Shown in pieces: positions 1 to 64,000 of a stretch of 64,000 nucleotides of DNA. A program made the position numbers and the translations under genes. Below the pieces are notes generated by a model, which saw only the letters and a program-made list of their open reading frames with translations, made no database searches and was not told the DNA's origin. Source of the DNA: Acinetobacter baumannii (GTDB lineage Bacteria; Pseudomonadota; Gammaproteobacteria; Pseudomonadales; Moraxellaceae); NCBI RefSeq assembly GCF_009759685.1, contig NZ_CP046654.1, positions 1,054,001 through 1,118,000 of the forward strand, in the 5' to 3' direction. Positions within the stretch are counted from its first letter, which is position 1. Each line of letters opens with the position of its first letter.

Positions 1-67
1 TTTGTGCCTACATGTTGTAAAACGCTACTCGACTGGCTCATAAAATAGATGAATAAAGAAAATTTGA

Positions 68-121
68 GCAATATATTGCACAAAACAGAAGAATAGCGCA
101 ATATGTGCAGTATATTGCACA
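68..121. promoter_or_regulatory. Candidate operator: stacked palindromes upstream of the DMT transporter
   Basis: A perfect 12-bp palindrome GCAATATATTGC (68-79) is followed by GCAATAT, 7 nt, ATATTGC (98-118), which overlaps TGTGCA, 6 nt, TGCACA (104-121). The block ends 18 bp before the ATG at 140, so a bound protein would cover the promoter or transcription start. The cognate regulator is not in the window and may be encoded just to the left. That the palindromes are present is direct observation; that they are an operator is inference. Confidence 0.5.
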
Positions 122-139
122 ATTCCCTTTAGTTTGAGT

Positions 140-1042
140 ATGTCACCAACTTATCTGAGTTCAAGCAAAGTTCCTCAATTAGCTCTCATTTTGATTACGG
201 TCATTTGGGGTGGAACATTTCTTACTGTGCAGTACGCACTGAATTTTTCATCACCTATGTTTTTTGTCGGCTGCCGTTTTGCCGTAGCTGCCTTAACGCT
301 ATTACTTATTTCATTAAAGAGCATGAAAGGCGTTACATTAAAAGACTTGGGCGCTGGCAGTGTAATTGGTCTTGTGATTGCGGCTGGCTATGGCACGCAG
401 ACAATCGGCCTGCAAACTATTCCGAGTAGTGAATCAGCTTTTTTAACGGCGCTGTATGTTCCGCTTGTTCCTATTTTAATGTGGCTCATATTTAGAAAAA
501 CTCCACATATCATGACTTGGGTGGGAGCAGCTCTTGCTTTTACTGGCCTTGTTTTATTGACGGGTAATGGTTTTAAGCAAATTTCTTTGAGTTTTGGACA
601 GCTTTTAACAGTGCTCGGCGCCATTGCGATTGCCTTAGAAATTATTTTTATTAGCTACTTTGCTGGAAAGGTAAATTTGCGTCGCGTCACCATTATTCAA
701 CTTGGTGTCGCCTCTCTACTTTCTTTTGCTATTATGCCTATAGTAGGTGAACATACAATTCCAGCATTTTCATGGCCTCTAGTACTCATTGCTGTTGCAT
801 TAGGCTTAGCAAGTGCACTCATTCAATTTGTAATGAACTGGGCTCAACGTGTGGTTGACCCTTCGCGTGCTGCAATTATCTATGCAGGAGAACCTGTTTG
901 GGCAGGCATTATTGGTCGAATTGCAGGTGAGCGTTTACCAGTTATTGCCCTTTTTGGGGGTGCTTTAGTGGTGTTAGGTGTTTTAGTCAGTGAGTTAAAA
1001 ATTAAGCTGCCGATTAAGAAAAACAAAAGAGTCCGAGAATAA
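140..1042 (+). CDS. DMT superfamily (EamA) transporter
   Basis: Inner-membrane drug/metabolite transporter of about 300 residues, the usual size for a ten-helix EamA protein. Two repeats are visible, each beginning with a hydrophobic helix; the first has the family-typical ITVIWGGTF and the N-terminal repeat ends near residue 140. The second contains SRAAIIYAGEPVWAG, the glutamate-containing element typical of the last helices of EamA proteins. The ATG at 140 is preferred over a TTG at 134. The substrate cannot be read from sequence. A palindromic operator-like block lies immediately upstream, suggesting control by a dedicated repressor. A bidirectional terminator follows. Confidence 0.85.
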   Translation: MSPTYLSSSKVPQLALILITVIWGGTFLTVQYALNFSSPMFFVGCRFAVAALTLLLISLKSMKGVTLKDLGAGSVIGLVIAAGYGTQTIGLQTIPSSESAFLTALYVPLVPILMWLIFRKTPHIMTWVGAALAFTGLVLLTGNGFKQISLSFGQLLTVLGAIAIALEIIFISYFAGKVNLRRVTIIQLGVASLLSFAIMPIVGEHTIPAFSWPLVLIAVALGLASALIQFVMNWAQRVVDPSRAAIIYAGEPVWAGIIGRIAGERLPVIALFGGALVVLGVLVSELKIKLPIKKNKRVRE

Positions 1043-1072
1043 AAAAGAGAGCTTAACGCTCTCTTTTTTATT
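1043..1072. terminator. Bidirectional terminator
   Basis: AAAAAGAGAGC, short loop, GCTCTCTTTTTT lies between the convergent ends of the DMT transporter and the small membrane protein and can serve both strands. Confidence 0.8.
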
Positions 1073-1074
1073 TA

Positions 1075-1470
1075 TTAAGGTTGATACATCGGACGGTTAT
1101 CATTTAACGCAATCAAACCGCGAATTGCACGATATACAATCCAGATCCATGCTGCTGCGATAACACCCACACAGAACACAGTCGATGAGATAGCAACACC
1201 TGCAAACAGATCGGTATTTTCACCCGTGAAGAACAAGAAAATAAATGGCAAAAAGGCAATAATATTCCAAGCCAAGTACCACCAGAATGTTCTGATTTGC
1301 CATGTAAAGTGGCTCGCAAAAATTGAACCCTGTACATCTGAGCGTTTTACATAGTTAATAATTAAAGCAATAATCGCAAGTAAGCCGCCTGTAAAAATGG
1401 CAACAATATAAAGTACATATAAAATAAGTGTTAAAGTACGATTTGGATCTTGGTCGATAGAACTATTCAT
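1075..1470 (-). CDS. Small membrane protein, DUF4870-like
   Basis: About 131 residues with three to four hydrophobic helices: one near residues 12-37 followed by a positively charged turn (NYVKRSD), a central aromatic segment (FWWYLAWNI) and a C-terminal helix before YRAIRGLIALND. This layout fits the DUF4870/YtxH-neighbouring family of small bacterial membrane proteins of unknown role. The ATG at 1470 has AGAGG about eight bases upstream, better than an in-frame start 15 bases earlier. It is followed in the same orientation by genes at 1507 and 2149. Function unknown. Confidence 0.6.
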   Translation of the reverse strand: MNSSIDQDPNRTLTLILYVLYIVAIFTGGLLAIIALIINYVKRSDVQGSIFASHFTWQIRTFWWYLAWNIIAFLPFIFLFFTGENTDLFAGVAISSTVFCVGVIAAAWIWIVYRAIRGLIALNDNRPMYQP

Positions 1471-1506
1471 TTTTATACCTCTCAAGTTTAATAAAACAAT
1501 TTACTT

Positions 1507-2136
1507 TTATGATCCCCGCAAAACGTTTAAAGGAGAAATTAGCCACAAAATCAAAAGTAAATGAAAGAATATGGTACAAAAATAAATCTTACGAAATGGT
1601 TGTTTTTGTGTTTTATGTCTCAGTTTTTGTTGTGCCCACCACGCAGCTGGCCAGCCTCCTAAGAAACTGACAATGTGCAAAGTCTGCTCAGGAACACGGC
1701 GATTGCCCAATTGCGCTGCTTCTTTATCTTGTGAATATAGCCAATAACTTAAGACATTCATCATTAAGACAAACAATAAGGTATAAGCTGGCAAAATATG
1801 AATAAAACTCATAATGCACATTAAAACGAAATAAAACACAATTCCCATTTGCATAGCAGACCATGGGCTCGCCTGAAAAGAAGATTGTGTTTTTGCAGGC
1901 TTGGATGCTTTTCGAGTTTGAGATGCCTTTAAATAAGTGACCTGCTGAGCACGAAAACGGCCTCGTTCATCAAGGATTACCAGATATTCCAGTGCACAAC
2001 CAATAATTGGCCGAGGTCCGGGGCGTGCAAAATCTTTGATATGCAAAAAGACTCGCTCTTTTTCAGCATCATCCGGCTGAATAAAGCCATAACCCTTTTC
2101 GTCGAACCATTCGACTAAACGCCCCTGATCTCGCAT
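1507..2136 (-). CDS. Cold-shock domain / DUF1294 membrane protein
   Basis: 209 residues in two parts. The first 70 residues form a cold-shock-like OB fold: GRLVEWFDEKGYGFI and VFLHIKDF match the RNP1/RNP2 positions of CspA-like nucleic-acid binders. After a short linker the C-terminal half is hydrophobic with the DUF1294 pattern (YWLYSQDKEAA, then GGWPAAWWAQQ, ending H-K-T-x-K near residue 170). This CSD-DUF1294 fusion is common in gammaproteobacteria; its biological role is not established. GGGA sits upstream of the ATG. It lies 12 bp downstream of the homoserine kinase gene on the same strand, so co-transcription is likely. Confidence 0.8.
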   Translation of the reverse strand: MRDQGRLVEWFDEKGYGFIQPDDAEKERVFLHIKDFARPGPRPIIGCALEYLVILDERGRFRAQQVTYLKASQTRKASKPAKTQSSFQASPWSAMQMGIVFYFVLMCIMSFIHILPAYTLLFVLMMNVLSYWLYSQDKEAAQLGNRRVPEQTLHIVSFLGGWPAAWWAQQKLRHKTQKQPFRKIYFCTIFFHLLLILWLISPLNVLRGS

Positions 2137-2148
2137 CTTTATTCCCTT

Positions 2149-3099
2149 TTATGCTTTTACATGGCTTAAACGGTCTTGCATCATTGCTCGCATTTCTTGC
2201 GGGTCTTTTTGCAAGATGTCATCGCCGGTACGTCCTTCTTCTTTATTTTTTTTAGCAACTTGTAAACGCATTGACCAAAAACGGCAAGCCGCCATTGCCA
2301 AGAATACATCTAAACATTCAAGTTCATCTGAAGTCAGCGCACGAATTTTTTGGTATGCCTCTAAATAAGCGTCTACTTTGTCTGAGTTTAAATGCGCTGC
2401 TGGATATTCGGTACAAAAATCATTAATGGTAATCGCAATATCAAAAAGCAACTCATCTTGATTTAACTCGTAAAAATCTAAAATACCTTGTAGTTGCTCG
2501 CCTTCAAACAAAGTATTGTCACGGAACAAATCTGAGTGAATAAAACCTGTCGGTCGATTTGAATACTGCGCTGTTTTCGCATTAAAGGCTTGATAAACCT
2601 GCTCAAGTAACGTTTGGTCATCTTGAGTCATATTTGGTTTAAGCTGCTCTGCAACACCTGTCCAGTATTGATGATCACGGCGATATTCGCGTTCAAGCGG
2701 AAAATCTTGTAAAGCTACATGTAGCTTCGCCTGTGCATCTGCAATTGCAGCAACTTGGGCTACTGTAGTTTGCATGGGATGGTGTCCCATTAAACGTGGT
2801 GCAATTTGTGCAGGCTTACCCGCAATAAAGTGAACCGCTTGGCCGCTGTGCTTTAATGGCACGGCAACGGGTACATCATGAGTACCTAACTGCTCAAGTA
2901 CAGGAATAAGTTCACCTGCACCTTGTGCATCTAACTCTTCAAATACGGTGAGTACATATTGTTTGCGGTTTACATCAACCAGAAAATAATTGGTGTTTTG
3001 AATACCTCCCTGAATTGGGTTCAGCTCCAACACCTCTAATCCATAAGGTGCAGCAAAGGTGCGAACTTCATCTAAACTCAACGGGGTATAAACCGACAT
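2149..3099 (-). CDS. thrB: Homoserine kinase, APH/choline-kinase fold
   Basis: Phosphorylates L-homoserine with ATP in threonine biosynthesis (cytoplasmic). The 316-residue length and the start MSVYTPLSLDEV fit the ThrB form found in Pseudomonas and Acinetobacter, which belongs to the aminoglycoside-phosphotransferase fold and not to GHMP kinases. The catalytic loop IHSDLFRDN (about residues 192-200) and the metal-binding ILDFYEL segment about 25 residues later are intact. The ATG at 3099 is chosen because family members start there; an in-frame upstream start at 3153 would add an atypical Cys/Phe-rich extension. Divergent from hisF, 112 bp apart. Confidence 0.9.
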   Translation of the reverse strand: MSVYTPLSLDEVRTFAAPYGLEVLELNPIQGGIQNTNYFLVDVNRKQYVLTVFEELDAQGAGELIPVLEQLGTHDVPVAVPLKHSGQAVHFIAGKPAQIAPRLMGHHPMQTTVAQVAAIADAQAKLHVALQDFPLEREYRRDHQYWTGVAEQLKPNMTQDDQTLLEQVYQAFNAKTAQYSNRPTGFIHSDLFRDNTLFEGEQLQGILDFYELNQDELLFDIAITINDFCTEYPAAHLNSDKVDAYLEAYQKIRALTSDELECLDVFLAMAACRFWSMRLQVAKKNKEEGRTGDDILQKDPQEMRAMMQDRLSHVKA

Positions 3100-3211
3100 G
3101 GAAAACCTGCAAAAAACATCTGTGAAGTTTGATAGAATACCTCTTCCCTCCATGAAGGTGTAGCGCCTGTGTAGGAACTTTCACCAACGGCGATTATTTT
3201 TGGAAAAAGCT

Positions 3212-3970
3212 ATGCTTGCTAAACGTATTATTCCTTGCCTAGACGTTGATAACGGACGCGTAGTTAAAGGCGTTCAATTCCTCGATATTCGTGATGCGGG
3301 CGACCCAGTTGAAGTGGCACGTCGCTATAACGAACAAGGTGCAGACGAAATTACTTTCTTAGACATTACCGCTACACATCATGGCCGCGATACCACTTAC
3401 CGTACTGTTGAACGTATGGCCGAGACTGTATTTGTGCCATTAACTGTCGGTGGTGGTGTACGTAAGGTTGAAGATATTCGTGCGTTATTAAATGCAGGTG
3501 CAGATAAAGTGAGTATTAACTCGGCTGCCGTATTTAACCCTGAATTTGTTCAAGAAGCTTCTCAGCATTTTGGCGCACAATGTATTGTGGTTGCGATTGA
3601 TGCCAAAAAAACTGGTGACAACAAATGGGAAATCTTTACTCACGGTGGCCGTAAACCAACGGGTATTGATGCCATTGAATGGGCTGTGAAAATGGCTGAC
3701 TATGGTGCGGGTGAGCTACTCATTACCAGTATGGACGCCGACGGTACTAAAGCAGGTTACGATATTGCGTTAATGCGTGCCATTAATGACCGCGTTACCA
3801 TCCCAACGATTGCCTCAGGCGGTGTAGGTAACTTACAACACCTTGCAGATGGTATTTTACAAGGTGGTGCCGATGCTGTATTGGCAGCAAGTATTTTCCA
3901 CTTTGGCCAATATACGATTCCAGAAGCTAAACAATATTTGGCTGAACAAGGTATCGAAATGCGCTTGTAA
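3212..3970 (+). CDS. hisF: Imidazole glycerol phosphate synthase cyclase subunit HisF
   Basis: Cyclase subunit that, with ammonia from HisH, converts PRFAR to imidazole glycerol phosphate and AICAR in histidine synthesis. Product is about 252 residues, normal for this (beta-alpha)8 barrel. The catalytic aspartates are visible in [14 protein letters not shown] near the N-terminus and in [14 protein letters not shown] in the second half; phosphate-binding loops VGGGVR and ASGGVG are intact. ATG 3212 with GGAAAAAGC upstream is preferred to a TTG at 3200. It stands alone here, without hisA/hisH beside it. A terminator follows. Confidence 0.97.
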
Positions 3971-3983
3971 GTTTATTTATATT

Positions 3984-4012
3984 TAAAGGGGCAAGATGCC
4001 CCTTTAATTTTT
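3984..4012 (+). terminator. Terminator downstream of hisF
   Basis: AAAGGGGCA, short loop, TGCCCCTTT followed by a T-rich run. It may also serve the convergent hydroxylase gene that ends at 4012. Confidence 0.75.
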
Positions 4013-4650
4013 TATGCAGCACCTTCTATCGCATTTACATCACTAACGAGTTTAGGCTGTTCTTTTTTCTCGACCCATTTTGCTGGAAAGATTTTTTCTA
4101 CAGCTTGAGAGAGTGGCCTAGCAAGCGCAGTAGGTAACCGTATCCCCAAAGGATTTTGTTCTTTTAAATCTGCTGAAGACACCACACGTGTTCCCATCAC
4201 ATAGTCAAACCAAGGTTTGGTCACACACCAATTAGCATCTTGATTAGAGTTCATATGGTGGTCGTAATGCCACGGAATTTTACGCTTTGCCCAGTCAGGC
4301 TCTAAATGTGCACGGCGATGAATATAATAATAATTACCAGCACTGTACCAAGCTGCAAGTGCCATGCCTTTTGAAAACGGGTAGAAAATTGCACTTGAAA
4401 CGGTTGCCACCACGGCAAGTGAAATTAACTCATTTTTGGTTCGCCAGTTTCCAACGCCCTCAACATAACAATCATCATGAAACTGTTGTTTACGGACTTC
4501 ACGATGGTGTGCCCAATGGGACTCCATGCTTCTTGGTACTGGGCTATAACGCGGTTGTCCGGCACGGTGTACACCATGCAAAATATATTTGTGTGCCACC
4601 CATTCAAATGCATTCGCAACTGCAATTCCGGCAATAAACCCTTTTAACAT
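4012..4650 (-). CDS. Fatty acid hydroxylase / sterol desaturase family membrane protein
   Basis: 212-residue membrane di-iron enzyme. The histidine boxes expected of the superfamily are present: HKYILHG (about 15-21), HWAHHRE (about 45-51), HRRAH (about 111-115) and HYDHH (about 128-132), interleaved with hydrophobic helices. Family members oxidise C-H bonds of lipids or carotenoid-like substrates at the cytoplasmic side of the membrane; the substrate here is unknown. Transcribed divergently from an AraC-type regulator 108 bp away, which is the obvious candidate controller. Start ATG 4650 with an AAGGAG-like sequence upstream. Confidence 0.8.
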   Translation of the reverse strand: MLKGFIAGIAVANAFEWVAHKYILHGVHRAGQPRYSPVPRSMESHWAHHREVRKQQFHDDCYVEGVGNWRTKNELISLAVVATVSSAIFYPFSKGMALAAWYSAGNYYYIHRRAHLEPDWAKRKIPWHYDHHMNSNQDANWCVTKPWFDYVMGTRVVSSADLKEQNPLGIRLPTALARPLSQAVEKIFPAKWVEKKEQPKLVSDVNAIEGAA

Positions 4651-4758
4651 CGCTTTACTCCTTTTTCTTTTTATTCAGCATATAAAATTCGTTATGCTAG
4701 GTATTGACCAGAATTTATGGTTTCATTGACAAATCACGACAAGAAAGAGGTGTCAAGG

Positions 4759-5763
4759 ATGCCACAACTAAAAAATTATACAGGCTCGGTATATGGAGGA
4801 CTGGGGCATCTGTTAAAGGCTTATTGCGAAGCCAATGAGTTAACTATTCCTGAACAATTAGAACAAATCCAAAATCTGGAACGCTTTGACTATGTGGTTT
4901 GGCGTGACCTATTAGAAGTGATTTATAAACTAGATCCAAAGCCGGGATTAGGCCTAGAAATTGCCAAATATGTACAACCCAAACATTTAGGCATTATTGC
5001 CTACCTTGCTCTTTCTTGCGATAACTTAGGTGAAGCCTTAATTCGTTACCATGACTTTCACCGTCTGATTTATGACGGGAGCCCATTAGTGGTTGAGCTA
5101 CAAGGGAGATATGGTTCTATTCGTTGGGAGGCACCAGAGTTACACCCTACCCAGCTTACCGATGAAATCGCGATTGCGTTGGTGATTCAATTCTTACGTC
5201 TTTTTATGTCTCATGAAGATGTGCAGTTACATGAAGTGCGTTTCTTAAATGTGGCCCCTAAAAATATCAGAGTTTATGAGCAGTATTTTCAATGTCCAGT
5301 TCGTTTTAGCCAGCCCCGTACAGAGTTACTCATTCCAATTACGGAAATTCATAAACCGCTTAGCAGCGCAGACCACACATTACAGCAACTATTGGTTCAG
5401 CAGGCCCAAGCACTTTTAGAACAGTTACCCAATTCAACCCAACTCGATCAGCGTTTACAGCATTCAATTTTGACTGGTCTGCAAAAGAATCAATATCAAA
5501 TTGAATATATTGCAGCTCAATTAGGCCTATCAGTTCGACAGCTCCAAAGGCACTTACAACAACAAAGCACCACCTTTCAAGAGCGCGTTCAACAAGTACG
5601 CTTTATGCTGGCAACCGAATATTTAAAAGACCCACATTTAAGCCTGCAAGAGATTGCGCTTTTACTTTGTTATTCAGAACAAAGTGCCTTTCAAAGAGCA
5701 TTTAAGCATTGGACCAAGCAAACCCCACAACAGTGGAGAGATCAATTTTTAAACAAAGAATAA
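4759..5763 (+). CDS. AraC family regulator with arabinose-operon-regulator type sensor domain
   Basis: About 334 residues. The N-terminal ~190 residues (YLALSCDNLGEALIRYHDFHRL) match the sensor domain of the OruR/ArgR-like AraC subgroup (PF12625 type); the C-terminal ~85 residues are a double HTH, with IEYIAAQLGLSVRQLQRHL as first and LSLQEIALLLCYSEQSAFQRAFKHW as second helix-turn-helix. The ATG at 4759 follows GAGGTG and is preferred over an in-frame start at 4717. Divergent from the hydroxylase gene at 4012-4650, so probably regulates it; ligand unknown. Confidence 0.85.
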   Translation: MPQLKNYTGSVYGGLGHLLKAYCEANELTIPEQLEQIQNLERFDYVVWRDLLEVIYKLDPKPGLGLEIAKYVQPKHLGIIAYLALSCDNLGEALIRYHDFHRLIYDGSPLVVELQGRYGSIRWEAPELHPTQLTDEIAIALVIQFLRLFMSHEDVQLHEVRFLNVAPKNIRVYEQYFQCPVRFSQPRTELLIPITEIHKPLSSADHTLQQLLVQQAQALLEQLPNSTQLDQRLQHSILTGLQKNQYQIEYIAAQLGLSVRQLQRHLQQQSTTFQERVQQVRFMLATEYLKDPHLSLQEIALLLCYSEQSAFQRAFKHWTKQTPQQWRDQFLNKE

Positions 5764-5895
5764 CCAACCAAAACTTACAAATCTTTTCTTGATTAAAACA
5801 ACACTGAAAACAAAAATTTCATATAGTCACATGCTTAATTTTTTGTGACGTATTTCACATTAATTAAAAAATAGATCAATAGATGAGTAATCACA

Positions 5896-6585
5896 ATGAA
5901 TAAATATTTTGCTGAATTCCTAGGTACATTTTGGCTAGTCTTTGGTGGTTGCGGTAGCGCAGTTTTAGCCGCAGCTTTCCCTGAACTTGGTATTGGCTTT
6001 GCAGGTGTAGCCCTTGCCTTTGGTTTAACCGTACTCACAGGTGCTTATGCTCTAGGGCATATCTCAGGTGGACATTTCAATCCCGCGGTAAGTGTTGGCC
6101 TTTGGGTCGGTGGCCGCTTCGATGTTAAAGATTTAATTCCGTATATTGTTGCGCAAGTGGTTGGTGCGACTGCTGCTGCATTTGTTCTTTATATTATTGC
6201 TCAAGGCCAAGCAGGCTTTAGTGGTGTTGGCGGGTTTGCAACCAATGGTTTTGGTGACTTATCACCAAATAAATTTGGTTTAGGTTCTGCTTTCATTATT
6301 GAAGTGGTTCTTACTGCTTTCTTCTTAATCATTATTTTAGGGGCAACTGACCGCCGTGCACCTGCTGGCTTCGCTCCTATCGCGATTGGTTTAGGCTTAA
6401 CACTCATTCACTTAATCAGTATTCCGGTTACGAACACTTCGGTAAACCCTGCACGTAGTACAGGTGTTGCGTTCTTTGCTGAAACGGCTGCTTTAAGTCA
6501 GTTGTGGTTGTTCTGGGTAGCGCCGATTTTAGGGGCTGTGATTGGGGCAATTATTTATAAGGTAGTTGCTGGGGATAAGGATTAA
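5896..6585 (+). CDS. aqpZ: Aquaporin Z
   Basis: Water channel of the inner membrane, MIP family, 229 residues. The two pore NPA motifs are intact: HFNPAVSVG (about residues 61-69) and [10 protein letters not shown] (about 180-189). The GGHFNPA element and the C-terminal Asn-Pro-Ala-Arg-Ser match the orthodox aquaporin Z subgroup rather than glycerol facilitators. Starts [15 protein letters not shown], the usual AqpZ N-terminus. Monocistronic, followed by the structured intergenic repeat at 6605-6745. Confidence 0.95.
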
Positions 6586-6604
6586 CTGCACAACCGCAAA
6601 TACC

Positions 6605-6745
6605 ACGGTCACTCAAGTTGTAGTTATATAGGTAATGCCTCACTTTTGAGTGAGCAAAAGTGACAAAACTCATTCGTTTCACTGACGTTACTTCCATGTA
6701 ACGCAGTGAAACAGGCGGCATCCGTGCCGCCGTCGCGATAGCAAA
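6605..6745. repeat. Three-hairpin intergenic element
   Basis: Three successive near-perfect hairpins fill the space between aqpZ and the next gene: CACTTTTG/CAAAAGTG (6641-6662), GTTTCACTG-a-CGTTAC/GTAACGCAGTGAAAC (6676-6712, one bulged base) and GGCGGCA/TGCCGCC (6714-6731). The arrangement looks like a short dispersed intergenic repeat I associate with Acinetobacter chromosomes, though no second copy is in this window. It may also act as a terminator or mRNA 3' stabiliser for aqpZ. Confidence 0.5.
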
Positions 6746-6763
6746 TTGAGTAAAATATATTTA

Positions 6764-7006
6764 TTACAAAAACGGATTATTAACTTCTTGTTCAGCTGGA
6801 CGTTCAATTTTCTCAGGCAATTCTTCTTTTTCCAAAGCTGCAACTATATCGTTTAAAAAACTCTGCAATGCCTTTGCCTGCTCTAACCCGACTTTGTCTT
6901 TGGTAATTTGCAAATTGCCATAAATGCTCACGCAATCGACATCATTTTCTAATGTTAAATCTTCAATTGAAGAAGACTCAGTACCCTTTTCAAATGGCTT
7001 AAACAT
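6764..7006 (-). CDS. Small conserved hypothetical protein
   Basis: 80 residues, acidic, no membrane segment. A hydrophobic/amphipathic centre (SIYGNLQITKDKVGLEQAKALQSFLNDIVAALEKE) is compatible with a beta hairpin followed by a helix; the tail is Glu/Pro rich. I do not recognise a family. Composition is that of the surrounding core genes, so it is likely real and conserved in the genus. Lies 45 bp upstream of the lysE-type gene's stop, on the same strand. Confidence 0.6.
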   Translation of the reverse strand: MFKPFEKGTESSSIEDLTLENDVDCVSIYGNLQITKDKVGLEQAKALQSFLNDIVAALEKEELPEKIERPAEQEVNNPFL

Positions 7007-7051
7007 AGCTGTTGTCTCGTTGTTATATCTTCACAGTGTAATACGACCAAT

Positions 7052-7651
7052 TTAAAAAAAATCAATCAAAATTAAAAGAGCCGACAAAATTAAGAAAGCG
7101 CCCATCAGGATATTAAAATATTTCAAACGGTTGCCCTGATTCAGTACCACTGAAAATTTATCGCCACATAGTCCCCAAAAGAACAAGCATGCATAGCACG
7201 TGAAGAAATAAATAATAATAAAGATCGGCAACGACTGCGGGTTTTCAATGCTAGTAAACATGGTAATACCCGACACACAAGCCAACCACGCTTTTGGGTT
7301 AAGCCACTGTAATAAGAAACCATCTTTAAAATTGGGAATAAGCATGTGCTCTACATGTGCACTTGAAATTGAAATATTGGCAGCAGAAAGAATAATTTTT
7401 ATGCCGATATAGCACACAAAGAGCGTTCCACAAACTGCAAGAATTTTTAAGACAACTGGAAACTGAGTTAATACACTTTGAAGGCCAAAAGCCATAAAAA
7501 TCAAAAGTAAGGTAAAGCCAATGGTGGCACCTAAAATATAGGGAAGTGATCTTTTTAAACCATGATTTAAGCTGGTCGATAAAATAACTGTATTGACGGG
7601 ACCGGGTGTAATCGACATTGCAAAGGAAAAAAGAAACATCGAGGCAAACAT
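7052..7651 (-). CDS. LysE family translocator
   Basis: 199-residue inner membrane exporter of the LysE/RhtB family with six predicted helices. The N-terminus has the diagnostic SITPGPVNTVILSTS motif and the middle QWLNPKAWLACVSG matches the second family signature. Exports amino acids or related small molecules; substrate not determinable. A perfect 24-bp palindrome at 7680-7703, 29 bp upstream of the ATG, is a strong operator candidate. No regulator gene is adjacent, which is unusual for a LysE gene with so clear an operator. Confidence 0.85.
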   Translation of the reverse strand: MFASMFLFSFAMSITPGPVNTVILSTSLNHGLKRSLPYILGATIGFTLLLIFMAFGLQSVLTQFPVVLKILAVCGTLFVCYIGIKIILSAANISISSAHVEHMLIPNFKDGFLLQWLNPKAWLACVSGITMFTSIENPQSLPIFIIIYFFTCYACLFFWGLCGDKFSVVLNQGNRLKYFNILMGAFLILSALLILIDFF

Positions 7652-7679
7652 TGTTATTATCCTTATTCGAATAAATAGT

Positions 7680-7703
7680 TGAACAGACAGATCTGTCTGT
7701 TCA
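7680..7703. promoter_or_regulatory. Perfect 24-bp palindromic operator upstream of lysE-type gene
   Basis: Half-site TGAACAGACAGA followed directly by its exact reverse complement, core ACAGATCTGT. Location 29-52 bp upstream of the exporter start is right for repression by a TetR- or MarR-type protein. Sequence is certain, function inferred. Confidence 0.65.
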
Positions 7704-7747
7704 TCTTATTGTATCGATTCAGGCTTCACAACAGTGCTAGAAGGGTC

Positions 7748-8827
7748 TTATTTCATTATCTGCAAGAAATAGTTCACCAAAGCTTCAACCAATTGTTTCA
7801 CAATGGCATTTCTAGTTTCTTCATCAATACTTGGAACTTTTGCTTCCATCGGTTCAGAAGAACCAGTTTTTTGCTTTTTAAATTGGTCTTGTAACGCTTG
7901 AATTTGTTCTGCGCTTAGGTCTTGTTCGCACTGGCTTTCACCATCCCAATGCAAATAGTCGAGCTTTTGGTTGGGTTTAACTTGGCTAGCGGTTAATGGT
8001 AAGCGATAAACGTTACGTTTTTGCTGTTCTGTAAGCTGTGGAAATAAGTTAATACCAAGCTTTTCTTCTATATAACAAACACTCACTACCTTCACTTGCT
8101 GCGAGTTATTGTTAGGTGCGTAATAAGCCCCAATAGCGCCAGTTTTTGGCATATACACCGCTTTATAAACTGCGGTTGGTACAATCACACCCTGTCCAAT
8201 CGTTTTGAGACGTTTACCCTCAAAAACAGGTCCTGTCACGACATATACATCTTGTTTTTGCTTGGTGACAATGGCACGAGTTGCTTCTTCAAGTTTACGC
8301 CAGACTTCTTGGTTATTTTTAGGCGCTTGCGGCACCATGTTGCTAAGCGAGAAACTATCAGACTGTGATTCTTTATTTGGCATATCGCCATTTGGTGCCA
8401 TGTGCCCACGGTCATACCCTGAACCACGGTAGTCACTTAACAACGCCCGGTGCCTTTGAGGAACACGCGTTTCTTCATGGAAGTTATCTTCACGTTTAAT
8501 TTTGACACTTAAACGTTCTGCATCTAAATGCTCGGCCGACCATAATGGTGTTTTAGAAATGCCAGAATAGAGGACATTAAAACCGTTAAAGCACAGCGGA
8601 TAGCTGTCTTTTTTTAAGCTTTCTTTATTTAACGCAGGCGGAACTTCACGATAAAACTGGTTAAGACAAGTCGAGTTAGTACTTAAAGGCGAAAACCACT
8701 GCGAAATCTTTTCACTGCCGAAAGCAATTGCAAAGCTTCCGGCTGCAATACATGCAAGAATAATCTTGCCAAAATGCTCACTTAGAGAAAATGAATTTGT
8801 ACCTTTACTACGTTTTTTACTTGCCAT
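7748..8827 (-). CDS. DNA/RNA non-specific endonuclease, membrane-anchored or secreted
   Basis: About 359 residues. An N-terminal hydrophobic helix (IILACIAAGSFAIAFG, about 20-35) suggests a signal anchor placing the nuclease in the periplasm. The beta-beta-alpha-metal nuclease domain has the catalytic GYDRGHMAPNGDM motif, with the essential DRGH, and the downstream SNMVPQAPKNNQEVW segment that supplies the metal ligand Asn. Such NucA/Serratia-type enzymes degrade DNA and RNA for nutrient recovery, eDNA processing or defence. A C-terminal ~100-residue tail is extra to the core domain. ATG 8827 is preferred over 8851. Confidence 0.85.
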   Translation of the reverse strand: MASKKRSKGTNSFSLSEHFGKIILACIAAGSFAIAFGSEKISQWFSPLSTNSTCLNQFYREVPPALNKESLKKDSYPLCFNGFNVLYSGISKTPLWSAEHLDAERLSVKIKREDNFHEETRVPQRHRALLSDYRGSGYDRGHMAPNGDMPNKESQSDSFSLSNMVPQAPKNNQEVWRKLEEATRAIVTKQKQDVYVVTGPVFEGKRLKTIGQGVIVPTAVYKAVYMPKTGAIGAYYAPNNNSQQVKVVSVCYIEEKLGINLFPQLTEQQKRNVYRLPLTASQVKPNQKLDYLHWDGESQCEQDLSAEQIQALQDQFKKQKTGSSEPMEAKVPSIDEETRNAIVKQLVEALVNYFLQIMK

Positions 8828-9082
8828 GTTTCTATCAATACCACTGTCCACACGCAGCTTAACAATCCTGCTTTTTTAAGTATATCGCTTATCTTTCAAA
8901 TGGTTAAAACATGGTCATCTTTTTTGTAACTCTAATCGGTTTTACGTAACAGTCTGTTGGCATTATGAGAGCCTTTGGCTATTGAATTGCGCCAATTGCG
9001 TATCTTTCGTTGAAATGCACTTATGGCTTATGACATGGTTAGCTCCACAAATTTGGATAAAAATATAATCGGAGTCCATTTA

Positions 9083-9526
9083 ATGATCCATTCAAAGATT
9101 ATTGGTATTGGCGTAATCACAGGATTGTGTAGTATGGCTGCTTTGGCTGAACCAGCAGTCCAGCCAGGTGATACTTTAGAAAGCTTATCTAAAGTAAAAG
9201 TGACTACAACCGTCAACGGCCAACCAGGTTCTATTAGCGATTTGGTCAATAGCGGACAAGTACAGCAAGTTTCTGCTGCACCAACAAGCGCAGCGCCTAC
9301 CGGTGCTCCTATTCCGGCAGATGTTCCACCAGCACCTCCAGCGGGCGGTGAAATGGCTCCTCCAGCTGCACCAACTGATGCAGTGCCACCTGCACCGAAT
9401 CAAGCGGCTCCAGCGCCACAAGATCCGAACACTCCACCGCCAGCTGCTAACCCGAACCAATCAGCAGACCCAATGGCAAAAGATGGGGCGTTACCAGCAG
9501 ATGCACCTATGCCACAAGCTCAATAA
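9083..9526 (+). CDS. Pro/Ala-rich secreted protein
   Basis: About 147 residues. Signal peptide MIHSKIIGIGVITGLCSMAALAEP with a likely cleavage after ALA, then a short folded-looking segment (PGDTLESLSKVKVTTTVNGQ) and about 90 residues dominated by Pro and Ala that should be disordered, resembling a periplasmic spacer. No family recognised. The ATG at 9083 follows GGAG; an in-frame upstream start would give an implausible leader. A clear terminator follows at 9538. Confidence 0.7.
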   Translation: MIHSKIIGIGVITGLCSMAALAEPAVQPGDTLESLSKVKVTTTVNGQPGSISDLVNSGQVQQVSAAPTSAAPTGAPIPADVPPAPPAGGEMAPPAAPTDAVPPAPNQAAPAPQDPNTPPPAANPNQSADPMAKDGALPADAPMPQAQ

Positions 9527-9536
9527 TCCGAGCCAT

Positions 9537-9568
9537 AAAAAAACCAAGACTTATGTCTTGGTTTTTTT
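9537..9568 (+). terminator. Terminator after secreted protein
   Basis: AAAACCAAGACT, 4-nt loop, GTCTTGGTTTTTTTA hairpin with a T run. It may also serve kup, which converges on it. Confidence 0.85.
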
Positions 9569-9581
9569 ATTACATCAAATT

Positions 9582-11483
<1,902 letters not shown>

Positions 11484-11577
11484 TTAGCGCAATCTTATCA
11501 CCTCTATTATTTTTTTTCTGTAAAGCTCGTCTTAAATCTTGGCAGGACTCGTTTTTTTAGTTACTATCGCACGCCTT

Positions 11578-11667
11578 GGTGAGGTGTCCGAGTGGCTGAA
11601 GGAGCACGCCTGGAAAGTGTGTATACGTTTACGCGTATCGAGGGTTCGAATCCCTCTCTCACCGCCA
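11578..11667 (+). tRNA. tRNA-Ser(GGA)
   Basis: 90-nt class II tRNA. Acceptor GGTGAGG pairs with TCTCACC, discriminator G and encoded CCA (11665-11667). Anticodon stem CACGC/GTGTG encloses CTGGAAA, anticodon GGA at 11612-11614, reading UCC/UCU. The long variable arm GTATACGTTTACGCGTATC and T-arm GGGTTCGAATCCC are present. Confidence 0.97.
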
Positions 11668-11678
11668 GAATTTTAAAA

Positions 11679-11708
11679 GACCTAAATCTTTTTGATTTAG
11701 GTCTTTTT
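11679..11708 (+). terminator. Terminator of tRNA-Ser
   Basis: GACCTAAATC, TTTTT loop, GATTTAGGTC then TTTTT, directly after the tRNA. Confidence 0.85.
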
Positions 11709-11730
11709 ATTTAACTTAAATAAAATCAAC

Positions 11731-12072
11731 TTAATCAACGATAAGTAACTTCGCACCATTCAAGCTATAAGACTGATGTGGCTCCGAGTTATCCCCTACT
11801 TGATAACTCATGCCTGAAGTTAAAGTAAATGTTCTTCCATCTTTCAATCTACTTTCTAACTCACCTTCTAGGCAAAATAAAATATGTCCTTTTTCACACC
11901 AATGGTCTGCCAAGTAGTTTGAAGAGTACTCGACAAGTCTCACTCTAATCTTATTTGTTTCTTCACCAAAAAATTGCGTTTTCCAATAAGCTTTTCCTGT
12001 TTCACCGCTATATTCAGTGACTTCTATTTCTTCCCAATTTGTAATTTGAAATGGAAAAGGTGCGATATTCAT
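11731..12072 (-). CDS. Cupin-fold protein (DHCW-motif-like)
   Basis: 113 residues forming a single small beta barrel. ADHWCEKGHILFCLEGELE followed by GRTFTLTSGMSYQVGDN matches the two cupin motifs, and the DHWC/GH pattern resembles the small group annotated as DHCW-motif cupins. Likely metal-binding pocket residues are the His of DHWC and of KGH. Function unknown. It sits just beyond tRNA-Ser at the start of an accessory stretch. Confidence 0.65.
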   Translation of the reverse strand: MNIAPFPFQITNWEEIEVTEYSGETGKAYWKTQFFGEETNKIRVRLVEYSSNYLADHWCEKGHILFCLEGELESRLKDGRTFTLTSGMSYQVGDNSEPHQSYSLNGAKLLIVD

Positions 12073-12153
12073 AGTTTTTCCAAAGACGTATTATTGTGTT
12101 TTCAACTTATAGACAAAATTGGTTTTTGCAAACGATTTAAAAATAATTATTTA

Positions 12154-12612
12154 TTAGCCCCCACTGCCCAGCTCAGTAACGAGCCAATTAGATTTTGGAT
12201 CTTTTTTTACAACAGTTACAAACACGATATAGGTTCCCGCAGGGTTACCAGCAAGATCTGCATGTACTGTTTTTATCTTTATGGTAAGTGAAATCATTTT
12301 ATAAAATTGTTGATAGTAATCAGGTCTATTTTTTGCCGAGTCGTAACGAACTTTTAGCACTTCTAGAACTTTTGAGTCTTTATAAATTTGGGGTATTTCA
12401 GCATTTCGAATATTTAAGTTCTCGCCTGACCAAACATATTTGTATGCTGTAGCTGAGTCTCCATTAGAAAGTGAATTAAAAAAGGAAATAGCAACTCGAC
12501 TTGCCTGTTCTTTTTCAACGTTAGTCTTTTTCTCGTATGCCTCAAGGACTGCAAATAAAATTAATCCAGCAAGAAGAAATCCGATAGTTATAAAGATTCT
12601 AGGCTTTAGCAT
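12154..12612 (-). CDS. Small membrane-anchored protein coupled to the endonuclease gene
   Basis: 152 residues: one N-terminal transmembrane helix (IFITIGFLLAGLILFAVL, about 5-22), then a soluble domain beginning EQASRVAISFFNSLSNGDSATAYKYV, a pattern like NTF2-like DUF4019/DUF4829 domains that face the periplasm. No firm family. Its start overlaps the stop of the AbaSI-like endonuclease gene by 7 bp on the same strand, implying translational coupling. That context suggests, without proving, a role tied to the endonuclease. Confidence 0.5.
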   Translation of the reverse strand: MLKPRIFITIGFLLAGLILFAVLEAYEKKTNVEKEQASRVAISFFNSLSNGDSATAYKYVWSGENLNIRNAEIPQIYKDSKVLEVLKVRYDSAKNRPDYYQQFYKMISLTIKIKTVHADLAGNPAGTYIVFVTVVKKDPKSNWLVTELGSGG

Positions 12613-13562
12613 TTGGTTTCCTTGGGAGAATACGTTTGGACTTCACATTTCACCCGTTTCCATACCGCTCCATCTTTTAAATCCGCTTTTTGAAATTCAT
12701 ATAAGCCCATAAAACGGTACATAGCCCGACTACTCAAATTATCTTTAACTCTTGCAAAGACAATTCTTTTCTGTGGGCCATTTTTCCACTCTTCTAATTT
12801 TTTAAGTGTAATAGTTTCATCTGTCGACTTTTCAGTAATTGTTAAGCCATCAGGCGATATAGTATTTATCCAATCCTTATTTTCATAAAGTCTAGGAAAC
12901 CAGATTAAGGTATCTTTTTCATATGGATGAAGTGCTCCACCTCTCTGATAATTTTTATAGTTATAACCAAAGCAATTACAGACATCTTTTGTTGTTTTTA
13001 ATACTACATTGTCAGCTAGGCTGATGCGTCCTAAATCAATATAAGTTTGAGGGTTATATTCTGTTTCTATATTCCATTCTTTAAAAGTAGAAGCCTCTAT
13101 TAGCTTATTCTTTGCAGTCTTAATTTCTTCTATAATTTTATCAATTTGTTGATGGATGCTCTCTAAATTTTGAGGTTGACCTTCCTGATTTTTAAAAACA
13201 TTTACCCTAAAAATTTTATGTCCAGTAATACTAATAATATCTTCTTCTCTCATAGCGTCACTTTCTGTTTGAGAGATACTATAAAGAGGCTCATCTATTT
13301 GGTTGAGTGAATACTCCATTTTACTATTTCTTAAAAAGTGATGCCCTTCATCAACTTCAATATGAATACCAAGTTGAGGAAAATATAAATCAGTTAAAGC
13401 AATTTTCTTATTTGATAATCTAACAAACTGTTGAGTGACAAATTTTAAAGTAAAGTCGTTAAGTAAATGAATAATTCGACTAACTACATATGCTTCATAA
13501 CGTTTATTTTTAGTCCGACCTAATTGTCGAATGACATAATCTGTTAAATCTGAACTGAACAT
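12606..13562 (-). CDS. PvuRts1I/AbaSI-type modification-dependent (5-ghmC) restriction endonuclease
   Basis: 318 residues, the length of the PvuRts1I/AbaSI family. The N-terminal half carries the Vsr-like nuclease features FVTQQFVRLS, LTDLYFPQLGIHIEVDEGHH (Asp and Glu of the active site) and ITGHKIFRVNV; the C-terminal half has the SRA-like modified-base reader pattern with CNCFGYNYKNYQRGGALHP and IVFARVKDN. Several of these blocks match AbaSI as I remember it. Characterised members cut DNA with glucosylated or plain 5-hydroxymethylcytosine and so restrict T-even-like phages. No methylase is needed or present. Base composition is AT-rich. Overlaps the downstream small membrane gene by 7 bp. 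Confidence 0.85.
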   Translation of the reverse strand: MFSSDLTDYVIRQLGRTKNKRYEAYVVSRIIHLLNDFTLKFVTQQFVRLSNKKIALTDLYFPQLGIHIEVDEGHHFLRNSKMEYSLNQIDEPLYSISQTESDAMREEDIISITGHKIFRVNVFKNQEGQPQNLESIHQQIDKIIEEIKTAKNKLIEASTFKEWNIETEYNPQTYIDLGRISLADNVVLKTTKDVCNCFGYNYKNYQRGGALHPYEKDTLIWFPRLYENKDWINTISPDGLTITEKSTDETITLKKLEEWKNGPQKRIVFARVKDNLSSRAMYRFMGLYEFQKADLKDGAVWKRVKCEVQTYSPKETKC

Positions 13563-13735
13563 AACTGAATTTTTAGTAATCTATAAGTAAAGCTGTAATT
13601 TTACTCCTCTAAATTTCCATTGTCGCTTAATTGAAAAAATAATAATTATTTAAATCATAAAGATATCTTACACTGAAACTATTTATTTGTAAGGAAAGAC
13701 CCAAACCCTCATGTTTAGGCCTGTTCCTTTAAAAC

Positions 13736-14293
13736 TTATTCAGACAATGCTAATAACTTCTGAACATACTGAACGGCACTGTTATCTATTTCTTGGTGAG
13801 TTGGAATAGCATCATCTGGTGAAGGGTTTGTGTCTAAACCATAAAATGCGTAAAGCGGTTGATAGACCGCCCCAACATATAAAGCGGTGAGTTCAAAAGA
13901 ACTAAAAATCTGCTCTAACGAAAGCTTATATTCACCTTGCTCTGAATAAACTTTTTCTTGAGCACCTGCAGACACCGCCAACATAAATTTTTTATTTTTA
14001 AGCTTGTCACCTGTTGAACCATAAGCCCAACCATACGCCAAAACTTCATCAAGCCATTGTTTCAAAAGTGGCGGACAGTTAAACCAATACACTGGAAACT
14101 GAAAGACTAAATTTTCGTGTTCTTCTACAAGCGCTTGTTCTTTGGCAACATCAATTACGCCATCTGGGTAGGCTTGATAAATCTGGTGAACTGTAAATTG
14201 GTCGGGATATTTTTCTAACTCCTCTACCCATCTTTTATTAATTACAGACTGGTCTATGTGAGGATGTGCAACGATCACTAATGTCTTTTTCAT
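13736..14293 (-). CDS. NAD(P)H-dependent oxidoreductase, flavodoxin-like fold
   Basis: 185 residues of the KefF/MdaB/YwrO-type quinone oxidoreductases, FMN or FAD binding, cytoplasmic. N-terminus KKTLVIVAHPHIDQSVINKRW is the flavin phosphate-binding loop; VFQFPVYWFNCPPLLKQWLDEV is the family signature, followed by GWAYGSTGDKLKNKKFMLAVSAG. Transcribed divergently from an HxlR regulator 116 bp away, the standard arrangement for electrophile or quinone response genes. Confidence 0.88.
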   Translation of the reverse strand: MKKTLVIVAHPHIDQSVINKRWVEELEKYPDQFTVHQIYQAYPDGVIDVAKEQALVEEHENLVFQFPVYWFNCPPLLKQWLDEVLAYGWAYGSTGDKLKNKKFMLAVSAGAQEKVYSEQGEYKLSLEQIFSSFELTALYVGAVYQPLYAFYGLDTNPSPDDAIPTHQEIDNSAVQYVQKLLALSE

Positions 14294-14378
14294 TATAAAA
14301 ACACTCTTATCGAAAAGTAGATAAATCGATTATAGAAGTGTGCTTTCCTAAATATAAGTACGGTAATTTTTGTTATAT

Positions 14379-14396
14379 ACTATACCAAAAGATAGT
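14379..14396. promoter_or_regulatory. Candidate HxlR operator
   Basis: Inverted repeat ACTAT, 8 nt, ATAGT ending 13 bp before the HxlR ATG in the divergent intergenic region, where an autoregulatory HxlR dimer would bind. Confidence 0.35.
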
Positions 14397-14409
14397 GTAG
14401 ATTTTAAAA

Positions 14410-14745
14410 ATGACTGACTGCCTTCCATCAAATACGCCATTAGAAGAAACAGGTTTTGGCTACACTCTTTCTTTAATTAATGGCAAATATAAGATGATCA
14501 TCATGTATTGGCTGTATGGAAAAACCGTTATGCGTTTTAATGAGTTGCAGCGCTGTATTGGCAATATTTCATTTAGAACGCTGAGCAATACACTTAAAGA
14601 GTTAGAAAGAGACGAACTGATTATTCGTAAGGAATATCCTCAAATTCCACCAAAGGTTGAGTACCGTCTTTCTGAAAGAGGACAGTCTTTAATTCCTTTG
14701 CTAGATATGATGTGCCAATGGGGTGAGCAAAATAAGCCGTCTTAG
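14410..14745 (+). CDS. HxlR family transcriptional regulator
   Basis: 111 residues, winged HTH of HxlR type. Family features: a cysteine near the N-terminus (MTDCLP) as redox-sensing candidate, GKYKMIIMYWLYG, RFNELQRCIGNISFRTLSNTLKELERDELIIR (recognition helix) and VEYRLSERGQSLIPLLDMMCQWG. Likely senses electrophiles or quinones and controls the divergent oxidoreductase and itself. Confidence 0.9.
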   Translation: MTDCLPSNTPLEETGFGYTLSLINGKYKMIIMYWLYGKTVMRFNELQRCIGNISFRTLSNTLKELERDELIIRKEYPQIPPKVEYRLSERGQSLIPLLDMMCQWGEQNKPS

Positions 14746-14772
14746 TTTTATAGACTTGAAGTGATACTCAAT

Positions 14773-14991
14773 ATGAGAAATGAATTAAGAGAAATTTTTG
14801 TTAAGGGATGCGACGATAAAATTGAAAAGAAGGGAGACAATGTTGGTCTGTCTTTTTATGCTTTTTTTAAAAATAAGAATGATAACCCTGAGCTACTTAT
14901 GGAAGCAGCCCATTGGTGGATTATGGAGCATAAGCTAGATCACTTCGAGAAGGCAGTTAAGATTAAAGAATTGGTTTTGATGGAAAGCTAA
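14773..14991 (+). CDS. Small conserved protein, DUF6500-like
   Basis: 72 residues from the ATG at 14773. The sequence GDNVGLSFYAFFKNKNDNPELLMEAAHWW resembles the small family I recall as DUF6500; the name is uncertain. Soluble, mostly helical, function unknown. Follows the HxlR gene by 27 bp on the same strand. Confidence 0.5.
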   Translation: MRNELREIFVKGCDDKIEKKGDNVGLSFYAFFKNKNDNPELLMEAAHWWIMEHKLDHFEKAVKIKELVLMES

Positions 14992-15374
14992 AAGATAGAG
15001 TTATTTGAACAGAGCTTTTCATAGTTTTTTGAGAGAAAATACTATTAAGCAAACTCAAATATATAAAATTTATTAGGAAGTTATGAACTGAAAATTCGAA
15101 TTTACCTGCAAACACTTTATCTATACTAAAGGGTCGTTATGGAGCAAATGATTGTTATAAAAAAATTCTAAATAAAACATATATTTAAATTATTTTAAAT
15201 ATTAATTGATAATTGAAGGCTTATGATAGTATAGAAAAATTATCTACTAATTCTAAACAAACTATAAAAAAAGTATAAAAAAATAAAGACGGTAGAAAAA
15301 TTCATTTGATATATCTTATGATATAAAGAATAATAACTTTATGGATAAATTATCCAAAATAATAAGGTTTCAGC
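14992..15374. other. AT-rich gene-free stretch before the RloA/RloB pair
   Basis: 383 bp of about 75% A+T, with no ORF of useful length and no clear hairpin. The right part must hold the promoter of the defence pair; nothing else could be supported. Confidence 0.5.
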
Positions 15375-16613
15375 ATGATTATTGACTTCTCTATTGAAAA
15401 TTTTCTATCTTTCAAAGAGCAACAAACTTTAAGTTTCGTTGCAGAGCCTCCGTATGATATTCATCCAGAGCATTTGTTAGATACGCCAGAGAAAGATCTA
15501 AAACTACTAAAAACTATTGTTATCTATGGAGCGAATGCTTCTGGTAAGTCAAACTTTCTATCTGCTATTCATTTCCTCAAACAGTTAATTCTTAATTCAG
15601 CTGAAAATAAGCCTGATGAAAAATTCGATCTCATTCCTTTCCTTTTAGATAAAGAATTAAAGAATTCTGCTACTAGTTTTGATATTAACTTCTTTTGCAA
15701 TGAGATTAGATATAATTATAGTTTAGTACTAGATAAATCTCAAGTATTCCATGAACATCTTAATTACTACCCAAAAAAATATAAAAAAAATATTTTCAGC
15801 AGAGATTTAAATAATTTAGGTGAGTATGAATATAGTATTGGAACAGATCTAAAACCTAAAAGAATTTATGAAGATACAGCATTAAAAACTTTACCTAATG
15901 TCCTTTTTCTTTCTAAGATGGTTCAGGAAAATAGTCAATTTTTAAAACCTATTTATGACTGGTTTTCAAACACCCTCTCTGAACAATTTTCTTTAGAAGA
16001 CACAGCTAAAAGTATTCATTCAGATGAGAACTTTAAAAAAAGGTTTCTTAAATTCTTAGAGAATCAGGATATTGATATTGTTGATATTAATGTCGACAAA
16101 GGATCCCTCGCTGAACAAATTATCAAAAATAATAATTTTACGCCTGAAGTTCAGGAAAAAATCTTAGAAGATTTAAAAAATCGTTATTATTATGATATTA
16201 AAACTTATCATAGAAACTCCGATAATGAGCTAGAACCTTTTGATTTAGAATTAGAATCCCAAGGTACTCGTAAACTTTTCGCGCTTTCCTCTTTGCTACT
16301 AAATAATTATAAAAAATTTGAGAAAACATTTTATGTTGATGAACTAAGTTCAGCTTTACATCCGCTTTTAGTAAAGAATTTTTTAAAGGAATTTAATCAT
16401 ACTACATTTAATCAATTAATTTGTGTAACACATGATACACATCTTATTAATCAAGAATGCTTAAGAAAAGATCAAATTTATTTTGTTGAAAAAGATAAAT
16501 CACAAGTTTCTTCTTTATATTCTCTGCTAGAATTCAATCCAAGAAATGATAGAGAAAACTGGGAGTTAAGATACTTATCAGGAAGATATGGGGCCACTCC
16601 TTTCTTCGGATAA
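15375..16613 (+). CDS. AAA ATPase, RloA / AbiLi-like defence component
   Basis: 412 residues, ABC-type ATPase of the AAA_15 group. N-terminus MIIDFSIENFLSFKEQQTLSF and Walker A YGANASGKSNF (about 54-64); near the C-terminus SQGTRKLFALSSLL (signature-like), FYVDELSSALHPLL (Walker B with the D-E) and ICVTHDTHLI (switch histidine). No nuclease motif is seen in it. It precedes an RloB-family gene by 14 bp, the RloA-RloB pair also known as AbiL in lactococci, which aborts phage infection. Composition is strongly AT-rich, consistent with horizontal acquisition. Confidence 0.85.
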   Translation: MIIDFSIENFLSFKEQQTLSFVAEPPYDIHPEHLLDTPEKDLKLLKTIVIYGANASGKSNFLSAIHFLKQLILNSAENKPDEKFDLIPFLLDKELKNSATSFDINFFCNEIRYNYSLVLDKSQVFHEHLNYYPKKYKKNIFSRDLNNLGEYEYSIGTDLKPKRIYEDTALKTLPNVLFLSKMVQENSQFLKPIYDWFSNTLSEQFSLEDTAKSIHSDENFKKRFLKFLENQDIDIVDINVDKGSLAEQIIKNNNFTPEVQEKILEDLKNRYYYDIKTYHRNSDNELEPFDLELESQGTRKLFALSSLLLNNYKKFEKTFYVDELSSALHPLLVKNFLKEFNHTTFNQLICVTHDTHLINQECLRKDQIYFVEKDKSQVSSLYSLLEFNPRNDRENWELRYLSGRYGATPFFG

Positions 16614-16627
16614 GTTGAGAATTTAGT

Positions 16628-17368
16628 ATGGGCAGTGATGATATAGCTAAGAAAAGAATAGCTGCGAATCGAGAAAGACGTAATCTTCAGAAAACAAACC
16701 GAAAAATACGTAATGTTGGTAATCGTACTCTAATTCCTAATATTCTGATTTTAACGGAGGGATACTCAGAAGATATATATTTTAAAGAACTAATTCGTAT
16801 TCTTAGTTTAAATACTGTTAAATCGAGGAAAAGTATTAGTACTGATTGCAATGGAATATTAGGTGAAGCAGAAAGTGAAGCTTTAAAAAGCAATGAAACT
16901 GATAATGAGTTAAATTATATTTTTTGTATTTTTGATTTAGATACAGTAAAAAATCGTACTCATTTAGATTATCTAGCAAGAATGAATTCTAATTTCACAA
17001 GAATTATTCCTATTTATTCTTTTCCATGTATAGAAATCTGGTTTCTTTTACATTTTGAATGCACTACTCGTCCATTTAATTCGCAAGGAAAAAAATCTAT
17101 TGGTGAAGTAATTAAAGATTATTTTCAAAGTACTTATGCACCAGATTATACAGAAACTAATAAAAATGTCATTGAAAGTTTGGTTCCTGACTATGAACGG
17201 GCTATATACAACTCAATTCGACTGTGCAATCAACAATCTAAAGTAAACTCAATTAATCCAATTACCAATATGCATGCTTTAATAACTTTGCTAAAAAATA
17301 TTTCTGAAAGATCTCAGAATTATGTATATGAAGATGTCTATCAATCTTTCATTCAAGAAAATATTTAA
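16628..17368 (+). CDS. RloB family protein / AbiLii-like
   Basis: 246 residues. Begins with a basic RloB signature (RNLQKTNRKIRNVGNRTLIPNILI), then LILTEGYSEDIYFKEL with the Toprim-like conserved Glu, FCIFDLDTVKN with the Asp-x-Asp, and FPCIEIWFLLHFE. This is a Toprim-like nuclease fold that in AbiL-type pairs is expected to be the effector controlled by the ATPase partner. Same strand, 14 bp after the RloA-like gene, so a two-gene operon. Confidence 0.85.
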   Translation: MGSDDIAKKRIAANRERRNLQKTNRKIRNVGNRTLIPNILILTEGYSEDIYFKELIRILSLNTVKSRKSISTDCNGILGEAESEALKSNETDNELNYIFCIFDLDTVKNRTHLDYLARMNSNFTRIIPIYSFPCIEIWFLLHFECTTRPFNSQGKKSIGEVIKDYFQSTYAPDYTETNKNVIESLVPDYERAIYNSIRLCNQQSKVNSINPITNMHALITLLKNISERSQNYVYEDVYQSFIQENI

Positions 17369-17485
17369 TATATGGAAATAAATTAAAATTTACCCCAGAA
17401 TAGACTTTTTAAATATTTTATATTTTTATTATATTAAAAGGCTTTTAAAGGCTCAAACCTTATTGGTTTAAGCCTCCCTCCCCCA

Positions 17486-18037
17486 TCAAACCCGACTTAG
17501 AAAATAATCAATTAAATATTCCCTTTCATCAGTTTGATTTGAGCCTAAAAGCTGCACCATCGCCCCATCGACCACAAACAAGAACATATGCGCATCTTCA
17601 ACTGTAGCGGCAGGTTTTACAGTTAAAAGTAGTTTATGAATTTCCTGAATAAGCCAGTTTCGATAATCAATAACCACTTTATAAGCCGACGGATAATGCT
17701 TTTCTATTTCAAAAATTGCTTTAAAAGGTAAACGATAAAGCCCATCTGAGTCAGCATGTAAAAAGAAAATTCTCTTGAGTTTATCGAACACCATCAGTTC
17801 ACGGTACGAATAGATCGTGGAAAATACCTCTTCTTTTAAAGCGTCTGTTTGAAAAGTTAAGCTCATCTGGATGAGTCTTTCTTTTGAATGGAAGTAGTTG
17901 TAAAAGGTGGCTTTGGGAATTTGGGAGTCGGCAATAATTCGGTCTACCCCTACCTTATGAAACCCGTATTGGTTAAATAAATTTTTTGCCGTGTGGAGCA
18001 CTCGCAATGCTCTAAATGAAGCTTCTAAATTTTTCAT
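17486..18037 (-). CDS. TetR family transcriptional regulator
   Basis: 183 residues. N-terminal HTH: AKNLFNQYGFHKVGVDRIIADSQIPKATFYNYFHSKERLI is the typical TetR domain. The C-terminal ligand domain is not specific. Target gene not evident: the AT-rich defence pair lies downstream on the other strand and the C4-like RNA cassette lies upstream on the same strand. Composition is closer to core genes than to the neighbouring defence pair. Confidence 0.85.
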   Translation of the reverse strand: MKNLEASFRALRVLHTAKNLFNQYGFHKVGVDRIIADSQIPKATFYNYFHSKERLIQMSLTFQTDALKEEVFSTIYSYRELMVFDKLKRIFFLHADSDGLYRLPFKAIFEIEKHYPSAYKVVIDYRNWLIQEIHKLLLTVKPAATVEDAHMFLFVVDGAMVQLLGSNQTDEREYLIDYFLSRV

Positions 18038-18210
18038 GTATATCGCTTAAAATAATTTTTTGTTGTAAATAAAAGAGATAGAAATGCCGTCGCTCTTAAA
18101 TTGAGCGCTAAAAACAGGCACGCAAAAGCCGCACAAAAATGGTGTGCTCGCCTATCTCGGGTTTTATTGTTGCTATGATTTTTTAGTCGTAATGACCTAT
18201 GGCTTAAAAC

Positions 18211-18303
18211 CTAGAGTCGGTTAAACCGTTTTAAAGACCAGTTGGGTATAGAGTCAAAGATTTTGGCGAAGGTTGCCAATGAGAGAGATGAAATAGTACG
18301 CAT
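18211..18303 (-). CDS. 30-residue peptide ORF controlled by C4-like RNA
   Basis: ATG at 18303 with AAGGAG (18313-18318 on the complement) at nine bases, giving a 30-residue basic peptide that begins MRTISSLSLATFAKIF and ends FNRL. The ribosome binding site and start lie in the leader region that can pair with the C4-like RNA encoded just upstream on the same transcript. In phages P1/P7 the C4 RNA blocks translation of the antirepressor operon; here only this short ORF follows. Real translation is inferred from the strong ribosome binding site. Confidence 0.5.
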   Translation of the reverse strand: MRTISSLSLATFAKIFDSIPNWSLKRFNRL

Positions 18304-18377
18304 AATGGCGAACTCCTTGTGTATTAAAGAAGAACTACCACGATTACTGCTAAATAATGGTGGCAGAACGAAGGGGG

Positions 18378-18534
18378 TTAGCAGACTGGTACACAAGGAC
18401 CCAGCACGCGCAAGCGCGTCCCCCTCCGTCCTACCATAGAAAAAAGGGGGACGTAAGGATCCAGTACTGAAAAGCAAGCTTTTAGTACTCTTGTGTAAAA
18501 GGGTCTGCTAAAACCCACTGGCAATGTGACCAGC
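18378..18534 (-). ncRNA. C4-like antisense RNA
   Basis: Minus-strand transcript with a sigma70 promoter at 18541-18569. It contains a hairpin with CTGG/CCAG, an AGTACT hairpin with AAAAGC/GCTTTT, a CGTCCCCC/GGGGGACG stem and a CGCGC/GCGCG hairpin. Arms AGCAGAC and ACACAAG (complement of 18503-18509 and 18490-18496) can pair with CTTGTGT and GTCTGCT (complement of 18391-18397 and 18380-18386). The same second arm also matches TTAGCAG and TACACAAGG in the leader of the 30-aa ORF (18347-18353 and 18315-18323). This two-site a/b, a'/b' logic is that of C4 antisense RNA; C4-like small RNAs have been reported in A. baumannii, as I recall. Confidence 0.6.
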
Positions 18535-18540
18535 AGGCAA

Positions 18541-18569
18541 AGGATAATCCGCGTGTTTTGGAGTGTCAA
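18541..18569 (-). promoter_or_regulatory. Sigma70 promoter of the C4-like cassette
   Basis: On the minus strand TTGACA (18564-18569), 17-bp spacer, TATCCT (18541-18546). Start of transcription expected near 18534. Confidence 0.65.
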
Positions 18570-18799
18570 TGTGATATTGGCTATTCATTTATAAAGATTA
18601 TTTTTATTTTTCATTAGCCTAGTGATTTAAGAATATATTTTCTTAAAGTTTAGTTTTTCTGGTCACTTCATTGTTAATTTATCGTTCATTTTCAAACCGC
18701 TTAAATGAACAGATTGATCGCGCTATAAATAAAAGCTACAGTAAATAAAGTTTGAATTTTATAACTTTAAATAAATTGATAATGCATGCAGGCAAAAAC

Positions 18800-19702
18800 A
18801 TGGAAACCATACATGATTTTTATCGCCGCTTTTCTTTAACCAGAGATAGCGATTACTCGGTTCCATCGACTTCGTTTGGACATTTTAACGTGTTCCAACG
18901 CGATGCCTGCTCGTTTCTCACACCTTATAGCCGCCGCGATTATTATAAAATTTCACTGGTTTTAGGCACAGGTGAACTTCACTATGCCAACCGCTGGATA
19001 CGAGTCGACCGCCCTGCTTTACTGTTTTCAAACCCAATGGTGCCCTATGCATGGGAAATTAATTCGCCCGAACAGGCAGGCTGGTTTTGTCTATTTACCG
19101 AAGAGTTTGTAAACCAAGAATCGCGACAAAGCTTTTTAAAAGACTCGCCCCTATTTAAAGTCGACGGCGACCCGCTATATTTTTTAAACGACCCACAGGT
19201 TGAAGAAATTTCATTTATTTTCAAAAAGATGATGAATGAAATAAATTCAGACTACATTCATAAATACAACGTTTTAAGAAATTATTTGCATCTGATTGTG
19301 CATGAAGCCATGAAAATGCAACCGACCCAACAGTTTGAAAAACATAGTAATGCTTCGGTACGCATTTGCCATTTGTTCTTTGAATTATTAGAGCGCCAGT
19401 TCCCAATCGACTCGCCACATTTTCAGCTTAAACTCAAAACTGCAAATGACTTTGCCTATGGCTTGTCTGTGCATGTCAACCATTTAAACCGAGCTGTAAA
19501 AGAAGCCACAGGTAAAACTACGTCTGAGCATATTAGCTCGCGCATTACGCAAGAAGCCAAAGCGCTGCTACAACACACCAGTTGGAACATTTCCGAAATT
19601 GCCTATAGCTTAGGCTTTGAATATTCAGCATATTTCACCAATTTCTTTAAGAAAAATACCGGTTTTTCGCCTAAAAAATTCCGCGAAGACTGTGTGGCCT
19701 AA
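18800..19702 (+). CDS. AraC family transcriptional regulator with cupin sensor
   Basis: About 300 residues. N-terminal cupin-like AraC_binding domain (YYKISLVLGTGELHYANRWIRVDRPALLFSNPMVPYAWE) and C-terminal HTH_18 (NISEIAYSLGFEYSAYFTNFFKKNTGFSPKKFRE). The start is taken at ATG 18800 because the sensor domain begins a few residues later; in-frame starts at 18752 and 18782 are possible. It precedes the aldo/keto reductase gene by 111 bp on the same strand, a common regulator-target pairing. Confidence 0.88.
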   Translation: METIHDFYRRFSLTRDSDYSVPSTSFGHFNVFQRDACSFLTPYSRRDYYKISLVLGTGELHYANRWIRVDRPALLFSNPMVPYAWEINSPEQAGWFCLFTEEFVNQESRQSFLKDSPLFKVDGDPLYFLNDPQVEEISFIFKKMMNEINSDYIHKYNVLRNYLHLIVHEAMKMQPTQQFEKHSNASVRICHLFFELLERQFPIDSPHFQLKLKTANDFAYGLSVHVNHLNRAVKEATGKTTSEHISSRITQEAKALLQHTSWNISEIAYSLGFEYSAYFTNFFKKNTGFSPKKFREDCVA

Positions 19703-19813
19703 AAACAGATTGTTTGAATTTTATAATTATTGGTTTGAATGTTATACGTCAGTTTGAGCCAAAGCATTTTATAGTTTTTCTACTCAAGTGATTTTGCAAA
19801 AAGAGTGTGAAAA

Positions 19814-20815
19814 ATGAAATATAGAACTTTAGGACAAACAGGCGAAAAAGTATCAGCACTTGGTTTAGGTTGCATGGGAATGAGCTTTGCCTATGGTGCC
19901 TCAGACGACACACAAAGCATTGCAACTCTAGAAAAGGCCTTAGACTTCGGTATTAACTTTTGGGACACCGCCGACATGTACGGCAACGGCGCAAATGAAG
20001 TTTTGCTTTCAAAAGTTTTAGAAAAACACCGCGACAAAGTGTTTTTGGCGACCAAATTTGGCTTTCGCTATAAAGAAGACAACCTTAACCCACAAAACTC
20101 TTTAGAGTCTTATATCGACGGTTCTCCAGAGTGGATTAAAGTCGCGGTCGAAAACAGCTTAAGACGCTTAAATACAGACGTGATTGATTTGTATTATGCG
20201 CACCGCATAGACCCAAATGTTCCAGTTGAAGATACCATTGGCGCAATGGCTGACTTGGTCAAACAAGGTAAAGTGCGTTATTTAGGGCTGAGTGAAGCGT
20301 CGGCTGAAACTATTCGTAAAGCACATGCGATTCACCCGATTGCAGCGGTTCAACATGAATATTCGCTACTTACCCGTGAGTTTGAGCAAACCCATTTGCA
20401 AACCATTCGTGAGTTAGGCATTAGCCTTGTGCCTTATTCACCTTTATCGCGTGGTTTAATTACCAATACGCTTGATGTAAATAACTTAGACGAAAATGAT
20501 TTCCGTCGCCAGTTACCACGCTACCAAGGCGATAACTGGAAAAATAACCAAAGCTTGGCGCAAGCATTTAGCGAGTTTGCTCAAAGCAAAAATGCGACAG
20601 CAGCTCAACTGGCTTTGGCTTGGATTTTGGCGCAAGGTGATGACATTATTCCAATTCCGGGTACGCGTAAAATCGAGCGACTTGTTGAAAATGCTGGCGC
20701 TGTAGACCTTCATTTAACAGCGGCAGATTTGGCAGAAATCGACGCGATTATTGCGAGATACCCAAACATGGGCGCACGCTATAACGCTCAGCAACTTGCT
20801 GCGGTGAACCACTAA
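19814..20815 (+). CDS. Aldo/keto reductase
   Basis: 333 residues, AKR13/YajO-like NADPH-dependent oxidoreductase, cytoplasmic TIM barrel. The catalytic tetrad is visible: Asp and Tyr in FWDTADMYGNG, Lys in LATKFGF and His in YYAHRIDPN. Nucleotide-binding IPIPGTRKIERLVENAGA is near the C-terminus. GTGTGA upstream and start MKYRTLGQTGEKVSALGLG are typical. Probably regulated by the AraC protein upstream; physiological aldehyde or ketone unknown. Confidence 0.93.
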   Translation: MKYRTLGQTGEKVSALGLGCMGMSFAYGASDDTQSIATLEKALDFGINFWDTADMYGNGANEVLLSKVLEKHRDKVFLATKFGFRYKEDNLNPQNSLESYIDGSPEWIKVAVENSLRRLNTDVIDLYYAHRIDPNVPVEDTIGAMADLVKQGKVRYLGLSEASAETIRKAHAIHPIAAVQHEYSLLTREFEQTHLQTIRELGISLVPYSPLSRGLITNTLDVNNLDENDFRRQLPRYQGDNWKNNQSLAQAFSEFAQSKNATAAQLALAWILAQGDDIIPIPGTRKIERLVENAGAVDLHLTAADLAEIDAIIARYPNMGARYNAQQLAAVNH

Positions 20816-20827
20816 AATCTAAGCTAT

Positions 20828-20857
20828 AAAAAAGTCCGACTCAGTGTCGGACTTTTT
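20828..20857. terminator. Bidirectional terminator
   Basis: AAAAAGTCCGAC, 5-nt loop, GTCGGACTTTTT between the aldo/keto reductase and the convergent secreted-protein gene. Confidence 0.9.
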
Positions 20858-20860
20858 GGT

Positions 20861-21253
20861 TTAGTCTTTGCTATATGTGCCTTGCTGGCGTCCACCTTCC
20901 CAGATTGCATCTAAGGATTTATCTGAAATCGTTAGGCTTTCAGGGAAAATACTTAAATCCTTTTTAAATTTAGCCTCTGGTTTTAAGCCAATACAGTCTC
21001 CATTTTTCCACCATGTGCCTTCGGCATATTGGTCTAAAGCACCCACAGCAAGCATCCATTGAAACTTGCCATCTGGCTGAAGTAAAAGCTCTGAACCGAC
21101 TTCCATCACACCATGTAAATAATAGTGCCCACTCCAAGCCTGATCGGCCTTTTGGAATTTCACTTCCTTACAGGTACTAGTCGGCTCTGCATAAATGTGA
21201 GCAGAAAAAATAGCCGTTGAAAAAAGTAGTAAAGGTGCAAATATATTTTTCAT
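20861..21253 (-). CDS. Hypothetical secreted protein
   Basis: 130 residues. Signal peptide MKNIFAPLLLFSTAIFSAHIYA with likely cleavage after IYA, then a small beta-rich domain with two cysteines (TCKEV and GDCIGLKP) and GHYYLHGVMEVGSELLLQPDGKF, a lipocalin- or META-like pattern of strands. No family assigned. It lies 24 bp after another secreted-protein gene on the same strand and is probably co-expressed with it in the periplasm. Confidence 0.65.
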   Translation of the reverse strand: MKNIFAPLLLFSTAIFSAHIYAEPTSTCKEVKFQKADQAWSGHYYLHGVMEVGSELLLQPDGKFQWMLAVGALDQYAEGTWWKNGDCIGLKPEAKFKKDLSIFPESLTISDKSLDAIWEGGRQQGTYSKD

Positions 21254-21277
21254 TATTGTGTTCCTATATGTTTAATC

Positions 21278-22021
21278 TTATTTTCCAGACTCAACTTTTA
21301 AATATGTTCCATCGGCATAAACGTTATGTCCAAAGCCACACCCCGACTCACCTTCGCTTTGTTTAACCTGAATATAATTTCCTAATTTCGCATTGGTTCT
21401 AAAATCGAGCTGAATACGGCAGTCTTGATCTTTATAAATAGTTTGCTTGGCATTGGTCGGCATTGTCGTGCCAAACTCACCCATATTTGGGCCGTAAATT
21501 AAGCTTCGTAAGCCCATATAAACGCCCGAATAGCCAATGGTATATTGACCCTGTTTACGACTTACCGTGATGTGATCCCACTCACCAAAACCTGAGTAAC
21601 GGACGTATTCACCCGACAAATCATTTGATGCTTTAGGGGCTGGTAACTGCTTAAGGTTAAATTGACTAGATTTGGATTTTTCATCGAGCATAAACCATGC
21701 TCTTGCCCAAAGTGGTTGACCCAATTTGGCACAGGCTAAGCCCACGTTATTGTTGGCAACTTCAATATCACGGTCGGTAAATTTAACTGTGGTTTCGTCT
21801 GCATTGGCCTTACAAAATGCAGTCCAAGAGGCTTGGTTCTGGAAATTTTCGAGCGCTTTTTTATATTGTTTTTGATCGTAGAATTTCTTACCTAAGCTCG
21901 CGTATTGCTTCACTTTATTACAGCCTTGCTGTAATTCTTGTTCATAAGAAAACTCTGCATGAGTTACCGTTAAAGCTGAAAGTGTAAGAACCGCGCAGCC
22001 TGTAATAATTGATTTAATCAT
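21278..22021 (-). CDS. Hypothetical secreted protein with helical repeat and beta-sheet halves
   Basis: 247 residues. Signal peptide ending THA/EFS, then a TPR-like helical part (YASLGKKFYDQKQYKKALENFQNQASW, later NNNVGLACAKLGQPLWARAWFML) and a C-terminal beta-rich half with LSGEYVRYSGFGEWDHITVSRKQGQ that resembles the fold of the downstream small secreted protein. Four cysteines may form disulfides. First gene of a two-gene unit; function unknown. Confidence 0.65.
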   Translation of the reverse strand: MIKSIITGCAVLTLSALTVTHAEFSYEQELQQGCNKVKQYASLGKKFYDQKQYKKALENFQNQASWTAFCKANADETTVKFTDRDIEVANNNVGLACAKLGQPLWARAWFMLDEKSKSSQFNLKQLPAPKASNDLSGEYVRYSGFGEWDHITVSRKQGQYTIGYSGVYMGLRSLIYGPNMGEFGTTMPTNAKQTIYKDQDCRIQLDFRTNAKLGNYIQVKQSEGESGCGFGHNVYADGTYLKVESGK

Positions 22022-22249
22022 TTTTAAAATTCTTTAATAATTAACTAATTATATAATATGAGTTGGCGCTATAAATCACAATTCTCTGAAACAAAAGTCT
22101 CTTAGAAGAGTTTATGTTTTTATAAAACTGGTTAAATCAATACAGAATAAATCATGGAAGATGTTAAGCGTTAACTGGTTATTTTAATTGAATATTCAAC
22201 CAAAAAATAATGTAGACTGCATGCGTAAAAATTAGGAAGAATTATAAGA

Positions 22250-23137
22250 GTGAATAATTTAATTATTGGAACCCTATTTGCACTGTGTGCAGCGGCTTTA
22301 AATGCATCTATTGGCGTCATTAGTAAATTACTCATGCACAGTGGTTTAAACCCGCAAGACATTGCCTTTTTAAAAACCATTATCGCCTTTTTCTTTTTAA
22401 GTGTGTTTTTATTTAAAGTGCCTGTCAGCCAAAAGATTGCATTTATTAGCAGCACGCCAAGTAAACTCAGCGTTTTTGCTCAAATTGCTATCTGTGCTTT
22501 TTTAGGTATTTTCTCGCTATTCTTTTTTGAGACCATTGCTTATAACCACGGTGCTGCGGCCCATGTGGTGGTGGTACTCATGGCTTCGGCTGCCATCTCT
22601 GCCCTATTTTTTGGGAGGTTCATTTTAAAAGAAAGCATCTACATTCATTCGCTTATTGGAACATTATTGGCGGTTGCTGGGATTAGCATTATTTCGTGGA
22701 AAGGGGAAAATAGCCTTTTAATGCTGATCAACGCTTCTATTGCCGGTACGGGTTATGGCTTATTTTCGGTTTTAGTGAAAAAGTTCAAATTAAACGGCGG
22801 CCTGTTTCTGACTAAATACTTACTACTGTTTGGTAGTGTTTATCTTGCAGTTCCGTTTTTAATAAACTTGCATAGCATTACTTTTAATAGTGACATCATT
22901 TTAGGTTTGATTGGTTTAGCTGTTCTACCAACCATACTCGGCTTTTTCTGTACCACTAAAGCGTTGTCTTATATGAGTGCCGCAAAGGTACAAGTGACCG
23001 AGCTTTCAGAACCTATTTTTGCAGCGCTTATGGCTTGGGTTTTCATTCATGAACAGCCGACTTTATCGTTTTTATATGGCGCGATTTTTATTATTTCAGG
23101 CATCTTTTTAATGAACAGAGCGCCGAAATCAAACTAG
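22250..23137 (+). CDS. DMT superfamily (EamA) transporter
   Basis: 295 residues from a GTG start with AGGAAG about ten bases upstream. Ten predicted helices in two EamA repeats; second repeat has SAAKVQVTELSEPIFAALMAWVFIHEQPT, the conserved Pro/Glu motif. Substrate unknown. Its stop codon overlaps the stop of the convergent LysR gene by four bases (shared CTAG palindrome), so the two transcripts must overlap at their 3' ends. Confidence 0.85.
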   Translation: MNNLIIGTLFALCAAALNASIGVISKLLMHSGLNPQDIAFLKTIIAFFFLSVFLFKVPVSQKIAFISSTPSKLSVFAQIAICAFLGIFSLFFFETIAYNHGAAAHVVVVLMASAAISALFFGRFILKESIYIHSLIGTLLAVAGISIISWKGENSLLMLINASIAGTGYGLFSVLVKKFKLNGGLFLTKYLLLFGSVYLAVPFLINLHSITFNSDIILGLIGLAVLPTILGFFCTTKALSYMSAAKVQVTELSEPIFAALMAWVFIHEQPTLSFLYGAIFIISGIFLMNRAPKSN

Positions 23138-24054
23138 CTGATTTCATTTATTTCGTTGGCGTGGTGACAAGCCACTTGCACCACACTGGCAAAGTTAATC
23201 GCCATCTGTGAAGGGGCATGTTTTTTATAGGCAAGCCCTAAACCCACCGTAGGTACAGGCGCTTTCAAAGAGCGATAAGCCACACCTTGTATTTGCAATT
23301 GTTTGGTCGACTCGGGAACCAAAGACACCCCTAAGTTTGCAGACACCAACGATAAAATTGACACAATTTGCGGGGCATTTTGTCCAATTTTCGGTTCAAA
23401 GCCACGCTCATGACAGGCCTGTTTAATCGCATCAAAAAGCCCTGCACTCACTGAAGGTGGCGAGACAATAAAATCAAGCTCTCGCAGCGCAGTTAAATCA
23501 ATTTCTTGTGATACATCGTCTAGATTAAAAGACTCGGAAGGTAAGGCAGCAATGAGCGGCTCAGCTAATAATTCTTGAAGTATAAGACTGTCCGGCATAT
23601 TGCGTGGCGAACGAATAATTGCGACATCTAAACGGTCTTCAAGTAATAAATCGATGAGTAGTAAGGTATTGGCTTCTTCAAGCTTTAAATTTACTTTCGG
23701 GTATTGCTGCTGGAAATAGCGAACGCATTTAGGAATTAAAGGGTTCAACATTGAAGTACCTGTAAAGCCTAACCGTAATTGACCCACTTCGCCATTTGCC
23801 ACTTGTTTAACAAGGTTTGCTGCATCTTCTACACGCTGCTGTACTGGCTGAATTGCATTTAAAAAGGCAAGCCCAGCTTCGGTCAGCTCCACCCCATGAG
23901 GCGAACGAATAAATAAATCTGCACCGAGTTCTTCTTCTAAGTCTCGTATTTGCATGCTTAAAGGCGGCTGACTCATGTTTAAGCGCTGCGCAGCTTTGGT
24001 AAAGTTTTTTTCTTCTGCTACTGCCAAAAAGTAGCGTATATGCCTGAGTTCCAT
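23134..24054 (-). CDS. LysR family transcriptional regulator
   Basis: 306 residues. N-terminal HTH: MELRHIRYFLAVAEEKNFTKAAQRLNMSQPPLSMQIRDLEEELG is a canonical LysR domain; the effector domain has LRLGFTGTSMLNPLIPKCVRYFQQQYPKVNLKL as in the BenM/CatM-like subgroup. Divergent from the MFS transporter at 24193, its likely target; both promoters must lie in the 138-bp gap. Confidence 0.9.
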   Translation of the reverse strand: MELRHIRYFLAVAEEKNFTKAAQRLNMSQPPLSMQIRDLEEELGADLFIRSPHGVELTEAGLAFLNAIQPVQQRVEDAANLVKQVANGEVGQLRLGFTGTSMLNPLIPKCVRYFQQQYPKVNLKLEEANTLLLIDLLLEDRLDVAIIRSPRNMPDSLILQELLAEPLIAALPSESFNLDDVSQEIDLTALRELDFIVSPPSVSAGLFDAIKQACHERGFEPKIGQNAPQIVSILSLVSANLGVSLVPESTKQLQIQGVAYRSLKAPVPTVGLGLAYKKHAPSQMAINFASVVQVACHHANEINEIS

Positions 24055-24192
24055 TGTTATATATAAAACATATCGTGTCCCATTATTAAATATATTAGAA
24101 AAATACCTTCTAAATTGCTAATTTTAATTTATCGAATTTTCTCGATTCAGCATGCCTTTAGGCACTGCTCTTTTTTCTGTCATGGTCATGAT

Positions 24193-25437
24193 ATGAACTC
24201 TTCATCTACACCCAGTACCTTAAACACTGAGGCAACGTCTGTTCTTTCCCGTGAGTGGATTCACAAAGGGACTAAAGCCTATAAACATGCAGGATTTGCT
24301 TTATTTCTGGTTGGCTTTGCTAGCTTCTCACTGATTTACTGTGTACAGCCGCTGTTGCCTGCATTTAGCCAAAGCTTCCAGATTAGCCCTGCGAGTAGCT
24401 CTTTAGCACTGTCTTTAACCACTGCATTTTTAGCGATTTCAATTGTGCTATCGAGTGCCTTTTCACAAGCGATTGGCCGTCGCGGTGTGATTTTTACATC
24501 AATGCTGTGTGCAGCAATTTTAAATATTGTCTCGATGTTTACACCGAACTGGCACAGTTTACTCATAGCGCGTGCGTTAGAAGGTTTACTGCTTGGTGGC
24601 GTACCCGCAGTGACTATGGCTTGGATTGCCGAAGAAATTGCACCTGAACACCTCGGTAAAACCATGGGTTTATATATTGCAGGGACAGCCTTTGGTGGCA
24701 TGATGGGCCGTGTCGGTATGGGTATTTTGGTTGAATATTTTTCATGGCGCACCGCCTTAGGCCTACTTGGAGCAATCTGTTTTATTTGCTCAATTGCATT
24801 TTTAAAATTACTTCCCGTATCGCGTAATTTTGTGCAGAAAAAAGGGCTGAATTTAGGCTTTCACATACAAATGTGGCGTGCTCATTTAAGCAATACTAAA
24901 TTATTACGCCTTTTTGCGATTGGTTTCTTGCTTACCAGTGTTTTTGTCACCTTATTTAACTATGCGACCTTCCGCTTAAGCGGCGCACCTTATTCACTCA
25001 GTCAGACACAAATTAGCCTTATTTTCTTGTCGTATAGCTTTGGTATGGTGTCTTCATCGTTGGCAGGTAGCTTAGCCGATCGCTTCGGCAAGAAAACCAT
25101 GATGATGAGTGGCTTTGCGCTTATGATCTTGGGTAGTCTCATGACCCTGCTCAGCTCTCTTTTCGGTATTATTATTGGCATCGCATTTATTACCACAGGC
25201 TTCTTCATTACCCACTCACTTACGAGTAGTTCTGTGGGTGCCGAAAGTAAACAAGCGAAAGCTCATGCTAGTTCGCTGTACTTACTGTTTTACTATATGG
25301 GTTCAAGTATTGTCGGCTCGGCGGGCGGTTGGTTCTGGTTACACGGTGGCTGGAGTGCGATTGTCGGTTTAACCGTGTTCTTGTCTTTAATTGGAATATT
25401 TTTAGCGATTTATACATCACATGCCAAAGCGCATTAA
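24193..25437 (+). CDS. MFS transporter, YnfM/DHA-like
   Basis: About 414 residues with twelve predicted helices. Motif A-like SQAIGRRGVIFTSML after helix 2 and SLADRFGKKTMMMSGFALM after helix 8, and ALEGLLLGGVPAVTMAWIAEE in helix 4-5. Resembles arabinose/inner-membrane proton antiporters of the YnfM type. ATG 24193 is favoured; an in-frame start at 24115 would add a Cys/His-rich leader. Probably controlled by the divergent LysR regulator. Confidence 0.88.
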   Translation: MNSSSTPSTLNTEATSVLSREWIHKGTKAYKHAGFALFLVGFASFSLIYCVQPLLPAFSQSFQISPASSSLALSLTTAFLAISIVLSSAFSQAIGRRGVIFTSMLCAAILNIVSMFTPNWHSLLIARALEGLLLGGVPAVTMAWIAEEIAPEHLGKTMGLYIAGTAFGGMMGRVGMGILVEYFSWRTALGLLGAICFICSIAFLKLLPVSRNFVQKKGLNLGFHIQMWRAHLSNTKLLRLFAIGFLLTSVFVTLFNYATFRLSGAPYSLSQTQISLIFLSYSFGMVSSSLAGSLADRFGKKTMMMSGFALMILGSLMTLLSSLFGIIIGIAFITTGFFITHSLTSSSVGAESKQAKAHASSLYLLFYYMGSSIVGSAGGWFWLHGGWSAIVGLTVFLSLIGIFLAIYTSHAKAH

Positions 25438-25561
25438 TGTAGTAAAACCTTAACTTTTTTAGGCTAAACTCAATGAGCATTTAAAAATCATAAGAAAAAA
25501 TTTAAATGCTCATTTTTTGGCTTGTATTTTTTTTAAGAAACTGTAAAATTCACTCCACATC

Positions 25562-25637
<76 letters not shown>

Positions 25638-25643
25638 TCATTA

Positions 25644-25676
25644 AACCTCATGAATATTTGATTTATGGGGTTTTTT
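25644..25676 (+). terminator. Terminator of tRNA-Thr
   Basis: AACCTCAT, AT-rich loop, ATGGGGTT followed by TTTT, just after the tRNA. Confidence 0.7.
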
Positions 25677-25750
25677 GTTGTCTGTAGGTTTTGGAATAGA
25701 CCTTTTGACTGTGCCGCCTTAGGTGGTAAAGAAATTCGTTAATAAGAAAT

Positions 25751-25783
25751 GAAAAAAGCCCAACATCCTGTTGGGCTTTTTTC
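25751..25783. terminator. Strong terminator with AGGAT loop on the minus strand
   Basis: GAAAAAAGCCCAAC, 5-nt loop, GTTGGGCTTTTTTC. Near-perfect for both strands; on the minus strand it ends the CAGGA-rich RNA and its loop is itself a CsrA-type motif. Confidence 0.9.
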
Positions 25784-25955
25784 GTATTTCGTTACTAGGC
25801 ATACATCCTGTAATACCTCACGTCCTGGTGCTTAAACTTATTATTGTTGTTTTACGTTTTGGAACTTCCTGTTCCTGATGAGTTCATCATAGGCAATTCG
25901 TGAGATCATAGAAAGACGATAATTTCCTGAATGGATGTAGGAAAAAGCGTACATA
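25751..25955 (-). ncRNA. Candidate CsrB/RsmZ-like RNA that would sequester CsrA
   Basis: Minus-strand RNA of about 165-205 nt ending in a perfect terminator (25751-25783). It holds six CAGGA motifs (complement of 25925-25929, 25873-25877, 25867-25871, 25823-25827, 25806-25810, 25766-25770). Four are presented in hairpin pentaloops closed by C-G: GGAAC-AGGAA-GTTCC (25861-25875), CAC-CAGGAC-GTG (25819-25830), TAC-AGGAT-GTA (25802-25812) and the terminator loop CCCAAC-AGGAT-GTTGGG. CsrB repeats are CAGGA(U/C/A)G, matched exactly four times. An upstream TTTCCT/AGGAAA stem (25923-25944) may start the RNA. Promoter not clear; no GacA-type TGTAAG box seen. No coding potential. Confidence 0.65.
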
Positions 25956-26105
25956 GTTCTTTTAAATTTAAAACTTGATTTACCCATCATTGAAATAAAA
26001 AATATGAATTTATAAAGAAGTTCTGTTCTTCAATTAAATAAGAAAAAGATATAATGAGTTTATTACTTTATTTCTAAAATAAATTTAAAAACAACAAGGA
26101 ACGAC

Positions 26106-26276
26106 ATGTCTAATCTACCATCAAATCTTTTTCAACCTTTAGTGATCATACTTGCATGCCTTATTATCCTTGTAAGTAAAATGCCTCAGCTAAAATTTAG
26201 AAAAACCATATTATTTTTAGCTCTTGGCAGTCTTACTTTAATCTGTGCTTTGGCAATATTTGGCTTCTTTAATTAA
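26106..26276 (+). CDS. Small two-helix membrane protein
   Basis: 56 residues, preceded by AAGGA at seven to eight bases. Helix 1 LFQPLVIILACLIILVS and helix 2 TILFLALGSLTLICALAIFGFF are separated by a basic loop KMPQLKFRK, so both termini should be periplasmic or both cytoplasmic. No family recognised. It ends three bases before the convergent GFA gene and starts about 150 bp from the divergent CAGGA-rich RNA. Confidence 0.6.
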   Translation: MSNLPSNLFQPLVIILACLIILVSKMPQLKFRKTILFLALGSLTLICALAIFGFFN

Positions 26277-26279
26277 GCC

Positions 26280-26702
26280 TTATTTCTTGCTCTTCTCTAT
26301 CATTTTTTCAAAGTGTTTAAGGTTTGGATTCAGCATGTCCCAAGCATAGGTCTGGCTCACAAAAACCTCCGCTTTAGGATGATAGAGACTTGGGTCATCC
26401 AAAGTACCTGCGCGTATTGAAATCATTTCAGGAACAAGTTCAGGTAAGCCAAAAAGTTGAGAACCACAAGTCGGGCAAAAAGCTCTTTTAATGGGGCGAC
26501 CAGATGAACCTAAAGTCTCAAAATATTTAAGTTCGCCACTTATTTTCAATTCAGATTGATGAAAAAAAGCGATTGGCGCATAGGCCGAACCTGTTGCCTT
26601 TTGGCAATCTCGACAATGGCAATTAAAACTATAACGTGGCTCTGCATCACTTTGATAGCTCACAGCTCCACATAAACATGATCCTTGATATTTAACTGAC
26701 AT
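26280..26702 (-). CDS. GFA family protein
   Basis: 140 residues of the glutathione-dependent formaldehyde-activating enzyme-like zinc fold. Zinc ligands: GSCLCGAVSY (Cys5 and Cys7 of the motif), NCHCRDCQKATGS (CxCxxC) and FCPTCGSQLFG (CxxC). Family members bind zinc; true formaldehyde activity is not shown for most. Third gene of a likely operon after the FAD oxidoreductase and the methyltransferase. Confidence 0.88.
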   Translation of the reverse strand: MSVKYQGSCLCGAVSYQSDAEPRYSFNCHCRDCQKATGSAYAPIAFFHQSELKISGELKYFETLGSSGRPIKRAFCPTCGSQLFGLPELVPEMISIRAGTLDDPSLYHPKAEVFVSQTYAWDMLNPNLKHFEKMIEKSKK

Positions 26703-26710
26703 GGCTCACC

Positions 26711-27565
26711 CTATTTTTTTATTGCTGTTATTTGAATATAACGTACATACCCATTTTGATAGAGTTGTTGGCATAACTTTGCAGTCATTTGGATTTTAAA
26801 ATTTGCCAACCCTCGGTTATGGCTTTGTGCTTGTTGATTTTGAATATACTGTGAAAAACCTAATAATACCTGTTCTGATAAATCTTCGATTTTAATATCT
26901 GTAAAACCTTGTTGTTCCAAGGTAGTTCTCAGTATCTCTTCCGTGAGTAAGGCATCCCAAGTGACATCGGCTGCTTTAAGTAAGTAACGATGCTTTTGTT
27001 CTTGTAGCATGGTCATGTTGTGACATGAGTCGGCACGCATCAAGTAATGAAAACCTAATCGTCCTTTTGAATTTAAAATGGGAGTAACCGAATCCAGCAA
27101 TGAATTTAAATGACTGTGATAAGCCGCATCGATACAGAGCACCACATCGAAGCGTTGTTTAAATTCAAATTGTTTTAAATTTAAAAATGAACCACAGAAA
27201 ATCTGACTTATTTCAGGAATAAATTTTTGAATTTTATTAACACATGAGGCTTGTAGTTCAACAGCACTGAGGCTTTTGGGGTGATAGTGCTGTAACCAGT
27301 GCAATAAACTTGCACCCTGCCCACAACCTAAATCTAAGAGATGATCTTTTGAATTTAAATTGACAGCTTGTGCCAAATGATCAGCCAATTGGCGACAAGC
27401 TTCACGGTAGGTTTGGGTATTTTTCCAAAAACCCAAGTTTGTCCAAGCAAGCTCTTCACTATCCCCCAAACTTGATGCATCAATTGCATATTTATGAGGG
27501 ATAAATCGAGAAAGAGCTGCTCGAACTTTTGCTTTCACAATTTTAGTAACCGAGTTCAGGGGCAA
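26711..27565 (-). CDS. SAM-dependent methyltransferase
   Basis: 284 residues, class I Rossmann methyltransferase. Motif I LLDLGCGQGASLLHWL and motif II LSAVELQASCV are clear; the acidic VLCIDAAYHSHLNSLLDS region is motif IV. Similar to cyclopropane/phospholipid-type or small-molecule methyltransferases; substrate unknown. Its start overlaps the stop of the upstream FAD oxidoreductase by 23 bp, so the two are translationally coupled and may act on one substrate. Confidence 0.85.
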   Translation of the reverse strand: MPLNSVTKIVKAKVRAALSRFIPHKYAIDASSLGDSEELAWTNLGFWKNTQTYREACRQLADHLAQAVNLNSKDHLLDLGCGQGASLLHWLQHYHPKSLSAVELQASCVNKIQKFIPEISQIFCGSFLNLKQFEFKQRFDVVLCIDAAYHSHLNSLLDSVTPILNSKGRLGFHYLMRADSCHNMTMLQEQKHRYLLKAADVTWDALLTEEILRTTLEQQGFTDIKIEDLSEQVLLGFSQYIQNQQAQSHNRGLANFKIQMTAKLCQQLYQNGYVRYIQITAIKK

Positions 27566-28841
27566 CTTCGACCTTAGGCTTTAATCCCACGAATGGTAAA
27601 GGTGCACCTAAAATTTCAGCAATATGCATCGCAGAAGTCACTGCTGACTCTAAAATTGGCAAACCATCACATGACCATGAACCACAGTAGAATACTTTAC
27701 GGTTTGGTTCTAAGTGACGTTGTTGTAGCTCTTTGTTTAAAGCAATAGTTTGCGAGTCTACAACTGCACGCGTTAAGGTCACTTTTGAAATGACTTTTTT
27801 AGGGTCAATATCAACTACTGGACGCCAAGTTTGGAATACAGGATTTTTACCTACTAGTGATGGCTCAACGGCATTCATCCAAACTGTAAACTGCTGACGA
27901 GTAAACTTACGGTCCATCATATAGCTCAGCACTGACCAGTCTTTACGGCGTGGTGGCATTACTGTTGCATCTGTATGAATAACCAAGTCGCCTTGTTCAA
28001 AGCGGAACTGTTTAAGTAGATTCATATCTTCTGCAAACTGTTCAGGGTTTAAGAACTCTTCAAGTTTAGATGTCGGTGTCGCCACAATAACGCGGTCAAA
28101 TGTACCTTGGTCACCTTTTTCATTTTCGACCAGTACTTTTTCACCTTGTAGCTCAACTTTTTTAATTGCCGAACCGCTATGGATATCAATGCCTTTAATT
28201 AAGCTGTCTACAAATGCAGGTGTACCGCCTTTCATACGCAACAACATGTCACCATCAGTTAAATGACGCAAAAACTCAAGAAGGTTTTTCGCAGGCCAAT
28301 CACCAATTGTTTTTGGGTTACATGTACAAATCGTATAAAGCACCGGCATAACTACACCATGCCAGAATACTTCTTCAATATCGTTCTGATTAATAAATTC
28401 AGCGAGAGTAATATCTTGATTTTTAGATTTAAAGAACTGGTGAATCGCAGTTTTTAATTGCAGCATCCCTTTTACCAGACGCCAGCCATATTGCTGGATA
28501 CCTTTACGGTTATTGATAATTGGGAAATTACCAATACGGCTACGAGATGTGGTTAACCATGTTTCAGTACGATCTTCAAATAACCAGCTACAAGACATAT
28601 AGGTACGAACCGGAAAGGTTTTAATGCCTAAGTGTGCAGCAAGGCTGAGTGTATTTTTCCATAGATGCGGGTTCATAACACGCAATGGTGCATCAATAAT
28701 CCCACCATCGAACTCAATGCTATGACTGTCCATTCCCCGGCCAGGAAGTGCTTCAAATATCGTGATTGTATGTCCTGCATCTTTCAGAATTCTTGCTGCT
28801 GCAAGTCCTGCCATTCCACTGCCAATAATTGCGATATCCAA
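27543..28841 (-). CDS. FAD/NAD(P)-binding oxidoreductase, amine-oxidase-like
   Basis: About 433 residues. Dinucleotide-binding fold right at the N-terminus: DIAIIGSGMAGLAAARILKDAGHTITIFEA (GxGxxG plus acidic strand end). A middle FDRVIVATPTSKLEEF and a C-terminal VFYCGSWSCDGLPILESAVTSAMHIAEIL, the FAD-contacting GS..G...S motif, fit flavin amine oxidase/NAD(P)-binding proteins. I place the start at TTG 28841 because the fold begins there; a GTG at 28880 would add 13 residues. Forms an operon with the methyltransferase and GFA genes. Substrate unknown. Confidence 0.8.
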   Translation of the reverse strand: MDIAIIGSGMAGLAAARILKDAGHTITIFEALPGRGMDSHSIEFDGGIIDAPLRVMNPHLWKNTLSLAAHLGIKTFPVRTYMSCSWLFEDRTETWLTTSRSRIGNFPIINNRKGIQQYGWRLVKGMLQLKTAIHQFFKSKNQDITLAEFINQNDIEEVFWHGVVMPVLYTICTCNPKTIGDWPAKNLLEFLRHLTDGDMLLRMKGGTPAFVDSLIKGIDIHSGSAIKKVELQGEKVLVENEKGDQGTFDRVIVATPTSKLEEFLNPEQFAEDMNLLKQFRFEQGDLVIHTDATVMPPRRKDWSVLSYMMDRKFTRQQFTVWMNAVEPSLVGKNPVFQTWRPVVDIDPKKVISKVTLTRAVVDSQTIALNKELQQRHLEPNRKVFYCGSWSCDGLPILESAVTSAMHIAEILGAPLPFVGLKPKVEVAPELGY

Positions 28842-29088
28842 AATGATGTCCCATTTTTCGAGAATTTTTTTGATTATCACTCATACCCTAAAAAAACACC
28901 GTATTAAAAACTACCAGATTTTTATTTTTTGCATCAATTTATATAGAAAAATTTTAAAAGATAAGCCCAAAAGTTTTTCATAAAATTTTACAAAAGAGGA
29001 TGACTGTATAAAAATCTATATTTTTTAAAAATTTAAAAAAATTCTTTTAAATAAAATAAGATAATTTAACTGTATTTATATCATTCGT

Positions 29089-29117
29089 TTTACAAGTATC
29101 ATTTTTTGCGGTATCAT
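29089..29117 (+). promoter_or_regulatory. Sigma70-like promoter in the 28.9-29.3 kb gap
   Basis: TTTACA (29089-29094), 17-bp spacer, TATCAT (29112-29117). It points to the short transcript that ends at the terminator at 29203-29239. Confidence 0.5.
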
Positions 29118-29123
29118 GGTGGC

Positions 29124-29240
29124 ATAATAATGAGAACTAAATCACACAAAACAATGCCGACACAATAATGATATCCATCATAAAAACAGAAACTTTACAG
29201 CGAAAAAGCCCGCTATTCACACTTGATAGCGGGCTTTTTA
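29124..29240 (+). ncRNA. Candidate small RNA (about 117 nt)
   Basis: Bounded by the promoter at 29089-29117 and a perfect terminator, AAAAAGCCCGCTAT with 9-nt loop and ATAGCGGGCTTTTT (29203-29239). The 399-bp gap holds no gene on either strand beyond a possible 12-codon ORF from ATG 29131 (MRTKSHKTMPTQ) lacking a ribosome binding site. The terminator could alternatively end the convergent pirin gene, but that gene stops at 29281, before it in its own direction, so it may serve both. Confidence 0.45.
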
Positions 29241-29280
29241 TTACTTTGCTTTTAAAGATCATTAAGCACAGCTTAGCAAT

Positions 29281-30153
29281 TTATCCTTCTTGCATGATTG
29301 AACCGAATTTTCCACGATTAAAATCGTTAATCGCTTCCATAATCTCGGCTTTGGTATTCATGACAAATGGACCATAACCTTCGATTGGCTCATTCAATGG
29401 TTGGCCAGTCAACACCAAGAATTTAGTGTCTTCTTCAGCATTTAAGCTAAACTCAACGCCCTCACGAGATAAAATCGCAACAGTTTTGCCTTCAAGACGG
29501 TTTGTATCATTGACCACAACCGCACCCTCTAGCACAACAACAAGGGTAGTATGCCCTTCAGGTACATACAGGGTATGTTTTTGGCCTTTTACCAATTTAC
29601 CGTCCCATACATTTAATGGACTAAATGTACTTGCTGCACCTTTTGCATCTGCATATTCACCTGCGATCACACGCAAATGACTACCGTGCTCGTCTAGTGC
29701 AATGTCCGGAATATCTTTAGCTTCAATGGCTTGATATTTTCCAGGGGTCATTTTTGAATGCGAAGGTAAATTTACCCACAATTGCACCATTTCAAAAAGA
29801 CCGCCATGCTCTGCAAATTCAGGAGAATGGAACTCTTCATGTAACACCCCTGCACCCGCAGTCATCCATTGCACGTCACCGGTTTTAATAGTTCCGCCAC
29901 CACCACTTGAGTCTTTATGAGTCACTTCACCTTGATAGGCAATAGTAACTGTTTCGAAGCCACGGTGAGGATGTGAACCTACACCTTGTTGTTCAGTGGT
30001 TGGTGAGAAGTTATATGGCGCTGCATAATCCAGTAACAAAAATGGGCTTAGGGTTTGGCCTAAACGGTCATAAGAGAACAGGTTATATACAGGGAAACCA
30101 TCACCAACCCAATGCATGTGGTTATTTTGATATGCACCAAGAAATTTCTTCAT
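29281..30153 (-). CDS. Pirin family protein
   Basis: About 290 residues, two cupin domains. N-terminal domain has GVGSHPHRGFETVTIAYQGEVTHKDSSGGGGTI, containing the His-x-His metal site and downstream Glu/His (VLHEEFHSPEF); C-terminal domain has TLVVVLEGAVVV. Bacterial pirins bind iron; some have quercetinase activity. ATG 30153 has GGAGAG upstream; an in-frame start at 30264 would add an unlikely Leu/Lys leader. Divergent from an isochorismatase-like gene. Confidence 0.92.
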   Translation of the reverse strand: MKKFLGAYQNNHMHWVGDGFPVYNLFSYDRLGQTLSPFLLLDYAAPYNFSPTTEQQGVGSHPHRGFETVTIAYQGEVTHKDSSGGGGTIKTGDVQWMTAGAGVLHEEFHSPEFAEHGGLFEMVQLWVNLPSHSKMTPGKYQAIEAKDIPDIALDEHGSHLRVIAGEYADAKGAASTFSPLNVWDGKLVKGQKHTLYVPEGHTTLVVVLEGAVVVNDTNRLEGKTVAILSREGVEFSLNAEEDTKFLVLTGQPLNEPIEGYGPFVMNTKAEIMEAINDFNRGKFGSIMQEG

Positions 30154-30430
30154 CTGATCTCTCCTATATATGTAGGATTTTCTTGAACTGAGATTGATTT
30201 TACGCCTCAATAATTGCAGTTTATAGATCAGGATTAGCAACACATTATTGCATTTATGAGACAATCATAAATTTTGATGTTTTGTTGAAGAGATCGTCCT
30301 ATTTTTAAAATTCTTAATCCTATTTTTTAGACTTAATTACGACAACAAACTCATCTAGCATGATTTTAGGCACTGATGCCCTACTCAATAATTTTTGATT
30401 ATTCAATTTGATAACATGAGGACATAAAAA

Positions 30431-31057
30431 ATGGCTCAAGATTATGTACGCTTAGACAAGGATAATGCTGCGGTTCTTTTAGTTGACCATCAAGCAGGTT
30501 TACTTTCTTTAGTTCGAGATATCGATCCGGATAAATTTAAAAACAACGTACTTGCTGTTGCAAATGCAGCAAAATACTTCAATCTTCCAACAATTTTAAC
30601 AACCAGTTTTGAAACTGGTCCAAACGGTCCTTTAGTTCCTGAGTTAAAAGAAATTCACCCAGATGCACCTTTTATTCCACGTCCAGGCCAAATCAATGCG
30701 TGGGACAATGAAGATTTCGTAAAAGCGGTTAAAGCAACCGGTAAAAAACAACTGATTATTGCAGGTGTTGTAACTGAAGTGTGTGTAGCATTCCCTGCAC
30801 TATCTGCTTTGGCAGAAGGCTTTGAAGTATTCGTGATTACTGATGCTTCTGGTACTTTCAACGAATTAACACGTGATGCAGCTTGGGACCGTATGTCTAA
30901 AGCAGGTGCTCAGCTGATGACTTGGTTCGGTATGGCGTGTGAATTACACCGTGACTGGCGTAATGATATTGAAGGTTTGGGTACATTGTTCTCAAATCAT
31001 ATCCCTGACTACCGTAACCTGATTTCAAGTTACAATCACAACACTAGCCAAAAATAA
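30431..31057 (+). CDS. Isochorismatase family hydrolase
   Basis: 208 residues, cysteine hydrolase. Catalytic Asp in AVLLVDHQAGLLSLV, Lys in KQLIIAGVVTEVC and nucleophile Cys in VVTEVCVAFPALSA; the cis-peptide GVVTEV is intact. YcaC-like members hydrolyse small amides. AGGACAT precedes the ATG. Divergent from the pirin gene; a LysR gene follows on the same strand. Confidence 0.92.
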   Translation: MAQDYVRLDKDNAAVLLVDHQAGLLSLVRDIDPDKFKNNVLAVANAAKYFNLPTILTTSFETGPNGPLVPELKEIHPDAPFIPRPGQINAWDNEDFVKAVKATGKKQLIIAGVVTEVCVAFPALSALAEGFEVFVITDASGTFNELTRDAAWDRMSKAGAQLMTWFGMACELHRDWRNDIEGLGTLFSNHIPDYRNLISSYNHNTSQK

Positions 31058-31067
31058 GTTCTACTGC

Positions 31068-31099
31068 CAAGATTAGAATGCTTAAGCATTCTAATCTTG
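31068..31099. terminator. Perfect 32-bp palindrome after the isochorismatase gene
   Basis: CAAGATTAGAATGCTT followed immediately by its exact reverse complement. It begins 11 bp after the hydrolase stop and lacks a long T run, so it may be a terminator or an operator for the next gene. It covers the first in-frame ATG (31078) of the LysR frame, which argues against that ATG. Confidence 0.55.
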
Positions 31100-31122
31100 A
31101 ATTTAAATGGGTTGAACGGACA

Positions 31123-32052
31123 TTGATAAGCTCTTTTGATGATTTTTATTATTTCTATTTGGTCGTGAAACACGGCGGCTTTAGTGCGGCCAGTGAGGCC
31201 GAAAATATTAGTAAATCCAAGCTCAGCCGACGCATTATTGACCTTGAAAATAAATTTAATGTCAGCCTGATTCAAAGAACAACCCGCCATTTTAAAGTGA
31301 CCGATTTAGGTCAAGAATTTTACGAGGAATGCTGCAAAGTCATTGCTCAAGTTGAATGTGCAGAGAACGTGTTATTAAAGCAAAAAAGTGAGCCTCAAGG
31401 TTTGGTAAAAGTAAGCTGCCCGCCTTTAATGATGCATTTTCAAATTAGAAAAATTTTAAATCAGTTTTTAAAAACCTACCCTAAAGTTGAAATATCTCTT
31501 GAGCTAACGAGCCGTCGAGTAGATATCTTGCATGATGACATCGACCTTGCGATTCGAACCAATTTTGAACCGAATGAAGATTCAAATTTAATTGTTCGTG
31601 ATGTGATTAAAACCGATCATTGTCTGGTGGCTTCGCCTGAATTACTGCAAGATCGCACCATTAAGCATTATTCCGAATTACAGGACTTTCCAAGTATTAG
31701 CTTAGGCACACAAAAGCAAAATTATATTTGGCATTTATGCAATATACGTAATGGTGAATCGGTTGATGTGCCTTATCAACCACGAATTAAAAGTAATGAC
31801 TTGGCAGGTGTTTACTATGCCGTAATGGACGGTTTAGGTATTGCCGACCTTCCTTTTTTAACCGTTGAATCGGAAATTCGTAAAGGAACACTGGTCCATA
31901 TACTTCCTGACTGGAAGTCGAATATTGGCATGCTACAACTGGTTTATGTGTCCCGAAAAGGCCAACGCCTTGTGGTCGAAAAACTCATTGAAACCCTCAT
32001 TGATGAGCTTCGTCGTTTACCCGAAAGCCATGAAGGATATTTGCCGACTTAA
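31123..32052 (+). CDS. LysR family transcriptional regulator
   Basis: About 309 residues from TTG 31123. HTH: FDDFYYFYLVVKHGGFSAASEAENISKSKLSRRIIDLENKF; effector domain starts GLVKVSCPPLMMHF, as in the CrgA/DsdC-like subgroup that regulates quinone or aromatic genes. I choose the TTG because the ATG at 31078 lies inside a 32-bp palindrome and the preceding 15 residues do not belong to the family. Neighbouring pirin and isochorismatase-like genes are plausible targets. Terminator at 32056-32090. Confidence 0.85.
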   Translation: MISSFDDFYYFYLVVKHGGFSAASEAENISKSKLSRRIIDLENKFNVSLIQRTTRHFKVTDLGQEFYEECCKVIAQVECAENVLLKQKSEPQGLVKVSCPPLMMHFQIRKILNQFLKTYPKVEISLELTSRRVDILHDDIDLAIRTNFEPNEDSNLIVRDVIKTDHCLVASPELLQDRTIKHYSELQDFPSISLGTQKQNYIWHLCNIRNGESVDVPYQPRIKSNDLAGVYYAVMDGLGIADLPFLTVESEIRKGTLVHILPDWKSNIGMLQLVYVSRKGQRLVVEKLIETLIDELRRLPESHEGYLPT

Positions 32053-32055
32053 ATA

Positions 32056-32090
32056 AAAAACCGGTCATGAATGGGCATGACCGGTTTTTT
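32056..32090. terminator. Terminator after LysR gene
   Basis: AAAACCGGTCATG, 6-nt loop, CATGACCGGTTTTTTT. Convergent with the gabD end, so may serve both. Confidence 0.9.
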
Positions 32091-32156
32091 TGTGAAACAT
32101 CACATGCAGTATAACTGCATGTTTTCGTTCAGAACAAAGCGAACTCGCTTTATCCC

Positions 32157-33605
32157 TTACTCAGATAAGTCTACGCAGAGGTATTTCATTTCGACATATT
32201 CTTCGATGCCGAATTTTGAACCTTCTCGACCTAGACCTGACTGTTTTACGCCACCAAACGGAGCAACTTCGTTTGAAATCGCGCCCGTGTTAATGCCGAC
32301 CATACCGTACTCAAGTGCCTCACCTACTCGCCATTGACGAGCTGTGCTTTGAGTAAACAAATAAGCAGCTAAACCGAACTCGGTATCGTTCGCCATTGCC
32401 ACTGCTTCATCTTCAGTTTTAAAGCGGAACAATGGGGCAAGTGGACCAAAAGTTTCTTCTTTAGATACTTTCATGTCTTGCGTTACGCCAGTTAATACAG
32501 TTGGTTCAAAGAATGTACCGCCAAGTGCCGAGCGTTGACCACCAATACGAACAGTTGCACCTTTCTCAGTAGCATCAGCAATATGAGACTGCACTTTAGC
32601 AATCGCATCTTCATCAATTAAAGGCCCCTGAGTTGAACCTTCTTGACGGCCATCGCCAACTTTAAGCTTAGACACAGCTTCAACCAAACGCTCTGCCAAT
32701 GCATCATAAATACCGTCTTGAACATAAATACGGTTAGCACACACACAGGTTTGACCGCTGTTACGATATTTACTTGCCATGATGCCCTGAACTGCTTGTT
32801 CAAGATTGGCATCGTCAAATACTACAACTGGTGCATTACCACCAAGTTCAAGTGAAAGTTTCTTAATGGTTGGCGCACATTGTTGCATCAAGATACGGCC
32901 AACTTGCGTTGAACCAGTAAAGCTTAACTTACGAACAATATCGCTTTCGCATAGGGTTTTACCCACTTCAACTGCATCACCACTAATGTTAATCAAAACA
33001 TCTGCTGGTAAGCCTGCCTGTAACGCCAATACTTCAAGCGCATAAGCGGTTAACGGCGTTTGTTCTGCCGGTTTAACCAACATTGAACAACCCGCAGCAA
33101 TGGCTGGACCTGCTTTACGCGTAATCATGGCAGCCGGGAAGTTCCACGGCGTAATTGCAGCTGTAACACCAATCGCTTGTTTAATCACGAGCAGACGTTG
33201 GTTTGGCAAGGTAGGTGTTAAGACTTCACCATCAATACGACGCGCTTGCTCGGCAAACCAGCGAATAAATGATGCTGCATAACCAATTTCACCACGTGCT
33301 TCTGCCAATGGTTTACCTTGCTCAGCTGTTAAAATCTGTGCCAGATTTTCTTTGTGCTCTAGCATGAGGTTGTACCATGCCAATAACACATCAGCACGCG
33401 CCAAGGCAGTTTGCTTTTTCCAAGCAGCTTGCGCTTTTGCCGAACGGTTAATTGCGGCTTCAACCCCTGCACGGTCATAGGTTTTTACCCATGCCAAAGT
33501 TTCACCCGTAGCAGCATCATTCACCTCGATATAGTCATTTGATGCAGGTGCTTCTAATGAAATATCAGGATGTTTTAATAAATACTGCAAATTATTTTGA
33601 ATCAT
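32157..33605 (-). CDS. gabD: NADP-type succinate-semialdehyde dehydrogenase
   Basis: 482 residues, aldehyde dehydrogenase fold. Oxidises succinate semialdehyde to succinate, second step of GABA degradation. Catalytic Glu in LSLELGGNAPVVVFDDA and Cys in YRNSGQTCVCANRIYVQ; the two-cysteine NTGQTC-like motif with the next Cys matches GabD. Cofactor site TPWNFPAAMITRKAGPAIAAGCS. Overlaps the upstream gabT stop by 4 bp: a gabTD operon. Confidence 0.95.
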   Translation of the reverse strand: MIQNNLQYLLKHPDISLEAPASNDYIEVNDAATGETLAWVKTYDRAGVEAAINRSAKAQAAWKKQTALARADVLLAWYNLMLEHKENLAQILTAEQGKPLAEARGEIGYAASFIRWFAEQARRIDGEVLTPTLPNQRLLVIKQAIGVTAAITPWNFPAAMITRKAGPAIAAGCSMLVKPAEQTPLTAYALEVLALQAGLPADVLINISGDAVEVGKTLCESDIVRKLSFTGSTQVGRILMQQCAPTIKKLSLELGGNAPVVVFDDANLEQAVQGIMASKYRNSGQTCVCANRIYVQDGIYDALAERLVEAVSKLKVGDGRQEGSTQGPLIDEDAIAKVQSHIADATEKGATVRIGGQRSALGGTFFEPTVLTGVTQDMKVSKEETFGPLAPLFRFKTEDEAVAMANDTEFGLAAYLFTQSTARQWRVGEALEYGMVGINTGAISNEVAPFGGVKQSGLGREGSKFGIEEYVEMKYLCVDLSE

Positions 33606-34894
33606 GCAGATTGCTCCATTGCTTTTGCACTACCTGCTTTGAGTGTTGCAAAACCTTGTTTCAAGATATCAAGACCTTGACGGAACTGCTCAGCAGGAAT
33701 GGTTAATGGATATAAGAAACGAATTACATTACCGTATTTACCACAAGTAAGAAGTAACAACCCGTTTTCCATTGCATAGTTTTGTACAACTTTTGCTTGT
33801 TCAGCTGTTTCAAGCTCTACTGCAACCATTGAACCCAATGCACGAATATCAGTTACGACGTCGCCTGTTGCTTGTTGAATATCTTTAAGGGTAGCGACTA
33901 ACTCTGCACCTAATTCATTTGCACGGTCACACAAGTTTTCTTCTTCGATCGCATCAATAACCGCATGCGCAGCAGCAACCGCAATCGGACTACCTGCGTA
34001 AGTACCACCTAGTCCACCTGGGTTTGGTGCATCCATCACTTCTGCACGGCCCACAACACCTGAAATAGGGAAACCGCCGCCCAAGCTTTTCGCCATCGTG
34101 ATGAGGTCTGCTTTAGTTTCATAATGATTCATTGCAAATAACTTACCAGTACGAGCAAAACCAGATTGAACTTCATCAGCGACAAGTAAAATACCGTGCT
34201 TGTCACAAATTGCGCGTAAACGTTTTAAGAACTCGGCTGGCACCACATTGAAACCACCTTCACCTTGTACTGGCTCAAGTACAATTGCTGCTACGTCATG
34301 TGGCGCAATATCTTCACTGAAAATATCTTCAACGCTTTCAATTGCCGCATCTACTGAAATACCTTTTGCAGGTACTGGATAACGTGCGTGGAACACACCC
34401 GCTGGCATTACACCGAAATCACGTTTGTAAGGTGCTGTTTTACCTGTCATTGCCATGGTCATAAATGAACGGCCGTGGAAACCGTTACCAAACGTGATAA
34501 TACCGTGACGACCTGTGTAACAACGAGCAATCTTCACTGCATTTTCAACTGCTTCTGCACCTGTTGTGAAAAAAGCTGCCTTCGCAGGACCAGCAATTGG
34601 CGCGCGTTCATTAATACGTTCAGCTAAAGCCACATAGCTTTCATATGGCGTAACTTGATAAGCAGTGTGAGTAAATTTAGTAAGTTGTTCAGTCACCGCT
34701 GCAATGACTTTAGGGTGGCGATGGCCTGTATTTAAAACTGCAATACCACCAGCGAAATCGATAAATTGGTTGCCTTCCTTGTCCCAAATCGTGGCATTTT
34801 CAGCTTTTTCCGCATACCACTGACACATCACGCCTACACCACGTGGAGTTGCTTGCTGTTTACGTGCGTTAAGTGCAGAATGTTGAGTATCCAT
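33602..34894 (-). CDS. gabT: 4-aminobutyrate aminotransferase
   Basis: 430 residues, PLP enzyme of class III aminotransferases. Converts GABA and 2-oxoglutarate to succinate semialdehyde and glutamate. PLP lysine in ITMAKSLGGGFPISGVVGR; substrate/cofactor motifs FITTGAEAVENAVKIARCYTGR and LLVADEVQSGFARTGKLFA are intact. Divergent from the MocR regulator gene; direct-repeat operators are 123-154 bp upstream of the ATG. Confidence 0.97.
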   Translation of the reverse strand: MDTQHSALNARKQQATPRGVGVMCQWYAEKAENATIWDKEGNQFIDFAGGIAVLNTGHRHPKVIAAVTEQLTKFTHTAYQVTPYESYVALAERINERAPIAGPAKAAFFTTGAEAVENAVKIARCYTGRHGIITFGNGFHGRSFMTMAMTGKTAPYKRDFGVMPAGVFHARYPVPAKGISVDAAIESVEDIFSEDIAPHDVAAIVLEPVQGEGGFNVVPAEFLKRLRAICDKHGILLVADEVQSGFARTGKLFAMNHYETKADLITMAKSLGGGFPISGVVGRAEVMDAPNPGGLGGTYAGSPIAVAAAHAVIDAIEEENLCDRANELGAELVATLKDIQQATGDVVTDIRALGSMVAVELETAEQAKVVQNYAMENGLLLLTCGKYGNVIRFLYPLTIPAEQFRQGLDILKQGFATLKAGSAKAMEQSA

Positions 34895-35016
34895 TTGATT
34901 CCCTCATATTTTCATCATCAGTTGCAGCTTTGGTTTTTGCATCCTGTGCTTAATTTTCAGGGTGCTTTACAACGACTGCCTATGCATGTAATTTCGCTCG
35001 TCTGATGGCAACTGAC

Positions 35017-35048
35017 GAGAGCCACTTTTTAACTGTAGGAGAGAGCCA
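35017..35048. promoter_or_regulatory. GAGAGCCA direct-repeat operator, gabT/mocR
   Basis: GAGAGCCA at 35017-35024 and again at 35041-35048, 24 bp apart on the same strand, each followed by A/C-T-rich DNA and the second by ATTGC. An inverted CTCGTC/GACGAG flank lies just left. Same layout at 38237-38268. MocR/GabR-type activators bind direct repeats of this spacing, so this is the likely operator of the divergent gabTD and mocR genes. Confidence 0.75.
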
Positions 35049-35049
35049 A

Positions 35050-36549
35050 TTGCGTAGTTTACTTGGAGATCATTTGCTGCAACGACTCCAACAGGACACT
35101 GAAGGGAAACTACATCAACGCCTTTTCCGTTGCCTGCGTGGTGCCATTATTGATGGAGTGATCCAGCCGAAGACTCGTCTACCTGCATCACGCGATTTAG
35201 CCAGTGAAATTCATGTTTCGAGAAATACCGTTCTTAGTGCCTACGAACAACTACAGGCCGAAGGCTATTTAGAAGCACGGACAGGACATGGCACATGGGT
35301 TGCCGAAAAGTTACCAGAGAGTTTTTTAAATACACAAAACAAGAAAAAAGTAGTTTCTAGCCCAAATGTTCAAAGTTCTTACGCCCTCTCACAGCGTGGC
35401 TCAAACTTATTGGGCTATGCCGCAGCCTCGCCACATCAATGGGGAGCCTTTGTTCCGGGAGCACCCGATGTTACCGAGTTTCCACATCATATTTTTAGTC
35501 GTATTCAAGCACGCTTAAGCCGCGAACCGGATATTAACCGCCTGATTTATAGCAACGCAGGTGGATGCATAGAGCTCCGAAGTGCGTTGGCAGATTACCT
35601 ACGTGTTGCGCGTTCAGTCCAGTGCGATGCGGACCAGATTATTATTACCGAAGGCATTCACCAAGCCATTGATTTAGTCTCACGCGCACTGAGTGATATG
35701 GGAGATAAAGTCTGGATTGAAGATCCCGCTTATTGGGGAATGCGTAATACGTTACGTATTAATGGCCTCGATATTCAGCCCATGCCTGTCGATGCTGAAG
35801 GCATTATTCCTGAAGAAAATCCGGCAGTACCGCCTAAACTCATTTTTGTCACACCATCACATCAATATCCGCTTGGCTCACATTTAAGCCTTGATCGTCG
35901 CAGACAATTGATTCAGATTGCACGTCAGCACAATAGCTGGATTGTAGAAGATGACTATGACAGTGAGTTCCGTTTCTCGGGCCAGCCTTATCCATCTTTG
36001 CAAGGCTTAGAAAATAACGCACCTGTTTTATATATGGGCACGTTTAGTAAAACTATTTATCCATCTTTAAGAATTGGCTATTTGGTCGTCCCTAAGCCGT
36101 TATTTTCATCGCTACGTATTGTTGCGGCCGAACTTTATCGTGGTGGGCACTTGCTTGAGCAAAAAGCCCTCGCTGAATTTATTCGTGAAGGCCATTATGA
36201 AGCGCATATTCGCCGTATGCGACTGCTCTATGGTAAACGCCGCGATTACTTGGTGAGCTTAATTCAACGCTATCTTGGCCCCGAATTTATTCATGAATAT
36301 GACGAAGCGGCAGGATTACATCTGGTTTTAAAACTGCCAAACTCTTGCGATGATGTCGCGATTGCGGCGACTGCACTTGAACGTGGTGTTAAAGTTCGTC
36401 CACTGTCTCAGTACTACATGCAGTCGCATGCACATGCAGAGCGTGGTTTACTGATGGGTTTTGCCTGTGTAAATGAAAAAGACATGGTGATGGCTTTTGG
36501 TGTCTTGCTCCAGTGCTTACGTGAAGCAGATGTACCCACACTGAATTGA
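35050..36549 (+). CDS. gabR: MocR/GabR-type PLP-dependent transcriptional activator
   Basis: About 499 residues. N-terminal GntR winged HTH (LHQRLFRCLRGAIIDGVIQPKTRLPASRDLASEIHVSRNTVLSAYEQLQAEGYLEAR) fused to an aminotransferase-like domain with PLP lysine in LYMGTFSKTIYPSLRIGYLV and substrate Asp in WIVEDDYDSEFRFSG. Activates gabTD with GABA bound as external aldimine. ATG 35005 lies inside the operator; I favour TTG 35050 with AGGAG upstream, TTG 35074 with GGAG also possible. Gene symbol is by context. Confidence 0.88.
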   Translation: MRSLLGDHLLQRLQQDTEGKLHQRLFRCLRGAIIDGVIQPKTRLPASRDLASEIHVSRNTVLSAYEQLQAEGYLEARTGHGTWVAEKLPESFLNTQNKKKVVSSPNVQSSYALSQRGSNLLGYAAASPHQWGAFVPGAPDVTEFPHHIFSRIQARLSREPDINRLIYSNAGGCIELRSALADYLRVARSVQCDADQIIITEGIHQAIDLVSRALSDMGDKVWIEDPAYWGMRNTLRINGLDIQPMPVDAEGIIPEENPAVPPKLIFVTPSHQYPLGSHLSLDRRRQLIQIARQHNSWIVEDDYDSEFRFSGQPYPSLQGLENNAPVLYMGTFSKTIYPSLRIGYLVVPKPLFSSLRIVAAELYRGGHLLEQKALAEFIREGHYEAHIRRMRLLYGKRRDYLVSLIQRYLGPEFIHEYDEAAGLHLVLKLPNSCDDVAIAATALERGVKVRPLSQYYMQSHAHAERGLLMGFACVNEKDMVMAFGVLLQCLREADVPTLN

Positions 36550-36567
36550 TCTTTTTATCTGAGCAAA

Positions 36568-36597
36568 ATAAAAAAGAGCCTCATTGTGAGGCTCTTT
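36568..36597. terminator. Bidirectional terminator between gabR and gabP
   Basis: AAAAAAGAGCCTCA, 3-nt loop, TGAGGCTCTTTT between convergent genes. Confidence 0.9.
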
Positions 36598-36609
36598 TGG
36601 TTTAAAAAT

Positions 36610-38052
36610 TTAAACTAACTTTTCTTCATGGCTATGAGTTAAATGGGTTGCACGACGCTCTTTACCCCAACCTAGCTTTTCAGACAACAATCCGAAGAAC
36701 ACAATAATGCCGAACAATGCTGTGGTGTAAATCACTTCTTTAAAATAGGTGCCTTCAATCAACATGGTAAGAATTGCACCAATAATTGCAAAGATCACCA
36801 CATAGGTTAGGTAAGGAAACATCCACATTTTAAAGTCAATTTTCACACCTTCAGCTTCTAATTTTTTACGCATACGAAGCTGAGAATAAGCAATGGTCAG
36901 GTACACATATAGTGTTGCTGCACCTGTTGTTAGCATGAAGAAGTCATAAACATTCATACTCTCTGTTGCAGTTAAAATTACCGCAATTACAGAGAAGAAG
37001 CATGACACAATCACACCCACCCAAGGACTGCTTTTACTGTTTACAGAACCAAAACTTTTTGGTGCATCACCACGTTTAGACAACGAGAATAGCATCCGTG
37101 AACACGTGTAAAGCGCTGAGTTAAAGCAACTACATACCGATGTTAGAACTACAAAATTTACGATATGGCGCGCACCCGGAATACCAAGTGCAGACAGAGT
37201 TACACTATAAGTACCCCAAGTCGAATCTTTTAAAAGTTCATTGTTGTGAGGAATAAGACATACAGCAACGAACATTGAACCAACGTAGAATAAAATAATA
37301 CGCCAAACCACCGAGTTTGATGCCTTACGAATTTCTTTAGATGGATTTGCAGACTCTGCTGCTGCTACGGTAACAATTTCAGCGCCAATATAGGCGAACA
37401 TCACCCCAAGCAAGGCGGTAATCACTGACGAACCGCCATTTGGCATAAAGCCTTGAGAGGTTAAGTTACTTATACCAGATGCAGCTGGATTGCCCCAAGG
37501 CCACAAATGCATAATGGCTAAACTACCAATCACAAGGAAAACAACAATCGCGATGACTTTGATGAGCGCAAACCAGAACTCGAATTCACCATAGTTCTTG
37601 ACGTTTTGTAAATTGACAACAACCAGTGCAACAATGACGACGGTCATATAAACCCAGATCGGAATAAACGGGAACCAGTTGTTTAAAATTTTTCCTGCTA
37701 CATAAGCTTCCCAGCCCATGAGCATCGCCAGCGTACACCAGTACAACCAACCAATTGAAAACCCTGCCCAACGACCAATCGCACGGTCTGCATAAGTTGA
37801 AAAAGAGCCACTGTCGGGATTTAAAACGGCCATCTCGCCTAACATACGCATGATGAACCAAACTAGGAGGCCACCTAAAGCATAAGTTAGAAAAACTACA
37901 GGGCCGGTGTTGTAGATAATACTGCCTGAGCCAACAAAGAGAGAGCCACCAATAACCCCTGCAATCGAGATCATGGTTAAGTGGCGTGATTTAAGTCCAT
38001 GTTTTAAACTTTGGGAGTGATTGGCTTCAGAACCATTTTGATGAGCTGCCAT
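36610..38052 (-). CDS. gabP: GABA permease / amino acid permease
   Basis: About 480 residues, APC superfamily proton symporter with twelve helices. N-terminus has the AAT-family signature HLTMISIAGVIGGSLFVGSGSIIYNTGP, then SGSFSTYADRAIGRWAGFSIGWLYW and FAYIGAEIVTVAAAESANPSKEIRKA, all typical of GabP. ATG 38052 with AAGGAAAA upstream. The matching direct-repeat operator at 38237-38268 and the gab neighbours make GABA the likely substrate. Confidence 0.88.
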   Translation of the reverse strand: MAAHQNGSEANHSQSLKHGLKSRHLTMISIAGVIGGSLFVGSGSIIYNTGPVVFLTYALGGLLVWFIMRMLGEMAVLNPDSGSFSTYADRAIGRWAGFSIGWLYWCTLAMLMGWEAYVAGKILNNWFPFIPIWVYMTVVIVALVVVNLQNVKNYGEFEFWFALIKVIAIVVFLVIGSLAIMHLWPWGNPAASGISNLTSQGFMPNGGSSVITALLGVMFAYIGAEIVTVAAAESANPSKEIRKASNSVVWRIILFYVGSMFVAVCLIPHNNELLKDSTWGTYSVTLSALGIPGARHIVNFVVLTSVCSCFNSALYTCSRMLFSLSKRGDAPKSFGSVNSKSSPWVGVIVSCFFSVIAVILTATESMNVYDFFMLTTGAATLYVYLTIAYSQLRMRKKLEAEGVKIDFKMWMFPYLTYVVIFAIIGAILTMLIEGTYFKEVIYTTALFGIIVFFGLLSEKLGWGKERRATHLTHSHEEKLV

Positions 38053-38236
38053 ATCATTTTCCTTAATATATGGAGGATATCGGCTAGTCTCGGAAATCCT
38101 CCGAAGCCAAAAAATATCCCCTAAAAATTTAGCCGTTCTGCCCAATTCCTAAAACAGAAAATTCACTGAGCTTATCCGGCGCTTCCGTATGCATACTTCC
38201 AATGGCTTTAATTTGTCGTTTCGGCACTCAAGAAAC

Positions 38237-38268
38237 GAGAGCCATTTTTGTAATAAAAGAGAGAGCCA
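38237..38268. promoter_or_regulatory. GAGAGCCA direct-repeat operator upstream of gabP
   Basis: GAGAGCCA at 38237-38244 and 38261-38268, again 24 bp apart, with an inverted CGTTTC/GAAACG just left and ATTGC after the second repeat. Identical architecture and spacing to 35017-35048, 185 bp upstream of the gabP ATG, so the same activator should control both. Confidence 0.75.
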
Positions 38269-38357
38269 ATTGCAAAATTTATACGCAAAATTGGCCCTTT
38301 TTATAGAAGATGCTGGTAAATGGCTTTTTGTTTTTATTTTAATCAGATTGAATTTCT

Positions 38358-38906
38358 TTAGTTTTGCTCAGAAATTAATAACGCCTTTGTGCCTGTTTCC
38401 AAAGCTCTAAATATATGTTTTTGATCGGCTGGATAACAAATATAGTCTCCAACACCCAGCTCAACCGCTTCATCAATTAAACCCACTAAAGCTCGCCCTT
38501 CCACTACAATAATATGTTCTACCGAACCAACTGGATGTGGTTCTGAAAGTCGATCTTCGCCCGGTTCAACAATCAATAAATACACATCTCGGCGCGCATG
38601 GGGTGGACAGGTCGCCAACAAAATTGCTTTGTAATTGGCAATCTCCGAACTCACCGTTGGCCCATCGCCACAGCGAATGACTTGCACTTGATTGCTCGGT
38701 TCTTCCATCAGACGTGCAAATGGAATATTGAGTGCCACACAAAGTGCCCATAAGGTTTCAATACTTGGATTACCTTGCCCTGCCTCTAATTGAGAAAGTG
38801 TAGATTTGGCAACACCTGCACGGCGCGCAACCTCTGCCAATGAAAGCCCTGCTCTTTGGCGTTCACGCGTTAAACCTTTGGCAATAATTTCGATTGGCTG
38901 AGACAT
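38358..38906 (-). CDS. XRE family regulator with C-terminal cupin
   Basis: 182 residues. HTH_3 at 5-60 (LTRERQRAGLSLAEVARRAGVAKSTLSQLEAGQGNPSIETLWAL), cupin at about 105-180 (HPVGSVEHIIVVEGRALVGLIDEAVELGVGDYICYPADQKHIF). This architecture occurs in regulators of amino acid or polyamine metabolism and next to azlCD genes. Divergent from azlC, 68 bp apart, so probably represses azlCD and itself. Confidence 0.88.
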   Translation of the reverse strand: MSQPIEIIAKGLTRERQRAGLSLAEVARRAGVAKSTLSQLEAGQGNPSIETLWALCVALNIPFARLMEEPSNQVQVIRCGDGPTVSSEIANYKAILLATCPPHARRDVYLLIVEPGEDRLSEPHPVGSVEHIIVVEGRALVGLIDEAVELGVGDYICYPADQKHIFRALETGTKALLISEQN

Positions 38907-38928
38907 TCATTCTATCCGTTCTATAAAA

Positions 38929-38948
38929 AAAACGATCGTTCGTTTTGA
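38929..38948. promoter_or_regulatory. Palindromic operator candidate between xre and azlC
   Basis: AACGATCGTT (38931-38940) with AAACGA/TCGTTT symmetry, next to TTGACA (38945-38950), placed to block both divergent promoters. Confidence 0.45.
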
Positions 38949-38974
38949 CAAAACAATCAGACTTATTCATTATA

Positions 38975-39670
38975 ATGGAAAATCGTTCGCTATATCATGC
39001 CATGACTACATACGCTCTTATTAGAAAACTTAGTAAAGATACTACTCGCTCGATTTTCTTTGTGTGCCTAGCAACGAGTATCGTTGGTATGTCCTTAGGT
39101 TCACTCGCCGCAAGTTATGGCTTAGCACTCTGGATCCCACTTTGCCTGTCCATATTTGTGCTCGCGGGAACTGCTGAATTTATTTTTATTGGATTCTTGG
39201 CGGTAGGTGGTAGCCCGATTGCGGCTGCAATTGCAGGACTACTCGTCAATTTAAGACATCTACCTTTTGGCATTGCGGTCAATGAACTGATTCGAGGCAA
39301 ATTCTCTCAATATTTTGGGTCTCATATCATGAACGATGAAAGCGTTTTGTTTGGTATGGCACAGCCTGATTTCGAAACCAAAAAGGCTGCTTACTGGCTA
39401 TGTGGTATAGGCATCATGCTCAGTTGGCCACTCGGCGTCACTGCTGGTTATTTTATTGGGAGTGCTATTCCAGACCCTAAAACATTTGGCTTAGATGCGA
39501 TTTTCCCAGCTATTTTAATTGCTCTTACTTTTTCTGCTTTAAAGAATAAGGTGACTCGAAAAGCTGCATTTGCCGGATCAACTTTAGCGTTGATAACCAC
39601 ACCCTTTTTAGCCGCAGGACTTCCGATTCTGATTTCACTTTTTGGCTTGATATGGGGTAGAAAAAAATGA
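38975..39670 (+). CDS. azlC: AzlC family branched-chain amino acid exporter, large subunit
   Basis: About 231 residues from ATG 38975. AzlC-type exporter subunit of the inner membrane: SLGSLAASYGLALWIPLCLSIFVLAGTAEFIFIGFLAVGG and NLRHLPFGIAVNELI are the family core. A TATAAT overlaps the ATG at 38975 (20 bp from TTGACA), so the true start may be ATG 39002. Stop overlaps azlD by 4 bp. Confidence 0.9.
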   Translation: MENRSLYHAMTTYALIRKLSKDTTRSIFFVCLATSIVGMSLGSLAASYGLALWIPLCLSIFVLAGTAEFIFIGFLAVGGSPIAAAIAGLLVNLRHLPFGIAVNELIRGKFSQYFGSHIMNDESVLFGMAQPDFETKKAAYWLCGIGIMLSWPLGVTAGYFIGSAIPDPKTFGLDAIFPAILIALTFSALKNKVTRKAAFAGSTLALITTPFLAAGLPILISLFGLIWGRKK

Positions 39671-39990
39671 GTCAACAGTTACTGATTATTGTAGGGATAG
39701 CTCTACTCGCACTGGGTACGTACAGTATCCGTTTTGCTGGTTTCCACTTAGGTGCCAAGTTTTCATTTTCTGAAAAATACCAAGTTTTACTCTCAAACGG
39801 CGCAACCGTTTTGCTCTGTGCCATTGCTGTGACCACTACATTTTTTGAAGGCCAACATTTCGCAGGTTTCGCACGTATATTTGGGGTGGGTTTGGCACTT
39901 TTCTTGGTTTGGAAAAAAGCCCCGCTTTTATTGGTGATTTGTCTGGCGGCGGCTGGCACAGCACTGGTACGTTTACTTGGAATTGAATAA
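39667..39990 (+). CDS. azlD: AzlD domain protein, small exporter subunit
   Basis: 107 residues, three to four hydrophobic helices, LLALGTYSIRFAGFHLGAKF at the N-terminus as in AzlD. Works with AzlC in branched-chain amino acid or azaleucine export. Overlaps azlC by 4 bp. Last core gene before the island. Confidence 0.88.
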   Translation: MSQQLLIIVGIALLALGTYSIRFAGFHLGAKFSFSEKYQVLLSNGATVLLCAIAVTTTFFEGQHFAGFARIFGVGLALFLVWKKAPLLLVICLAAAGTALVRLLGIE

Positions 39991-39991
39991 T

Positions 39992-40020
39992 AAAAAAGGC
40001 GAGATAAACTCGCCTTTTTT
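39992..40020 (+). terminator. Terminator of azlCD
   Basis: AAAAAAGGCGAG, 5-nt loop, CTCGCCTTTTTT. Confidence 0.9.
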
Positions 40021-40073
40021 GAAACTTTGATTAAAACGGATATACATACTAAAAAAAAATAAATATTTAAATT

Positions 40074-40131
40074 ACAATAAATTAAATAAATATGTTAAAT
40101 AGTCTGTTAAATTAATTTCTTTATATTTAAC
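40074..40131. repeat. Left end of the genomic island
   Basis: A 17-bp element (40074-40090, beginning ACAATAAATT) is repeated exactly in inverted orientation at 51026-51042. About 15 bp inward comes an inverted repeat GTTAAAT, 12-nt spacer, ATTTAAC (40106-40131). The same order, 17-mer then inverted repeat, is seen when reading inward from the right end, as expected for recombinase-recognised termini. Confidence 0.5.
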
Positions 40132-40289
40132 ATTTTTAAGTATTTCATATACAGAATAGCTGAATGTAATTTTTGATATTAATAAAATAGATTAAATTTT
40201 AAATGCATATTGGACACGGTTTATACTCCTCAATGAAAGAGTGGTTGCCATACTCAGTATTTTGCATAAAAAACTATAACCATTTCTAA

Positions 40290-42503
40290 TCAAGATGTAC
40301 TATCTGTTAAACTACCTGTCATCATTTGATAATGACCTATTTGACCAGACTTATTAAAAATCTCTTTAAAAACAGTTAAATATGATTCATTAGTTTGCTG
40401 TCCGTGGTTAATATACAAATCATCATGGATTGAGTGTGAACCATCATTGACCCATGCAAATAACGACTGACAAATTAGCTTCTCATTCCCTTCAAAAAGA
40501 TCACAAATTTCATCTTTTTTCATACTACCCCACATTGTGAAATAGTTTTCAAGAATTCGACGTAATGTATTCTGAATAGTTAGGTTTGACTGATTATTGG
40601 TTTTAATATCTGACCAGAGTAGCTCATAGGCTGAACGAATAGGATTCTCAGAGCATTTTTCAATAGTAGAGCCGCTAGAATTTTTCTTGACCATCCAAAA
40701 GGTTTCATCGCCCATGATCTGATTCTGACTTCGTCTGTTATTAAAAGTAATTTCTTTATGAAAATAGACATTATGGGTCAAAACAAAAACTTGTTTAATC
40801 AAAGCATTATTAGTGCGAACATGATCAAATACACGCTTTATGAGGCTACTTACAATATAGAGAATATCACTATCTAAACTAGAAATAGGGTCATCAAAGA
40901 CTACAATTCTATTTTCGGTAATTCCTGATGAAGAATGGGAGCCTTTTATAAGTGAATAAAAATAGAGGAAAGTTATAAATGTCTTTTCTCCTTCACTCAA
41001 AGATCGGCTAGCATCATCTCCATTTGCTCGGCAAATTCTATAATGACCTTGTTCATCTACAGGGCTTATATAGAATGAGGTAAAGCCGAATGATTTGAGA
41101 AGATCGTTTATTTCATTTACTGTCGGTATTGTTGACGTAGCTTTCTTTTCAAATACTTTTAGTTGAGCTTCTAAATTGCCTAAAATTTCTCTTTTTTGTT
41201 TTAAGCTATTGTTCATTCCATTAATGGTAGATTCGAGTCTCGTCTTATTTTTTAAATAACTACTCAAGTCACTATCTAACTCATTTATAATGTATTTCCA
41301 AACTTGATTTGTAAGGTTTTGCTTTTCAGTCGAGAGGTTCTGGACAACTTGATTGTGGAGCATAATCTTTTGATTTACATCTTGGATCATACCTAAGATT
41401 TTACTAATAATAGGTTCTAATGGTTCTAGAGAAACTTTTAGGCTCGGTTCTGACAATTTCCTTTGTAAGATACCTTTGTTCCGCTCCAAACGCTCATTGA
41501 GTATTTGAGCTTCTGCTTGAAAAAGGTCTATTTCTAAAAAAGGTATATTTTGACTACTTATGAATTGAATTGCATTTAATACCATTTCAGATGTATCTAG
41601 ATATTGACTAAATATTTGTTCAACAATGCCTATTTCCTGCTCATATGTTTCACTAAAAAATTTAAGTAATTCATCAGAAAGACTTGGCGAAGTTATTTGT
41701 TGGCAAAAAGGGCATTGGGGATAACTTTTTTCAAAATGTTTACGTCCATGTTTAACCCAATCACTATTACCTATAGTTTCTATAAGCTTAGAGATATTAA
41801 CATCTTGATTACCAATAATTATTCTTTGCAAAATCGGGTTGTTTTCTACTTCGATAAGTGTAGCAGCATTAAAAACTGGAATAAAATTGTATCTTTCGAC
41901 GTTACGTGAAAATATTGTTGAGGCTTTCTCTTTTAACTCTTCTAATGATAAAAGAATTGATTGATTGATTTGTTTTTCCAGTAGAACTTTATCTTTAAAT
42001 CTTTCCGCACTATTTCTAAATCCAGTAAAAGCATCCTGAAAATACGAGTCATACTTTTGTTTTTTTTTCCAACATTTTGCTTGTATTTCAGGGTCTAATG
42101 CTGCTCTCTCAGCGACTTTACCACCTTGGCTGGCTTCACCATTAAGTTGAATATTTAACCTACGTATCTCATCCTTTACTTTATCGATTTGTGGACGTAA
42201 TAAAGCAATTTGACGTTCTGCCTCAACTTGATCGTCACCTAGGGTAAAAACTCCTTTAACGGTATTTTCTTGATTGAAATTACGATCAATAAAATCTTTA
42301 TTATAGACGAGAGTTTTTATTGGTTCTCCACCAAGCCATTGAAGTAAACAATGTGTGTAGCCTGATGATTGATCTATGATTCTACCAATTGTAGATTTTC
42401 CGGACCCATTTGCCCCAAATATAAAATTTATTTGCTTTAACCCATCTAATTGTGTTGGTACACTATAAGTAGCAACATTATTTATATAGACTCCAGTAAG
42501 CAT
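40290..42503 (-). CDS. AAA_13 ABC-type ATPase with zinc hook, RloC/PrrC-like candidate
   Basis: 737 residues. Walker A GANGSGKST (30-38), long coiled coil with a CPFC zinc-hook (264-267), signature SLSEGEKTFITFLYF, Walker B IVVFDDPISSLDSD and switch VLTHNVYFHKE. In the C-terminal region R648-x3-E652 and H690 (RRILENY ... NDGSHSIHDD) echo the Arg-x3-Glu-His triad of PrrC/RloC anticodon nucleases. RloC is known for a CPxC zinc hook and for cutting tRNA in response to DNA damage. Spacing differs, so the nuclease call is inference; the ATPase call is firm. Cargo of the island, no restriction partner nearby. Confidence 0.65.
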   Translation of the reverse strand: MLTGVYINNVATYSVPTQLDGLKQINFIFGANGSGKSTIGRIIDQSSGYTHCLLQWLGGEPIKTLVYNKDFIDRNFNQENTVKGVFTLGDDQVEAERQIALLRPQIDKVKDEIRRLNIQLNGEASQGGKVAERAALDPEIQAKCWKKKQKYDSYFQDAFTGFRNSAERFKDKVLLEKQINQSILLSLEELKEKASTIFSRNVERYNFIPVFNAATLIEVENNPILQRIIIGNQDVNISKLIETIGNSDWVKHGRKHFEKSYPQCPFCQQITSPSLSDELLKFFSETYEQEIGIVEQIFSQYLDTSEMVLNAIQFISSQNIPFLEIDLFQAEAQILNERLERNKGILQRKLSEPSLKVSLEPLEPIISKILGMIQDVNQKIMLHNQVVQNLSTEKQNLTNQVWKYIINELDSDLSSYLKNKTRLESTINGMNNSLKQKREILGNLEAQLKVFEKKATSTIPTVNEINDLLKSFGFTSFYISPVDEQGHYRICRANGDDASRSLSEGEKTFITFLYFYSLIKGSHSSSGITENRIVVFDDPISSLDSDILYIVSSLIKRVFDHVRTNNALIKQVFVLTHNVYFHKEITFNNRRSQNQIMGDETFWMVKKNSSGSTIEKCSENPIRSAYELLWSDIKTNNQSNLTIQNTLRRILENYFTMWGSMKKDEICDLFEGNEKLICQSLFAWVNDGSHSIHDDLYINHGQQTNESYLTVFKEIFNKSGQIGHYQMMTGSLTDSTS

Positions 42504-42690
42504 AGATTTCCCTATTTTTAATTTGCACGATTTAAAATTTATTTTTTTAGATTATATAGTTACATACAAATATCATCTACTAATTTTAGAAATATAAAAT
42601 CGTCCCATAATAAATAACGGTCGTTTTCTTACATTCGGAACAAGATTCTGAAATGATTTAATTTTTGCTATCCCGTATAAGGTCTTAGAT

Positions 42691-43011
42691 ATGAATCGAT
42701 TAACTTTTATAAACGGTGCGATTGTTTCTGCGACTGATGTTCGCAAATCTTGGAGCAAAATTGTTCAATGTGTCAAAGATAGTCATAAACCTGTTTTTGT
42801 TTATACGAAGAATGCGCCCGAAGCTGTTGTTCTGAGTTTTGAAGAATTTCAAAAAATGCAGGAAATTATTGAAGCTGTCCGGCGTGAACAGCTAGGACAA
42901 CAAATGGTTTATGATCTTTTGGATATTAATCAGCTCACTGGTCAACCGATCAAACACATGCTTTTGAACCCAAAAGGTGTATTTGAAGAAGTAAATGGAC
43001 AAGAAAAATAG
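42691..43011 (+). CDS. Phd/YefM family antitoxin, orphan
   Basis: 106 residues. N-terminal Phd fold VSATDVRKSWSKIVQCVKDSHKPVFVYTKNAPEAVVLSFEEFQKMQEI is typical; C-terminal ~45 residues would be the toxin-neutralising tail. No RelE, Doc or other toxin gene adjoins it: the 270 bp downstream contain only a 32-codon ORF. Either the toxin was lost or the protein acts alone. Confidence 0.85.
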   Translation: MNRLTFINGAIVSATDVRKSWSKIVQCVKDSHKPVFVYTKNAPEAVVLSFEEFQKMQEIIEAVRREQLGQQMVYDLLDINQLTGQPIKHMLLNPKGVFEEVNGQEK

Positions 43012-43281
43012 CTTTTTGAGGATATTAACGGATTCGAGATTAGAGACAAGCTGATTTAAAAGTCATCTTATATTTATATTCGTTGAACAATGAGCTTTTA
43101 TTTTCGTAAAATACTAAGAAGTGGAAAACATATTCGTAAGTTAAGTAGCACTGACATCATAGAGTTGACTAATTTTATTGAAAATTAAAAAGAACACTTG
43201 GATGTCTATAAAATTATATTAAATAACGTACTGGGTAAAGTAATAGACTCACCCTAATAGGCAAGTCTATTAAACCAAAAA
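43012..43281. other. Gene-poor gap after the orphan antitoxin
   Basis: AT-rich; holds one 32-codon ORF (43090-43188, starting MSFYFRKILRSGKHIRK) without a ribosome binding site. No toxin frame found. Confidence 0.5.
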
Positions 43282-45237
43282 CTATTTAAGATTCTTATTG
43301 ACCTCTTTAAAGATAGTTTCAAATCTTGATAAAGTAGCTTCTGAAAGGCTATTAACAAAATCCTTATTACTAGCAAATTCTTTTGCAGGTAAATAATGAT
43401 TAAATCTATTCTTTTTAATAACTTTATTAATTTTTGATAATATATCTTCAATTTCAGTACTTAATTCTTCCACCTTAATTTCAGCATGGGTAGATGAGAG
43501 AGAAATATTAAAAAGTTGCAGATATTCATCAATAGTAAATATATCTTCAATATCAGCTTTTTTTCTATTATCCAAAAAATCATGGAAAAATTTTATATTT
43601 TTATCAGATATAATTTTTTGAATAGTTAGACTATCAAATCTTGCCTGAGACTTTTGGTCAGTAAACGAATCTAATAGGCAGAAAATTGATAGTTTTGAAC
43701 CTCGAAGTAATGAAATAAAACTAGCAACTTTATCTAAACCGCCTGTAGGCACAATTGTAATATCTTCATTTAAGCCAGTTCGTTTATTCGCATTCAAATA
43801 TTCTGAAATTGTGGTCAAGTATAGTAAGTCTGAGACACCTTCTACCAATAGATTTTTTTTAGAAATAAATAAATTCTGTGCAACATCATACCCTAAAGCA
43901 GCTTGTAAAGGGAAAAGTGTATTAGGGTCTTTTTGTTGAATACTATCACTAACGATAGAGCTATCGGAGTCACTAAATACCGTTCTGACCCGATTTAATT
44001 TCGTTGTTTCTACCATGAAAGGTGAGTGAGTTGTATAAATAACTTGATACTTATCAACTAAACTTTCTAAAAAACGTAGTAAATCTGCTTGAGCAGTTGC
44101 ATGCAAGTTAAGGCCTGGCTCATCTAAGAGTAGAATATATTTTGAATTTGAATCAGCCTGAATTTTGTTAAACCAAACTAAGAATGAAAAAAACCAATTA
44201 AATCCTTTACTTCTATTCTGAAGAGGTAAAGAAACTCTCGTTTTCGAGTTTTTTACTCGAATATCTAAGACATGTTCAACAATATTTGTATCGACCGTTG
44301 TAGCACTGCCATAACTTGTATTTACTTGCCTTTTCACAGTAGCTGTTTTTTTATCAATTTTAAATTCAATATTTAAGTTCTGATTTGCAGACCAATATTG
44401 AAATAGTGTGTCAGAAATCAAAGCCTCAGTTGCTTCTAATTCAGCAATAAAGTCTTCGAAATCGTCTGCATTAATAAGTTCATTCACATTAATTTCGGAT
44501 AAATCTAAGAGTGCCTTTGCTGTTTTTAGATCATCCGATAGATCAACATCATCATCTAAAAAACTTTCTAGAATAATCCTTGATGGGAGTTGATAATATT
44601 CATCATAGTAAATAAATTTTGGTAAATGTCTTTTTATTAAAACACTATATGCATATCTTTCAATAAAAGTCATCCATGTAGAACTTTTGAAGAAATATTT
44701 TCTTAAAGGCTCTAACCTTTCGGTTTCATCTGGGAACTTCTTTAATATTTGATCAAATTTCTCTTCTGTTAGAGCCAACTTCAACTCAGTTTTTACATCA
44801 TCACCAATATCAGATAAATTTAAGTGTTTTAAAAATAATTCAAAATTTATCGATACACCACTTATTAATGTAGATGAATCACCATAAGAACTTGTTAGGG
44901 TGATTTCATTACTTCCTTGCCAAGTTCCTTTACCTAACCTATTTTCGATTAAGCCAATTAGTTCATCTGAAATATGATAAGTGCAAATAATTGCTTTAGG
45001 TTTGCTATCCGACTTACTGATACTTTTTAGTTCTTTTCGAGGATAGTCTAACGTTTCGTTAAATTTAAACTTTTCATCATCTTCAAAATAATTAGTTTTA
45101 GCTAAACATTCTAAAACAGAAGTTTTTCCCGATTCATTCATTCCTACTAAAACAGTTATATCTTCCTCAATGTTTATTGATTGAGGAGTTGTAAATGACT
45201 TATATTTTAATATCTCAATATTTTTAAGTTTAATCAT
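43282..45237 (-). CDS. OLD-type ATPase/Toprim nuclease
   Basis: 651 residues. ABC-ATPase: IEILKYKSFTTPQSINIE, Walker A VGMNESGKTSVLE (about 31-43), Walker B YILLLDEPGLNLHATAQADLL, switch VIYTTHSPFMVE; then a C-terminal Toprim with LLVEGVSDLLYL (Glu) and IVPTGGLDKVASFISLLRG...FCLLDSFTDQ (Asp). This is the class 1 OLD layout. Unlike Gabija there is no UvrD-like helicase next to it, so it is a single-gene system. GGAG precedes the ATG. Island cargo, AT-rich. Confidence 0.88.
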   Translation of the reverse strand: MIKLKNIEILKYKSFTTPQSINIEEDITVLVGMNESGKTSVLECLAKTNYFEDDEKFKFNETLDYPRKELKSISKSDSKPKAIICTYHISDELIGLIENRLGKGTWQGSNEITLTSSYGDSSTLISGVSINFELFLKHLNLSDIGDDVKTELKLALTEEKFDQILKKFPDETERLEPLRKYFFKSSTWMTFIERYAYSVLIKRHLPKFIYYDEYYQLPSRIILESFLDDDVDLSDDLKTAKALLDLSEINVNELINADDFEDFIAELEATEALISDTLFQYWSANQNLNIEFKIDKKTATVKRQVNTSYGSATTVDTNIVEHVLDIRVKNSKTRVSLPLQNRSKGFNWFFSFLVWFNKIQADSNSKYILLLDEPGLNLHATAQADLLRFLESLVDKYQVIYTTHSPFMVETTKLNRVRTVFSDSDSSIVSDSIQQKDPNTLFPLQAALGYDVAQNLFISKKNLLVEGVSDLLYLTTISEYLNANKRTGLNEDITIVPTGGLDKVASFISLLRGSKLSIFCLLDSFTDQKSQARFDSLTIQKIISDKNIKFFHDFLDNRKKADIEDIFTIDEYLQLFNISLSSTHAEIKVEELSTEIEDILSKINKVIKKNRFNHYLPAKEFASNKDFVNSLSEATLSRFETIFKEVNKNLK

Positions 45238-45624
45238 AAATATTTCTCCCTAAAATTAAATATATAACATTGATAAAGATTAACAATTTCATTGTTTCCA
45301 AGTTTACTATGACAACTCGCAAAAAACAGTTTTAATGGATATTGGGCATCACCCATTATTTCAATTAATTGAAGTAAATTTATTAAAGCCAACATCAAAC
45401 CAAGTTCCAATTTATAAAGTATTTTTATCACTTAAATTTACAAAATCTATTGATGAGGAATTTAATATATTTTAAAAAATTTTAAAATATAAGCTTTAGA
45501 AATCTTTTCACTAACAAACTAAAACCCTTATTCCTCTTTTTTAGTTTTACATGACTTTAATAAAAAAAGACTACCTTATGGTAAAAATAAAAAGTTAAAC
45601 CACCTAATAATTTACTTTTCAAAA
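45238..45624. other. AT-rich gap between OLD gene and the integration module
   Basis: 387 bp. A plus-strand 46-codon frame (45335-45475, MDIGHHPLFQLIEVNLLKP...) looks vaguely protein-like and could be a gene remnant; a 65-codon frame on the minus strand runs through it. Neither can be supported as a gene. Confidence 0.4.
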
Positions 45625-46044
45625 TCAATCTGAACTTTTTTTGTTCATCGGCTCATTCAATTTAGCAATACTTAGCCCATACTTATGAGCATTATATTGC
45701 CACACTACAAACTGTTCTAACAACATAGCGTTTTCTTTTTCCAATCTGGTATTCTTGGCTTCCAAACTCTCAATTCTAGCTTGAGCAATTTTCAAGCTTG
45801 CAGGAAGCTTTTGTTGTTTTGATTTCAATATTTTTAAAGCTGTTGGAGATTTTTTTCCTAGATCATAAGCGTTCTTAATTCTTGCAAATTTCTGTAGTGT
45901 TTGACGAGTGGGTGCAGGTACAAGTTCTAGTTGCACTTCAATCGCTTTGCATAATCGTTCCCACGTTAACTTTTCATTTGGTGACCAATAATCAAGAATT
46001 TCAACAATATCTTGAATATTCTGATCCGTTAAATGTTGTGCCAT
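45625..46044 (-). CDS. ginD: Small coiled-coil protein of the integration module (GinD-like)
   Basis: 139 residues, helical. N-terminal half LTWERLCKAIEVQLELVPAPTRQTLQKFARIKNAYDLGKK resembles an HTH-like DNA-binding segment; residues ~80-115 (LKIAQARIESLEAKNTRLEKENAMLLEQF) are a leucine-zipper coiled coil. It follows three tyrosine recombinase genes with a 1-bp gap, the position of ginD in GInt islands and tnpC in Tn554. Symbol is by analogy. Confidence 0.65.
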   Translation of the reverse strand: MAQHLTDQNIQDIVEILDYWSPNEKLTWERLCKAIEVQLELVPAPTRQTLQKFARIKNAYDLGKKSPTALKILKSKQQKLPASLKIAQARIESLEAKNTRLEKENAMLLEQFVVWQYNAHKYGLSIAKLNEPMNKKSSD

Positions 46045-46045
46045 G

Positions 46046-48169
46046 TTAACTCCATAAATCCATTAACAAAGATTCATGCAAAACTTGCTGTTTTTCAATC
46101 TGTTTACGTTGAGTATTCTCAATAGTAGGAATGCGTTTACGACCTGCCTTTTGATACGCTAAATCAAGATGAGGGATATCTTCAGAAGATGGAAGGCTCA
46201 AAGGTGTACCATCAGGAATGTTTGGATCGTTCAATAGTGCAATCATCTGTTCACAACGTTTAATCGTTAATTCTCTCATCTCCAACCACACCGTTGCACC
46301 AGTAACATTCTTACTAACAGACTCTTTATCCTTTGCCCATAAGATTTTTTCTTTTTTTAGTCTATCTTGAAGCCGTTTTTTCTTTTCTACATCACCTTTA
46401 ATACAAACATGCTCAGTGCAATTCAAACAGTTTCTATACTTTAAGCAGGGTTCATCAATATACGAATGTGTACAAAGTCCAAATTCCGTAGTGTGCATAG
46501 ACAACGTGGTTTTGGTATTTAACTCCTGTAGAGTTCGAGGTGTAGCGGTCTGAAATGTAAATGTACTATCAGTATTTACTATACCAACCTCATTTTTCTG
46601 CATCTCAATTAAGCCATAATTACGATCTTCAACCGTGGTATGGTCATATACTCGATTTTGCTTCATATCAGCTCGTCCCGACCATTTAGCAAGTAACAAG
46701 CTATCCATTCCATTCGTATTTGCTATGGTATTCAATAAATGTCGGAATTGATGAGTTGTCATACTATAATTACCATGTCCCCACCGCTGAAAAATAGATT
46801 TCATATTACATAATTGGCGTTTTCCTTTTAAATTTCTTCTTGTGGGCGATAAATCTTCATTTAAGTTATTAATTGTTGGAATCCATAATTCTGAAAAGAT
46901 AGTTATCTTATTTGAATGAAATTGATTATGAAAAGATGCAAATAGAGCTTCTGACCACTTAATCTGAACTCCATTACCAGTTCTAAAAGGTATATAAGGA
47001 AAGCCCTGAGGCAGTCTATTACGCAGAATAATATTTAAATCATTCAGGCAGACTGCGTAATCACTAATAGGAATCTCACGAGTTATTAAAAAACTTTTGC
47101 CACTATTTTTTTCTTTACTAGTCTCATCATATAGCGACACATCAAATCCCATTGCCGACAATACTTCACTACGTTTTAATAATTGATCATCAGGCACTTT
47201 AGGACAGAACTTATGTCTCGGAAACTTATCGCTTGTCTCAAGCAAATATGCTAAATGTCTAGGCTGTTCTGACATCTTAATCAAACGTTCAATAGCCCGT
47301 TTAACCGTTGGAATCATGACACTCGGAATATATTTAATATCATACCCATAATTTTTCTGTGCATACCATCTAATACCTAATACTTTCTCAATATTCGAAC
47401 CATCTTCTGCAAGCTCTAAACTGCTCTTAGAACGCCTTGGGACTTCTTCCTCGTAGATACAATTATGCTTTAAGAAAAACAGCTCTGATGCACGTTCAGG
47501 CGCAGCTAGAAGCAAACTCACAGCACTGGTGACAAAAATATCTCTATTTGACAACTCTGAATCTTTTCGTGAGAAAATATCAGCCAATGCAAAAATAGCA
47601 TCTTCATCTGGAAGCTTAGATGATCTATATTCTTCTGACTCTTTATCTAGCAGAATTACCTTATCAGCAGGCTTTTTAATTGGATTTTTCCACTCTGGTA
47701 AATTCACTATTTTTAATTGGCGAATAAAATCCAAGAGAATCTTTAAGTGTCTTCCCACATGATAAGCAGAACTTGCTTTATAACTTTTCTTTGCATTCTC
47801 AGCCGCTAAATCAAAATCAGCAATAACTAATTTAGATAAATCCACTTCACCATATCGATCTAAGCATATTTTTTCTAATACCCGAATTCCCAAAATCGTA
47901 TCTTGGGTTTTTAACTTACTATTAATTCTTTGATACTTAACATACGCCTTGGCAAATTCTAGAATTGAATGATCCAAGAGATTTTCAGGTCGTCTGTCTT
48001 GTGATGGCACACCTGATTTGACAAAGTTTACTTCGCCTTTCCAATAATTCTCATCAAATCTAATATCTTCATTTAATTCTGATAACTGTTTAACAAAATC
48101 AATAAACCGCTTAATTTCGAAGTAAGGAGACTGGATTTTGTCTGATGGAAAATATATTAAATTATCCAT
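46046..48169 (-). CDS. ginC: Tyrosine recombinase, large (GinC-like)
   Basis: About 707 residues from ATG 48169. Catalytic elements: SLLLAAPERASELFFLKHN (Arg I), TTHQFRHLLNTIANTNG (H-x-x-R) and SGRADMKQNRVYDHTT (Tyr). A cysteine-rich insertion FGLCTHSYIDEPCLKYRNCLNC follows and probably binds zinc. ATG 48169 is chosen because it lies next to the GinB stop; overlap 8 bp. Third recombinase of the module. Confidence 0.8.
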   Translation of the reverse strand: MDNLIYFPSDKIQSPYFEIKRFIDFVKQLSELNEDIRFDENYWKGEVNFVKSGVPSQDRRPENLLDHSILEFAKAYVKYQRINSKLKTQDTILGIRVLEKICLDRYGEVDLSKLVIADFDLAAENAKKSYKASSAYHVGRHLKILLDFIRQLKIVNLPEWKNPIKKPADKVILLDKESEEYRSSKLPDEDAIFALADIFSRKDSELSNRDIFVTSAVSLLLAAPERASELFFLKHNCIYEEEVPRRSKSSLELAEDGSNIEKVLGIRWYAQKNYGYDIKYIPSVMIPTVKRAIERLIKMSEQPRHLAYLLETSDKFPRHKFCPKVPDDQLLKRSEVLSAMGFDVSLYDETSKEKNSGKSFLITREIPISDYAVCLNDLNIILRNRLPQGFPYIPFRTGNGVQIKWSEALFASFHNQFHSNKITIFSELWIPTINNLNEDLSPTRRNLKGKRQLCNMKSIFQRWGHGNYSMTTHQFRHLLNTIANTNGMDSLLLAKWSGRADMKQNRVYDHTTVEDRNYGLIEMQKNEVGIVNTDSTFTFQTATPRTLQELNTKTTLSMHTTEFGLCTHSYIDEPCLKYRNCLNCTEHVCIKGDVEKKKRLQDRLKKEKILWAKDKESVSKNVTGATVWLEMRELTIKRCEQMIALLNDPNIPDGTPLSLPSSEDIPHLDLAYQKAGRKRIPTIENTQRKQIEKQQVLHESLLMDLWS

Positions 48170-49730
48170 GATTAAACTCCTTACAAGCAGCAATTACTTG
48201 CTGAACGGCAATAATCGCTCGGTCATTCACAGCAGCGACTTCAAGGCTACATCCCATTGCTATTAGATCATCTCGTTCTTTAATTAATTGCTCTAGAACT
48301 AGATGATGGGGTGCATTTGCCCAAGGCATAAACTTGCTACACAGATAACATGCTATTGGCGCATGATCCCTACAATATTGATGTGTTCCACATGAGCCAA
48401 CATCACAGTCCTGTTCCACACAAGATATTCGATTAGCATCTTTAATTTGTGATTGAGCCTCTATCTCATCCTTTACAACTCTTCCTTGAAAAGCATCTGC
48501 ATATTTGCGTAAGTTCTCATCCATAATGGAAGAGATTTGTTGTGCAATTTCAGGAACACTTTGTACATAGCAATGTGCATTCTGGGTATCATGATGATCT
48601 AATAGCTTTGCAATGACATTCACACCTGCTTTCTGTCGAGCGGCATTAGTTCCAAGCGTGTAACGAAACCGATATGCAGTTACAGATATTGGTTTACCAG
48701 TTTCTCTAGAGCGGATACCAAGTTTTTGAATAGCTTTTTTCAAAATTTGGGTTAATTTATTGCTCGGTATATGAATAATTTCTTTTGTCAAAATCTCTGA
48801 AATTTCATTTTGATTTCCCCAATCCAAATTAACTAACTTCTCAAAATCATAGAATAGTGGTAGCTCTGTAAACTCTTGTTCAGATAGCTCTCTCTTTATT
48901 TGTTTAGTTAATTTTTGCTTTAGAATTTGAATATGTTCAAATAAAATTTTTGCAATGCTTTCTCGAATCCCTACTTCACTAAAAGCAAATCGGAATCCAC
49001 TAGCACCTCTAATTTTAGCTCTCGGAATCTTAAGGATATGAACTGCATTTTTATCATTAAAACTATATTTATCAGACACGTATAGGTCTTTAACCTTTAG
49101 TCCTGAAATTTGGATGGGTCTTCTACCAGTCGCACAAAAAACACGAATTAAAGCAGCCTCATAATAGGAAATCTTATTTTCTGCTAAATATTCGTTAGTT
49201 TTAGTGATAATTGCTTGGAATTCAAATGGGCTAAATGGGCCTTCATCTGGATCAAGAGAAAGAACGGCTGTACCTTTTTCATTCCCACCTAATCTCCATG
49301 AATCTATTAAATCGTAAATTTCATCATCTACTGAAGAGTATCCTAAATTGTAGAGTTTTTTTAAAAAGACTCTAAACTTCGCTAACTTATATTCGTACCG
49401 TTTATCATTAAAATAGTTTTTATATTCTAAAATTCCTTTTAAAGTAATTTCTGACTCTCCTGTCAAAACAGGATATTTAAGAGCATAGCGGATCATTTCT
49501 TTAGCATGTGTGCTTGAGCTATATTTAGCAAAATGTATAAAGGTATTTAAAACATCCGCCCTAACTTTCTCCGAAAATTTTGAGAGATTCAACATATTAA
49601 CTGTGTGATTAATATCTAAAACCCATGTATGATCATAAATATCAACTTCAAAGCCTTTGAATGAAATAAAAGAATTTGGCGGTTTATCTAAACTATCAAC
49701 TTGAAGTAATTTAGTCATTTTCATCCTCAA
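48162..49730 (-). CDS. ginB: Tyrosine recombinase (GinB-like)
   Basis: 522 residues. IRVFCATGRRPIQISGLKVKDL (Arg I, R203/204), TAYRFRYTLGT (Y-x-F-R in place of H-x-x-R, about 353-356), LLDHHDTQNAHCYVQ (His and Tyr388). C-terminal Cys/His cluster CVEQDCDVGSCGTHQYC...CYLC (about 437-464) is a likely zinc site. Overlaps GinA stop by 20 bp; alternative starts within the first five codons. Confidence 0.8.
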   Translation of the reverse strand: MRMKMTKLLQVDSLDKPPNSFISFKGFEVDIYDHTWVLDINHTVNMLNLSKFSEKVRADVLNTFIHFAKYSSSTHAKEMIRYALKYPVLTGESEITLKGILEYKNYFNDKRYEYKLAKFRVFLKKLYNLGYSSVDDEIYDLIDSWRLGGNEKGTAVLSLDPDEGPFSPFEFQAIITKTNEYLAENKISYYEAALIRVFCATGRRPIQISGLKVKDLYVSDKYSFNDKNAVHILKIPRAKIRGASGFRFAFSEVGIRESIAKILFEHIQILKQKLTKQIKRELSEQEFTELPLFYDFEKLVNLDWGNQNEISEILTKEIIHIPSNKLTQILKKAIQKLGIRSRETGKPISVTAYRFRYTLGTNAARQKAGVNVIAKLLDHHDTQNAHCYVQSVPEIAQQISSIMDENLRKYADAFQGRVVKDEIEAQSQIKDANRISCVEQDCDVGSCGTHQYCRDHAPIACYLCSKFMPWANAPHHLVLEQLIKERDDLIAMGCSLEVAAVNDRAIIAVQQVIAACKEFNHG

Positions 49731-50937
49731 ATTTTTCTTGAATACTTAAACCTACTTCTATAGCTCGTTTATTTTCTGCACGTCTTGAATATCTTCTCGC
49801 ACTTTGTGAGTTAGGTATCCATCCCATCAGATATGCACGATCATTTTCTACTTTAAATTCAGTTGTTTTACCTGTTGCCACTAAAATTTGAGATTTCTCA
49901 GAAAATTTATCATTCCAAGTATGTCTAAATGCATGTGCATGTACATTAAATGCAACAGTTCTCGAAATTTCAGAAAAGATTTTATCAAGAGCATTGATTG
50001 AAAGTGGCTGGCCTTTATTTGATAAAATTAAATAGTCCGTAAGTTCTACATTCGGCACGGTTGACCTATAATTTAAAATATAAGTTTCTAATTTTTTCTT
50101 TAGATTTTTATTGACTGCAATTGATCGACTTCTAGTTTTCACCAAGGGTTGATATAGTCTAGAATCACTCCCATCGTGAGGGTTACGTCTTATAGTAAGA
50201 TATACAGCACCATTCTTTTGGGATGTTATATCTGTAATTTTTAAATTTAATAATTCCCCTTTACGACATCCTAGATACAAAAATAGATAGATAATCAGCT
50301 CATTTCTATAAGTAATATAATCTGAAATCCAAATACGATTCTGAGTATCAGGATCAACCGCCTTTAAAATTTTATATAATTGCTCACTATCAAAGGACTT
50401 ATATTCAGACTCAATATCCATGGACTTTCGAGGTCTACGAGATGTAAACAAGCGTTTTGTGTTTGTTATTGCTGATGAATGAAAATATGTCTCTAACCAT
50501 CCAATATACTCAGCAAAATTAGTTAAACGCCTATATATTAATTGTTTGGACACATAGTCCTGAGTAACAACCAATTTTGCTCTAGATCGCTCTCTGTTAT
50601 TACCTTTTGGAAAATTTATAATTTTTTTATTTGGAGTCATTCCATCTAATCGGCTACGACTAAAACTGGCTAAATTTGATATAGCTTCGATTTCATTTAA
50701 TTCCAAAAAGTCTTTACTTTTTATCCTTTGTTCTAAGTCAATTCCTAACTTATCTAACAACTGGAAGAGTAACTTAATATCTTCCAAATTAGCTGAAATT
50801 GTATTAATTGATTGACCACGATTTCTTAAATGAATAATCGTATATAAATTTGGATAAGTCATAGGAATACCATCACTATCCAAAAGAACAGCAAATCGCT
50901 CGCCACTACTCATTACAAATCTTTTAACAGACATCAT
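49711..50937 (-). CDS. ginA: Tyrosine recombinase (GinA-like)
   Basis: About 408 residues. Complete catalytic set (numbering from an in-frame TTG 15 bases upstream): R230 in LYLGCRKGELLNLK, H340-x-x-R343 in HAHAFRHTW, W378 in LMGWIPN and Tyr388 in SARRYSRRA. First gene of the ginABCD-like operon and closest to the right island end, 51 bp from the terminal inverted repeat. Such modules act together in excision and integration; single genes are not known to suffice. Confidence 0.85.
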   Translation of the reverse strand: MMSVKRFVMSSGERFAVLLDSDGIPMTYPNLYTIIHLRNRGQSINTISANLEDIKLLFQLLDKLGIDLEQRIKSKDFLELNEIEAISNLASFSRSRLDGMTPNKKIINFPKGNNRERSRAKLVVTQDYVSKQLIYRRLTNFAEYIGWLETYFHSSAITNTKRLFTSRRPRKSMDIESEYKSFDSEQLYKILKAVDPDTQNRIWISDYITYRNELIIYLFLYLGCRKGELLNLKITDITSQKNGAVYLTIRRNPHDGSDSRLYQPLVKTRSRSIAVNKNLKKKLETYILNYRSTVPNVELTDYLILSNKGQPLSINALDKIFSEISRTVAFNVHAHAFRHTWNDKFSEKSQILVATGKTTEFKVENDRAYLMGWIPNSQSARRYSRRAENKRAIEVGLSIQEKFEDEND

Positions 50938-50987
50938 GGCTAAAATTAACAAAAAATCTAAGTATTAAATACCATAGAATATAAGTA

Positions 50988-51042
50988 AAAAAATTTACAG
51001 AATTATTTCTAATATCTGTAAATTTTTTATTTAATTTATTGT
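50988..51042. repeat. Right end of the genomic island
   Basis: Perfect 14-bp inverted repeat AAAAAATTTACAGA, 13-nt spacer, TCTGTAAATTTTTT (50988-51028), overlapping the 17-bp element (51026-51042) found inverted at the left end. It lies 51 bp beyond the ssb stop and could double as an AT-rich terminator for ssb. Confidence 0.5.
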
Positions 51043-51092
51043 TAAATAATAAAAAATATTAAAATTTAACAAAATGGGGGCTATAGGGTGTA

Positions 51093-51674
51093 CTAGAACG
51101 GTAAGTCGTCGTCTAAATCAGCTGGTGCAGATGCTGGTTGTTGTGGCGCTTTAGGAGCGAAACCACCACCTTGTGGGCTATTGCCACCATTACCGAAACC
51201 GCCTTGGCCACCATAACCACCATTGTTTTGGCCGTAGCCCCCACCTTGGTTGTTATTTTGATAGCCGCCACCTTGTTGAGGCGCGTTAAAACGTGGTTGG
51301 TTAAAATCATTACCGCCAGCAAAACCTTGTTCACCTTGTTGACGAGCATCTAACATTTGCATCTGGTCGCCACGGATTTCTGTAGTGTAACGTTCTTGAC
51401 CATTTTGGTCTGTCCACTGACGTGTACGTAATGAACCTTCGATATAAACCTTAGAACCTTTACGTAAAAACTGCTGAGCAATTTCCCCTAAACGGTTATG
51501 CAAAACAATACGGTGCCATTCTGTTTGTTCTTTACGTTCACCTGTATTTTTATCGGTCCAAACTTCACTTGTTGCGATAGAAAACTGGGTCAACGAGCCC
51601 CCATTTGGAAAAGTTTTTGTTTCAGGATCACGACCCAAAGTACCAACCAAAATAACCTTATTTACACCACGCAT
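51093..51674 (-). CDS. ssb: Single-stranded DNA-binding protein
   Basis: 193 residues. OB fold [45 protein letters not shown], glycine/glutamine-rich disordered linker (about 115-180) and the conserved acidic tip DLDDDLPF for partner binding. Intact 3' end, so the island's insertion lies past the gene and does not disrupt it. Confidence 0.97.
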
Positions 51675-51725
51675 TAGCTGTCTTCATCCTATACATTTCT
51701 ATGTTTTACTTTATAAGAGTTATGC

Positions 51726-53090
51726 TTAAATGGCTACCTCTTTACCGAACAACTGCGTTAAATCACGTCGCGAAGCGTCATCAAGAGACTGTTTATCGAC
51801 TTTAATATAAGCAACTTGCTGGTCAGGCATCACCACAACTTCTTCGATACCACGAATTGCCAATAGTTGTGTGGTCCACTCATTCACCTGTTGCACTTGC
51901 GGCAATGGCAGCACAATAGATGACAAATACCGCGGCTGAGCTAAACCAAAACTAATTAGCAGCCATATTATAGCAATCCCTGCTAAGACACTCCATCCAA
52001 TCGCAGTATTATGTAACATCAATAATTGACCACCTAGTGTGCCACCAAAAAAGGCACCTAAGAACTGGCTACTGGCATTTACCCCCATAGCGGTAGCTTT
52101 CGACTGGATTGGAGCTGATTTTGACAGCCAAGAAGGTAATAAAGCCTCCATGACATTAAAGGCAATAAAGAAAATACCTAAGCCTGCAAGCAAGACATAT
52201 TTAGACTGATAACCAAATATCAGTAATAGTAAACCTGCAAGAATACCTGTAATTGCTGTTAAGAAAATGCCGCGCATTTTGCGATATTTTTCAGCGATGA
52301 TAATGCTAGGAAATGCAAAAAACAGACTAATAACCAAAAGTGGCAAATACACCAAACCGTGGCTCGCCAAAGGAATATGCGCAAACTCAATAAGCTGTGA
52401 CGGCACATAAATAAACATGGCGGTCAGCAATAAATGCAATGCAAAAACCGAAACGTGTAAACGGTTTAAATCACCCATTTGAATGACTTGTTTAAGCTGT
52501 GCCATGTAGCCTTGCTGGTAATTACGATGGTGACGAGTGACTTTAGGCACCAGCAATAACATCGCAATCGCGATCAAACCCATGATGGTTGTCACAAAGA
52601 ACAAACCAGAAATACCTACAAGGCTTGTGAGCCAAGGCCCAAGACTAAAAGCGACTACAAAAGACAAGCCAATACTCATCCCCATGGCAGCCATGGCTTT
52701 AGTACGCTGCTCTTCACGCGTCACATCGGCTAAAAGTGCCATAACTACTGCCGAAACTGCACCCGCCCCAGCGATAGCACGGCCAATAATTACGCCATAA
52801 ATGGTGTCAGATAATCCGGCAATTGCACCACCAATAGCAAAGAGTAACAGACCAAAGACCACAAGCGGTTTACGGCTAAAACGGTCAGCAAGTAAGCTAA
52901 ATGGAATTTGTAAAATGGCCTGACTTAAACCATAAATACCTACAGCCAAACCAATGAGTGCTGGAGTCGCATATTGATATGACTGCCCAACTACAGAAAA
53001 GACAGGAATAATCATGAACAAGCCCAACATGCGTAGTGCAAAAATACTACTTAAGGCAAAAGTTGAGCGACGTTCCAAAGCATTCATCAT
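51726..53090 (-). CDS. MFS transporter with C-terminal ferredoxin-like tail
   Basis: About 454 residues: twelve helices (MNALERRSTFALSSIFALRMLGLFMIIPVFSV start, motif A LLADRFSRKPLVVFGLLLF) and a ~60-residue soluble tail QVQQVNEWTTQLLAIRGIEEVVVMPDQQVAYIKVDK, which looks like a small heavy-metal-type alpha/beta domain. The tail is unusual for MFS proteins and may sense a ligand. ATG 53090 is preferred. Adjacent to ssb in many Acinetobacter, as I recall. Confidence 0.85.
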   Translation of the reverse strand: MMNALERRSTFALSSIFALRMLGLFMIIPVFSVVGQSYQYATPALIGLAVGIYGLSQAILQIPFSLLADRFSRKPLVVFGLLLFAIGGAIAGLSDTIYGVIIGRAIAGAGAVSAVVMALLADVTREEQRTKAMAAMGMSIGLSFVVAFSLGPWLTSLVGISGLFFVTTIMGLIAIAMLLLVPKVTRHHRNYQQGYMAQLKQVIQMGDLNRLHVSVFALHLLLTAMFIYVPSQLIEFAHIPLASHGLVYLPLLVISLFFAFPSIIIAEKYRKMRGIFLTAITGILAGLLLLIFGYQSKYVLLAGLGIFFIAFNVMEALLPSWLSKSAPIQSKATAMGVNASSQFLGAFFGGTLGGQLLMLHNTAIGWSVLAGIAIIWLLISFGLAQPRYLSSIVLPLPQVQQVNEWTTQLLAIRGIEEVVVMPDQQVAYIKVDKQSLDDASRRDLTQLFGKEVAI

Positions 53091-53187
53091 ATCAATACAC
53101 GTTATCAAACTAAGTAAATTATAAGCCGATTCGTTTCTAAAAATACGGGACACCTTATTTAAAATAACGATTTGGGCTTAAAAAAAT

Positions 53188-53208
53188 AAAGAGGCGTTTA
53201 GCCTCTTT
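53188..53208. terminator. Terminator between MFS and DUF475 genes
   Basis: AAAGAGGC, 5-nt loop, GCCTCTTT. Located just downstream of the DUF475 gene on the minus strand. Confidence 0.75.
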
Positions 53209-53236
53209 AGTTTATCGAAGTTTGCTGAAAATTAGC

Positions 53237-54319
53237 TTAAGGCGACTGTTGCTCGCGCTTCGAATATTGAATTGAAGCGATAACCGCCCAAACAATGAAC
53301 GCTACACCAATTAAACCTGTAACAACTTCCGGCACATGCACGCCTGTACCACTTGCAATCATAATGAATGCTAAAGCACCGATCGCATAATGCGCGCCAT
53401 GTTCCAAGAACACATAGGCATCTAGTGTGCCTTTTTCTACAAGATAAACTGTCATTGAACGGACAAAAATAGCACCAATTGCAAGACCGAGCATAATCAC
53501 GACAACGTCGCTAGTAATGGCAAATGCACCAATTACACCATCAAAACTAAATGATGCATCTAACACTTCAAGATATAAGAAACCACCTAAACCGGCTTTT
53601 ACAACACCAGAAGCAGCGCCTGATCCATCTTGTAATACAGCATTACCATTTTCATCAATTTCAGGTTCGCCGCCCAACAAATGACTGAGCACTTCAACGC
53701 CAATATAAACCACAATGCCCCAAATACCGGCCATAGTTACAGCTAAACGTTGATGGTCATCGACATAACCTGCCATCACAATTAAGGCAATCAAAGCAAG
53801 AAATACAGACATTGCTGGTACGCTTGCCAAGCTTGCAAGTTTAGATTCAAGCCATCTAAACCAATGCGTTTCTTTTTCGTCATCAAAGAAGAAGTTTAAG
53901 AACACCAGTAATAGGAATGTTCCACCAAAAGCCGAAATTTCAGCGTGATGAGCCATTAAACGTTCAGAGTAGGTTTTCGGATCATTAAGTGCCATTTTGG
54001 CTACTTCGATAACACCCATATCAGCAGTCACTGCAACAATCACGACTGGGAAAATCAGACGCATACCAAAAACGGCGATTAAAATACCTACCGTTAAAAA
54101 GATCATTTTCCAGAACGGGTCCCAATTACGGAGAACCGATGCATTCACGACCGCATTGTCAAAAGATAAAGAAACTTCCATCACAGCTAAAATCGCGGTA
54201 ATGGTTAAAGCTTTAAGCATGGTTGACACGCCCGCTTCAGGTCCATGGGTAAAACCCCAGTAAGCGGATAGTGCTAAACACACCACCGTAAAAAATATCG
54301 AAAATCGGAAATGCTTCAT
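53237..54319 (-). CDS. DUF475 integral membrane protein (TerC-related)
   Basis: 360 residues, about nine helices. EVSLSFDNAVVNASVLRNWDPFWK and LEVLDASFSFDGVIGAFAITSDVVVIMLG carry the SFDNA/SFDG acidic pairs shared with TerC and tellurite/Mn exporters, suggesting metal transport. Family function is not well established. Monocistronic with its own upstream region. Confidence 0.88.
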   Translation of the reverse strand: MKHFRFSIFFTVVCLALSAYWGFTHGPEAGVSTMLKALTITAILAVMEVSLSFDNAVVNASVLRNWDPFWKMIFLTVGILIAVFGMRLIFPVVIVAVTADMGVIEVAKMALNDPKTYSERLMAHHAEISAFGGTFLLLVFLNFFFDDEKETHWFRWLESKLASLASVPAMSVFLALIALIVMAGYVDDHQRLAVTMAGIWGIVVYIGVEVLSHLLGGEPEIDENGNAVLQDGSGAASGVVKAGLGGFLYLEVLDASFSFDGVIGAFAITSDVVVIMLGLAIGAIFVRSMTVYLVEKGTLDAYVFLEHGAHYAIGALAFIMIASGTGVHVPEVVTGLIGVAFIVWAVIASIQYSKREQQSP

Positions 54320-54581
54320 GGATCAGACCTATACCAAGAACTAAATTTAATCTTTCTTAAAACCGCGGCTATTATATCGATAATTAACCACAAAACGATG
54401 TTGTTTTGTGCCGTTATTCACTTTACTTTATCTCACTGTTTAATAAAGAAATTTATAATATTTCATTAACTTATTAATCGTATTAAATATTTTCTTGCGA
54501 TATATCTATCATTATTATTTTTGTATTTTAAAATTGATTTAAAATCGGGTTTAGCTGTCTTATTTTAAATGGAATGTTTTT
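54320..54581. other. Divergent intergenic region DUF475/tenA
   Basis: 262 bp, AT-rich; promoters of both genes. No TPP riboswitch (no CTGAGA core) ahead of tenA and no yybP-ykoY fold ahead of the DUF475 gene could be found. Confidence 0.5.
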
Positions 54582-55256
54582 ATGCTTTTTTCTCAAGAAC
54601 TTTGGCAACGTAATTTAAATTTATATCAAAAAATTCTCGACCTGCCTTTTAATCAGGAACTTGCTAACGGTACTTTAGATAAAGAAGCTTTTTGTCATTA
54701 TGTTATTCAAGATGCTCAATATTTAGTGGCCTATGGCCGTGTGCTGGCTGTTGCAGCAGCTAAAGCTTTTGATGCTGACGATATTATGCAGTTTTCAGAT
54801 GCAGCTAAAATTGCAATTGTGGTCGAGCGCAGTTTGCATGACGACTTTATGAAAAACTTTGGGGTAACTAAAGAAGAATTTAAAAATACCCCATTGACCT
54901 TGGCAGGCCATCATTACACTTCATTTTTGACAGCAACTGCTTGGTCTGAAAGCTACCCTGTTGTACTTGCTGCTCTATTACCTTGCTTCTGGATTTATGC
55001 CGAAGTCGGTAAAGACATTGTGAGTAAGTCTGTCCCAAACAATCCTTATCAGGCATGGATCGATACCTACGCAGGTGAAGAATTCCATACCGCCGTTCGT
55101 AATGTGATTGCGACGGTAGATAAAGTTGCCGCACGTTGTGATGCAGATACTTTAGAGAAAATGCATGCAGCCTATACCATGGGTGCAAAACTTGAATGGT
55201 TATTTTGGGATAGTGCCTACCATCAAAGACAATGGTTAGGTTTAGATCAGATCTAA
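54582..55256 (+). CDS. tenA: TenA family protein (aminopyrimidine aminohydrolase)
   Basis: 224 residues, helical haem-oxygenase-like fold. Nucleophile Cys in VVLAALLPCFWIYAEVGKDI; active-site Asp and Tyr in YVIQDAQYLVAYGRVL; Glu of the substrate pocket in YAGEEFHTAVRN. Members hydrolyse formylaminopyrimidine in thiamine salvage. Also could act in another TenA-like role, as no thiamine genes adjoin it. Confidence 0.9.
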   Translation: MLFSQELWQRNLNLYQKILDLPFNQELANGTLDKEAFCHYVIQDAQYLVAYGRVLAVAAAKAFDADDIMQFSDAAKIAIVVERSLHDDFMKNFGVTKEEFKNTPLTLAGHHYTSFLTATAWSESYPVVLAALLPCFWIYAEVGKDIVSKSVPNNPYQAWIDTYAGEEFHTAVRNVIATVDKVAARCDADTLEKMHAAYTMGAKLEWLFWDSAYHQRQWLGLDQI

Positions 55257-55270
55257 AAATAAGATGAGTT

Positions 55271-55305
55271 CTGACCATTTAGTTCATTAAATGGTCAGTG
55301 TTTAA
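55271..55305. terminator. Terminator after tenA
   Basis: CTGACCATTTA, 6-nt loop, TAAATGGTCAG then T-rich DNA; convergent with the next gene. Confidence 0.75.
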
Positions 55306-55306
55306 T

Positions 55307-55648
55307 TTAACTTTGAAACAATTGCCAGCCGTAAATCAAACCTGCCGCAGCCACAACCCAGCATAGTGTTGCGACTCCTAAACAAGACCACATCGACATA
55401 CGAGTTGCCAGCACATAAACAGCAACTAAATAAATGGCATAAGGAATAAGTGACCATAGACCAAACAAAGCCGTTTTTTGTAACGCTTCGGCTCCTTTTT
55501 GCTGAAAAACAATCACATGAGCAATTAAAGCGAAGGTAGGAAAAAGCGGGACTAAACCCGCAATATAAAATGCCTTACTTTTCGATAAAATCGAAATAAT
55601 GAGGACAACTCCAGCCCCCAACATACACTTTAAAAATAACGCCCACAT
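55307..55648 (-). CDS. GlpM family membrane protein
   Basis: 113 residues, four helices. FLKCMLGAGVVLIISILSKSKAFYIAGLVPLFPTFALIAHVIV is the GlpM pattern. In Pseudomonas GlpM affects alginate and membrane traits; mechanism unknown. Confidence 0.8.
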   Translation of the reverse strand: MWALFLKCMLGAGVVLIISILSKSKAFYIAGLVPLFPTFALIAHVIVFQQKGAEALQKTALFGLWSLIPYAIYLVAVYVLATRMSMWSCLGVATLCWVVAAAGLIYGWQLFQS

Positions 55649-55700
55649 GCGCTGATCCTATCTGGTCATATCCATTTCAAAACGCTGTATTTTGCGCTTT

Positions 55701-56054
55701 TTAAAGAAAATTAACAGCGACTAAAGCAATCAATGCCGGAACCGCCTGAATATAAATAATCTTTTTACTGGCAGTCAGACCACCATAAATACCAGCAATC
55801 AGTACACAGCCTAAAAAGAAGTTGGCAATTGATGTTGCAAATGACGCATCAGCCAATAAAGACCAAAATAAACCTGCTGCTAAAAAGCCATTATAAAGAC
55901 CCTGGTTCTGTGCCATGACTTTGGTGAGTTTTGCTTTTTCTGCATTATTTCCAAAGGCTTTCATGCCATAAGGTTTGTCCCATAAAAACATCTCTAACAC
56001 TAAAATATAGACATGTAATATTGCGATAAGCGCAATCAATATTTGTCCAATCAT
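55701..56054 (-). CDS. DUF1304 membrane protein
   Basis: 117 residues, four helices. LIALIAILHVYILVLEMFLWDKPYGMKAFGN and AKLTKVMAQNQGLYNGFLAAGLFWSL match DUF1304. Unknown function. Followed by the GlpM-like gene 52 bp downstream, possibly one transcript. Confidence 0.85.
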   Translation of the reverse strand: MIGQILIALIAILHVYILVLEMFLWDKPYGMKAFGNNAEKAKLTKVMAQNQGLYNGFLAAGLFWSLLADASFATSIANFFLGCVLIAGIYGGLTASKKIIYIQAVPALIALVAVNFL

Positions 56055-56085
56055 ACAATTTTCCTTTTTATTTTAAAGATATGAA

Positions 56086-56113
56086 AAAAGATCAGTCTCT
56101 CGACTGATCTTTT
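56086..56113. terminator. Terminator after the MDR reductase gene
   Basis: AAAAGATCAGTC, 4-nt loop, GACTGATCTTTT between the MDR stop (56120) and the DUF1304 start. Confidence 0.85.
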
Positions 56114-56119
56114 AGTGTT

Positions 56120-57097
56120 TTACGGCTTTAATAATACTTTGCCTTGACGAGCGCCTTGCGTTGCTCTTTGAGCCGCAGTTTTAATCTCATCAAAACTAAA
56201 TACACCTTCTACAGGAAGGATTAATTTTTTCTGAGTCGCTAATGTTAGCAGCTCAACGATCAGTTCCTTTTTACGAGCTGCTGGCATTTCTTTATTAACT
56301 ACACTCGCCCAGAAACCTTTTACTGTCGCTTGTTTGAAAATTAGATCACCCGATGAAATCTGCATGGTTTCGCCAGTCATACTACCGAACGAAACGAGCA
56401 GGCTATTTTCACTGAGTAAGTGCAGCATTTCGCCACTTGCACTTCCACCAATCGAGTCCACACCGGCAATCAGAGGTTGGTCGCCATGAATCTGTTTAAC
56501 TTGCTCTTTCCAGTTAGGCTGATCGGTTGCAACTACATGTTGAATACCTAATGCTTGCATTTCTGCAATTGCATCAGTACGACGAACCAGATTAATCACA
56601 GGTAAGCCACGTGCCTGTGCAATCATGGCAACTGTTTTACCGACTGCACCATTCGCCGTGTTTTGAATGAGCCATTGACCCGGTTGAACATTTACAAAGT
56701 CGAGTAGCATAAGTGCACTAATTGGCATACCAATCAGTTGTGCTGCTGTTTCATCATCAATTTCATTATTGAGTGGAATAATCCCATGAGCAGGCGCAAT
56801 AAAGTATTCAGCCCAACTGCCATGCACAGCCGCAACTGCAATACGTTGCCCTACCTGTACATGTTCAACACCTTCACCTAACGCATCTACAATACCAACT
56901 GCCTCACTGCCACCAATCGCAGGTAAGGTTGGTTTATAGCCATAACTACCGCGTACTGTCCATACATCATGATTATGGATCGGAGACATGATGGTTTTAA
57001 TACGCACTTCGCCTGCTTTTGGTTCAGGCTTTGGCATATCCGCCTGCTCTAAAACGTCTACAGGTTCGCCAAAATTACGATGGATAATACTTCGCAT
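56120..57097 (-). CDS. MDR-superfamily NAD(P)H:quinone/zinc-type oxidoreductase
   Basis: 325 residues. N-terminal GroES-like domain (IIHRNFGEPVDVLEQADMPKPEPKAGEVRIKT) and Rossmann NADP fold (WLIQNTANGAVGKTVAMIAQARGLPVINLVRR). The family zinc ligands are not obvious (HDVWTVRGSYGYKPTLPAIGGSEAVG), so it is likely a quinone/enoyl reductase type. Its TetR gene is 3 bp upstream on the same strand, giving a two-gene stress unit. Confidence 0.85.
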   Translation of the reverse strand: MRSIIHRNFGEPVDVLEQADMPKPEPKAGEVRIKTIMSPIHNHDVWTVRGSYGYKPTLPAIGGSEAVGIVDALGEGVEHVQVGQRIAVAAVHGSWAEYFIAPAHGIIPLNNEIDDETAAQLIGMPISALMLLDFVNVQPGQWLIQNTANGAVGKTVAMIAQARGLPVINLVRRTDAIAEMQALGIQHVVATDQPNWKEQVKQIHGDQPLIAGVDSIGGSASGEMLHLLSENSLLVSFGSMTGETMQISSGDLIFKQATVKGFWASVVNKEMPAARKKELIVELLTLATQKKLILPVEGVFSFDEIKTAAQRATQGARQGKVLLKP

Positions 57098-57100
57098 GCT

Positions 57101-57703
57101 TTATTCCTCTATCGGTTTTAAGAGTTGTTGGGTGGTTTCTAAGGCTAGATGTAGATGTGCTTTGTCTTGCGACAATTTTGTGAGTAAAGCAGCACCTAAC
57201 CATAACTGATACATGACTTGCGCAGTTTTCAAAGGTTCAATATGTTTTGGAATTGATCCTTCTTGTTGCCCTTCTTTGAGTAGTAAAGCCAAACGTTGGG
57301 TTAGTTTGTGCACACCGTCATTGAGAATTTGGCGCATATCTTCTGACAAGTCCGAAACTTCGGCTGCCAATTTCACAATCAAGCAGTTTTCAGCCCAGCT
57401 ACCATGTACCGGATCATCAATCCACGCTTGCCATAAAGCCATTAAACGGGCATGGGCACTTTGCTCACTGTGCTGCCAAAGCTGTTCCATACGGACTTTA
57501 TAATTGGCCATGTATTGCTCGAGCAACGCACAGCCAAACGCCTCTTTTGAAGCAAAGTAGTGATAGAACGAACCTTTAGGTACGTCACAAGCCTTTAAAA
57601 TTTCTTGCAAACCAACACCGACAAAACCTTTATGTAGTACCAGTTCAAAACTGGTATCTAGAATGTGTTGTCGTGTGGTTTCGCTTTTATTTAATCGTTT
57701 CAT
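57101..57703 (-). CDS. TetR family regulator of the MDR reductase
   Basis: 200 residues. HTH LHKGFVGVGLQEILKACDVPKGSFYHYFASKEAFGCALLEQYM; the C-terminus has the Cys-containing WAENCLIVKLAAEVSD found in AcuR/NemR-type electrophile sensors. Immediately upstream of the reductase (3-bp gap), with a TAGAC-type operator at 57725-57739. Confidence 0.9.
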   Translation of the reverse strand: MKRLNKSETTRQHILDTSFELVLHKGFVGVGLQEILKACDVPKGSFYHYFASKEAFGCALLEQYMANYKVRMEQLWQHSEQSAHARLMALWQAWIDDPVHGSWAENCLIVKLAAEVSDLSEDMRQILNDGVHKLTQRLALLLKEGQQEGSIPKHIEPLKTAQVMYQLWLGAALLTKLSQDKAHLHLALETTQQLLKPIEE

Positions 57704-57724
57704 GCATTCATCATAAACAACTAT

Positions 57725-57739
57725 TAGACCAGTCGTCTA
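57725..57739. promoter_or_regulatory. TetR operator, TAGAC-N5-GTCTA
   Basis: Inverted repeat TAGACCAGTCGTCTA, 22 bp upstream of the TetR ATG. NemR/AcuR-type proteins bind TAGAC-like boxes, so autoregulation of the two-gene unit is expected. Confidence 0.65.
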
Positions 57740-57999
57740 GTAAAATTATGTTGCTGGTTAAAATTTGCTTAGAGTAGAAATGTAGAATGAGGAATGTTAA
57801 AAATACAACCTGCTTAATTAAACAAATTTTGTCGTTTGTCGTTTAACCGTCACAATTTGTCGCTTTAAATCATTTTATACCACTTGAACAATTTTAAATC
57901 GTTATCATATATAGGGTCTGTTGTTTATAACCAGTCACACCTCCCTGCGGCTGATCACTCAACACCTAAATTTTCATCAATACACAATTGAGATGTTTT
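57740..57999. other. Intergenic region upstream of uvrA
   Basis: Contains a cluster of TGTCG words (about 57835-57865) but no recognisable LexA or UmuDAb box. The uvrA promoter must be here. Confidence 0.4.
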
Positions 58000-60834
58000 A
58001 TGAGCCAAAGTCATATCCGTATTCGAGGCGCACGTACCCATAACTTAAAAAATGTGTCACTCGATATTCCACGCGACAAATTTGTGGTAATTACGGGGCT
58101 ATCAGGTTCAGGAAAATCTTCTCTTGCCTTTGATACCTTGTATGCCGAAGGACAGCGCCGTTATGTCGAATCACTTTCGGCATATGCCCGTCAGTTTTTA
58201 TCGCAAATGGAAAAACCTGAAGTTGACTCGATTGAAGGTTTATCACCAGCCATTGCCATTGAGCAAAAGTCTACCAGTCATAACCCACGTTCAACCGTTG
58301 GTACGATTACCGAAATTTATGACTATTTACGTCTGCTTTATGCACGTGTCGGTACGCCTTATTGCCCTGAACACGACTTACCTATGGTTGCGCAAACTGT
58401 TTCTGAAATGGTCGATGCGGTAAAGAACCTTGAGGAAGGTACAGCACTTATGTTGCTTGCCCCTGTTGTTCGTGAGCGTAAAGGTGAATACAGCAACTTG
58501 TTCGAACAACTACAAGGTCAAGGTTTTGTTCGTGCGCGTGTTGATGGTGAAATCATTGATATTGATACACCACCAGAACTCGACAAAAAGAAAAAACATA
58601 CCATTGAAGTCGTTGTTGACCGCTTTAAAGTACGTGATGACTTAGGCAACCGTATTGCTGAATCATTTGAAACTGCACTGCGTTTAGGTGGCGATATTGC
58701 CGTTTTATCGTGGATGAATGGCGAACACCCAGATCGCGTTTTTTCTGCAAAACACTCATGCCCTGAATGTGATCGCGCAGTCGCAGAGCTTGAGCCACGT
58801 TTATTTTCATTTAATAACCCGTTCGGTGCGTGCCCTGTCTGTGATGGCTTAGGTACACGTAGCCATTTTAGCCCTGAAAAACTCATTCCTAACCCTGAGC
58901 TTGCAATTAGTGAAGGTGCTATTCGTGGTTGGGATCGTCAACGTCCTTATTACTATTCAATGCTGCAAAAAGTTGCCGACCATTTCGGTTTTCAACTTGA
59001 TACACCTTGGAATCAGTTAGATAAAGACACGCAAAAGAAATTCTTACAAGGTACTGGCAAAGAAAAAATCGATTTAAGTTATATCGATGAACGCGGCCGT
59101 AAACATACTCGCGTACAACCGTTTGAGGGAATCTTGCCCCACCTTGAGCGCCGCTACCGTGAAACTGAAAGTAACTATGTACGAGACGATTTAGCTCAAT
59201 ATCTCTCTAATGCAGCGTGTGATGCATGTGGCGGTTCACGTCTCAATGAAATTTCACGTCATGTTCGTGTAAAAGATAAAACCATTGCCGACATTACCCG
59301 CATGTCGATTGGAGATGCCGAAAGTTACTATCAAGGTATAAACCTTGAAGGTGCCAAAGGTGAAATTGCAGATAAAATCTTTAAAGAGATTCGTGAGCGC
59401 TTACACTTCTTGGTGAGTGTTGGCCTGAACTATTTAAGTCTGGCTCGTTCTGCCGAAACACTATCGGGTGGTGAAGCCCAGCGTATCCGTCTAGCTTCGC
59501 AAATTGGTGCAGGTTTGATGGGTGTCATGTACGTCCTTGATGAACCATCAATTGGTCTCCATCAACGTGATAATGACCGTTTATTACAAACGCTAATTCG
59601 CTTACGTGACTTAGGTAATACGGTATTAGTTGTTGAACATGATGAAGATGCAATCCGTGCAGCTGACCATATTATTGATATCGGCCCTGGTGCTGGTGTG
59701 CATGGTGGCGTTGTCATTGCTGAAGGTACGTATGATGAGCTGGCTAAACATGCCGACTCACTCACAGGCCAATATCTTTCAGGCAAACTCAAAATTGAAG
59801 TGCCAAAACAGCGAACTCAACCACCTAAACCTGAAGAAAAAATTAAACTTTCAGGTGCAGCGGGTCATAACTTAAAAAATGTCGATTTAACCATCCCACT
59901 TGGCATTATGACCTGTGTCACGGGTGTTTCAGGTTCAGGTAAATCAACACTGATTAACCGTACGTTACTCCCACTGGCTGCAACACAGCTCAACGGTGCA
60001 ACAACCTTAACCGCTGAAAAATTTGATTCAATTGATGGTCTTCAACATCTGGATAAAGTCGTTGATATTGACCAAAGCCCAATCGGCCGTACACCGCGCT
60101 CTAATCCAGCGACTTATACGGGTCTATTTACGCCAATTCGTGAGTTATTTGCTCAAACACCAGAAGCGAAAGCTCGTGGTTATAGTGCGGGTCGCTTCTC
60201 GTTTAACGTAAAAGGCGGACGCTGCGAAGCGTGTGAAGGCGACGGTATGATTAAAGTCGCAATGCACTTCTTACCAGACATGTATGTACCTTGCGATGCT
60301 TGTCATGGCAAACGTTATAACCGTGAAACACTTGAAGTCGGTTATAAAGGCAAAAACATTTCTGATGTTTTAGAAATGACGGTTGAAGATGCTGCTGAGT
60401 TCTTTAGTGCTATTCCAGTTATTCACCGCCGCTTAGAAACCTTAACTCAGGTTGGCTTAGGCTATATTCGTTTAGGTCAGGCGGCTACTACTTTATCGGG
60501 TGGTGAAGCACAGCGTGTCAAACTGGCTCGTGAGTTAGCGAAACGTGATACGGGTAAAACGCTTTATATCTTGGATGAACCAACAACAGGTCTGCATTTC
60601 CATGATATTGCCAAGTTACTCGATATTTTGCATGAGCTACGCAACAAGGGTAATACCATTGTGGTGATTGAACATAACCTTGATGTCATTAAAACAGCAG
60701 ACTGGGTGGTCGACTTAGGTCCAGAAGGTGGTTCGGGCGGTGGTATGATCATTGCCGAAGGTACACCTGAACAAGTAGCCGAGGTTGAAATTTCCCATAC
60801 TGGCCGCTTCTTGAAACCGATGTTGAAACAATAA
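58000..60834 (+). CDS. uvrA: Excinuclease ABC subunit UvrA
   Basis: About 944 residues, damage-recognition ATPase of nucleotide excision repair. Two ABC modules: Walker [16 protein letters not shown] (about 30-44) and [14 protein letters not shown] (about 640-653); signatures [17 protein letters not shown] and [19 protein letters not shown]. Zinc modules [36 protein letters not shown], and CEACEGDG...CDACHG are all intact. ATG 58000 is preferred to TTG 57988. Strong terminator at 60838. Confidence 0.98.
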
Positions 60835-60837
60835 AAC

Positions 60838-60868
60838 AAAAAGCCGGAATTTATTTTCCGGCTTTTTT
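60838..60868. terminator. Terminator between uvrA and the GGDEF gene
   Basis: AAAAAGCCGGAA, 6-nt loop, TTCCGGCTTTTTTT; convergent, bidirectional. Confidence 0.9.
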
Positions 60869-62574
60869 TATCCCTCTACTACATTTCGTCCCCGAGCTTT
60901 AGCTCTTAAGAGTGAACGATCAGCGTTCTCTAATAACTCCATCCAGCTTGTCGCTCCAATCGCAAACCCAATACTGACCGATACATGCAATTTTTCTTGC
61001 GTACCAGATAGATCAATTTCCTCTAGAGAAATTGCAATACGAATTTTTTCGGCCAAGAGACGTGCATCTAAAAACTGCACTTGTTCTAACAAAATTAAAA
61101 ACTCATCACCACCATAACGAACAATTAAATCAGAAGCCCGTACATTTGCTTTTAATTGATCTGCGATACGCCGAATCACTTGGTCACCCACAATATGACC
61201 ATATTGATCATTCACGTGTTTAAAGCGATCAATATCAATAATCATCAAACAAGTTTGAGAAAATTTTTGAGGGTAACTCTCAACAATTTTTAAATACTCA
61301 GATAAAGCCAAACGATTGGATACACCCGTTAATGGATCTGTATTGGCAATATTTTTAAGCTGGAATTCAAAAGCATCTCGCTGCTTGAGCATCCTTTGTA
61401 AACGATCAATAGCTTCGAACAACGAAATAAATTCGCCTTTTTTAGGTTTCAACTCATCTATTGGATAATCTGTGCTATGAGATAAATCAAGAATTAAGGT
61501 ACGGGCCTGAATAAGAGGCTCAAACACCCTTCTCTTTGCATAAATTAGTGTAAGTAACGCTGCTGCTAAGGATATGCTTGAAATGAGTAAAGTAAGGAAA
61601 AACTTCTTTTTTGCTAAATAGTTTTCTTGAGATGCAATCAAGACGCTTTTATTAAGTAAAAACTTTTGCAAATCAATAACCGTGGTAAATTTATCAACGA
61701 TCTGGTCTGTCAGTTCTGTTCCGTTTAAATGATAGGCTTGGTGCTTTTGGCTTTCATCTAAAAGCTGACCCACAATAGGTACGCCTTTATCTAAAAATTC
61801 AGTTTTAACCCTTGAGTAAAGGCGATGATATTCCGGAGTTTTAGCTTGCTCTGACTGTAGTGTGTCTACAAGTGCCCATAAGTAGCGTGCTTGCTGCTGA
61901 GTCTGCAAAGACCGCGCCCGATTATCATTAGGTATGGTTTCTTTAAAGGTCACAGGCGCAATAACATTAGATGCGGTACGACCAGCTTGATCCCGCATAT
62001 CGGTCAACACCACAATCAAAGTAAAGTAATTGTTAATTTGGCTATCTTTACTTTTTAACTGTAGCATCAAATTTTGTAAAACTTCTCGGCAGCTATCCCA
62101 AGCTCCAAACATAGCCAAAATTGCATTATCGAATTGTATAGAGCTTCTCGCTTGTTCAGGAGTTGCAACATAATAGTCAACTACAGCGCGAGCTTGTTTT
62201 AAATCATCTCTAAATTTAGTATCTAAAGTATTTGCTAAATCGGTATAACCTTCTTCTTTTAAAATATGAATAGTTTCATTAAGTTGGCGATCAACAGAAA
62301 GGCGATATTCTTTTAAGTTTTTTTGATTTTTTAAAAAGTCGGCAGCGTTACTCGACATTAATTTATTTGCGGGCGCACGTTCTTTAGATACTTTATTTGC
62401 AACTTCAGCAATTGATCTTAAGCTTTTAATTTCAACCAAAGCCTGTTTAGTTTTTAAGTACTCTTGATAACTGCTGACAATAAGCGGAACCGCCATAAAC
62501 AGTAAGGACAAAATAATGACCAACATGAAGAAAAACAGTCGATTACTGATATGTTCTGAACGTAATCCTGACAT
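60868..62574 (-). CDS. Diguanylate cyclase with periplasmic helical sensor
   Basis: About 568 residues from ATG 62574. N-terminal TM (LFFFMLVIILSLLFMAVPLIV), ~290-residue helical periplasmic domain of MCP/PilJ-like type, second TM near 325-345 (FFLTLLISSISLAAALLTLIYA), then GGDEF domain with intact active site RYGGDEFLILLEQ and I-site RASD five residues ahead. Makes cyclic di-GMP. No EAL domain. Confidence 0.92.
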   Translation of the reverse strand: MSGLRSEHISNRLFFFMLVIILSLLFMAVPLIVSSYQEYLKTKQALVEIKSLRSIAEVANKVSKERAPANKLMSSNAADFLKNQKNLKEYRLSVDRQLNETIHILKEEGYTDLANTLDTKFRDDLKQARAVVDYYVATPEQARSSIQFDNAILAMFGAWDSCREVLQNLMLQLKSKDSQINNYFTLIVVLTDMRDQAGRTASNVIAPVTFKETIPNDNRARSLQTQQQARYLWALVDTLQSEQAKTPEYHRLYSRVKTEFLDKGVPIVGQLLDESQKHQAYHLNGTELTDQIVDKFTTVIDLQKFLLNKSVLIASQENYLAKKKFFLTLLISSISLAAALLTLIYAKRRVFEPLIQARTLILDLSHSTDYPIDELKPKKGEFISLFEAIDRLQRMLKQRDAFEFQLKNIANTDPLTGVSNRLALSEYLKIVESYPQKFSQTCLMIIDIDRFKHVNDQYGHIVGDQVIRRIADQLKANVRASDLIVRYGGDEFLILLEQVQFLDARLLAEKIRIAISLEEIDLSGTQEKLHVSVSIGFAIGATSWMELLENADRSLLRAKARGRNVVEG

Positions 62575-62792
62575 TTCTAGCTGGTACTCCGTAAATGTCC
62601 TACCATGATCACTACTATTGAATGAAGTAATTAATCCGCATCCTAGCACTTTACTGAACAGAAGTTCAGCAACAAAGTTCGATTAACGCAATATACGCTT
62701 TCATCTTTTCTATTTCTTAAAAATTTGATCGAAAGAGCAAATGATGGCTATAGCAAAACTCCATTTTACAGATGATGTAAATTTCGCAATCC

Positions 62793-62798
62793 TATAAT
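62793..62798 (+). promoter_or_regulatory. Perfect TATAAT -10 box
   Basis: TATAAT at 62793-62798 without a good -35; an inverted TTACA/TGTAA (62766-62780) sits where an activator could bind. Points to the small RNA at 62805. Confidence 0.4.
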
Positions 62799-62804
62799 TA
62801 GCTT

Positions 62805-62866
62805 CTTTTTCCTCTTGGATGTTTCTCCCAGCATCCTAAACCCAGCCCTCAGCTGGGTTCTTTTTT
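62805..62866 (+). ncRNA. Candidate small RNA with competing terminator arms
   Basis: Short C/T-rich RNA: hairpin GGATG/CATCC (62817-62836), then terminator AACCCAGC/GCTGGGTT (62839-62859) and T6. CCCAGC occurs twice (62827-62832 and 62841-62846), so both copies compete for the same GCTGGG. No ORF. Could be an independent sRNA or an attenuator-like leader. Confidence 0.45.
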
Positions 62867-62929
62867 ATACACACTCAATAGAAGAAATTTCATGTATTTT
62901 TTAATAAATATTAATGTTTTCTTATAGAT

Positions 62930-63040
62930 AAAAAAAAGCTCAACCTTGGGGAAAGCTGAGCTCGTAAAGTCTGATGTGATAACACATCGTATCTGGGAAA
63001 GCACTTCCAACTCTAAAAATGTTAGATAGTGAACTTTGCA
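62930..63040 (-). ncRNA. Candidate small RNA or attenuated leader on the minus strand
   Basis: Ends in an 11-bp terminator stem with CCCC loop (AGCTCAGCTTT/AAGGTTGAGCT, 62937-62962) and T7; preceded by hairpin GATGTG/CACATC (62973-62988). No ORF. It lies upstream of the diguanylate cyclase on the same strand, so could be a stand-alone sRNA or its leader. Promoter weak, so the 5' end is approximate. Confidence 0.45.
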
Positions 63041-63498
63041 ATTGAATTGTGTGACTTATCTCTAATTTTGTAAAGTTGATTAAATTGATCAGAATTAATT
63101 TTTTAATCGTTTTTTTAGTTTAAAAACATGTTTTCTTTGCTTTATTCAATTATATAATAATTCAAAATAGATAGATTATTTAGATGAACTTATCAAAATA
63201 GTGTTAACTATTACTCAAAATACAGCAAAATTGAAAAAAGAATAATGTTTGAGTGGCTATTTATTAGACAAGTCGACAAATAAATTAACGTTAAAACCGA
63301 TTAATAAAATCGCTTTTTCCAATTGTAAATGTAATTATTTTTAAACTATTTAGTGTCAATTCCCTATGAAACTTAAGGTTTAGACTCTTGTTAATGTTCA
63401 TTTTTTTAGCAGGTTGACATAATACACTTCAATTGTTGTTTTTTTAACCATTTTTAACATAAGTGTCAAATTTCCTTAACATTACGTTTCATCTATTA
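63041..63498. other. AT-rich upstream region of the porin gene
   Basis: About 460 bp with no gene. Holds TTGACATAATACACTT (63413-63428) and AAGTGTCAA (63461-63469), a broad inverted pair that could be a regulatory site for the porin; otherwise nothing clear. Confidence 0.4.
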
Positions 63499-63526
63499 TT
63501 GACTTCATAAATTGTTACAATACAAT
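63499..63526 (+). promoter_or_regulatory. Sigma70 promoter of the porin gene
   Basis: TTGACT (63499-63504), 16-bp spacer, TACAAT (63521-63526); transcription start near 63533, giving a ~32-nt leader. Confidence 0.65.
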
Positions 63527-63564
63527 GACCCCAGCTTTATCTCTTGTTAATGCTGGAAATGATT

Positions 63565-64000
63565 ATGAAAAAACTTGGTTTAGCCACTGCTGTATTATTA
63601 GCCATGACCGGTGCTCATGCTTATCAATTTGAAGTTCAAGGTCAATCTGAATATGTTGACACAACTGCAAATGATAAAAACTTCACTGGTGACGTTGCTG
63701 GTACATTCTATTTGAAAAATGTTGATACAGCTAAGGGTCCTTTAGCTGAAGCAGCTTTCTTAAACCAAGCTTCTAGCGTGTCTTTAGGTTATAGCTATCA
63801 ACAATATGACCAAAACAACGTAAACTACCACATTGGTACATACGGTGTTAAAGGTGAGGCATACGTTCCAACTCCTTACCTTCCTGTATATGCTAGCGCA
63901 ACTTACAACCACACTGATGTTGATGGTAAAAACAACTTCTCTAAAGATGACAACGGTGACCGTTATGCATTAGAAGTTGGTGCTATGTTGTTACCTAACT
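63565..64000 (+). CDS. omp33-36: Outer membrane protein Omp33-36 (partial, cut by window end)
   Basis: First 145 codons. Signal peptide MKKLGLATAVLLAMTGAHA then alternating beta-barrel strands (YQFEVQGQSEYVDTTAND, GTFYLKNVDTAKGPLAEAAF, SVSLGYSYQQYDQNNVNYHIG). I recognise this as the A. baumannii Omp33-36 porin, an outer membrane channel implicated in carbapenem susceptibility and virulence. Strong sigma70 promoter upstream, in keeping with high expression. Confidence 0.85.
   Translation, partial: MKKLGLATAVLLAMTGAHAYQFEVQGQSEYVDTTANDKNFTGDVAGTFYLKNVDTAKGPLAEAAFLNQASSVSLGYSYQQYDQNNVNYHIGTYGVKGEAYVPTPYLPVYASATYNHTDVDGKNNFSKDDNGDRYALEVGAMLLPN

What the first reader, a model, noticed from the sequence alone, without database searches (positions are those of the whole stretch)
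25751..25955. CAGGA-rich hairpin RNA that looks like a CsrB/RsmZ homologue in Acinetobacter
Six CAGGA motifs occur within 164 nt on the minus strand, against roughly 0.1 expected at this base composition. Four match the CsrB repeat CAGGA(U/C/A)G and sit in pentaloops closed by C-G, one of them in the terminator loop itself. This is what CsrA/RsmA-sponging RNAs look like. I am not aware of a well-established CsrB-type RNA in this genus, although csrA exists there.
Basis: partly seen in the sequence, partly recalled or inferred. Interest (0 to 1): 0.87.

Follow-up and report, generated by a model that had tools for sequence, protein, structure and literature searches.

The report
Acinetobacter CsrA-sponge RNAs, also on plasmids
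The window holds one of seven copies, in this genome (likely Acinetobacter baumannii), of a short hairpin RNA gene that is predicted to be switched on by the regulator GacA and would soak up the global regulator CsrA; relatives sit in 144 of 149 Acinetobacter species genomes searched and on several hundred Acinetobacter plasmid records, so plasmids could feed into this control circuit.

Summary
In detail: six CAGGA lie at 25766-25929 on the minus strand, against 0.22 expected (0 of 10000 shuffles). Five are in the predicted RNA (about 25751-25879); the sixth lies in the promoter. The RNA folds into four hairpins, each with GGA in its loop, one being the terminator.

It belongs to a repeated family: six chromosomal copies here and one on a pMAC-like plasmid. 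In the genus, 144 of 149 species genomes match (median 6 per genome). The search model left out the promoter, yet 143 of 157 relatives carry a GacA/UvrY-type palindrome, TGTAnG-N6-CnTACA, 66-71 nt upstream (shuffled control 0.4%). Stems covary around GGA loops. Each of 149 genomes has one csrA match.

Copies sit on hundreds of Acinetobacter plasmid records, several beside toxin-antitoxin genes; of 23 copies examined, 23 keep the box and 20 keep at least three CAGGA.

CsrA-type RNAs were already predicted in A. baylyi (PMC5568370), and multi-gene Rsm sets exist in Pseudomonas; what my searches did not find in print is this family's size and its plasmid copies. Transcription and CsrA binding are inferred, not shown.

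The parts
25936..25953 (-). GacA/UvrY-type palindromic box TGTACG-CTTTTT-CCTACA (predicted activator site)
   Evidence: Read in the sequence; 0 mismatches to TGTAnG-N6-CnTACA, starting 69 nt upstream of the model start; one of 13 exact sites in the 4-Mb genome.
25886..25891 (-). predicted -10 element TATGAT (no conserved -35)
   Evidence: Consensus TATAAT at this place in the relatives: best hexamer matches 5 of 6 in 102 of 155; best -35 matches at most 4 of 6.
25748..25884 (-). RNA gene as matched by covariance model R1 (144 bits; this copy is in the model); predicted transcript about 25751-25879
   Evidence: Start inferred as about 7 nt after the -10; end from the terminator.
25861..25875 (-). 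hairpin 1, GGAAC-AGGAA-GTTCC, CAGGA 25867-25871 in the loop (CAGGA 25873-25877 overlaps the 5' side)
   Evidence: Folds; compensatory changes.
25837..25851 (-). unpaired A-rich linker AACAACAATAATAAG, five A-R-N triplets (possible Hfq contact, only suggestive)
   Evidence: A-R-N run median 4 in 155 relatives against a shuffled mean of 2.95.
25819..25830 (-). hairpin 2 with CAGGA 25823-25827 in the loop
   Evidence: Fold; short stem of 3 pairs, not part of the model's consensus structure.
25797..25818 (-). hairpin 3 with CAGGA 25806-25810 in the loop
   Evidence: Folds; compensatory changes.
25751..25783 (-). intrinsic terminator hairpin with CAGGA 25766-25770 in its loop
   Evidence: GGA in the last hairpin loop of 143 of 155 relatives.
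25925..25929 (-). sixth CAGGA, in the promoter between box and -10; probably not transcribed, not conserved

Best explanation
The minus strand at 25748-25884 encodes one copy of a repeated Acinetobacter RNA family that is predicted to be transcribed when GacA binds the palindrome at 25936-25953 and would then bind and titrate the host's CsrA, for which the genome has one gene, through GGA loops. Shown by sequence: the box, the -10, four GGA-loop hairpins, the terminator, covariation, seven copies in this genome, copies across the genus and on plasmids, one csrA gene and a gacA-like gene. Inferred: that GacA activates the promoter, that the RNA is made, that CsrA binds it, and that this frees CsrA-repressed mRNAs. 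In place of one large sponge (as CsrB in E. coli), Acinetobacter appears to spread the binding capacity over about six small genes per genome. Many plasmids carry further copies; those examined keep the box and mostly keep the loops, so the same signal would also raise sponge RNA from the plasmid.
For: Motif density beyond chance. CAGGA averages 3.42 per RNA against 0.31 in shuffles over 155 relatives; GGA in hairpin loops averages 2.95 against 0.48. Box: 143 of 157 relatives with at most 1 mismatch at 66-71 nt, control 0.38% of 3140 shuffles, although the model held no promoter; 131 of 155 within 2 mismatches of TGTAAG-N6-CTTACA somewhere in the 150 nt upstream (no control run), the site given for UvrY, whose strongest targets are csrB and csrC (PMC4682653, passages). 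In this genome 13 places match the box exactly against 2 for the reversed pattern; 7 of the 13 lie before the seven family copies and at least 2 others precede intergenic stretches with GGA hairpin loops. Changes on both sides in 24 and 22 of 26 pairs, 0 of 500 shuffles as high. csrA single in 149 of 149 genomes; GacA-like protein in 24 of 24 tested. A pattern scan of named genomes, independent of the model, gave a box-to-hairpin gap of 63-66 nt in 36 of 37 listed Acinetobacter loci against 6 of 41 listed loci outside Moraxellaceae. Relaxed Rfam scans hit RsmY along the full RNA, right strand, in 5 of 12 relatives and in the window.
Against: No transcript, CsrA binding or GacA dependence has been measured here. 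RsmY scores are far below the curated score (23-30 against 57 bits), and in the window the unrelated Thr_leader scores 30 bits, so terminators alone give such scores. The A. baumannii RNA-interactome and sRNA papers that I could search by word name no Csr/Rsm RNA of Acinetobacter in their main text. The GacA-like protein scores 266.8 bits against a cut-off of 280 for the UvrY/GacA model. Fourteen of 157 relatives have 2 or more mismatches in the box (one of them masked). Five of 149 genomes have csrA but no match (gacA is present in all five), and the two pMAC-type plasmid copies read have one CAGGA only. Many relatives are close kin, so the counts are not independent.
Confidence: 0.88

Rival explanations
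1. It is a GacA-controlled, Hfq-dependent base-pairing RNA whose CAGGA loops serve another purpose (stability, target pairing), with CsrA binding incidental.
For: A-rich linker with A-R-N triplets and a U-tailed terminator, both (recalled) typical of Hfq-bound RNAs; the pMAC-type copies keep box, linker and terminator but lose all but one CAGGA.
Against: The GGA loops are kept in most relatives while stems drift by compensating changes; the A-R-N excess is modest (median 4 against a shuffled mean of 2.95).
Confidence: 0.08
2. The family is a repeat of promoter plus terminator spread by mobile elements, with no CsrA role; clustering of CAGGA reflects copying of one ancestor.
For: Copies are found on plasmids and in clusters, often beside toxin-antitoxin modules; none of 10 related loci has the tRNA that flanks the window copy.
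Against: Copies diverge to about 70% identity and still keep box spacing, paired stems and GGA loops, which neutral copies would lose.
Confidence: 0.03
3. Plasmid copies are not sponges for the host but leaders or regulators of the toxin-antitoxin operon beside them, or decoys that titrate GacA.
For: In 7 of 22 plasmid stretches (L216, L226, L228, L231, L233, L234, L235) the RNA ends about 60-75 nt before a RelE/ParE toxin gene, and in one it ends 89 nt before VapBC; the pMAC type has one CAGGA. A DarT/NADAR toxin-antitoxin pair also lies about 1.2 kb from one chromosomal copy.
Against: In the other 14 the neighbour is NadS-RelE in the opposite orientation, an abortive-infection gene or no toxin-antitoxin gene directly beside the RNA; of 8 further genes near chromosomal copies that were scanned, none matched a RelE- or VapC-type family (3 matched no family at all); 20 of 23 plasmid copies keep three or more CAGGA.
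Confidence: 0.15

Closest known systems
RsmX/RsmY/RsmZ of Pseudomonas (Rfam RF00195 for RsmY, clan CL00106)
   Same: Short RNA with several GGA hairpin loops and its own terminator (recalled), palindromic potential GacA site upstream (PMC2375449, passage), several genes per genome including duplicates (rsmX-1, rsmX-2, rsmY, rsmZ; PMC7911923, abstract in listing); RsmY is the Csr/Rsm family hit along the full length at relaxed thresholds.
   Different: Scores far below the curated cut-off (0 of 20 loci reach any Rfam cut-off); more copies (median 6, up to 14 matches); copies on plasmids.
CsrB/CsrC of E. coli and relatives (RF00018)
   Same: Repeated CAGGA in loops (recalled); UvrY/GacA-type palindrome upstream (PMC4682653).
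   Different: CsrB is longer (model of 356 positions) with more sites (recalled), and its box is centred at about -183; here the box centre lies about 66 nt upstream of the predicted start and sites are spread over several small genes.
CsrA-regulating RNAs predicted in A. baylyi ADP1 (PMC5568370, Table 2, passages; earlier prediction cited there)
   Same: Same genus, predicted length about 119-139 nt, predicted to regulate RsmA/CsrA.
   Different: I could not fetch ADP1 by name and did not show that those two loci belong to this family; copy number, box and plasmid copies were not in the passages that I read.
RsmQ, a CsrA-like protein encoded on a Pseudomonas plasmid (PMC9928087, passages)
   Same: A plasmid part that plugs into the host Gac-Rsm system.
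   Different: RsmQ is a protein with CsrA-like RNA binding; here the plasmid carries the likely RNA antagonist behind the host's own type of activator box.

Membership tests
CsrA/RsmA-titrating small RNAs (functional class) | Several GGA motifs in hairpin loops | tested here: met
   Window: 4 of 5 GGA in hairpin loops; 155 relatives: mean 2.95 against 0.48 shuffled; 23 plasmid copies: mean 2.26.
CsrA/RsmA-titrating small RNAs (functional class) | Loops kept while stems change by compensation | tested here: met
   24 and 22 of 26 pairs with changes on both sides, 0 of 500 shuffles (alignments fitted to the model).
CsrA/RsmA-titrating small RNAs (functional class) | Non-coding, own promoter and intrinsic terminator | tested here: met
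   No ORF of 60 aa or more overlaps 25748-25884; -10 and terminator. Transcription itself not shown.
CsrA/RsmA-titrating small RNAs (functional class) | GacA/UvrY box upstream | tested here: met
   25936-25953; 143 of 157 relatives with at most 1 mismatch.
CsrA/RsmA-titrating small RNAs (functional class) | csrA and gacA in the same genome | tested here: met
   csrA; GacA-like response regulator (its best family is UvrY/SirA/GacA, but below that model's curated cut-off).
CsrA/RsmA-titrating small RNAs (functional class) | RNA is made and binds CsrA, relieving repression | not testable with these tools
   No expression or binding data at hand.
RsmY (Rfam RF00195) | Reaches the curated score of 57 bits | tested here: not met
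   Window 23.6 bits; 0 of 20 relatives.
CsrB/RsmB (Rfam RF00018) | Reaches the curated score of 71 bits | tested here: not met
   One weak match, 18.5 bits, in 1 of 12 relatives; none in the window.
C4 / AbsR25 and other known Acinetobacter RNAs in Rfam | Reaches the curated score at this place | tested here: not met
   C4 lies elsewhere in the window; AbsR25 scores 28 of 47 bits, mainly by the terminator and on the other strand.

The most novel reading that the evidence does not exclude
Acinetobacter plasmids carry GacA-switched CsrA sponges as standing cargo: by adding copies of a host-controlled antagonist of an essential global regulator, the plasmid turns the host's GacSA signal into a stronger release of CsrA targets, so that plasmid load itself tunes metabolism, stress survival and possibly its own transfer.
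Probability: 0.5. Interest if true: 0.88.

Novelty: new variant of a known kind. Interest (0 to 1): 0.77.

Why it matters
csrA is stated to be essential for A. [quoted passage not shown] That work explains GacA's effects by direct promoter binding; its main text has no Csr or Rsm term and mentions sRNAs only for P. aeruginosa. If the RNAs work as proposed, they would be the missing link between the two systems, and more than half of the exact GacA-type boxes of this genome (7 of 13, perhaps 9 or 10) would drive such RNAs. About six copies per genome could also explain why single deletions or screens might miss them. Plasmid-borne copies would be a way for plasmids to act on host physiology through RNA, the mirror image of the plasmid protein RsmQ.

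Tried and rejected
Rfam at gathering and at relaxed thresholds: no curated match at the RNA; relaxed matches such as Thr_leader, AbsR25 and Phe_leader lean on the terminator and were rejected. Enterobacterial plasmid matches (20 records; 18): the ten listed cover only 40-43 nt of terminator and were rejected as copies; the others, and the one Klebsiella record and the two, were not looked at. The two matches outside the genus (G222, G233) have E 9.5e-4 and 4.6e-4; antisense terminators alone reach 37 bits, so I count them as noise. 'Phage' records with copies are six contigs under one name, 46-128 kb, whose nature I did not check; not used. I tested whether the locus is tied to the tRNA next door: 0 of 10 related loci have a tRNA in the fetched stretch. 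G220 was looked at as a possible A. baylyi, but its positions do not fit the published ones, so identity of the published predictions with this family is open. A five-fold A-R-N run as proof of Hfq binding was rejected as too weak. A first claim that chromosomal copies have no toxin-antitoxin genes nearby was dropped: a DarT/NADAR pair lies about 1.2 kb from one of them. Of the six other boxes in the genome, one looks to lie inside a gene (judged from the sequence only) and one lies between convergent open frames, near the number (2) of the reversed-pattern control.

Full report
OBSERVATION. Six CAGGA lie on the minus strand at 25766-25929. Shuffles of the region give 0.22 on average and none of 10000 reaches six. 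The strand folds better than shuffles (z -4.2). The region is intergenic, between an MFS-type transporter gene plus a tRNA and a GFA-family gene, with no ORF of 60 aa or more over the RNA. The upstream-most CAGGA (25925-25929) lies between the box and the -10, and the five other copies aligned do not keep it.

A REPEATED FAMILY. The genome has 4.0 Mb in two contigs; the small one (9540 bases) has the length of plasmid pMAC and the same RNA region at the same place, and one search lists a plasmid of that length with the same region in A. baumannii ATCC 19606, so the genome is likely A. baumannii. It holds six more copies: three within 2 kb on the chromosome, a diverged one, another found with the covariance model, and one on the plasmid. 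I built model R1 from six copies, transcript only, without promoter. In the genus 144 of 149 species genomes match at E <= 0.001: 912 matches, mean 6.1, median 6, at least three in 134 genomes, maximum 14. Matches near the threshold may be terminator noise (antisense terminators reach 37 bits). In a family-wide draw 33 of 119 genomes match, 31 of them Acinetobacter; the other two are marginal. Hence the family is essentially confined to the genus among the Moraxellaceae drawn.

PROMOTER TEST. From 26 genomes that I chose mostly for few contigs (25 with matches) I fetched 125 stretches covering the places printed there, and with the seven copies of this genome obtained 158 matches; one antisense match was dropped. 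Of 157 RNAs, 92 have a perfect and 143 an at most one-mismatch TGTAnG-N6-CnTACA, the 143 all starting 66-71 nt upstream of the model start; 14 have more mismatches (one of them masked by N). Block-shuffled upstream DNA has at most one mismatch in 0.38% of 3140 trials. The consensus was read from my six copies, so I also tested the published UvrY site TGTAAG-N6-CTTACA (PMC4682653, passages): 10 of 155 exact, 81 within one, 131 within two mismatches, best place in the upstream 150 nt, no control run. A -10 is conserved, a -35 is not, as expected of an activator-dependent promoter. The RNAs include close kin and a few identical copies, so they are not independent. The named-genome pattern scan, which does not use R1, gives a gap of 63-66 nt in 36 of 37 listed Acinetobacter loci, against 6 of 41 listed loci outside Moraxellaceae (2 Moraxellaceae loci set apart); two of the 37 have only the one CAGGA of the pattern.

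STRUCTURE. On alignments fitted to the model 95.9% and 97.1% of cells pair, with changes on both sides in 24 and 22 of 26 pairs, no shuffle of 500 as high, and far above slid structures (fitted alignments lean towards the structure). GGA lies in the last hairpin loop of 143 and in the first hairpin of 136 of 155 RNAs. The window RNA has four hairpins, each with GGA in its loop.

PARTNERS. csrA (PF02599) is single in 149 of 149 Acinetobacter genomes; this genome's CsrA matches CsrA/RsmE chains of known structure (2jpp, 2mf0 and others; that these hold Rsm-type RNA is recalled). A GacA-like response regulator (receiver plus LuxR-type DNA-binding domain) is in 24 of 24 genomes tested, including the five without an RNA match. 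It falls short of the curated UvrY/GacA cut-off (266.8 of 280 bits), yet this is its best family. GacS was not searched for. Of the five RNA-negative genomes, two hold a boxed CAGGA element by pattern, with 0 for the reversed pattern in all eight genomes searched.

THE BOX SET. In this genome the exact box occurs at 13 places against 2 for the reversed pattern. Seven lie before the seven family copies. Three others precede intergenic, terminator-like-ended stretches of other sequence: C1:1822665 (8 GGA, 4 in loops, 0 of 200 shuffles as many), C1:1747170 (3 in loops, 3 of 200; relatives in two other genomes, L211 and L213) and C1:1747617 (1 in a loop, 60 of 200, so no evidence). The first two look like further CsrA-type RNAs; none of the three matches an Rfam family.

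PLASMIDS. A transcript-only query matches 321 plasmid records, 319 labelled Acinetobacter, 293 of the 321 over at least 80% of the RNA; a few such records are chromosome-sized (three listed). The pMAC-type query matches 290 records; the sets overlap. For scale, at least 1381 Acinetobacter records carry a RepM-like protein (limit reached). As contrast, the eight-GGA chromosomal RNA is found only in four records, each of at least 1 Mb. I read stretches of 22 plasmid records chosen for spread and small size: 23 RNA copies, all with the box starting 66-70 nt upstream and at most one mismatch; 20 have three or more CAGGA, one has two, and two (pMAC type) have one. GGA is in the last hairpin loop of 18 and the first hairpin of 19 of the 23, less than in the main set. 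No RNA feature is annotated at them, but the plasmid gene table carries no RNA genes. Seven sit just before a RelE/ParE-type toxin gene, one before VapBC, four face NadS-RelE, one precedes an abortive-infection gene; nine have no such direct neighbour. L233 also bears a predicted carbapenemase gene.

LITERATURE. CsrA-type RNAs were predicted in A. baylyi ADP1 (PMC5568370, passages with part of Table 2), and a 2025 paper draws a 'CsrB-like small RNA' in A. baylyi citing the 2006 prediction (PMC12442408, passages; the 2006 paper is not held). Word searches for Csr and Rsm terms in PMC12802169, PMC11472050, PMC5320573, PMC8567240, PMC11796373 and PMC5538643 show no Csr/Rsm RNA of Acinetobacter; the few hits concern csrA, other species or reference lists. 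Duplicated Rsm genes are known in Pseudomonas (PMC7911923, abstract in listing). Searches (listings only) gave no paper on a multi-copy or plasmid-borne family in Acinetobacter; subscription papers, including the 2018 primary transcriptome, are missing from the library.

VERDICT. What I did not find in print is the size of the family, the fixed activator box in it, its share of the GacA-box set and the plasmid copies. Expression, CsrA binding and any effect of plasmid copies are inferred.

Noticed in passing
L359 (G000:C1:1822200-1823200), about 530-717, + strand: Intergenic stretch after a GacA-type box with eight GGA, four in hairpin loops (0 of 200 shuffles), ending in a hairpin with CAGGA in its loop: a second, unrelated candidate CsrA-binding RNA, 99.6-100% identical in four other A. 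baumannii records.
   Followed up: partly
L358 (G000:C1:1746600-1748300), 571-810 and 1018-1250, + strand: Two further boxed, terminator-like-ended intergenic stretches in tandem; the first has relatives in two other genomes (L211, L213), the second shows no excess of GGA loops.
   Followed up: partly
L216 2701-2837 and L235 1572-1708: pMAC-type plasmid copies keep box, linker and terminator but only one CAGGA; 101 plasmid records match the pMAC query at 99% or more. Decayed or put to another use; unexplained.
   Followed up: partly
window 18356-18441, minus strand: C4 antisense RNA (RF01695, 79.9 bits), a phage-type RNA.
   Followed up: no
L357 (G000:C1:700-1500), box at 330-347: A perfect palindromic GacA-type box TGTAAGCTAAAGCTTACA near the start of the chromosome record, followed by a hairpin with GGA in its loop; role unknown.
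   Followed up: no
L008 1614-2948: A DarT/NADAR toxin-antitoxin pair (PF14487, PF22397) about 1.2 kb from the chromosomal RNA copy at L008 4146-4283.
   Followed up: no
L233 (plasmid pK09-14), 1242-1370: The RNA copy lies about 410 bp from a predicted OXA-24-family carbapenemase gene and 64 nt before a RelE/ParE-type toxin gene; described only.
   Followed up: no
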